Assembly: GCA_015060925.1 (NCBI GenBank)
Contig: SUXM01000028.1
Span: 1 to 33,353 of the forward strand
Direction: 5' to 3'
Origin: Parabacteroides distasonis
GTDB lineage: Bacteria; Bacteroidota; Bacteroidia; Bacteroidales; Tannerellaceae
DNA length: 33,353 bases
Below are positions 1-33,353 of the stretch, piece by piece. The position numbers were made by a program, and so were the translations under genes. The first letter of the stretch is position 1. Each line of letters opens with the position of its first letter. The notes beneath the pieces are model-generated. The model had not been told where the DNA came from, made no database searches, and saw nothing but the letters and a program-made list of their open reading frames with translations.

Positions 1-27
1 GTGAAAAGTGGATAGTGATAAAACAAA

Positions 28-59
28 AATCCCTGATAACCGTTTGATTATCAGGGATT
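28..59 (-). terminator. Rho-independent terminator of tRNA-Lys
   Basis: A perfect 12-bp inverted repeat (28-39 with 48-59, 8-nt loop) is followed on the minus strand by a T-rich run (complement of the A-rich stretch at about 21-29). It lies just downstream of the minus-strand tRNA-Lys and should end that transcript. Confidence 0.85.
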
Positions 60-84
60 CTCTTCATTTTGCATTGATTGTTCG

Positions 85-157
85 TGATCCGCCTGGGGTT
101 CGAACCCAGGACCCCATCCTTAAAAGGGATGTGCTCTACCTGCTGAGCTAGCGAATC
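85..157 (-). tRNA. tRNA-Lys (anticodon TTT)
   Basis: On the minus strand the sequence folds as a 73-nt cloverleaf. The acceptor stem pairs GATTCGC with GCGGATC and is followed by discriminator A. The D-arm contains TAGCTCAG, the T-loop is GGTTCGAACC, and the anticodon loop CTTTTAA gives TTT, which decodes lysine. The CCA end is not encoded and must be added by the nucleotidyltransferase. Confidence 0.95.
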
Positions 158-187
158 ATCCTATGCGTTACTTCTGTAATGCGGGTG

Positions 188-218
188 CAAAGATATATGG
201 TTTATTTTTACTATGCAA
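188..218 (-). promoter_or_regulatory. Promoter of tRNA-Lys
   Basis: On the minus strand a TTG (complement of 216-218) sits 20 nt before TATCTTTG (complement of 188-195). This matches the Bacteroidetes sigma-ABfr layout of -33 TTG and -7 TAnnTTTG. The tRNA 5' end is about 30 nt downstream. Confidence 0.75.
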
Positions 219-276
219 GTTTTTGAATCAAAATTTTATCCAAACCTCTATTTTTTAACACAAAAACATCTTCTAA

Positions 277-334
277 CTACCTCGGATGTAAGTGCGAATT
301 ACATCCGAGGTAATTTTATTTACATCCGATGTAA
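277..334. repeat. Cluster of three 15-mers, TTACATCCGAkGTAA type, forming a hairpin
   Basis: Copies are at 277-291 (reverse strand), 299-313 and 320-334. The first two face each other and form a perfect 14-bp inverted repeat (278-291 with 299-312) around a 7-nt loop. The third, TTACATC-C-GATGTAA, is itself a 7-bp dyad with a one-base centre. The cluster lies between the divergent tRNA-Lys and glnS promoters. The same motif recurs at 12830-12886 and was noticed nowhere else in the window. No T-run follows, so it is not an ordinary terminator. Function unknown. Confidence 0.7.
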
Positions 335-389
335 TCGGGAAATACACTATACTTAACTCTATAAAAATTTAGTCTATTTAATTTAATAC

Positions 390-422
390 TTGAAATATGT
401 ATACTAAAATTCACTATCTTTG
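390..422 (+). promoter_or_regulatory. Promoter of the glnS transcription unit
   Basis: TATCTTTG at 415-422 fits the -7 consensus TAnnTTTG. A TTG at 390-392 is a possible -33 element, with a slightly long 22-nt spacer. Transcription would start near 428, leaving a leader of about 27 nt before the ATG at 456. This argues against the in-frame TTG at 420, which lies inside the promoter. Confidence 0.65.
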
Positions 423-455
423 CACACTTTAATTGATACAAATTTTACTACGAAT

Positions 456-2198
456 ATGAGCGATATCAAAACAAACGAAGAAGAAAGCAAGAAAAGCTTG
501 AACTTCATTGAAACAATGGTAGAAAAAGATTTGGCTGAAGGGAAAAACGGAGGACGTGTGCAGACCCGTTTCCCACCAGAACCAAACGGATACCTTCATA
601 TCGGACATGCTAAGGCTATTTGTTTAGACTTTGGCATCGCTAAAAAGTATGGAGGCATTTGTAATCTGCGCTTTGACGACACAAACCCGGTAAAAGAAGA
701 TTTAGAATATGTGGATGCCATCAAAGAAGATATCGAATGGTTAGGTTACCACTGGAATAATATATATTATGCATCTGACTATTTTCAACAACTTTGGGAT
801 TTTGCCATCCAATTAATCAAAGAGGGGAAAGCCTACATCGATGAGCAAACATCAGAACAGATTGCAAGCCAAAAGGGTACTCCTACACAACCGGGAACAA
901 ACAGTCCATACCGTGACCGCCCAATCGAAGAGAATTTGGAATTGTTCCATAAAATGAACAGCGGAGAGTTAGAAGAAGGTTCTATGGTCTTGCGTGCTAA
1001 AATTGACATGGCCAACCCTAATATGCACTTCCGCGACCCAATAATTTACCGTATCGTAAAGACTCCACATCACCGTACAGGCGATACTTGGAAAGCTTAC
1101 CCGATGTATGACTTTGCACATGGTCAAAGTGACTTCTTTGAAGGGGTAACTCATTCGTTATGTACACTTGAATTTGTCGTACATCGTCCGTTATATGACC
1201 TATTCATCGATTGGTTAAAAAAAGGAGAAGATTTAGAAGACAATCGCCCTCGTCAGACCGAATTTAACAAATTGAACCTAAGTTATACATTGATGAGTAA
1301 ACGGAACTTACTTATACTTGTAAAAGAGGGCTTAGTCAATGATTGGGATGACCCACGTATGCCGACAATCTGTGGTTTCCGCCGCCGTGGTTACTCTCCT
1401 GAATCTATTCATAAATTCATTGATAAGATTGGTTATACTACATACGATGCATTAAATGAGTTCGCCTTGTTGGAAAGTGCCGTTCGTGAAGATTTGAACA
1501 GCCGTGCAACTCGCGTTTCAGCTGTTTTGAACCCGGTCAAACTGATTGTCACCAACTATCCGGAAGGACAAGTTGAAGAAATGGAAGCTATCAACAATCC
1601 GGAAGACCCGACAGCAGGTAGCCATTTCATTGAATTCAGCCGAGAATTATGGATTGAGCGAGAAGACTTCATGGAAGATGCTCCAAAGAAATTCTTCCGT
1701 ATGACACCAGGACAGGAAGTTCGCTTAAAAAATGCCTACATTGTTAAATGTACAGGTTGCAAGAAAGATGAAAACGGTGAAATTACCGAGATCTATTGCG
1801 AATACGATCCAAATACAAAGAGTGGAATGCCAGATAGTAACCGTAAAGTAAAGGGCACACTCCATTGGTTAAGTTGTGCTCATTGCCTACCAGCTGAAGT
1901 CCGTTTATATGATCGCCTATGGAATGTAGCTAACCCTCGTGATGAAATAGCTAAGATTCGCGAAGATAAAAATTGTTCTTCATTGGACGCAATGAAAGAA
2001 ATCATTAATCCGGACTCTTTACAAATCCTGACGAACTGTTATGTGGAAAAGTTCTTGGCTAATGCAAAACCTCTTGATTACTTGCAATTCCAACGTATTG
2101 GTTATTTCAATGTAGATAAAGATTCTACTGCTGACAAGTTAATATTCAACCGTACCGTATCTTTAAAAGATACTTGGAGTAAAGTAAAAAACAAATAA
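456..2198 (+). CDS. glnS: Glutaminyl-tRNA synthetase
   Basis: A cytoplasmic class I aminoacyl-tRNA synthetase that charges tRNA-Gln with glutamine using ATP. The 580-residue product carries the ATP-binding signature PPEPNGYLHIGHAK near residues 40-53, with HIGH at 48-51, and a KMSKS-type loop reading LMSKR at 279-283. The usual GlnRS anticodon-binding beta-barrels fill the C-terminal half. Length is normal for bacterial GlnRS, and the family-typical RFDDTNP segment is present. I chose ATG 456 because an upstream in-frame TTG overlaps the -7 box. It is the first gene of a run: the TPR gene follows after 8 nt. Presence of GlnRS implies direct charging of tRNA-Gln. Confidence 0.97.
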   Translation: MSDIKTNEEESKKSLNFIETMVEKDLAEGKNGGRVQTRFPPEPNGYLHIGHAKAICLDFGIAKKYGGICNLRFDDTNPVKEDLEYVDAIKEDIEWLGYHWNNIYYASDYFQQLWDFAIQLIKEGKAYIDEQTSEQIASQKGTPTQPGTNSPYRDRPIEENLELFHKMNSGELEEGSMVLRAKIDMANPNMHFRDPIIYRIVKTPHHRTGDTWKAYPMYDFAHGQSDFFEGVTHSLCTLEFVVHRPLYDLFIDWLKKGEDLEDNRPRQTEFNKLNLSYTLMSKRNLLILVKEGLVNDWDDPRMPTICGFRRRGYSPESIHKFIDKIGYTTYDALNEFALLESAVREDLNSRATRVSAVLNPVKLIVTNYPEGQVEEMEAINNPEDPTAGSHFIEFSRELWIEREDFMEDAPKKFFRMTPGQEVRLKNAYIVKCTGCKKDENGEITEIYCEYDPNTKSGMPDSNRKVKGTLHWLSCAHCLPAEVRLYDRLWNVANPRDEIAKIREDKNCSSLDAMKEIINPDSLQILTNCYVEKFLANAKPLDYLQFQRIGYFNVDKDSTADKLIFNRTVSLKDTWSKVKNK

Positions 2199-2206
2199 AG
2201 AACTTT

Positions 2207-3652
2207 ATGAGGAGAAAAAAAGTTTCAGAACTGCTACAACGCTTTCTAACAGGTCGTAAAGAGGGTCGAGCTGTATATTTTGATGCAGATGAGATTGATG
2301 AGTTGTTAGACAGTTTTGAAGACTCCGACGATTTTACATATTATGATGAAGTTTTGGCCTTAGGGCTGAAACTTCATCCTTATAATACCGATATCAAAAT
2401 CAGGCAATGCCGGGCATATATCTATAACGAGCAATATGACGAAGCGCTCTCTTTGATTGAGAGCATTGCAGATACCGACAATCAAGACTTAGATATGCTT
2501 CGTTTGGAATGTTATGCCATGATGAATGAATATAAAAAAGTCGTTGAGTATACCGAAACCCTTATTAACCACCAATGTGAATATATAGAACAGCTTTTTG
2601 AATACATCGCCCAAGTTTTAGGAGACTTGGAAATGAATCAAGAAGCACACGATTTTGTAAATCGCGGGCTTATGCTTTTTCCGGACAACCTTATATTACT
2701 GGATGAACTATGCTTTCATTTAGAACTTGAAGAAGATATTCCCAAAGCTATCAAGATATGTAACCTACTTATAGACAAGAATCCTTATTCTCATGATTAT
2801 TGGTTTACCTTAGGTCGTTTACATTCTATACAAGGAGAGTACGATAAAGCGATTGAAGCGTTTGATTTCGCGTTAACTTGTAATGATTCTGATGATGAGC
2901 TGAAGATTTTAAAAGCCTATTGCCTTTATATGAATAGTAACTACGAGAAAGCTATTGAGGTTTATAATGAGATTCATTTAACAGATGAGAACCAAACAAG
3001 GATAATTCCTTTACTTTCTGAATGTTATGTCAAAATGGAACTTTACGAAGAGACATATAAGTTACTAAAAGATTTAAAAGATAAGCAAACTTTACCCAAT
3101 GACCCCAGCTTATATATTAATTATATCCGTTGTTGCGTGGAATTAGGATATACCCAAGAGGCATCCACAACCCTATTCAAGGCGTTTCAATTATTTCCAA
3201 CCAATGTACGTATACTTTCATTGTTGGCAATCAACTATTCTGAGAACGGATATGAACAGGAAGCAATTAAAGTGACTGAACAGTTGTTCAATGTTTTGGA
3301 TCAAACAGACAAGAAAAAGGATACAGACATCCAAACATTGTTCCGCATGGCTCAATATCTGTATATGAAAGGAGATATAGATAAATCTATTCAATATTAC
3401 CAAAAGGTGTATGAAACTAATCCCAATATGCCACTCATTCATTTACATTTGGCAATGGCCTACTTGGCAAAAAAAGACATGATACATTTTAATGAACATT
3501 ATAGCCAAGTATCCCAAAAGGATTTAGATGATTATTTAAATGAAACCGGTGTAAATTATAAAGAAATATTAGATTCAAATCAAAATGTCAAACATATTCC
3601 GCCGGAAGATTTAGTAAAAGAATTTTTAAGCAATAAAGATAACAATAATTAA
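2207..3652 (+). CDS. Tetratricopeptide repeat protein
   Basis: A 481-residue protein built almost entirely of helical hairpin repeats of TPR type, for example blocks with the pattern 'YSHDYWFTLGRLHSIQGEYD' and 'QTLFRMAQYLYMKGDIDKSI'. No signal peptide or membrane segment is evident, so it is probably cytosolic or peripherally attached. The N-terminus is acidic (residues about 25-45, rich in D and E). TPR arrays normally act as protein-binding scaffolds; no catalytic motif is visible and the partner cannot be told from sequence. It sits 8 nt after glnS and 2 nt before the DUF368 gene, so the three are very likely co-transcribed. The start ATG follows the glnS stop directly. Confidence 0.85.
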   Translation: MRRKKVSELLQRFLTGRKEGRAVYFDADEIDELLDSFEDSDDFTYYDEVLALGLKLHPYNTDIKIRQCRAYIYNEQYDEALSLIESIADTDNQDLDMLRLECYAMMNEYKKVVEYTETLINHQCEYIEQLFEYIAQVLGDLEMNQEAHDFVNRGLMLFPDNLILLDELCFHLELEEDIPKAIKICNLLIDKNPYSHDYWFTLGRLHSIQGEYDKAIEAFDFALTCNDSDDELKILKAYCLYMNSNYEKAIEVYNEIHLTDENQTRIIPLLSECYVKMELYEETYKLLKDLKDKQTLPNDPSLYINYIRCCVELGYTQEASTTLFKAFQLFPTNVRILSLLAINYSENGYEQEAIKVTEQLFNVLDQTDKKKDTDIQTLFRMAQYLYMKGDIDKSIQYYQKVYETNPNMPLIHLHLAMAYLAKKDMIHFNEHYSQVSQKDLDDYLNETGVNYKEILDSNQNVKHIPPEDLVKEFLSNKDNNN

Positions 3653-3654
3653 AT

Positions 3655-4563
3655 ATGAAAAGAACTTTAAAAGATTACAGCCTTTTAGTTTTAAAAGGGA
3701 TGGGAATGGGAGCCGCAGATGTCGTACCAGGTGTATCTGGAGGAACGATTGCTTTCATCGTAGGTATTTATGAAGAGCTTATTGACTCTATCAAAAGTAT
3801 CAATGGAAAAAGTCTAAAACTCCTATTCAAAGGAGAATTTGCAGCTTTTTGGCAAGCGATTAATGCAAACTTCTTATTATCTATAGTCGCAGGTATCGGT
3901 ATCAGTGTTTTCTCTTTAGCAAAAATTATAACCTGGTTGTTAACCGATTATCCAATTTTGGTATGGTCTTTCTTCTTTGGATTAGTATTAGCCTCATCCT
4001 GGTTTGTCTCTAAAGATATTAAGAAATGGGATTGGAAAACAATTATAAGTATCATAGTCGGAATAGTCGTCGCTTTTTACATCACAGTAGCAACACCGGC
4101 AGAAACACCTTCTAATCTTTTATTCATCTTTCTATGTGGAGTAATTGCCATTTGCGCTATGATCCTTCCAGGAATCTCAGGTAGTTTTATCTTGGTTTTA
4201 TTAGGCAAATACTTCTATATTATGGATGCTGTTAAATCATTCAACGTACCGGTCATGCTTGTTTTCATATGTGGTGCAGCCATTGGGATTACAAGTTTCT
4301 CCCGTATCCTATCTTTTACTCTTCGTCGTTTCCATGATATAACTATTGCAGTTTTGTCTGGTTTTATGTTAGGTTCACTTAACAAGGTATGGCCCTGGAA
4401 AGAGACCATTGAAACTTATACCGATAGTCATGGTATTGTTAAACCATTAGTTGAAACAAACATCATGCCCAACCAATATGTAGGTGAAGCAATCGGTTTA
4501 ATGATTTTAGGATTTGCCATGGTTTACTTTTTAGAAAAACTATCATCCAAAACAACAAAATAA
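3655..4563 (+). CDS. DUF368 membrane protein, probable PopT-type polyprenyl-phosphate transporter
   Basis: A 302-residue polytopic inner-membrane protein with about eight hydrophobic segments. Two family signature loops are visible, PGVSGGT (25-31) and PGISGSF (172-178), placed in the two halves as expected for an inverted-repeat transporter fold. Published genetics on other bacteria identified DUF368 (PopT) and DedA (UptA) proteins as carriers that recycle undecaprenyl phosphate across the membrane for cell-wall and surface-glycan assembly; applying that role here is inference by family. It begins 2 nt after the TPR stop codon, suggesting coupled translation. A 98-nt gap separates it from the next gene. 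Confidence 0.85.
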   Translation: MKRTLKDYSLLVLKGMGMGAADVVPGVSGGTIAFIVGIYEELIDSIKSINGKSLKLLFKGEFAAFWQAINANFLLSIVAGIGISVFSLAKIITWLLTDYPILVWSFFFGLVLASSWFVSKDIKKWDWKTIISIIVGIVVAFYITVATPAETPSNLLFIFLCGVIAICAMILPGISGSFILVLLGKYFYIMDAVKSFNVPVMLVFICGAAIGITSFSRILSFTLRRFHDITIAVLSGFMLGSLNKVWPWKETIETYTDSHGIVKPLVETNIMPNQYVGEAIGLMILGFAMVYFLEKLSSKTTK

Positions 4564-4661
4564 TAGATATATAACTGTACTTTTTCAATTATTTAATCTC
4601 TACAAAAAAACTTTTAATATGACGGAATAGTTGTTTATATATATTTCATAGAAGATTTGCA

Positions 4662-5564
4662 ATGATACCGTTTAAACCTATTCGTATCAAAGATAAAGAT
4701 GTCATTACCTCATTCACTATACCAAGTGACTTTCAGAATTGCGACTATTCTTTCGCAAATATTTTAGGATGGCAATTTTTGTTTCATACCGAATATGCCA
4801 TTATGAATCGTACACTTTTTATTCGTTTCCAAATAGGAGAACCAAGACAAATAGTCTATATGGTTCCTATCGGTCAAAGAGAGTTATCGTCATCCATCCA
4901 CCTATTAGAAGAAGAGGCTATCAAACAGGGATACCCCCTCTCTTTATTGGGAGTAACTCCTGATATTCAAGAGACACTGAATAGTTCATTCCCTAATGAT
5001 TTTTCCTTTAAAGCAAACCGAAATTATTTCGACTATATCTATCTACGAGAAGATTTGGCAACTCTAAAAGGGAAAAAGTTTCAATCGAAACGAAACCTTA
5101 TAAATAACTTCAATAGACGATATAAATACGAATATATACCATTAACAACCAATATTATACAAGATTGTATCCAACTTGAACAAATATGGTTTGCTAATCA
5201 GTCAATCAACAGGAAAGATAGTTTCACCTATGAACGCCAAGTCATGCGGACAATGCTCAACTATTTCAAAGAATTAGATTTAATAGGTGGAGCTATTCAG
5301 GTCAATAACCAAATCATAGCATTCGCCATAGGAGCTCCCATCAACCATAACACTTTTAGCGTCCATATAGAAAAAGCAGACATAAACTATAAGGGAGCTT
5401 ATGCTGTTATCAATAAAGAGTTGGCATCCCATCTTCCTAATAACTATATTTATATAAACAGAGAAGAAGATTTAGGTATTCCAGGATTACGTCAAGCCAA
5501 ACTATCTTATAACCCAATCAAGTTATTGGAAAAATCCATAGCCATTAAAAGAAAAGAAAAATAA
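4662..5564 (+). CDS. DUF2156 domain protein (GNAT-fold, LPG-synthase C-terminal type)
   Basis: A soluble 300-residue protein matching the Bacteroidales family with the DUF2156 domain, the acyltransferase-like fold found at the C-terminus of lysyl-phosphatidylglycerol synthases. Recognisable parts are a basic KRNLINNF segment near residue 145, the block 'NTFSVHIEKADINYKGAYAV' near 230-250, and the ending 'YINREEDLGIPGLRQAKLSY'. It has no membrane domain, so it is not a full MprF. The true substrate is unknown; transfer of an aminoacyl or acyl group to a lipid or peptide is only a family guess. It is followed after 10 nt by another GNAT-type gene, which suggests a paired function. The ATG at 4662 is the first in frame. 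Confidence 0.8.
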   Translation: MIPFKPIRIKDKDVITSFTIPSDFQNCDYSFANILGWQFLFHTEYAIMNRTLFIRFQIGEPRQIVYMVPIGQRELSSSIHLLEEEAIKQGYPLSLLGVTPDIQETLNSSFPNDFSFKANRNYFDYIYLREDLATLKGKKFQSKRNLINNFNRRYKYEYIPLTTNIIQDCIQLEQIWFANQSINRKDSFTYERQVMRTMLNYFKELDLIGGAIQVNNQIIAFAIGAPINHNTFSVHIEKADINYKGAYAVINKELASHLPNNYIYINREEDLGIPGLRQAKLSYNPIKLLEKSIAIKRKEK

Positions 5565-5574
5565 ATGTAAAGCA

Positions 5575-6522
5575 ATGGATCTGAATAAAAAAGAATTAAT
5601 GAATCTCTGGCGTAACACTTTTAAAGACAGTGAAGCCTTTATCAAACTTTTCTTTGATCGAGTATATAAAAAAGAGCTTGTACAATTCATTAAAAAAGAG
5701 GGGAAAATTGTTTCTGCTCTCTATATACTCCCTTACACCTTGAATTTCTATGGAAAGAAAATTAATACAGGTTATATCTATGCCGCATCTACGATACCTA
5801 CTGAACGAGGGAAAGGAAATATGCACCAACTAATTCAACAAGCGTTTGATGTAATGAAAAGCAAAAACATCTCTTTATGCGTGACTATACCTGCAACCTC
5901 CTCGCTCTTTCATTTTTATAAAGAATTGGGATTCACAGAAGCATTCGATTATTCATTGGAATGTTATACACGCCCATCAGAACCAGAAGAAGAGGAGAAA
6001 CTGATATTAGTCGTTCCTCCTACAGTCCCTTCTATTGAGACTTTATACAACTATTTTGATCGTAAACAGCGTGAACGTTCATGCTACCTTTTACATACCT
6101 TCGAGGATTTTATTACCATCTTACGCGATATACAACTGTCTGGAGGACAAATGTTAACTGCTTTAAATCTTTTGGAAGAACCGGTAGGTATGATTTTCTT
6201 TCATCCGAATACAGATCATATTTATGTCAATGAACTTTTCTATGACCATATACGAATCAAAGAGTTATTATTGCAAGAAGCTACTGTCCAATACAATGTT
6301 CAAAAAGCCTTGTATCGCACTCCTGCTATTGGCAGACAGGCGATTCCTTTAGGCTTGGCACATATCATTAACAAAGAACACCTCATTCACAATTGGATAT
6401 GTACACATGGAAACTCGCCATTGAATGAAGATAAAATAAAAGCGATGGATCATTCAACCCTCACTCATTTGCTATTAGGTTACAATAGCCGGGAAGCCTA
6501 TATGAGTTTAATGTTTGACTAA
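5575..6522 (+). CDS. GNAT family N-acetyltransferase
   Basis: A 315-residue cytosolic protein. The N-terminal half (about 1-135) has the GNAT fold: a beta-strand 'YIYAASTIPTERGKGN' leads into the acetyl-CoA pyrophosphate loop (R78-G79-K80-G81-N82), then a helix, and 'LFHFYKELGF' at 111-120, a typical GNAT motif B ending. The C-terminal 180 residues form a second domain of uncertain type, as in Eis-like double-domain acetyltransferases. It lies 10 nt after the DUF2156 gene, so the two are likely co-transcribed and may act on related substrates. The acceptor molecule cannot be predicted. Confidence 0.82.
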   Translation: MDLNKKELMNLWRNTFKDSEAFIKLFFDRVYKKELVQFIKKEGKIVSALYILPYTLNFYGKKINTGYIYAASTIPTERGKGNMHQLIQQAFDVMKSKNISLCVTIPATSSLFHFYKELGFTEAFDYSLECYTRPSEPEEEEKLILVVPPTVPSIETLYNYFDRKQRERSCYLLHTFEDFITILRDIQLSGGQMLTALNLLEEPVGMIFFHPNTDHIYVNELFYDHIRIKELLLQEATVQYNVQKALYRTPAIGRQAIPLGLAHIINKEHLIHNWICTHGNSPLNEDKIKAMDHSTLTHLLLGYNSREAYMSLMFD

Positions 6523-6616
6523 TGTTCCTCCTTAAATCTTATTTAATTTCTTTACAGAAGTAAATAAATAGGCAATAAATCTGAACTGATTGCTATCTAT
6601 ATTTTATATTCTTTCC

Positions 6617-6624
6617 TATATTTG
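6617..6624 (+). promoter_or_regulatory. -7 box of the polyferredoxin gene
   Basis: TATATTTG matches TAnnTTTG exactly and lies 24 nt before the ATG at 6648. A TTG at 6590-6592 is a possible but distant -33 element. Confidence 0.65.
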
Positions 6625-6647
6625 CATAAATAAAAATAGTGTTTATT

Positions 6648-8147
6648 ATGTTGAAAACTACAAGACGGGTGTTAGCTATTATATGTTTCACACTTATCAC
6701 CCTACTCTTTCTTGATTTTACAGGGACTATCCATGCTTGGTTCAGTTGGTTGGCCAAAGTACAATTTTTACAAGCAATTTTTACGTTAAACGTAGGAGTT
6801 GTTATTACTTTAATCGTATTGACACTCCTGTTTGGCCGTATTTATTGTTCGGTTATATGTCCTTTAGGAGTTTTTCAAGATGTCGTTTCTTGGATATCCG
6901 GAAAACGGAAAAAGAACCGTTTCAAGTACTCACCCGCAATCTCTTGGCTAAGATATGGCTTTTTGGGAATATTTATTCTCACCATTATTAGTGGTTTTAC
7001 AGCATGGGTCTCATTCATTGCTCCTTATAGTACTTATGGGCGTATGGCCTCTAACCTGTTTGCTCCTATTTGGCAATTAGGAAATAATGTTTTAGCCTAT
7101 ATTGCAGAACAGATTGACAGCTATGCATTCTATAAAGTAGATATATGGTTAAAAAGCCTGTCTGTGTTATCTGTCTCTATTGCAACCTTTGCCATTATTG
7201 CCACGTTAGCTTGGAAATACGGTCGTACCTATTGCAACACGATTTGCCCCGTAGGTACTGTACTCGGATTCCTTTCCCGATTTTCTCTTTTCAAGCCAGT
7301 AATTGACATAAACAAATGCAATAATTGCGGATTGTGCTCACGTAACTGTAAAGCATCCTGTATCAATTCTAAAGATCACACGATAGATTACAGTCGTTGT
7401 GTCACCTGTATGGATTGCTTAGATAAATGTAAACAAGGAGCTATCCAGTATGTTTTCCGAGGAAAACAGGTAGAAACAGCCACCTCCCAGCAAGAACCGG
7501 CATCTGCACGCCGCAAGTTCTTTTCACTCTCAGCACTGTTAGCCACATCGGCTCTTGCTCAAGCCCAGAAAAAAGAGAAAGCTTTTCAAAGAGAGGGTGA
7601 CGGAGGTTTAGCAGACATCAAAGAGAAGAAAGCACCTAACCGAAGGACTCCGATCGTTCCTCCTGGAGCATTAAGTATTGCCAACTTCACCCAACGTTGT
7701 ACTGCTTGCCAATTATGTGTAACAGTCTGCTCTAATCAAGTGCTACGTCCGTCAAGCAACTTAACCTCTTTTATGCAACCTGAAGTTTCATACGAACGAG
7801 GATATTGTCGCCCGGAATGTGTTAAATGTTCCGAGGTTTGTCCTTCTGGAGCGATCAAACCTATAACCAAAGAGGAAAAGACGGCCATCCAAATCGGTCA
7901 TGCTGTTGTTCGTTTAGGCAGATGTATAGTGAACAGAGAAGAGGTTTCATGTGGTAATTGTGCCCGTCATTGCCCGACCAACGCTATTATGATGGTACCC
8001 AAAGATCCTCATAATCCAAAATCATTACAGATCCCGGTTGTAAATGAAGAACGTTGTATCGGTTGTGGAGCCTGCGAAAACTTATGTCCGGTTCGTCCGT
8101 TCAGTGCCATCCGCGTGGAAGGTCATCAAGTACATCGGAATATTTAA
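6648..8147 (+). CDS. Membrane polyferredoxin, NapH-like and NapG-like halves fused
   Basis: A 499-residue Fe-S electron carrier. The N-terminal half is NapH/NosR/YccM-like: hydrophobic segments at about 7-24, 46-64, 102-122 and 172-190, with CxxxCP motifs at C67/C71 and C196/C200. Two [4Fe-4S] ferredoxin motifs follow (C224-C234 and C251-C261). Residues 287-303 read ARRKFF followed by a hydrophobic stretch ending in ALA, which looks like a Tat signal placed inside the protein. The C-terminal half carries four more Cys clusters starting at C351, C387/C391, C435 and C470, as in NapG-type exported ferredoxins. An upstream in-frame GTG at 6639 is less likely than ATG 6648. The partner is presumably the Tat-type reductase encoded 30 nt downstream; quinol oxidation at the membrane is inferred from NapGH. 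Confidence 0.85.
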   Translation: MLKTTRRVLAIICFTLITLLFLDFTGTIHAWFSWLAKVQFLQAIFTLNVGVVITLIVLTLLFGRIYCSVICPLGVFQDVVSWISGKRKKNRFKYSPAISWLRYGFLGIFILTIISGFTAWVSFIAPYSTYGRMASNLFAPIWQLGNNVLAYIAEQIDSYAFYKVDIWLKSLSVLSVSIATFAIIATLAWKYGRTYCNTICPVGTVLGFLSRFSLFKPVIDINKCNNCGLCSRNCKASCINSKDHTIDYSRCVTCMDCLDKCKQGAIQYVFRGKQVETATSQQEPASARRKFFSLSALLATSALAQAQKKEKAFQREGDGGLADIKEKKAPNRRTPIVPPGALSIANFTQRCTACQLCVTVCSNQVLRPSSNLTSFMQPEVSYERGYCRPECVKCSEVCPSGAIKPITKEEKTAIQIGHAVVRLGRCIVNREEVSCGNCARHCPTNAIMMVPKDPHNPKSLQIPVVNEERCIGCGACENLCPVRPFSAIRVEGHQVHRNI

Positions 8148-8177
8148 ACGATTCATTTTATTTTAAATCAAAAAAAG

Positions 8178-9584
8178 ATGGAAAAACATACCAATAAACA
8201 TATAGACCGTCGTAAATTCTTCAAAATAGTAGGTATTACCGCAGCCACCACCTCTACAACAATGATAAGTTGTAACACGAAGAAAGAAGAGACTTATGAG
8301 GACATGGAATTAGGGCCTATTCCAACAGACAAGATGACCTATCGAATCAATCCAACAACCAAAGATAAAGTCTCTATTTTAGGATATGGTTGTATGCGTT
8401 GGCCGACCGTTCCAACAGAAGACGACAACGAAAATCTCATTGACCAAGAAGCAGTCAACAAACTTGTTGATTATGCTATTGAACATGGGGTTAACTACTT
8501 CGATACTGCCCCCGTCTATATCCAAGGATGGTCGGAAGAATCCACCGGCATTGCACTTAAAAGACATCCAAGAGAATCATTTTATATTGCCACAAAAATG
8601 TCAAACCACCGCTTGGCAGGCAAAGGGCTTTCCCCTAAAGAAATTTTTGATGCATCTATCAAGATGTACCGTGAATCTTTCAAGAAACTGCAAGTAGATT
8701 ATATCGACTACTACCTGCTTCATTCTATTGGAGGAAGCAAAGGGATGGAAACTTTCAACGAACGTTTTGTTGATTGTGGATTATTGGATTTCCTTCTGAA
8801 AGAACGAGAAGCTGGACGTATTCGCAATTTAGGTTGGTCTTTCCACGGAGATGTAAAAGTATTTGATGAGGTCTTGAATATGGATGTACAATGGGATTTC
8901 GTTCAGATTCAGTTAAACTATTTAGATTGGCAACATGCAAGCAAGCGCAATGTCAATGCGGAGTATCTTTATAATGAGTTGGCCAAACGTAATATCCCGG
9001 CCATTATAATGGAACCTCTATTAGGAGGCCGCCTATCCAATGTGCCTAACCATATCGTTGCACGTTTAAAACAACAACGTCCGGAAAACAGTGTGGCTTC
9101 ATGGGCTTTCCGTTTTGCAGGATCACCAGAACATGTCTTAACCGTATTAAGTGGTATGACCTATATGGAACATCTGCAAGACAATATCCGTACCTACTCT
9201 CCTTTAGAGCCTTTGACCGAAAATGAAAAGGAATTCTTATATGAAACAGCCGGATTAATCAAAGAATACCCAACAGTTCCATGTAACGATTGTAAATATT
9301 GCATGCCATGTCCATACGGAATTGACATACCAAGTATTCTCCTCCATTACAATAAATGTGTAAATGAAGGGAATATTCCTCAAAGCAAGCAAGACACTAA
9401 TTACCATCAAGCCCGTAAGGCCTATTTAGTAGGTTATGACCGCTCCGTACCCAAAATCCGACAAGCAAACCATTGTATCAACTGCGGAGAATGTAACCCA
9501 CACTGTCCTCAAAGTATAGATATTCCTAAAGAATTACAACGAATTGATAAGTTTGTTGAAATGCTAAAACAAGAGACCTTATAA
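8178..9584 (+). CDS. Tat-type aldo/keto reductase lipoprotein with C-terminal di-[4Fe-4S] domain
   Basis: A 468-residue protein in three parts. Residues 8-32 form a twin-arginine leader (DRRKFFK, R11-R12) ending in MISC, so C32 may be lipidated. Residues about 50-345 are an aldo/keto reductase barrel with the catalytic tetrad D109, Y114, K140 and H182 (YFDTAPVY, ATKM, LLHSIGG). Residues about 360-460 hold two ferredoxin-type clusters: C369/C372/C375/C378, and C433/C436/C439/C443 in HCINCGECNPHCPQ. AKRs normally use cytosolic NADPH, so export plus Fe-S clusters suggests electrons may arrive from the polyferredoxin encoded 30 nt upstream; that is inference. The substrate is unknown. The stop codon lies inside a terminator hairpin. 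Confidence 0.88.
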   Translation: MEKHTNKHIDRRKFFKIVGITAATTSTTMISCNTKKEETYEDMELGPIPTDKMTYRINPTTKDKVSILGYGCMRWPTVPTEDDNENLIDQEAVNKLVDYAIEHGVNYFDTAPVYIQGWSEESTGIALKRHPRESFYIATKMSNHRLAGKGLSPKEIFDASIKMYRESFKKLQVDYIDYYLLHSIGGSKGMETFNERFVDCGLLDFLLKEREAGRIRNLGWSFHGDVKVFDEVLNMDVQWDFVQIQLNYLDWQHASKRNVNAEYLYNELAKRNIPAIIMEPLLGGRLSNVPNHIVARLKQQRPENSVASWAFRFAGSPEHVLTVLSGMTYMEHLQDNIRTYSPLEPLTENEKEFLYETAGLIKEYPTVPCNDCKYCMPCPYGIDIPSILLHYNKCVNEGNIPQSKQDTNYHQARKAYLVGYDRSVPKIRQANHCINCGECNPHCPQSIDIPKELQRIDKFVEMLKQETL

Positions 9585-9599
9585 AGGTCTCTTGTTTTT
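9567..9599. terminator. Bidirectional terminator between convergent genes
   Basis: An arm at 9569-9580 pairs with 9584-9595 (12 bp, 3-nt loop) and A/T bases at the edges extend the stem. T5 follows on the plus strand, and TTTT on the minus strand. The TAA stop of the reductase (9582-9584) lies in the loop and the first base of the right arm, so one hairpin serves both convergent transcripts. Confidence 0.85.
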
Positions 9600-12494
9600 C
9601 TATAAGTAAGGTTGTTTACCACAAAGATCTTTAAACTGACAATAGGAACAAATCTTTTGTTTTTTGGTTTGGATAAAGGGAACCTCTTCACCAAAGATCT
9701 CATCCAAGCAATGTCTCAAACTGTCTTCAAAGTCGCCCCTATACTTTTCAAAATCCATGACTATCTCACTTTTTGTTCGATCGATCTTCTTATATATGTT
9801 TGGATCAAACGATGATTTGAATAGTTCTCGCATATAATAAATACCCGGTTGGATCTTTCTATTGCCTTTCTCTTGCTGATACATCCAAGCATACATGAAA
9901 ACCTGCATCACCGCTTTTGAACGAACTTTTTCTTCCCGATTAAAAAGATTCTCTATCGTCGTAAACTGAGATGTACCACTCCCGCTTTTGTAGTCAAGGA
10001 TACGGATTATACCGTTCACCTCATCTATTCGGTCAATATATCCTTTAAGCTGAACTTCTCTCTGGTCCGTCAGTTTAATGAGAGATTCCATTTTTTTCTC
10101 TGATTCAATATAATAGAAAGGAGTCAACTGATTATCTCGTTCCAATACCTTTCCCACATATTTGCGAATCATCTCTCCTATTAAAAAGTTCTGTCCGGAT
10201 AACGGTCGGACATTTTTCGTCTTCAAATAGACATCAGCAAAAGCAGATTCAATAGCGAAGGTAATCTTTTTGGTGTCTTTACGGACAAGCTTCAGCAAAT
10301 CAGCTGTTACCAATTGTCCACAGAAAGGTTTATACAATATCTCCATAACTTTATGGAGAATACTACCAAAAACATTACTTTCTATGATTTCATTCACCTC
10401 TTCTTCCTCTTTGATATCCTCCACCACCGAAAAATAAAACTTCAACGGACAATCCAAATAGGTATTCAACGCACTGGCTGAAATAGCCCGTCCCCCTCCT
10501 TTAAGGAAAGCAGCCAAACGGTCTATGACCTCTTCAGTCTTTTCCACCTGTAGTTCAGGAGTCTTTGATGACGACACATTATAAACCACCAACTTATTCT
10601 GAATAGGTACTTGATAATGATAAAGCAATTGATATACAAACCGACTAACTTCTCCTGTTTGCAAACCATTGTTTCTTGTATCGTAAAGCATACAGACATG
10701 GCTTGCCCGATGAATCAATCTATAAAAATGGTAAGCCCATACACTATCTTGATGTTCATAGGTCGGTAAACCAAAACCACGACGGAGATTATAAGGGATA
10801 AACGAATTAGCGGCTTTCCTTAACGGAAAGACACCTTCATTCATAGACAGGATAATCAAACGGTCAAAATCCAATGCCCGTGTCTCCAAAACCCCCATGA
10901 TCTGTAAACCGGAAAGCGGTTCCCCTTGAAACGGGATAGTGATAGTGTCTGTCACTCGCTTCAAAAGACGGAAATAAGTATCAATACGCATTTCCACATT
11001 TGCCACCTTCATCACCTCCTTCATCCGATTGACTATTGTAAAATAATGAAAGATAAACTCCTGTTCCAAATCATGGATACGAAGTGTTGCCTCATCATCT
11101 TTCTCTTCTGCCTGTTCAGTCATCATACGGTTCAATTCCTGTAAGACATGAATCAAATAATCGGAGAAAGCCACTGCCTCTGTTACCGGTTTAAACAATA
11201 CAGAAAACAAAGAAGTCCGGTTCAAATCATCATACGATATATATACCCTATTGTTCTCCGTTATATTTTTGATCAAGGTAGCTACCATTTCCGGGGCAGT
11301 GACGGAAATATAACGATGGTTCAAAATGGGTAAAACATCACGAAAATAGAATACAGGTTGGCGATCAACATACCGTACATTCTTTTGTAAAGCCAAAATA
11401 TACTCCATCAAAGAAGCTACCGGCGTACCGGCTAAAGGATACCCCATCGTCACGTTAATATGCTGGATCTGTTCAGGTATGGCATTCAATACAGGTATTA
11501 AAAGATTTTCATCCGGAAGAATGACAGCCGTACGCAAAGCCTTTTCAGGGTTCATACCATCCCCTTTGCACCAATCATCCAACAGATGATAGACCTGTTT
11601 AGCCTGACCGATACCTGACGGGATACCTATAACTTCCATCTGAGGTTCATCCTTTATTGCTTCTTCTTCAAATGGTAGTTTCATTTGTGAAGGGAACAGT
11701 TGCAAATTTCGTCTGACAAAATAGGACGCCCTGTTATCTGAATCAATTACTTTCGGAGATTCATAATCCCAATAAAAGTCAGCAATACCTCTTTTTTTCA
11801 ACTGGATAAGAAAACGTTCCTCTGCTACTGATAAGGCATTCAACCCCACAAATACAATCTTCTCATAAGGCAGTTTACAAGATGCCTCTTTTTCCAATTG
11901 TTCAACCACCTCACGAAAGATCATCCCCTCATATCCACTATTTTCACTCCTCAAAGACTCACGCAGATCTTGATACAGGTCATACAATATCTGCCATATC
12001 GCCAAAAATTCGGTTTGGTTCGGACTATCTCCTTTCGGATAAAAAGAAGACCAGAACGAACGAATGGCCGCCACCTGCTCCGGTGTCAAGAAACTAAAGT
12101 CATCCTCTATCTCACGTAAATCAGTTACATTCCTAAAAAGCATACGGGCGTCTGCCATGTACTTATCCACATCATCGAAATCATTCAACAACATTTCTCC
12201 CCAGTAAAGAAACTCATCAAATGTCTCAGCAGAACCGCTATGACATATATACATATCATATAGTTTAAATAACATGCTGATACGATCCGCCGGTTGCTTT
12301 CCACTAAGTTGCACAAACAGGTCGTTGATGGTTAATACCGTAGGAGAAAATATCGGTTTATCTGAGATCTCAGACAAATACTTTTGAAAAAATAATCCGG
12401 CACGACGATTGGGAAAAACAAATGCCAACCGATTAATATCAGCCCCATAAGTAGAATAAAAGAGTGATGCGACTTTATATAAAAAAGGCTTCAT
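9600..12494 (-). CDS. AddB-like PD-(D/E)XK nuclease with Fe-S cluster
   Basis: A 964-residue protein resembling the AddB/RexB subunit of helicase-nuclease complexes that process DNA ends for recombination. The C-terminal nuclease domain has ILDYKSG (D834, K836) and the AddB-type iron-sulphur staple of C682 plus C949/C952/C958 (CSYCQFKDLC). The N-terminal region keeps a helicase-like layout, but where AddB has a Walker A P-loop it reads FPNRRAG (27-33), so ATP binding there is doubtful. No AddA partner lies in the window. It is transcribed alone from its own -7 box at 12538-12545 and ends at the terminator shared with the reductase gene. Two repeated small units lie upstream in the same orientation. 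Confidence 0.85.
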   Translation of the reverse strand: MKPFLYKVASLFYSTYGADINRLAFVFPNRRAGLFFQKYLSEISDKPIFSPTVLTINDLFVQLSGKQPADRISMLFKLYDMYICHSGSAETFDEFLYWGEMLLNDFDDVDKYMADARMLFRNVTDLREIEDDFSFLTPEQVAAIRSFWSSFYPKGDSPNQTEFLAIWQILYDLYQDLRESLRSENSGYEGMIFREVVEQLEKEASCKLPYEKIVFVGLNALSVAEERFLIQLKKRGIADFYWDYESPKVIDSDNRASYFVRRNLQLFPSQMKLPFEEEAIKDEPQMEVIGIPSGIGQAKQVYHLLDDWCKGDGMNPEKALRTAVILPDENLLIPVLNAIPEQIQHINVTMGYPLAGTPVASLMEYILALQKNVRYVDRQPVFYFRDVLPILNHRYISVTAPEMVATLIKNITENNRVYISYDDLNRTSLFSVLFKPVTEAVAFSDYLIHVLQELNRMMTEQAEEKDDEATLRIHDLEQEFIFHYFTIVNRMKEVMKVANVEMRIDTYFRLLKRVTDTITIPFQGEPLSGLQIMGVLETRALDFDRLIILSMNEGVFPLRKAANSFIPYNLRRGFGLPTYEHQDSVWAYHFYRLIHRASHVCMLYDTRNNGLQTGEVSRFVYQLLYHYQVPIQNKLVVYNVSSSKTPELQVEKTEEVIDRLAAFLKGGGRAISASALNTYLDCPLKFYFSVVEDIKEEEEVNEIIESNVFGSILHKVMEILYKPFCGQLVTADLLKLVRKDTKKITFAIESAFADVYLKTKNVRPLSGQNFLIGEMIRKYVGKVLERDNQLTPFYYIESEKKMESLIKLTDQREVQLKGYIDRIDEVNGIIRILDYKSGSGTSQFTTIENLFNREEKVRSKAVMQVFMYAWMYQQEKGNRKIQPGIYYMRELFKSSFDPNIYKKIDRTKSEIVMDFEKYRGDFEDSLRHCLDEIFGEEVPFIQTKKQKICSYCQFKDLCGKQPYL

Positions 12495-12537
12495 GCTTTA
12501 TGAATTAACAAAAACATATTTTTGAAAAAGTGAAAGG

Positions 12538-12545
12538 CAAAGATA
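12538..12545 (-). promoter_or_regulatory. -7 box of the AddB-like gene
   Basis: The minus strand reads TATCTTTG here, 43 nt before the ATG that ends at 12494. No clear -33 TTG is present. It separates the nuclease transcript from the repeated units upstream. Confidence 0.6.
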
Positions 12546-12598
12546 CTTAAGATTCCAGTTATTCAGAATAATATTTTTAATTATCTATTAAAAGGATA

Positions 12599-12668
12599 AA
12601 AAAAAAGGCCATCTTCACAGACAGCCAATCTTCATTGTTAACCTTAAATCTAATACCATGAAAAACAC
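12599..12668 (-). ncRNA. Candidate small RNA or leader unit A
   Basis: On the minus strand transcription from TATATTTG (12673-12680) should begin near 12668. The product, about 70 nt, ends in a 7-bp hairpin with two G-U pairs (12620-12626 with 12607-12613, 6-nt loop) followed by eight or nine T. It contains a 14-codon frame (12659 to 12615) encoding MVLDLRLTMKIGCL, whose TGA lies in the hairpin loop. It could be a free-standing sRNA or an attenuator-like leader. The AddB-like gene is about 100 nt downstream but has its own -7 box. Family unknown. Confidence 0.5.
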
Positions 12669-12672
12669 AGTG

Positions 12673-12704
12673 CAAATATAGGTACTTTATGTTATACAAC
12701 ATAA
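12673..12704 (-). promoter_or_regulatory. Promoter and candidate operator of unit A
   Basis: The minus strand has TATATTTG (complement of 12673-12680), an exact TAnnTTTG box. Six bases upstream lies TTATGTT-N4-AACATAA (12687-12704), palindromic except at the centre, in the position where a repressor or activator would act. Confidence 0.55.
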
Positions 12705-12829
12705 TCAAACAACAACAAAAATGCGTTTTATTAATATTATTTCACTAAAATGTCTATCTTGAAACATATTTTCACAAACTTACCCATAAATTCTTGATGA
12801 TTTTATCACAATCCAATATATCTTAAAAA

Positions 12830-12886
12830 TACATCCGATGTAAAAGCTATTTATGTCCGAGGTAAATCAAAATAAGTCCGAGGTAA
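12830..12886 (+). repeat. Second cluster of TTAnrTCCGAkGTAA-type 15-mers
   Basis: Three plus-strand copies lie at 12830-12843 (ACATCCGATGTAA core), 12851-12865 (TTATGTCCGAGGTAA) and 12872-12886 (ATAAGTCCGAGGTAA). They share the core TCCGAkGTAA with the cluster at 277-334. They sit between repeat copies A and B. Confidence 0.65.
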
Positions 12887-12963
12887 TTTTCACGACCAAC
12901 CAGACAAAAAATCAAAGAGGATGAAAAGAGAATCTTTTTTAAGAAAAGAATCCTATTTTAAGC

Positions 12964-13033
12964 AAAAAAAAGGCCATCTTCACAGACAGCCAATCTTCAT
13001 TGTTAACCTTAAATCTAATACCATGAAAAACAC
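12964..13033 (-). ncRNA. Candidate small RNA or leader unit B
   Basis: It has the same architecture as unit A: -7 box TATATTTG at 13038-13045 (minus), inferred start near 13033, the identical 14-codon frame (13024 to 12980), and a terminator hairpin at 12972-12991 followed by eight T. Conservation of promoter, body and terminator between the two copies supports a transcribed element rather than chance. Confidence 0.5.
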
Positions 13034-13037
13034 GATG

Positions 13038-13069
13038 CAAATATAGGCACTTTATGTTATATAACATAA
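13038..13069 (-). promoter_or_regulatory. Promoter and candidate operator of unit B
   Basis: TATATTTG (complement of 13038-13045) is preceded on the minus strand by a perfect 18-bp palindrome, TTATGTTATATAACATAA (13052-13069). Confidence 0.55.
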
Positions 13070-13109
13070 TTAGCAGACAAAAAAACACATTTAATTAACC
13101 TATTTTAAC

Positions 13110-13135
13110 TATTTTATGTTTTAAAACATAAAATA
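13110..13135. repeat. Third palindrome of TTATGTT-N4-AACATAA type
   Basis: A perfect 26-bp palindrome containing TTATGTT-TTAA-AACATAA at 13114-13131, the same arms as the operators of units A and B. No exact -7 box adjoins it at the spacing seen in A and B. It lies 140 bp upstream of the tdh promoter. The rest of the tdh upstream region (13136-13273) shows nothing else I can support. Confidence 0.7.
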
Positions 13136-13273
13136 TAGGTATTAAAATGCTCTATAGGGATAAATTGAAAAGATTTATGTCTTATTAGAAAGCCATCCAA
13201 ACAGACATAAAAAAATCTACGACAAATGATATTCAAAATATATATTTAAAGATGAAAATAAACGATTTGTTTG

Positions 13274-13281
13274 TATATTTG
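13274..13281 (+). promoter_or_regulatory. -7 box of tdh
   Basis: TATATTTG matches the Bacteroidetes -7 consensus and lies 48 nt before the tdh ATG. No good -33 TTG is seen at the usual distance. Confidence 0.65.
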
Positions 13282-13329
13282 CTTCTTGTATAGACAAGAT
13301 AAATATTTAACGTATATAATTAACAAGAA

Positions 13330-14355
13330 ATGAAAGCTTTAGTAAAAAAGGAAGCCCAGAAGGGTATTTGGATGGAAGACGTTTCTATTCCAGAGGTTGG
13401 TGTAAACGACGTCCTTATCAAAATTAAAAAAACAGCTATTTGTGGTACAGACTTGCATATCTACAAATGGGATGAATGGAGCCAAAAAACAATCAAGACT
13501 CCAATGACAATCGGTCATGAATATGTAGGTATCGTTGCAGAAGTTGGCCCGGGTGTTCGTAATATCAAGGTTGGTGACCGTGTAACAGGCGAAGGCCATA
13601 TCGCTTGTGGACATTGCCGTAACTGTCGCCGTGGTTTGCAACACATCTGTGAAAACAGTATCGGTGTAGGCGTAAACCGTGATGGTGCTTTTGCTGAATA
13701 TCTTTGTATTCCGGAATCCAATGTTGTAAAACTTGACGACCGTATCTCTGATGATATGGCTGCTATCATGGATCCATTCGGTAATGCAACCCATACAGCT
13801 CTTTCTTTCCCGCTTCTTGGTGAAGACGTACTTATCACTGGTGCCGGTTTGATCGGAACAATGGCTACAGCCATCGCCCGTTTTGCCGGTGCTAAAAACG
13901 TTGTAGTAACAGACTTAAGTGACTACCGTTTGGATATTGCCAAGAAAATGGGTGCTACTATAACTGTCAATGCGGCTAAAGGTGAAACAGTAGCCGGAGC
14001 AATGGAAAAACTTAATATGCGTGGTTTTGACGTTGGTTTGGAAATGTCTGGTTCTCCTATCGCATTCCGTGATATGGTTGCTAACATGTATAATGGTTCT
14101 AAAATTGCCCAATTAGGAATCTTACCTCCTACTACAACTGTTGATTGGAGTGAAATCATCTTCAAGGCTCTAACAATCAAAGGTATCTATGGTCGTGAAA
14201 TGTGGGAAACATGGTACAAGATGCAACAGATGTTGATTTCCGGTCTTGACCTTTCTCCGGTTATCACTCACCACTTCCCTATCGCTGAATTCCAGCAAGG
14301 TTTCGACGTGATGGAGTCCGGTCAATGTGGTAAAGTTATCCTTGATTGGGAATAA
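13330..14355 (+). CDS. tdh: L-threonine 3-dehydrogenase
   Basis: A zinc-dependent medium-chain dehydrogenase that oxidises L-threonine with NAD+ to 2-amino-3-ketobutyrate in the cytoplasm. At 341 residues it has the standard length. Visible residues are the catalytic zinc ligands C38, H63 and E64 ([12 protein letters not shown]), the structural zinc cysteines C93, C96, C99 and C107, and the Rossmann motif GAGLIG near 173-178 with an acidic residue after strand 2, as expected for NAD. The next gene, kbl, encodes the following pathway step and starts 68 nt downstream, so the two form an operon. The -7 box is at 13274-13281. Confidence 0.97.
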
Positions 14356-14423
14356 TTTACATGCCCCATAAATCCATTAACGTTTTACATTATAACATTA
14401 TATAATAATAAAGATATTAAACT

Positions 14424-15614
14424 ATGTATGGTAAAATGAAAGAGTTCCTTACTCAGGAACTTGAAAATATCCAAGCAGCCGGCTTATATAAAAAGGAACG
14501 TATCATCACAACTCCGCAACGTGCTGATATTAAAGTAAACGCAGGTGATAGTGTATTGAACTTCTGTGCAAACAACTACTTGGGTCTATCTGATAACAAA
14601 CGTTTGATTGAAGCTGCAAAAGCAGCCATGGATACTCACGGTTACGGTATGTCATCTGTTCGCTTCATTTGTGGTACTCAAGATTTGCACAAACAACTTG
14701 AGGCTGCAATTGCTGATTATTTTAAAACAGAAGATACTATTTTATATGCAGCTTGTTTCGATGCTAACGGTGGTGTATTTGAACCATTGTTTACAGAAGA
14801 AGATGCTATCATCTCTGATGCATTGAACCATGCTTCTATTATTGATGGTGTACGCCTATGTAAGGCTAAACGTTATCGTTATGCAAATGCAGACATGGCT
14901 GATTTGGAACGTTGCTTGCAAGAAGCACAAGCTCAACGTCATCGTATCATCGTAACTGACGGTGTATTCTCTATGGATGGTAACGTTGCTCCAATGAATC
15001 AGATCTGTGACTTGGCAGAAAAATATGATGCTTTAGTGATGGTTGACGAATCACACTCTGCTGGTGTAGTTGGACCGACCGGTCATGGTGTTGCTGAACA
15101 ATACGATGTATATGGCCGTATCGATATCTTTACCGGTACATTAGGTAAAGCATTTGGTGGTGCAATGGGTGGTTTCACAACTGGTAAAAAAGAGATCATC
15201 GACATGCTTCGTCAACGTTCTCGTCCTTACTTGTTCTCTAACTCTGTAGCTCCGGCTATCGTTGGTGCAAGTATTGAAATGTTCAAGATGTTGAAAGAAA
15301 GTAATGCGCTTCATGACAAGTTGATGGAAAATGTATCTTACTTCCGCGACAAAATGTTGGCTGCTGGTTTCGATATCAAACCGACTCAATCAGCTATTTG
15401 TGCTGTTATGTTGTATGACGCTAAATTGTCACAAGATTTCGCAGCGAAAATGCAGGAAGAAGGAATCTACGTTACAGGTTTCTATTATCCGGTAGTACCG
15501 AAAGGTCAAGCTCGTATCCGTGTACAATTATCAGCAGGTCACGAAAGAGAACATTTGGACAAGGCTATTGCTGCGTTCATCAAAGTGGGTAAAGAATTAG
15601 GTGTGATTAAATAA
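14424..15614 (+). CDS. kbl: 2-amino-3-ketobutyrate CoA ligase (glycine C-acetyltransferase)
   Basis: A PLP enzyme of the alpha-oxoamine synthase family. It cleaves 2-amino-3-ketobutyrate with CoA to give glycine and acetyl-CoA, completing threonine breakdown begun by Tdh. At 396 residues it matches the family. The PLP lysine is K242 in TGTLGKAFGG; H136, D208 and H211 (MVDESHSAG) are the expected cofactor contacts. It lies 68 nt after tdh and is closed by a strong 14-bp hairpin at 15636-15673. The ATG at 14424 is preferred because it gives the family-standard N-terminus. Confidence 0.97.
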   Translation: MYGKMKEFLTQELENIQAAGLYKKERIITTPQRADIKVNAGDSVLNFCANNYLGLSDNKRLIEAAKAAMDTHGYGMSSVRFICGTQDLHKQLEAAIADYFKTEDTILYAACFDANGGVFEPLFTEEDAIISDALNHASIIDGVRLCKAKRYRYANADMADLERCLQEAQAQRHRIIVTDGVFSMDGNVAPMNQICDLAEKYDALVMVDESHSAGVVGPTGHGVAEQYDVYGRIDIFTGTLGKAFGGAMGGFTTGKKEIIDMLRQRSRPYLFSNSVAPAIVGASIEMFKMLKESNALHDKLMENVSYFRDKMLAAGFDIKPTQSAICAVMLYDAKLSQDFAAKMQEEGIYVTGFYYPVVPKGQARIRVQLSAGHEREHLDKAIAAFIKVGKELGVIK

Positions 15615-15635
15615 TCAAATATCTCCAATATCCAC

Positions 15636-15673
15636 ATCCCCCCAAAGAGCCTATTCCATCTCTTTGGGGGGAT
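15636..15673 (+). terminator. Terminator of tdh-kbl
   Basis: A perfect 14-bp stem (15636-15649 with 15660-15673, 10-nt loop) contains six consecutive G-C pairs. The following T-run is short (about three T), so it may also act as an mRNA-stabilising hairpin. Confidence 0.75.
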
Positions 15674-15694
15674 TTACTAAAAAATACCTTTTCA

Positions 15695-16894
15695 ATGAAG
15701 ACATTCCTTACTCTTTTAATAACACATCTTTTCATCCTATCGATACAAGCAAAACCCTTTATCGATTCTACAAATGCAAACTCTAACAAAATAACCTATG
15801 TTTCACAAGGAGAAGATATGCCAGACTGGAATCTCATTAACATAGAAGATCAAACCTGTCGATTATCAGATTATTTAGGGAAATATATTTTACTATGTTT
15901 TTGGGATATTCACTGTCGCCATTGCATCAATTCTATGCCTGAATTAGGTGAAATATCTACTAAATATAAAGATCAATTAACCATTATCAGTGTAAATACA
16001 GATCAAGATAAAAATATCTGGAAGATTTTCAGTAAAAAGAAAATATCATGGGTGAACCTTTGGAATGGAGGAGGTTATAACACCAATTTATCCAAACTAT
16101 ACGAAATAACAGGCTTTCCCTCCTACTTTTGGATATCACCTAATGGCAAAATTTTAAGAAAATGGGCTGGATATGGAGGACCAACTTCCATCTCACAATT
16201 TGTTGAACAATTTCTTAAACAAAAGGAATCTTTTCACATAACAGCTCTTGTTTCTAATTACCCAGAAGGAACAATTTTTACATTATCTCAGAAAGAGAAC
16301 AATCAACTAATACCTATCGCACAAGATACTGTTAAAAATCAATGTGTTTATTTCAATGGAGAAGTTATCAAAAACACTCCTGTATTTTTATCATGTACCT
16401 CTCCTCAGTACAGTTCTCATTCTTGTGAAATATGGATAGAGCCAGGATGTTCAACTAAGGTATATAACAACAATGGTTCTATTGAAACTTGGTACGTTGC
16501 TAACGGTGTAGAGGAACAGGTTGACTTAAGAAGATATCTATCAGCCACACAATCTTTACTAGATTCCATATATGATATAGACTTGAAAATCTTTGATTTA
16601 AATACAAAACACTCTCAACAATCTACGAAAATTAAAAATTTAGAAAATAAAAAAACTAAATTAAAAAGAGATTTAATGATAACAGAACTACAAGTTATGG
16701 GACAAGCCACTATGACTCGAACCGGTCTTTATAAACTTCATCGTTATCTAACAGATCCTAATTTTGATATTTCCAATTTCTTAGAACTTTGTAGAAAGAA
16801 TTTTGATCAATTATCCAAAGGAGAAAAACAAAGCCAAATAGGACAAGAAGTGCATAAAATATTATATGGTTCCTACTTTTCTATTCCGGAATAA
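15695..16894 (+). CDS. Exported TlpA-like thioredoxin with C-terminal DUF4369-like domain
   Basis: A 399-residue protein. Residues 1-19 are a signal peptide ending near QAK, so it is exported. Residues about 38-175 form a TlpA/ResA-type thioredoxin domain with the redox pair C74-R-H-C77 (FWDIHCRHC) and cis-proline P142 (GFPSYFW). Residues about 180-265 resemble DUF4369 (ITALVSNYPEGTIFTL, then an EPGC turn), and the end is charged and helical. In most Bacteroidales TlpA proteins DUF4369 precedes the thioredoxin domain, so the order here is reversed. Likely role: reduction of disulphides in exported proteins; the target is unknown. It follows the kbl terminator directly, and no exact -7 box was found. 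Confidence 0.8.
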   Translation: MKTFLTLLITHLFILSIQAKPFIDSTNANSNKITYVSQGEDMPDWNLINIEDQTCRLSDYLGKYILLCFWDIHCRHCINSMPELGEISTKYKDQLTIISVNTDQDKNIWKIFSKKKISWVNLWNGGGYNTNLSKLYEITGFPSYFWISPNGKILRKWAGYGGPTSISQFVEQFLKQKESFHITALVSNYPEGTIFTLSQKENNQLIPIAQDTVKNQCVYFNGEVIKNTPVFLSCTSPQYSSHSCEIWIEPGCSTKVYNNNGSIETWYVANGVEEQVDLRRYLSATQSLLDSIYDIDLKIFDLNTKHSQQSTKIKNLENKKTKLKRDLMITELQVMGQATMTRTGLYKLHRYLTDPNFDISNFLELCRKNFDQLSKGEKQSQIGQEVHKILYGSYFSIPE

Positions 16895-16941
16895 ACTATA
16901 TTTGTCTCTATATAAACAGTATAAAGCTTGACAAAAATTTA

Positions 16942-16949
16942 TACTTTTG
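16942..16949 (+). promoter_or_regulatory. -7 box of the small lipoprotein gene
   Basis: TACTTTTG fits TAnnTTTG and lies 42 nt before the ATG at 16992. No -33 element at the usual distance was found. Confidence 0.55.
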
Positions 16950-16991
16950 CGACTGTAAACAAAAACAATATCAAACACTAATATAACATAT

Positions 16992-17468
16992 ATGAATACA
17001 AACAAGCAAATCCTAACATGGTCTCTATTTTTTTCTATAACCATAACTCTTTTTTCTTGCGTCAAAGCAGAAAAATTAACTCAAGAACAAGGCCTATATT
17101 ACACAGTCAAACAGATTGCAGCAATCAATCCTGAAGGTTTTATCGTTATAGATGAAGACGGTAAATCCATGCCAACTGACGGATATGCCATCACCCATCC
17201 TGAAACTACAGAATGTTATGACGATGAAGGGCTGCGCAAAGTACTTGCCTTTTGTGTTCCTAATGTAGATGTAAACTATATCGGAGGAATGAAAAACATT
17301 GAAAAAAGTTGTTATCAATATGCAGCAATCAGCCTATACAATACATTAGAAGAGGCTCAAGAAAAAGCAAAGATGTACGGACAGACGGTCATATACTGCA
17401 TCGAGACCCATACGACATACCACTGGGATGAAGCGACAGGCTCTTTCCTTCCCGATTCACAATCATAA
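16992..17468 (+). CDS. Small lipoprotein of unknown function
   Basis: A 158-residue protein I do not recognise. The N-terminus (1-23) is a lipoprotein signal with lipobox LFSC, so C23 is the probable acylated residue. The mature part has several further cysteines (in TTECYDD, LAFCVP, KSCYQY and VIYCIE) and aromatic-rich strands, and could form disulphides in the periplasm. It stands next to the gene for the thioredoxin-like exported protein, so that protein might act on its cysteines; this is a guess from context. The PHP phosphatase gene starts 32 nt downstream and may be co-transcribed. Confidence 0.75.
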   Translation: MNTNKQILTWSLFFSITITLFSCVKAEKLTQEQGLYYTVKQIAAINPEGFIVIDEDGKSMPTDGYAITHPETTECYDDEGLRKVLAFCVPNVDVNYIGGMKNIEKSCYQYAAISLYNTLEEAQEKAKMYGQTVIYCIETHTTYHWDEATGSFLPDSQS

Positions 17469-17500
17469 ACTATCAACCAAACAAAACAGACAACCATTCT

Positions 17501-18349
17501 ATGCAATTAAGTAATTACCATAGTCATTGTACATTCTGTGATGGCCGAAGCATTCCTGAGAGTTTTATTAAATTTGCAATCTCCCAAGGGTTTCGTGCAT
17601 ACGGTTTCTCTTCACATTCTCCCCTTCCTTTTGAGACATTTTGGAATATGCCTAAAGATGATATGCTGGAATACCTCATGGAAATCGAACGGTTGAAAAA
17701 GAAATATCAAGGACAAATTGAAATATATGTAGGGTTAGAGATTGATTTTCTGGATGAAACCTACAATGCTTCTATTCCCTTCTTTACTCAATTACCGCTT
17801 GATTATCGGATTGGTTCCATCCATTTCTTGCCAATTGCGCTTCCTTTAGAAGAGAGGAATATGGTTTGTATTGATGGTTCTTTTAGAGATTTTCAAAAAT
17901 CAGTAGATACCCATTACCAAGGAGATATTCGTTTGTTGGTTGCCCACTATTTTGAATCCATCCAAAAGATGGTAGAGATCGGAGGTTTTGATATTGTGGG
18001 ACACATGGACAAAATCTATATGAACGGACACCGATGCAAGGATTTTGATTTTGAGGCGGAATGGTATCAAAAACCCTTTAACGACTGTCTGCAACTCATA
18101 GCCGAAAAGGGATTAATGGTTGAAGTCAACACCAAAAACCTCCTACAAAGAAAACAGACCTATCCGCATACCGATTACCTGCATCGCCTACTGGAATTAA
18201 ATATACCGGTAATGGTAAATTCCGATTGTCATTATCCGGATTTAGTGAACGACGGGCGTACGGAGGCTTTTAAGATATTGGAAACTATCGGATTTAAAAC
18301 AACCCGTGAACTGATTAACGGGCAATGGCAGGATGTGGCTCTTGTATAA
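17501..18349 (+). CDS. Histidinol-phosphatase-like PHP hydrolase (HisJ family)
   Basis: A 282-residue metal-dependent phosphoesterase of the PHP superfamily. The N-terminus has the diagnostic NYHSHCTFCDG (H7, H9), followed by GFSSHSPLPF, YVGLEIDF, GSIHFLP and, near the end, MVNSDCHYP, which together supply the metal ligands seen in HisJ. HisJ enzymes dephosphorylate L-histidinol phosphate in histidine synthesis; no other his gene is in the window, so a different phosphate substrate is possible. It lies between the small lipoprotein and the two-component system. Confidence 0.85.
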   Translation: MQLSNYHSHCTFCDGRSIPESFIKFAISQGFRAYGFSSHSPLPFETFWNMPKDDMLEYLMEIERLKKKYQGQIEIYVGLEIDFLDETYNASIPFFTQLPLDYRIGSIHFLPIALPLEERNMVCIDGSFRDFQKSVDTHYQGDIRLLVAHYFESIQKMVEIGGFDIVGHMDKIYMNGHRCKDFDFEAEWYQKPFNDCLQLIAEKGLMVEVNTKNLLQRKQTYPHTDYLHRLLELNIPVMVNSDCHYPDLVNDGRTEAFKILETIGFKTTRELINGQWQDVALV

Positions 18350-18351
18350 AG

Positions 18352-18378
18352 TTGTAACCAAATTGTAATATCTATTAC
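18352..18378 (+). promoter_or_regulatory. Pho-box-like direct repeat upstream of the response regulator
   Basis: TTGTAAC (18352-18358) and TTGTAAT (18363-18369) are separated by 4 bases. This is the 7-4-7 direct-repeat geometry bound by PhoB/OmpR-type regulators. It overlaps a dyad, GTAATA-TC-TATTAC (18365-18378). It lies about 60-85 nt before the regulator's ATG, so autoregulation is plausible. Confidence 0.45.
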
Positions 18379-18438
18379 ATCTGAATGAAACATTAAAACT
18401 CGTTCTTTGTTACAAAGATAGAACCAATAAAGAATCAT

Positions 18439-19125
18439 ATGGACAAAGCCAATATTTTAGTAGTAGACGACGAAGAGGATTTATGTGAAATTCTCCAATT
18501 CAATTTGGAAATTGAGGGTTATCATGTAGATACCGCTTTCAGTGCCGAGGAGGCTCTGAAGATGGATCTTTCCTCCTACCAACTATTACTTTTAGATGTG
18601 ATGATGGGAGAAATCTCCGGATTCAAAATGGCAAGTATCTTACGAAATGACGAACGGTTATCTTCTATTCCCATTATTTTCTTGTCTGCCAAAGATACTG
18701 AAAATGATATGCTTACCGGTTTCAGTTTAGGGGCAGATGATTATATCTCCAAACCTTTCTCAATCCGTCAAGTCATAGCCCGTATTAAAGCGGTATTACG
18801 ACGAACGGCGGATAAAGAAAAAACGTTTGACCATGAATGCTTGCAATATGAAACACTCTCATTAGATACCAAACGGATCAAAGCGACCATAGACGGGCAA
18901 GAGGTCTCTCTGACTAAAAAAGAATTTGAGATACTTAAACTTCTTTTGGGCAATAAGGGTAATGTTTTTTCAAGGGAAGAGATTCTTACTCGTATTTGGA
19001 AGGATGAAGTTTATGTCTTGGATCGTACTATTGATGTGAACATTACCCGGCTTCGTAAAAAGATAGGATCGTATGGGAAAAACATTGTCACCCGCTTAGG
19101 ATTCGGATATTGTTTTGAAGGTTGA
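18439..19125 (+). CDS. PhoB/OmpR-family response regulator
   Basis: A 228-residue transcription regulator. Residues 1-120 are a receiver domain with the acidic pocket D10-D11, phospho-acceptor D53 (LLLDVMMGE), the switch S/T region FLSAKD and K104 (ISKPF). Residues about 130-228 are a winged-helix DNA-binding domain with LTKKEFEILKLL and the recognition segment LDRTIDVNITRLRKKIG. It pairs with the sensor kinase gene, whose ATG lies 5 nt after this stop. A 7-4-7 direct repeat upstream could be its own binding site. Which stimulus and regulon it serves is not clear from the sequence. Confidence 0.95.
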   Translation: MDKANILVVDDEEDLCEILQFNLEIEGYHVDTAFSAEEALKMDLSSYQLLLLDVMMGEISGFKMASILRNDERLSSIPIIFLSAKDTENDMLTGFSLGADDYISKPFSIRQVIARIKAVLRRTADKEKTFDHECLQYETLSLDTKRIKATIDGQEVSLTKKEFEILKLLLGNKGNVFSREEILTRIWKDEVYVLDRTIDVNITRLRKKIGSYGKNIVTRLGFGYCFEG

Positions 19126-19130
19126 ACCAG

Positions 19131-20903
19131 ATGAGAGAAAAGGTACAAATCAGTTTGGAGAAAGGGAATCGCATTCCCTTTAGCATGCGATTATTCTGGT
19201 CTATCTTCGCCATGTTCTTAGGTTTCATGGTTTGTTTTCTCCTTTTTCAGTATCAACGCGAACATGAATTTGCGCAAGAGAAACTGAAGAGTATTTTGAA
19301 CAACTACAACTACCAGCTCTATCTCCAAACACAACAAAACGGAAAAATACCTCTGGCTGTCCAAAATTTCATCCGGCACATACCTGAAAAGGAGATACGT
19401 GTCACTATCATCGAACCTACCGGAAAGGTTCTTTTTGACAACAGCAAAGCAGAAGGATTTACGAATCATAATGACCGCAGCGAGGTACGCGAAGCTCGAC
19501 TCTATAAAGAGGGCTCCGCCATCCGTTCCTCTCATTCGACAGGTATCCGCTACTTCTATACGGCAACCAATATGAATGGATATATTTATCGTACAGCATT
19601 ACCTTGGGAACCGTATGCACAAGATCTTCTCAAAGTAGATAAGGATTTCATCTATTTCATGAGTATCATGACTTTGATATTCTTCTTTGTCCTCTCCCGC
19701 TTTACTTTCAGTATCGGGCAAACCATATCTAAACTCCGGGACTTTGCCTTGAACATACAGAAATCCCAAATTCATAAAAATGACTACCTCTTCCCTAATG
19801 ATGAATTGGGAGACATATCCAACTATATCATTACCCTCTACCAAAACCAGAAGCGAGCCAAAGATGAGTTGTCTTTGGAACGCGAGAAGTTAATCAAACA
19901 TTTCCAATATGCAAAAGAGGGATTTGCCATGTTTACACCCGAACATAAAGAGATTCTATCCAATAATCTCTTTATCCAATTTACAAATATCATTTCAGAT
20001 ACTCCAGTCCGCCAAGCGGAAGCTGTAATCGAGTTGCCTGAACTTGAAACCATCCACCGATTTATTCAAGAGCATCAGAAACAAAACAATCCAAAAGTGC
20101 TTCGGGAATCTGTCGTGATAGATAAAAATGGAAAAATCTTTCAAGTTGAGTGTCTGCTTTTCCTTGACCATAGCTATGAGCTATCCATCTACGACATTTC
20201 ACGCCAAGAAGAGGAAAGCCGGATGAAACGACAACTGACCCAAAACGTTGCGCACGAACTAAAGACCCCCGTCAGTAGTATCCAAGGTTATTTAGAAACG
20301 ATTATCCAAACCCCCAACCTATCGGAAGAAAAACGAAACTTCTTCCTTGAACGATGCTATTCACAAAGTTCACGATTAGCAGACCTGTTAAGGGATATAT
20401 CCGTACTTAACCGCCTGGATGAGGCATCAGAAATGTTTGAATTGTCAGACATATCTATTCCACTATTGATCAAAGAGATTGAAAAAGAGTGTTACAAAGA
20501 GATGGAAGAAAAGAAGATTCAGACAGAAATTTTCCTACCTGGCAACCCTATGATCCATGGAAACTACTCCTTGATCTATTCGATATTCCGTAACCTTTAC
20601 GATAACGCTATTGCTTATGCCGGTGAGCAAATCCGTATCACTCTTAATTGTTATAAAGAGGATGCAAAGTTCTATTATTTCAGTTTCTCTGACAATGGTA
20701 TCGGTATTGCGGAAGAACATATCAACCGTATCTTCGAACGTTTCTATCGAGTAGACAAAGGACGCAGCCGGAAAATAGGTGGGACAGGTTTAGGTTTATC
20801 CATCGTCAAAAACGGTGTACACTTCCACAAAGGACAAATCTCAGCCAAGAGTCGTTTAGGCAAAGGGCTGACCATCCTTTTCACTCTTAAGAAGAAAATC
20901 TAA
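19131..20903 (+). CDS. PhoR-like sensor histidine kinase
   Basis: A 590-residue membrane kinase. TM1 spans about 19-41 and TM2 about 172-194, enclosing a periplasmic sensor domain of about 130 residues with no motif I recognise. A HAMP-like linker and a PAS-like domain (about 250-355) follow. The catalytic core has the H-box NVAHELKTP (phospho-acceptor H375), the N-box NLYDNAIAYA (N492), G1 DNGIGI (521-526) and G2 GGTGLGLSIV. Together with the upstream regulator it forms a complete two-component pair. An in-frame TTG at 19122 overlaps the regulator stop, but ATG 19131 is the more likely start. Confidence 0.93.
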   Translation: MREKVQISLEKGNRIPFSMRLFWSIFAMFLGFMVCFLLFQYQREHEFAQEKLKSILNNYNYQLYLQTQQNGKIPLAVQNFIRHIPEKEIRVTIIEPTGKVLFDNSKAEGFTNHNDRSEVREARLYKEGSAIRSSHSTGIRYFYTATNMNGYIYRTALPWEPYAQDLLKVDKDFIYFMSIMTLIFFFVLSRFTFSIGQTISKLRDFALNIQKSQIHKNDYLFPNDELGDISNYIITLYQNQKRAKDELSLEREKLIKHFQYAKEGFAMFTPEHKEILSNNLFIQFTNIISDTPVRQAEAVIELPELETIHRFIQEHQKQNNPKVLRESVVIDKNGKIFQVECLLFLDHSYELSIYDISRQEEESRMKRQLTQNVAHELKTPVSSIQGYLETIIQTPNLSEEKRNFFLERCYSQSSRLADLLRDISVLNRLDEASEMFELSDISIPLLIKEIEKECYKEMEEKKIQTEIFLPGNPMIHGNYSLIYSIFRNLYDNAIAYAGEQIRITLNCYKEDAKFYYFSFSDNGIGIAEEHINRIFERFYRVDKGRSRKIGGTGLGLSIVKNGVHFHKGQISAKSRLGKGLTILFTLKKKI

Positions 20904-20930
20904 ACCGAAATAGATTCGTATCCTATTTTG

Positions 20931-20938
20931 TACCTTTG
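20931..20938 (+). promoter_or_regulatory. -7 box directly in front of the MFS gene
   Basis: TACCTTTG fits TAnnTTTG but ends only 4 nt before the ATG at 20943, so a transcript starting here would have almost no leader. Confidence 0.45.
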
Positions 20939-20942
20939 CAGT

Positions 20943-22100
20943 ATGAAACGGAATATTTATGTACTCTACTTGATCAAGCTTTCCAAATGGTTCTCTTTGG
21001 TCATGCCAATCATTGTTCTCTTCTACAAGAAACAGGGTTTAGGCCTACAAGATGTTTTCATTTTGAAAAGCGTATATTCGATAGCAGCTGTCACCTTGGA
21101 GATCCCTTCAGGATATTTGGCGGATGTATGGGGCAGACGGAAATGTCTGCTTGCCGGAAGTATCCTCTTCTTTTTTGGATATCTGTGTTACTCCTTTACT
21201 GACACCTTTACGGCCTTTCTCTTTGCCGAACTGCTTTTAGGTATCGGACAAACGTTGGTAAATGGTGCAGACTCCGCCCTTCTCTACGATACGACCGCCC
21301 AATACAGGCAGGAACATCTTTATCTTCGTTACGAAGGACGTATAACGATGATAGGAAATTTTGCCGAAGCATTGGCCGGAATTTTTGGAGGACTGATAGC
21401 CGCCTATTCTTTGCGTTTTCCTTTTTACGGACAGGCTGTTATTGCGTTTATGGGGATTCCTGCCGCTTTTGCTTTAAAGGAGGTCAACCGTTCCAAGCAG
21501 ATACAGAATCCGGTCAATGAAATCAAACGTATCATCCGCTACTCTTTGGTAACCAACAAGAAACTATGTTACAACATCCTCTATTCGGGTCTTATTGGAG
21601 CAGCCACCTTGACCATGGCTTGGTTTGTCCAACCGGTCTTAATCTATTTGGAAACTCCTGTTTCTTGGTATGGTGTAATATGGACAGTATTAAACTTAGT
21701 GGTAGGCTTTGCGGCCCTTTGGTCTGATCGTGTAGATCGTTATTGGGGAGCAAAAAAAATGGGGATCTTGATCCTGCTCTTTATTGCCGGAGGATACGCG
21801 GCATTAGCCTTCAATCTTACCTATGCCGGGTTAGCGATTCTGTTTGTCTTCTATATCTTCCGTGGCTTTGCCACTCCTATCCTAAAAGGATACATTAACC
21901 AGATGACATTTTCCGAGATGCGTGCTACCGTCCTCTCCATCCGCAACTTTATCATCCGATTGATGTTTGCAGCAATCAGTCCTTTCTTAGGATGGCTGAA
22001 TGATATGTATTCATTACAAGTAGCCCTTTTGGTTTCGTCTGCCATCATATTCATTCCGGGAGCAATCTTTTTAAGATTGCAATACAAAGAGGAAAAGTAA
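20943..22100 (+). CDS. MFS transporter
   Basis: A 385-residue inner-membrane protein with 11-12 hydrophobic segments. The loop between segments 2 and 3 carries the major facilitator motif A in the form DVWGRRKCL (near residue 70), preceded by LEIPSGYLA. This loop form is common in a group of small Bacteroidales MFS proteins often annotated as drug or sugar transporters; the substrate cannot be told. ATG 20943 gives a standard N-terminus, while an upstream TTG frame overlaps the promoter box. The SDR gene follows, with its own -7 box just beyond this stop codon. Confidence 0.88.
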   Translation: MKRNIYVLYLIKLSKWFSLVMPIIVLFYKKQGLGLQDVFILKSVYSIAAVTLEIPSGYLADVWGRRKCLLAGSILFFFGYLCYSFTDTFTAFLFAELLLGIGQTLVNGADSALLYDTTAQYRQEHLYLRYEGRITMIGNFAEALAGIFGGLIAAYSLRFPFYGQAVIAFMGIPAAFALKEVNRSKQIQNPVNEIKRIIRYSLVTNKKLCYNILYSGLIGAATLTMAWFVQPVLIYLETPVSWYGVIWTVLNLVVGFAALWSDRVDRYWGAKKMGILILLFIAGGYAALAFNLTYAGLAILFVFYIFRGFATPILKGYINQMTFSEMRATVLSIRNFIIRLMFAAISPFLGWLNDMYSLQVALLVSSAIIFIPGAIFLRLQYKEEK

Positions 22101-22103
22101 TTG

Positions 22104-22111
22104 TATATTTG
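22104..22111 (+). promoter_or_regulatory. -7 box of the SDR gene
   Basis: TATATTTG matches TAnnTTTG exactly and lies 19 nt before the ATG at 22131. This supports ATG 22131 over an in-frame TTG at 22101. Confidence 0.6.
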
Positions 22112-22130
22112 CCCTATAAATCCAACCGTT

Positions 22131-22865
22131 ATGACATCAAAAAGAAAAATCATCATTATAGGAGCCACTTCAGGCATCGGATATGAGATTGCCCAAATCT
22201 ATCGCAAGCAGGGCTGGCGTATAGGTATTGCCGGACGCCGTGCCGACCTATTGGAACAGATACGTTCGGAAGCACCCGAACAGTTCGAGACCGAACCGAT
22301 TGATGTTACCCTTCCGGATGCACCGGAAAAGTTATACCGCCTCATCAAAAAGATCGGAGGCATGGACATTTTCTTGCTTAGTTCAGGCATAGGAAGCCAA
22401 AACCGTTCGTTGAACCCGGCTATCGAACTGGCTACGGTAGAGACTAACGGTGTGGGATTTACCCGTATGGTAACGGCTGCATTCAATTACTTCAAAGAAA
22501 ACGGAGGCGGCCAATTGGCTGTGATCAGTTCCATTGCCGGGACCAAAGGTTTAGGGGCAGCCCCCGCCTATTCCGCCACAAAACGTTTTCAAAACATCTA
22601 CATAGATACTTTAGATCAGCTGGCACACATGGAGAAACTCCCGATTATCTTTACCGATATTCGTCCGGGATTTGTGCGGACTGCTTTATTGAAAAATGAT
22701 AAATACCCGTTGCTCATGTCTCCATCTTATACAGCCGAACAGATAGTAAAAGCAATTACCCAAAAGAAACGACGTGCAGTTATTGACTGGAAGTATGCTA
22801 TCCTTGTTTTTTTCTGGAGGCTTATCCCAAACTGCATCTGGAGACGTTTACCAATCCACAACTAA
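22131..22865 (+). CDS. Short-chain dehydrogenase/reductase
   Basis: A 244-residue NAD(P)-dependent oxidoreductase of the classical SDR type. It has the cofactor glycine motif GATSGIG (11-17), GRR after strand 2 (favouring NADP), catalytic serine in VISS (about 134) and the YxxxK pair Y147/K151 in YSATK. The C-terminal 25 residues are hydrophobic and basic, so it may be membrane-associated. The substrate is unknown. It is closed by the 15-bp hairpin at 22892-22938. Confidence 0.9.
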   Translation: MTSKRKIIIIGATSGIGYEIAQIYRKQGWRIGIAGRRADLLEQIRSEAPEQFETEPIDVTLPDAPEKLYRLIKKIGGMDIFLLSSGIGSQNRSLNPAIELATVETNGVGFTRMVTAAFNYFKENGGGQLAVISSIAGTKGLGAAPAYSATKRFQNIYIDTLDQLAHMEKLPIIFTDIRPGFVRTALLKNDKYPLLMSPSYTAEQIVKAITQKKRRAVIDWKYAILVFFWRLIPNCIWRRLPIHN

Positions 22866-22891
22866 CAGAATCAAACACGAAGTAAAGTTAT

Positions 22892-22938
22892 ACAAAAAAG
22901 TCCATGCATAGTTTTACCTATCACATGGACTTTTTTGT
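22892..22938. terminator. Bidirectional terminator between SDR and tRNA-Leu
   Basis: A 15-bp perfect inverted repeat (22892-22906 with 22924-22938, 17-nt loop) begins and ends with runs of six A/T, so it works in both directions. On the minus strand it starts at the last base of tRNA-Leu(GAG). Confidence 0.85.
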
Positions 22939-23021
22939 ACGCAGGATGAGACTTGAACTCACACGCCGTTGCCGGCACTACCCCCTCAAAGTAGCGTGTC
23001 TACCAATTCCACCACCTGCGC
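22938..23021 (-). tRNA. tRNA-Leu (anticodon GAG)
   Basis: An 84-nt minus-strand gene with the long variable arm of leucine tRNAs. The acceptor GCGCAGG pairs with CCTGCGT, including the G-U first pair common in Leu tRNAs, and is followed by discriminator A. The anticodon stem CTACT/GGTAG encloses TTGAGGG, giving GAG. CCA is not encoded. Confidence 0.93.
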
Positions 23022-23034
23022 GTTTAAAAGGAAG

Positions 23035-23116
23035 TGCCCAGAACAGGACTCGAACCTGCATGCCTCTCGACACACGCACCTGAAACGTGCGCGTCTACCA
23101 ATTCCGCCACCTGGGC
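23035..23116 (-). tRNA. tRNA-Leu (anticodon CAG)
   Basis: An 82-nt minus-strand gene with a long variable arm. The acceptor GCCCAGG pairs with TCTGGGC plus discriminator A. The anticodon stem CACGT/GCGTG encloses TTCAGGT, giving CAG. It is separated from tRNA-Leu(GAG) by 13 nt, so the two are probably processed from one precursor. Confidence 0.93.
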
Positions 23117-23132
23117 CACACTATTAAACATG

Positions 23133-23157
23133 AAAAATGCGGCCTCATACCGCATTT
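23133..23157 (-). terminator. Terminator-like hairpin after tRNA-Gly
   Basis: The 8-bp stem AAATGCGG/CCGCATTT (23135-23142 with 23150-23157) is followed on the minus strand by a T-run. It begins 2 nt after tRNA-Gly and would separate it, at least partly, from the two Leu tRNAs. Confidence 0.6.
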
Positions 23158-23158
23158 G

Positions 23159-23231
23159 AGCGGAAGACGGGGCTCGAACCCGCGACCCTAACCTTGGCAA
23201 GGTTATGCTCTACCAACTGAGCTACTTCCGC
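23159..23231 (-). tRNA. tRNA-Gly (anticodon GCC)
   Basis: A 73-nt minus-strand cloverleaf: acceptor GCGGAAG/CTTCCGC, discriminator T, anticodon arm AACCTTGCCAAGGTT with GCC, and T-loop GGTTCGAGCC. It lies about 12 nt downstream of a consensus -7 box. CCA is not encoded. Confidence 0.96.
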
Positions 23232-23242
23232 GATAACGGGTG

Positions 23243-23272
23243 CAAAGATATATGTATTTTTCTTTTCTCCAA
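23243..23272 (-). promoter_or_regulatory. Promoter of the tRNA-Gly/Leu cluster
   Basis: On the minus strand TTG (complement of 23270-23272) is followed after 19 nt by TATCTTTG (complement of 23243-23250), the same pattern as the tRNA-Lys promoter. Confidence 0.75.
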
Positions 23273-23330
23273 AACATGTTTAGAAATTTTTCATCCCTTT
23301 GGCAAAAGAAATTCACACCCGTACCTATTT

Positions 23331-24161
23331 TTATCCGATTTTAGCGATTAACTCCCGAAACAGTTGCGTCATGACTGAAGCCGCCCTATTGGCTGCCACA
23401 ATCACATCAGCTCCATCATTCACAAAGTCATCAGCAAAATGATACCCTTCATTGGTGATAACAGACATACCAAAGACACGAAGGCCGGCATGGCGAGCCA
23501 CAATAACTTCCGGTACCGTACTCATACCGATGGCATCCCCTCCCACCTTTCCATAAAAGGCATATTCGGCCGGCGTTTCAAAAGAGGGGCCTGTCAAACC
23601 AACATATACTCCCTTCTTCAGTACAATCTGATGGGAAGAGGCGATCTCTTCCACCAAACGTATAAATTCCCGGTCATACGCCCGAGTCATGTCGGGGAAA
23701 CGGGTGCCAAACAATTCGTTGTTCGGCCCGATAAGCGGATTGGGCATCATATTGATATGGTCGCGAATAATCATCATATCGCCTACCTTGAATGTATTGT
23801 TGATTCCACCTGCGGCATTGGAAACTAACAGGTTCTTTATCCCCAACAGCTTCATTACCCGGATAGGGAAAGTCACCTGTTGCATGGTATATCCCTCATA
23901 ATAATGGAAACGCCCCTGCATCGCCAATACCTGCTTACCACCCAACTTTCCACAAATCAAATTTCCTTTATGGCCTGTTGCCGTCGAATGCATAAAATGA
24001 GGTATTTCGGCATACGGAATAACTACCGCCTCTTCTATCTGATCCGCCAAAGAGCCTAATCCACTTCCTAAAATGATGGCAGTCTCCGGACTGCCTGCAA
24101 TACGGCTTGAAAGATATTCGGCCGCTTCCCGATATAAATCATTCATTTTGTTCGTATCCAT
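23331..24161 (-). CDS. Purine nucleoside phosphorylase
   Basis: A 276-residue cytosolic enzyme of the trimeric, human-like PNP family that splits inosine or guanosine with phosphate into base and ribose-1-phosphate. Family marks are LGSGLG (31-36), the phosphate-site H64 (TGHKG), GRFHYYEGY (83-91), VSNAAGG (113-119), the PSFETPAE base-site loop, MSTVPEVI and the conserved SVITN. It is the last gene of the minus-strand run, 107 nt after the MTA/SAH deaminase-like gene; together they fit purine salvage. The 24162-24268 gap holds two short stem-loops but no clear promoter or terminator. Confidence 0.94.
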
Positions 24162-24268
24162 ACGCTTGCTAATTTTATCCGAATATTCGACTTATCCCCT
24201 GCGCACCGCATCCGGAACCGATGCGCAAGAGATTTTAATCTCATGGGCAAGGATTTTTTATTCCATGG

Positions 24269-25528
24269 TCATGAAACAGCGACCAATTTATAGGCCAAAT
24301 CTGCCGCCTTCTCCATAATCTCTTCTTCGCCCGGAACCTTTCTATCCTGCATCAAGATTTTCCCATTACAGATAACAGTATCTATGCAACTGCCATTAGC
24401 GGCATACACCAAATTGGATATAAAGTTATGGTTGGGCGTAAAGGCAGGCATACGTAGATCAACCAAGCAAAGGTCAGCCAAGAACCCCTCGGCAATCTGT
24501 CCGGCCTTCAAATGGATAGCTTCAGCTCCTGACAAGGTTGCCGTATGGAAAATCTCTTTGGCTGTTACAGCTTCTGGTTCTTTCCGCCATGCCTTTCCTA
24601 AAAGAGAAGCCAACTTCATCGCTTCCACCATATCCAAGTTGTTGGAAGAGGAACAACCATCTGTACCTAAAGCTACACGTACTCCGGCGGCTTTCATCTC
24701 ACTATACTTAAAGCGGTATCCCGAAGCCAGCTTCATGTTAGATGCCGGGTTATGCACCACTGTCACACCCTGATCTGCCAACATTTGAATTTCTTCCTCA
24801 TCCACATAAAGACCATGCGCCAAGATCAGACGGGGCGACAAAATTCCTAACTGATACAGATAACGGACAGGTGTCAATCCAAACTGTTTCACCGAATCCT
24901 GTACCTCACCTTCTGTTTCAGCCAAATGCAGATGAATCGGTATTTGATGCTCTTCGGCAAAGGCATGAATCCATTGAAGCAATTCGCCTGATACGGTATA
25001 GATAGCATGTGGACCTGCCGCATATTGAATCCTGTCACTGAAGGTTGCCGCCTCCGCATACAGTTTCTCTACAGCCTGTTTGCCTCGTTCTCTTAATTCA
25101 GAGTTAAAATGATCAAAACAAGCACCGGCTAACAAAGCCCGCAATCCCATCTCTTCGATAGCCTTTGCCGAAGCACTGAATTTATGATACATATCAAAGA
25201 AGGTCGTTGTACCGCTTTTAATCATTTCCAAACAGGCTAATTTCGTTCCCCAATAAACATCCTCTGATGTAAGTTTGGCCTCATTCGGCCAAATCTTTTC
25301 CTCCAACCATGCCTTCAATGGCATATCATCACCAAACCCACGGAACAACGTCATCGCTGCATGTGTATGTGCATTCACGAAACCGGGTATCAAAGCCTTT
25401 TTCTTCCCATCAATCACCTGATCAGCTTGAACCTCTAAACATTCCCCTATTTGTTGAATTCGGTTTTCTTGAATATAAACATCTTTTATCCGATCATTCA
25501 ACCAAACTCCCTTAATCAATATACTCAT
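24269..25528 (-). CDS. Amidohydrolase, MTA/SAH deaminase-like
   Basis: A 419-residue metal-dependent deaminase of the amidohydrolase superfamily (TrzA/MtaD subgroup). Metal ligands are visible as H54 and H56 (NAHTH), H201 (HLHLAETEGE), H238 (LAHG) and D290 (LGTDGCSS). The block RGFGDDMPLKAWLEEKIWP is typical of 5-methylthioadenosine/S-adenosylhomocysteine deaminases, which act on the adenine ring; guanine-type or other aminopurine substrates cannot be excluded. Its ATG overlaps the helicase stop codon by ATGA, so translation is probably coupled. The downstream phosphorylase could use the inosine-type product, though that link is inference. Confidence 0.9.
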   Translation of the reverse strand: MSILIKGVWLNDRIKDVYIQENRIQQIGECLEVQADQVIDGKKKALIPGFVNAHTHAAMTLFRGFGDDMPLKAWLEEKIWPNEAKLTSEDVYWGTKLACLEMIKSGTTTFFDMYHKFSASAKAIEEMGLRALLAGACFDHFNSELRERGKQAVEKLYAEAATFSDRIQYAAGPHAIYTVSGELLQWIHAFAEEHQIPIHLHLAETEGEVQDSVKQFGLTPVRYLYQLGILSPRLILAHGLYVDEEEIQMLADQGVTVVHNPASNMKLASGYRFKYSEMKAAGVRVALGTDGCSSSNNLDMVEAMKLASLLGKAWRKEPEAVTAKEIFHTATLSGAEAIHLKAGQIAEGFLADLCLVDLRMPAFTPNHNFISNLVYAANGSCIDTVICNGKILMQDRKVPGEEEIMEKAADLAYKLVAVS

Positions 25529-26835
25529 ACAAACTTCGCCCTCATGTTTTTAATCTTCTCATCTCGAATACGAGCCAAGAGTCCTTTAACCTTCTCACGT
25601 TTAACAGCAGCAAAGGCACAGCTCTCTTTGATTTCGACAATACCTAAATCCTCTTTATCCAACCCTCCTTTCTGAAAAAGAAAACCTACTACATCTTTCT
25701 TGCTCAGTTTGTCTCGCTTACCTCGATTGATAACAATAGTTTTCCATTCAGATACAACCAGTTTCTTAGCAACGTTCGGTAAGAAAAATTCATCCGGTTC
25801 ACGGGTCACATATTCAGGAACCACCTCTGTCTCATTCAAAATTAAATAGGCGTCTCCTTCAGCATGCATACGAGCCGTACGTCCATTCCGATGCACATAG
25901 GCCTCTTCATTAACAGGTAAATGGTAATGAATAACATGCTTTACATCTGCAATATCCAACCCACGCGAAGCTAAATCAGTCGAGATAAAAACGGTTGTGC
26001 TTCCGTTACGGAAATAGGCCAAAGCTCGTTCACGGTCAAGTTGTTCCATACCCCCATGAAAACAACCATTCTCTACTCCTACTTTCGTCAAGTAATCGCT
26101 CACTCGTTCAACCGTCTCCCGATAATTACAGAAAACTAAAGAAGATTCTCCTTTTAATTCACCCAACAATTTATATAAAGTTTCCAATTTATCTTTTATA
26201 GGAGACTTCACTATACGCAGGGTCAATCCTTTTACCTCTTTGGTCTCTTTCAAAAAAGAAAGACGTATGGGTCTTCGCATACCAACAAAGTCAGGCACCT
26301 CCACTGCTATCGTAGCTGAAGTCAACACCCTCCGTCGTACTCCAGGCAGATGGGCTGCGATCTTCTTCATTTCATCGAGGAATCCCAACTCAAGCGACTT
26401 GTCAAATTCATCCAAGATCCATGTCCGGACTCCATCCAAACGGATATTTCCCCGATCCAAATGGTCTAAGATACGTCCCGGTGTCCCGATCAAAACAGCC
26501 GGGGGATGCTCCAAACTCCTACTCTCAATCCGCAAAGGATGTCCTCCATAACAACAGTTGACTTTGTAACCGGCACCTAACGAACGGAAAACAGTCTCAA
26601 TCTGTATCGCCAACTCACGTGAAGGCGCAATAATCAATGCCTGTATCCTCTTTTCCTCCTCAGTCAAAACCGTCAACAATGGTAGTAAGAACGCCAAAGT
26701 CTTTCCCGACCCGGTCGGACTTAACAGCAACATATCTTTTGTCGTCCCGGCATCCAATACAGCTTGTTGCATCTCATTCAAAGCAGCAATACCGGTATTG
26801 CTCAATGCCCGAGCTATAATCTCTTCATTCGTCAT
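25525..26835 (-). CDS. DbpA-like DEAD-box RNA helicase
   Basis: A 436-residue ATP-dependent RNA helicase. Motifs in order: I SPTGSGKT (39-46), Ia PSRELA, Ib TPGR, II DEFD (142-145, instead of DEAD), III SAT (173-175), and VI HRNGRTAR. Residues about 362-436 match the DbpA C-terminal RNA-binding domain, which in E. coli docks on 23S rRNA hairpin 92, so a role in large-subunit assembly is likely. I chose ATG 26835; longer in-frame starts run back into the peptidase gene and add a non-homologous N-terminus. The peptidase stop is 1 nt upstream and the deaminase ATG overlaps the stop. Confidence 0.92.
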   Translation of the reverse strand: MTNEEIIARALSNTGIAALNEMQQAVLDAGTTKDMLLLSPTGSGKTLAFLLPLLTVLTEEEKRIQALIIAPSRELAIQIETVFRSLGAGYKVNCCYGGHPLRIESRSLEHPPAVLIGTPGRILDHLDRGNIRLDGVRTWILDEFDKSLELGFLDEMKKIAAHLPGVRRRVLTSATIAVEVPDFVGMRRPIRLSFLKETKEVKGLTLRIVKSPIKDKLETLYKLLGELKGESSLVFCNYRETVERVSDYLTKVGVENGCFHGGMEQLDRERALAYFRNGSTTVFISTDLASRGLDIADVKHVIHYHLPVNEEAYVHRNGRTARMHAEGDAYLILNETEVVPEYVTREPDEFFLPNVAKKLVVSEWKTIVINRGKRDKLSKKDVVGFLFQKGGLDKEDLGIVEIKESCAFAAVKREKVKGLLARIRDEKIKNMRAKFV

Positions 26836-26836
26836 C

Positions 26837-28195
26837 TTAATGAAAACGTTTATAAAATTCAGCGACAGATTCAATGCCTTTATAGAAGAAATCCAACGAA
26901 CAACTTTCGTTAGGTGAATGAATCGCATTCTGTTCGACACCAAATCCCATCAAAACGGTCTTGATACCCAACACTCTTTCAAAAGTTGAAATGATAGGAA
27001 TACTACCCCCACGGCGAACAGCCAATGGTCGTTTGCCAAAAGCGACTTCCATAGCCTCTTCTGCAGCCTTATAAGCCGGCAAGTCAATCGGACACACATA
27101 ACCTTGTCCACCATGCTTTGGTGTCACCTTTACTTTTACGTATGCTGGAGCTACATTGGCTATATAATCTTCAAACAATTTAGAGATCTTCGCATGTTGT
27201 TGATGAGGCACTAAACGGCATGAAACTTTGGCGTATGCTTTGGAAGGCAAAACAGTCTTGCTTCCCTCTTCAATATATCCTCCCCAAATACCGCAAATAT
27301 CAAATGACGGTCGACAGCTGTTACGTTCCAATGTGGAATATCCCTTTTCGCCAAATACCTCATCTACTCCGATTGCAGCTTTGTATTTTGCTTCATCAAA
27401 AGGAATCTGGGCAATCATGTCACGTTCTGCCTGTGGCACCTCTTCTACATCATCATAGAAACCCGGGATCGTGATACGGCCATCTGCATCCGTAATATCA
27501 GCCATCATCTTACACAATACATTGATTGGATTAGCAACTGCTCCTCCAAAATGTCCGGAATGCAAATCCCTGTTCGGGCCGGTTACCTCTATCTCCCAAT
27601 AGGCCAATCCACGCAGACCGGTAGTTAGAGAGGGTGTCTCCGCACTGACCATACTGGTATCTGAAACTAATATCACATCTGCTTTAAGTAATTCTTGGTT
27701 TTCTTTACAGAATGCCTCCAAACTTGGGGAACCAATCTCCTCCTCTCCTTCAAAAATAAACTTCACGTTGCATTTCACCAAGCCCATGTTCAAGGCTGTC
27801 TCGAAACCTTTTACCTGCATCATCGCCTGTCCTTTGTCATCGTCTGCCCCACGTGCCCAAATCCGTCCATCACGAATCTCCGGTTCAAACGGTTCACTCT
27901 TCCACAGATTTAATGGTTCGGCCGGCATCACATCATAGTGTGAATAGACCAATATCGTAGGAGCTTCTGCTGAATAAAATCGTTCCCCATATACAACAGG
28001 ATTACCGGTCGTAGGCATCACTTCTACCTTGTCTGCACCGGCAGCCAACAACAGTTCTTTCCATCGTTCCGCACATGCTACCATATCTGGTTTATGTTCT
28101 TGTTTCGCACTGATTGATGGGATACGGATCAACGAGAATAGTTCTTCCAAAAAACGATCCTTATTAGACTCAATATACGCTTTTATAGACATCAT
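26837..28195 (-). CDS. M20 family metallodipeptidase
   Basis: A 452-residue zinc peptidase of the M20 (DapE/ArgE/CPG2/CNDP) group. Metal and catalytic residues are H86 and D88 (YSHYDVMP), bridging D119 (ARGADDDKGQ), the catalytic glutamates 151-152 (EGEEEIGS), D179 (VSDTSMV) and a late His in NAIHSPNE. The dimerisation-domain motif DLHSGHFGG is also present. Length and motifs fit non-specific dipeptidases; no signal peptide, so it is cytosolic. It is the first gene of the minus-strand run. The start is either of two adjacent ATGs (28195 or 28192). No exact -7 box was found upstream. Confidence 0.92.
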   Translation of the reverse strand: MMSIKAYIESNKDRFLEELFSLIRIPSISAKQEHKPDMVACAERWKELLLAAGADKVEVMPTTGNPVVYGERFYSAEAPTILVYSHYDVMPAEPLNLWKSEPFEPEIRDGRIWARGADDDKGQAMMQVKGFETALNMGLVKCNVKFIFEGEEEIGSPSLEAFCKENQELLKADVILVSDTSMVSAETPSLTTGLRGLAYWEIEVTGPNRDLHSGHFGGAVANPINVLCKMMADITDADGRITIPGFYDDVEEVPQAERDMIAQIPFDEAKYKAAIGVDEVFGEKGYSTLERNSCRPSFDICGIWGGYIEEGSKTVLPSKAYAKVSCRLVPHQQHAKISKLFEDYIANVAPAYVKVKVTPKHGGQGYVCPIDLPAYKAAEEAMEVAFGKRPLAVRRGGSIPIISTFERVLGIKTVLMGFGVEQNAIHSPNESCSLDFFYKGIESVAEFYKRFH

Positions 28196-28272
28196 GTTTC
28201 TCTGTTTTAAAGATTAACTTACTTACAATTTACAATAATACGACATTTCTCTCTCAATTTAAAATTTCTACG

Positions 28273-28280
28273 TATCTTTG
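28273..28280 (+). promoter_or_regulatory. -7 box of the esterase gene
   Basis: TATCTTTG matches the Bacteroidetes consensus and lies 22 nt before the ATG at 28303. No -33 TTG at normal distance is obvious. Confidence 0.6.
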
Positions 28281-28302
28281 AATCACTAATTAATTAAATA
28301 TC

Positions 28303-29718
28303 ATGAAAACAAAACTTTTTTTAGCATTCAGTTTGCTTTGCAGCATGACTGCTCATGCCAAAGTCAAACTGCCTGACTTGATCGGCCACAACATGGTCTT
28401 ACAGCAACAAACCAATGCCCGCTTTTGGGGAGAAGCCACACCAAACAGTACAGTTACTATCCAAGCCTCTTGGAATCAAACAATCGTTGAGACTAAAGCT
28501 GATGTACAAGGTTTCTGGGAAACTTTTGTCAACACTCCGGGAGCAAGTTTTACGCCCCATAGCGTGGTAATCAGTGATGGTGAACCGACCACCATCCATA
28601 ATGTTTTGATTGGTGAAGTTTGGCTATGTTCCGGACAATCCAATATGGAAATGCCTATTAAAGGGCTTGTCAGATGCCCGATAGAGGATGCCAACGAAGT
28701 CATAGCGGATGCTCCTAACCATACCATCCGTATAGCAACAATCCAACGAAAGGGGGCACTGACTCCACAAACTTATGCAAAAGGGGAATGGAAAGAATCT
28801 ACAACTGAAAATGTTCCGGACTTTACTGCGACAGGATATTTTTATGCTTTAGCCTTGCAAAAAACTTTGCAAGTACCCATCGGACTTATTAACTGCTGCT
28901 GGGGTGGTTCATGCGTGGAAGGATGGTTACCCGAAAGAATCTTGAAAGAATATAAAGATATTGATCTTGAGAAGACTAAAGAACCGAAATATAAATGGCG
29001 CCAACCTTTGGTTTTGTATAATGCCATGCTTTATCCTACTCGGAAATATACAATCAAAGGATTTATCTGGTATCAGGGATGCGCCAATGTTAACCGTTAT
29101 GAAAGTTATACCGATCGCATGGTGACTATGGTAAAAGAATGGCGTTCGATTTGGGAACAGGGAGAACTTCCTTTCTATTATGTAGAGATAGCTCCCTTTG
29201 CCTACAGCAACGATTGCAACGGAACTAAATCGGCTTATCTGCGCGAAGCCCAATTCAAAGCACAAGCATTGATACCAAACAGTGCAATGATTACGACCAA
29301 CGACTTGGTTGAACCGTATGAATATTCCCAGATACATCCAAGAAAGAAAAGAGAAATCGGTAACCGTTTGGCTTGGCAAGCTTTGGCAAAAACATACGGA
29401 CATAAAGGAATCTATCCGGATAGCCCTTCATACAGAGATATGGAGATAGACGGTAAGCAGATTATTGTTCGCTTCAATCATGCTGACCGTGGTCTTAGTC
29501 CCTGGGAAGATATCAAAGGTTTCGAGATAGCAGGTGAAAACAAAGTGTTCTATCCGGCAGAAGCTAAATTAGGGAAGAAAGATGATGAAATTATCGTCTC
29601 CTCTCCCAAAGTAAAAAAGCCGGTAGCAGTCCGTTACTGCTTCAAGAACTTCCAAATAGGGAACGTAGTCAATCACCGTGACCTCCCCCTAATTCCATTC
29701 CGCACCGACAACTGGTAA
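28303..29718 (+). CDS. Sialate O-acetylesterase-family (SASA) carbohydrate esterase
   Basis: A 471-residue exported SGNH-type esterase. Residues 1-19 are a signal peptide (cleavage after THAHA-like end AHA). The nucleophile is S113 in LCSGQSNMEMP; CCWGGSCVEGW gives the block II/III glycine region, and H345 in QIHPRKKREIG is the probable catalytic His. Family members remove O-acetyl groups from sialic acids or plant glycans in the periplasm. The usual WYQGE segment reads WYQGC here, a variant subgroup. No polysaccharide-utilisation genes adjoin it. The 29719-29920 stretch downstream holds nothing I can support except a weak inverted repeat. Confidence 0.88.
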   Translation: MKTKLFLAFSLLCSMTAHAKVKLPDLIGHNMVLQQQTNARFWGEATPNSTVTIQASWNQTIVETKADVQGFWETFVNTPGASFTPHSVVISDGEPTTIHNVLIGEVWLCSGQSNMEMPIKGLVRCPIEDANEVIADAPNHTIRIATIQRKGALTPQTYAKGEWKESTTENVPDFTATGYFYALALQKTLQVPIGLINCCWGGSCVEGWLPERILKEYKDIDLEKTKEPKYKWRQPLVLYNAMLYPTRKYTIKGFIWYQGCANVNRYESYTDRMVTMVKEWRSIWEQGELPFYYVEIAPFAYSNDCNGTKSAYLREAQFKAQALIPNSAMITTNDLVEPYEYSQIHPRKKREIGNRLAWQALAKTYGHKGIYPDSPSYRDMEIDGKQIIVRFNHADRGLSPWEDIKGFEIAGENKVFYPAEAKLGKKDDEIIVSSPKVKKPVAVRYCFKNFQIGNVVNHRDLPLIPFRTDNW

Positions 29719-29920
29719 GGAATAAGAGAATAAGGTATCGATAATTCTATTACCACTTGCTTGTTCTGTGATTATAACAGGCGATATCCGTAAAGGGATT
29801 CATGAATTTTCCCATAGCTTTAGGATTTTAGTTATAACACATTAAGACCAACCAAGATTCGTTCCACGATTGGTTCATACAAAGAAAAGAAAAATTATTA
29901 GAAAAGCGATCTTCAGACAT

Positions 29921-29951
29921 AAAAAAACTGCGCCCTTTTCAGAGGCGCAGT
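29921..29951 (-). terminator. Terminator of the fimbrillin-like gene
   Basis: An 8-bp stem (29944-29951 with 29927-29934), G-C rich, is followed on the minus strand by seven T. It lies 30 nt after the stop codon at 29982. Confidence 0.85.
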
Positions 29952-29981
29952 CCCTTTCACCATAAAATAACGATTATTTTG

Positions 29982-32906
29982 TTATTTCACTGTAGCATTA
30001 GCAATATTACTTGTAACAAGTGTTGAAAGATTCTCTGCTGTTATAGCAACACCGTTCAAGGTACAATTTTCAAAAGTCACTGCTGCACGAGGATCAACTT
30101 TAAATCCTGCTTCAAAATTACAATTTATAAATTCTGTAGGTGCATAAGGACGACAGAATGCATAGCCACTACCTTCACCGAAAGTACAGTTTGTAAATTT
30201 AACTTCTCCGATAGTTGCAGCATAACTTGTCCAACCTTTGAATGTACAGTTTGTAGCTTCTAATCCTTTACCATTACCTTGGTCACAACTAATAGTATAA
30301 GTAGTTCCATCAATAATTACATTTTCCAAAATAACCTTTTCTGCATGCGTACTATTATGGTTAACGAAGATTCCACGGAAAGAACCGGTTACTTTAATAT
30401 TTTTAATAAGACCACCAGTCGTATTAATACCAGAATCCCAAGTACCACCAGCACCCTTAATATCAAGAGTATATCCACCACCATCAATATCCTGACCATT
30501 TTTTACATTGATGCCTGTTTTTCCGTATGCATTACTCATGTTAGCCGGGTCAATTTTGATACAATCAGCAAAGATAACATCTTTACCAGCTTCTAAAGCT
30601 TCAACTAATTCATCAGCTGATGACACAATAATCCATCTTTTTATGCTATAAACTCCATCAGCTTCCACAACTTCATAACCTGCTGGTATGTAATCTCCAA
30701 AAGTGATACCCTTTTCACCAAGAGAAGAAGCTGCTACAGATAATTCAATAGGCCATTCTGTAGATTCTTTTGTTACAGAAAGGTGAACATTATTAACATT
30801 TGCATTTTCTTGTACAGTAAGGCTACCTGTATTTGCATTTTCACTTGGATCTTGCATCCAAATACCTCTCTTAGTTCCAGAAATAATTGAGTTCGCATTT
30901 ACAATAAGATTATTAGTAGCTTCCACTCCGTTAAGGAACTGACGAATAGCTGTATAAGAAGACTTAACAGTTGCACCATTGATAGTAGTAATAGCAGATG
31001 TTCCCTTTCCGTTAGTAAGGTTATCAATACCGTATGCCATATCAGTACCACCTAAGTGTTCTATTACCACACCACTTTCTACTGTCAAGTTTCCTCCAGG
31101 ATTGTTTGCCACAACTGCAGAATATCTGCTCCAACCGCTATTGATTGTAGCTTTAAGAGTAAGTTTAGCTTCAGAAGTATTAGTATTTTTAATGGTAAGA
31201 TTACCTCGGTTATCAAGAATGCTAAAACTCTTATCAGTATTATCTGTACCTATAATTGTACAACCATTTAAATCAATAGTAAAAGTTTTATTAATCAATA
31301 TCATAGATTCAACAGCTACATCTTCTATTAATTTGATTGCTTCACCATTTGCTATGGCATTTTCTATATCTTTAACAGTTGCTTCTGCATCCACCAACCA
31401 AGTGATTGTTCCATCATAGTTTGCATCTTTCTGCAATGTTGTTACTGCACCGTAATAAATTTCAGCATTACCAGCCATTAATTTCAATGTTTCAATTGTC
31501 ACACCCTTCGGAACAATCAAGGTATTTTGTGCAGTAGTAGCTGTTACACTGGTATAATTTCCATTCAAAGTAACAGTTGAATTTGGTGCATTTATAACCA
31601 AATCACCTGCATCACCATTTACTGTCATCTTATTTGCATTTGAATTAGAGCTTCCATCAATCGTAATTTCTGCAGGAGTAGAACCTTCTTCAAATGCGAA
31701 GTTAATTGTAACATCTTCTTGAGTATCCGGCAAAATCAATGTAGCATCCGAAGTCGGAGCTTCTGTAATTGTTACGTTTGTTACAGGAGTTGAAGTGTTG
31801 TTAAACAAAGCCTGTGCTTCTGCAATAGTTCCAACCACCTTAGTTGTCGGATCTTCATATTCATCGCTATAATCCCCATCAAAACCAGGATCAACTGTAA
31901 CATTAAATTTACCACCACTTGTCAACAAGTTACCATAGATATTGGTACGGAAGTTTCTTTGTGCATTTACACCCGGTACTGATAAATCCATTTTACCATT
32001 ATCTTCTGCTACAACATTCATAGAAGCATCGATTGTTGTTACTGATGCACCTTCTGTGGTCAAGAAATAAGCTGTTGCCAAATAGTAAAATTCATTTGCT
32101 TCACTTTCTGTATCCTTCAATGGGAATGCTTTTGTTGTTGCATCAAATCCTACATACTGAGTTCCATTCTTAATTTTTGTATTTTCTGATAAAAGAATGT
32201 CTGCCAAGTTAAATGTAGCTTCTGTACTTCCGGTTACTGTTCCATCCAATACATTCAAAGAAGTTGCAGCATTTTTAACTACAATGCTTGATTGAGATGG
32301 TACAAAACCTGCATCCTCTGCTTTATCAATATCGGTCTGTGTTGTCAAAAAGTTTACCTGGGCAAACGGACGTTTCAAGGTGATATCTTTTTCAAATGAA
32401 CCACTTACTGTCAATGTTGCATTTGCAAAGAATGCATCGGCATTCTTATTGTTTGCGGTATTTGCTTGTTTTGTGTAATCAATAGAAACCTCTGCTGTTT
32501 CAGAATTAAAAGAGTAAACATCATAAGCCGCATTCTGTGCCCAGAATGCAAAGCTATAGGTCTGACCTTTTACCAAAACCACATTGATGGTTGCTTTTTT
32601 CTTTCCTCCATCAGCATCTGATAAACTAATAGCAGTAGTATTAGTACATCCATCTTCTGTCGGATGTGTACTTTGACGAAGAGCCTGTAATTCTACTCCA
32701 TTTTCATCATAAACAGCAAAGATCAACTGATCGATTCCTTCGGTGTCATCACCCACCGCTTTCGTCTTCACGTCACTTCTCACACTCGCAGTGAAAGAGA
32801 CGGTCACTTCATTGCCTGAACTCTGAGCGATCAACTCATCTTCAGAACAACTTGTTGCCAACAACATCGTTGCTATGGCAAACATTCCCATGAATACTTT
32901 TTTCAT
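29982..32906 (-). CDS. Fimbrillin-like (DUF6562-type) surface lipoprotein with beta-helix
   Basis: A 974-residue lipoprotein. Residues 1-20 are a type II signal ending LATSC, and C20 is followed by SEDE, which fits the Bacteroidetes surface-export signal. Residues about 30-345 resemble the DUF6562/fimbrillin-like domain of Bacteroidales (RPFAQVNFLTT, NFRTNIYGNLLT, then TVDPGFDGDYS). Residues about 365-974 are strand repeats of beta-helix type, in at least three blocks that each open with a helix (AEAQALFNN, VKDIENAIANGEA, ADELVEALEAGKD) followed by turns like NCTF/NCNF. It is probably a cell-surface adhesin or pilus-tip component. A related gene lies 19 nt upstream; a terminator follows. Confidence 0.82.
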   Translation of the reverse strand: MKKVFMGMFAIATMLLATSCSEDELIAQSSGNEVTVSFTASVRSDVKTKAVGDDTEGIDQLIFAVYDENGVELQALRQSTHPTEDGCTNTTAISLSDADGGKKKATINVVLVKGQTYSFAFWAQNAAYDVYSFNSETAEVSIDYTKQANTANNKNADAFFANATLTVSGSFEKDITLKRPFAQVNFLTTQTDIDKAEDAGFVPSQSSIVVKNAATSLNVLDGTVTGSTEATFNLADILLSENTKIKNGTQYVGFDATTKAFPLKDTESEANEFYYLATAYFLTTEGASVTTIDASMNVVAEDNGKMDLSVPGVNAQRNFRTNIYGNLLTSGGKFNVTVDPGFDGDYSDEYEDPTTKVVGTIAEAQALFNNTSTPVTNVTITEAPTSDATLILPDTQEDVTINFAFEEGSTPAEITIDGSSNSNANKMTVNGDAGDLVINAPNSTVTLNGNYTSVTATTAQNTLIVPKGVTIETLKLMAGNAEIYYGAVTTLQKDANYDGTITWLVDAEATVKDIENAIANGEAIKLIEDVAVESMILINKTFTIDLNGCTIIGTDNTDKSFSILDNRGNLTIKNTNTSEAKLTLKATINSGWSRYSAVVANNPGGNLTVESGVVIEHLGGTDMAYGIDNLTNGKGTSAITTINGATVKSSYTAIRQFLNGVEATNNLIVNANSIISGTKRGIWMQDPSENANTGSLTVQENANVNNVHLSVTKESTEWPIELSVAASSLGEKGITFGDYIPAGYEVVEADGVYSIKRWIIVSSADELVEALEAGKDVIFADCIKIDPANMSNAYGKTGINVKNGQDIDGGGYTLDIKGAGGTWDSGINTTGGLIKNIKVTGSFRGIFVNHNSTHAEKVILENVIIDGTTYTISCDQGNGKGLEATNCTFKGWTSYAATIGEVKFTNCTFGEGSGYAFCRPYAPTEFINCNFEAGFKVDPRAAVTFENCTLNGVAITAENLSTLVTSNIANATVK

Positions 32907-32925
32907 TTCGCTTAATTTTAATTGT

Positions 32926-33353
32926 TTATAATTTGTTATTTGAGTCTGCTTTCTTTTCCATTTTCGTACTCTTCACCTCCACCGAATAGTCGCCATCGAA
33001 ACTCGGGTCGATCGAAACACCCCCGTCCATCGTTCCCTCTGGCTTCACATCCGGGAAGACTATCGGAATATCCGGGTCGTCATAACCGGGACTGTCAGGC
33101 TTGTCTGGTTTATCCGGATCATCAGGCGTGGGATCATCAGGATCGTCAGGTGTAGGATCATCAGGGTCGTCAGGCGTGGGATCGTCAGGATCATCAGGAT
33201 CAGGAATTTCGGGTTTGCCAAACTCAATATACAGGATCGGGCTGCAATCCGTATGACCCTCACGGATACGGTCACCCACCAAAAAGGCAAAATCCAACAC
33301 TGTCTCATTATCCACCAAACGCACAGAAAGGTTAAGCGTGTTCTCTTCCGACT
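32926..33353 (-). CDS. Fimbrillin-related protein, C-terminal part (cut by window edge)
   Basis: The reading frame is open to the right edge, so the 5' end is missing. What is seen (about 142 residues) is a strand-rich end of a domain (NETVLDFAFLVGDRIREG, YIEFGKPEIP), then an Asp/Pro-rich linker made of PDDPDDPT repeats, then a short tail with VSIDPSFDGDYS. That tail matches the DPGFDGDYS motif of the neighbouring lipoprotein, 19 nt downstream. The domain resembles FimB/Mfa2-type or DUF5119-type fimbrial lipoproteins, but this cannot be settled without the N-terminus. The two genes are very likely one operon encoding surface proteins. Confidence 0.72.
   Translation of the reverse strand, partial: SEENTLNLSVRLVDNETVLDFAFLVGDRIREGHTDCSPILYIEFGKPEIPDPDDPDDPTPDDPDDPTPDDPDDPTPDDPDKPDKPDSPGYDDPDIPIVFPDVKPEGTMDGGVSIDPSFDGDYSVEVKSTKMEKKADSNNKL
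33108..33204 (-). repeat. Coding 24-nt tandem repeat (PDDPDDPT linker)
   Basis: About four imperfect 24-nt units encode the Asp/Pro linker. They vary mainly at third codon positions. Copy number could change by slippage, altering linker length in steps of eight residues. Confidence 0.8.

Follow-up and report, generated by a model that had tools for sequence, protein, structure and literature searches.

The FopS small RNAs (sRNAs) have been described in Bacteroides thetaiotaomicron, where 14 of them associate with RbpB. They are transcripts of ca. 65 to 70 nt that pair near the start codon of SusC-like importer mRNAs, the translation of which is repressed (PMC11697453). The abstract of that article places importer repression under substrate limitation, and its text describes the induction of FopS by bile salts, possibly via a transcriptional regulator left unnamed (PMC11697453, 2025). 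In the same species, FopS is ca. 3-fold lower on a high-mannose glycan than on glucose.

Cur (BT4338, Crp) is a regulator of the CRP family, reported both to activate and to repress (PMC3878776, PMC6989115). Its consensus, wwwTATGTTnTAnAACATAwww, was predicted in PMC3878776 and supported in PMC6989115 by deletion of the fusA2 site, which abolished BT4338 binding there. Expression of the Cur regulon shifts most on mucin and in starvation, and fusA2 rises. There is one precedent for an sRNA under Cur, MasB, which differs from the case presented here in being a single sRNA, activated and with another target (PMC10994844), and the sRNAs BTnc140, BTnc195 and BTnc364 have been located near BT4338 sites (PMC10294740). 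FopS is not among the Cur targets named in main-text passages of PMC3878776 and PMC6989115, and the main text of PMC11697453 mentions no palindrome, inverted repeat, operator, Cur, BT4338 or CRP. A literature search that took in main texts and a minority of the subscription papers found no paper linking Cur and FopS.

Two tandem FopS genes in Parabacteroides distasonis

We analyzed a stretch of 33,353 nucleotides from a P. distasonis assembly (contig SUXM01000028.1), hereinafter the window. The original prediction singled out a pair of 107-bp units, offset by 365 bp and with four differences, each made of a promoter box, ca. 70 nt and a hairpin followed by a T-run. A position-by-position comparison reproduced the pair exactly. 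The units (12599-12705 and 12964-13070) are arranged head-to-tail on the minus strand and differ at 12669, 12670, 12683 and 12697, all of them 5' of the RNA, while the 70 nt at 12599-12668 are identical in the second copy. In a repeat search the pair reached 122 nt (92% identity), with little in common beyond the stretch from promoter to terminator. Both units have the box TATATTTG, a -7 box of the sigmaABfr type that starts at -12 relative to the inferred transcription start site (TSS), which is the correct spacing, and then an eight-pair hairpin with a T-run. These hairpins are the only two terminator-like sites in 12500-13330 (shuffled sequences, 0.1 ± 0.3). The spacer separating both sRNA genes contains GTCCGAGGTAA twice, 21 bp apart (12855-12885).

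A small-RNA gene of Bacteroidales type, with TAnnTTTG promoter and terminator, had been proposed, and both copies match end to end the Rfam covariance model RF04319 (BTncRNA_FopS), above its gathering cut-off of 56 bits (Table 1). The two units are thus new members, as predicted genes, of the known sRNA family FopS. With GibS (RF04182) they have the R1 seed in common, and their scores against that model (51.7 and 42.4 bits) are below its cut-off of 115. They resemble the FopS RNAs of B. thetaiotaomicron (PMC11697453) in 5' seed, length, sigmaABfr -7 box, terminator and presence in multiple copies; they differ in the seed base, a G at nt 12, and in the predicted Cur operator that lies on the core promoter.

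Table 1. Coordinates of the annotated and predicted features of the two FopS units in the window
Feature	Position	Strand	Evidence
FopS sRNA gene, copy 1	12595..12668	-	RF04319, 76.8 bits, model positions 1-71; TSS inferred at 12668
Terminator hairpin, copy 1 (T-run after)	12607..12626	-	Terminator scan and fold
-7 box TATATTTG, copy 1	12673..12680	-	Sequence; TA..TTTG near-invariant in the 155 aligned promoters listed
Predicted Cur operator, copy 1	12688..12703	.	0 mismatches to TATGTTN4AACATA; centre at -27.5, over the -33 region and spacer
FopS sRNA gene, copy 2	12962..13033	-	RF04319, 74.6 bits; TSS inferred at 13033
Terminator hairpin, copy 2 (T-run after)	12972..12991	-	Terminator scan and fold
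-7 box TATATTTG, copy 2	13038..13045	-	Sequence
Predicted Cur operator, copy 2	13053..13068	.	0 mismatches; centre at -27.5
Second predicted Cur operator, copy 2	13115..13130	.	0 mismatches; centre at -89.5, 62 bp upstream of the first

Distribution and genomic neighborhood

The source genome (a 2.54-Mb assembly, 88% complete) has six matches to the FopS model, five of them above the cut-off, which points to several paralogues. The comparison with Rfam and related genomes suggested along with the original prediction came out in its favor: within the taxonomic family, 122 of 123 genomes (source genome counted) have the RNA with its terminator, and the -7 box, TA..TTTG, is near-invariant across the 155 aligned FopS promoters listed. 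Exact 37-nt matches include, among the matches listed, records titled Prevotella, Muribaculaceae, Paludibacteraceae, Dysgonomonas, Odoribacter, Barnesiella, Tannerella and others; the range of FopS appears to be wider than the emphasis on Bacteroidaceae in the text of PMC11697453. One exact match lies in a record titled Pseudoflavonifractor (L172), perhaps a mislabelled or misbinned MAG. Tandem arrays of three evenly spaced FopS copies also occur, at ca. 657 bp (L205, 3981-5296) and at 244 bp (G174:C2:2379040-2379553). No exact match to the 31-nt FopS core was found in viral contigs, and a phage collection gave six partial matches. Bacteroides phage BX-TP2 (L380, ca. position 971) carries a FopS copy, with no Cur site at ≤2 mismatches upstream.

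The units had been placed upstream of an AddB-like gene. The reading frame at 9600-12494 (minus strand) has a PD-(D/E)XK nuclease domain, compatible with that name, although such a domain is no proof of AddB. The same order, AddB-like gene-FopS-FopS, was found in 2 of 12 same-genus regions, with spacings of 489 and 1477 bp and both units kept, which probably makes the pair older than the source genome. This recurrence could be taken as a sign that the units serve the AddB-like gene as leaders or attenuators and are not sRNA genes, all the more as they read toward that gene, which starts ca. 100 bp past copy 1. We consider this very improbable: the terminators precede the gene, and no attenuator is needed since the known FopS are free-standing sRNAs (PMC11697453) and FopS copies elsewhere adjoin other, unrelated genes. 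That the units are remnants of a repeated mobile element is extremely improbable. FopS is indeed multicopy and dispersed, with a copy even in a phage, but the similarity of the window copies practically stops at promoter and terminator, and beside addB both units persist at spacings other than the 365 bp of the window.

Putative Cur operators and their candidate regulator

The first reading overlooked three palindromes upstream of the two RNAs (Table 1). All have zero mismatches to TATGTTN4AACATA, fit the Cur/BT4338 consensus and look like Cur operators. The four differences between the copies avoid both palindrome arms. In the source genome there are 17 exact ATGTTN4AACAT sites, against 2 for the reversed pattern, and 6 of the 17 are within ca. 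100 bp upstream of FopS genes; the FopS copies C22 and C30 are without palindrome. The stricter TATGYTN4AACATAAA gave 168 strand matches, versus 21 for the control, summed over 38 same-genus genomes, a count in which perfect palindromes enter twice. One of these genomes (G059) has 20 strict-motif strand matches at ca. 14 places, nine of them at -68.5 from a -7 box, as if the operator had spread with a repeated element (L269, L302, L305-L309, L311, L312). At five same-genus loci (L250, L251, L261, L330, L336), gapA is preceded by a Cur-type palindrome at -59.5 to -62.5, which makes this glycolysis gene a candidate for a conserved target of Cur. The published 22-bp fusA2 site was tried as a ruler of activator distance and abandoned, with no match at ≤2 mismatches in the 38 genomes.

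A single HTH_Crp_2 protein was found in the source genome (88% complete). Its orthologue is present in 115 of 121 same-family genomes, including 61 of 61 of high quality, and its closest solved relative is the Crp/Fnr structure 2gau. Among 30 loci searched on both strands, 26 have an imperfect site (ATGTTATATARCAG-like, 2 to 3 mismatches out of 12) just past the inferred start of the orthologue's own promoter, and the BT4338 promoter is likewise reported to hold such a site (PMC3878776, PMC6989115). We take this protein for a putative Cur by its uniqueness and its own-promoter site. What is shared with the published regulon is then the palindrome consensus, together with a regulator of the CRP family whose own promoter holds a related site.

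A different regulator, for example a bile-responsive one, might read the palindrome. The bile-salt induction of FopS, with the unnamed regulator proposed for it (PMC11697453), speaks for this and is unexplained by Cur control. We regard it as quite unlikely because the motif is the very Cur consensus supported at fusA2 (PMC3878776, PMC6989115) and the genome, at 88% completeness, has the one HTH_Crp_2 protein. BlaI was also considered as the reader and rejected, one exact site being found upstream of blaI/blaR1 in the source genome and none at the other 29 of the 30 blaI-type loci, within the stretches read; many of these loci in relatives carry a different dyad. In many relatives, an ACGA-TCGT dyad adjoins the -7 box of the blaI-type promoter (L075-L097).

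Returning to Cur as the candidate reader, the link to FopS is not universal. The palindrome was absent from the FopS promoters read from all 8 titled Prevotella-type genomes, 6 of which have a Cur orthologue, and therefore Cur is not needed for FopS. The presence of Cur was also tried as a predictor of the site and discarded: of the 49 genomes with FopS that were tested, 45 have the orthologue, which does not discriminate since it occurs with or without a site in the FopS promoter.

Predicted operator positions across FopS promoters

We compared 155 distinct FopS promoters (159 rows minus duplicates; copies with <130 nt upstream were skipped), most of which are matches listed in a collection scan restricted to the G seed. 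Mismatches were counted over the 12 arm positions of TATGTTN4AACATA. Among the 155 promoters listed, the 16-mer was present in 33 at zero mismatches, in 83 at ≤1 and in 104 at ≤2; at the same thresholds, the reversed pattern gave 0, 0 and 8 of 155, and shuffles 1, 6 and 92 of 3100. With ≤2 mismatches, the site is near -28 in 81 promoters listed and near -60 in 19 (hereinafter near and mid sites), elsewhere in 4 and missing in 51. A second site is found 61 to 63 bp farther upstream in 16 of the 81 near-site promoters, a spacing of ca. six helical turns. The TTTG box at -33 is intact in 17 of 19 mid-site promoters versus 2 of 81 near-site ones, a loss partly forced, as the palindrome occupies that place. 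None of the 155 listed has both near and mid sites, and this lack is not forced. It should be noted that the Fisher values overstate independence, since the promoters share ancestry. A conserved GTTAAA...GTTAA block, perhaps an UP element, is found at -75 to -60 of FopS promoters. The FopS of the GTGG type have no site in 32 of 39 promoters. The idea that all of them are wired for activation was dropped, with a site in only 7 of the 39 distinct promoters (6 at -59.5 and 1 at -31.5).

Seed base and predicted operator position in Bacteroides

For Bacteroides (in the GTDB sense, the genus of Bacteroides faecalis), 68 distinct promoters related by descent were compared. Of the regions behind them, 40 were chosen by hand, with the seed base as the main criterion; the set excludes 2 copies too close to the end of a sequence, and 2 duplicates. 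The site is present in 45 of the 68, a partly hand-picked set in which seed base 12 tracks the position of the operator: G-seed promoters have 23 near sites, 3 mid sites and 6 without, and A-seed promoters 0, 19 and 17, respectively. Named records mostly agree. A site ca. 60 bp upstream (≤2 mismatches) was found in the Bacteroides ovatus copy and in five of six A-seed copies of Bacteroides finegoldii, the sixth having none, and the site near -28 in both P. distasonis copies and in one G-seed copy of B. finegoldii. One of two Phocaeicola copies in a single stretch has a site. The base that differs adjoins the CAU involved in pairing with the start codons of targets. A tentative extension, which we would call possible but doubtful, is that within one cell Cur acts in opposite senses on two FopS subfamilies, turning the G-seed one (-28) off and the A-seed one (-60.5) on at sugar exhaustion.

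We also looked for seed targets in the genome of origin with CTAATACCATGAAAAA (≤2 mismatches), which gave 13 matches versus 6 for the control. Four of the 13 are the FopS genes themselves and few of the other nine resemble starts of long reading frames, and for this reason no targets are claimed.

Sign of the predicted control

Taken together, the two paralogous FopS genes are likely to be under the control of Cur, which would probably act on the window copies as a repressor. From the family assignment, the operator match, its conservation and its position we infer Cur binding, repression and targets in the source organism. Each gene would produce an RNA of ca. 70 nt, the 5' part of which would pair around the start codon of SusC-type mRNAs, blocking their translation; target pairing and the opposition of RbpB are carried over from B. 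thetaiotaomicron. Cur would bind the palindrome that spans the spacer and the -33 region, as well as the site 62 bp upstream in copy 2, and should shut the promoter during carbon limitation. FopS would therefore be produced while simple sugar abounds, and glycan importers would be held down.

The sign of this control is read from the place of the predicted operator. A total of 57 non-FopS sites were picked by hand, mainly from the TATGYTN4AACATAAA matches in the 38 same-genus genomes; a -7 box puts 26 of them between -50 and -69 and another 5 between -20 and -35. The -28 position is therefore unusual. The location at -50 to -69 fits activation, and at -28, judging by position, the window copies look repressed.

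Alternatively, Cur could bind and activate FopS from both positions, with FopS rising in carbon limitation. We consider this unlikely, in spite of several points in its favor. The -60 layout, with the -33 box intact in nearly all the mid-site promoters listed, resembles that of class I activation and matches gapA. Cur activates another sRNA, MasB (PMC10994844), and the FopS abstract has importers repressed when substrates are limited (PMC11697453). However, glucose gives higher FopS levels than N-glycan in B. thetaiotaomicron. Besides, the palindrome at -28 covers the -33 region, and a CRP-family protein bound there is expected to block the polymerase.

Repression by Cur would also have a parallel in Escherichia coli, where CRP represses Spot 42. 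The likeness is in the predicted logic, a sugar regulator repressing an sRNA that represses catabolic genes, and it is an analogy only, as Spot 42 is an unrelated RNA and FopS is multicopy and has no Hfq.

FopS sRNAs restrain glycan importers in dominant gut bacteria, and a Cur operator in their promoter would tie the family to the response of the cell to sugar supply. Cur is a named candidate, with an exact site, for an sRNA family whose regulator had been reported as unknown. If true, this control joins two layers of carbon regulation of the Bacteroidales, with Cur acting on transcription and FopS/RbpB on translation, and, should the opposite wiring of the two subfamilies hold, a sugar regulator would swap one sRNA seed for another on sugar exhaustion.
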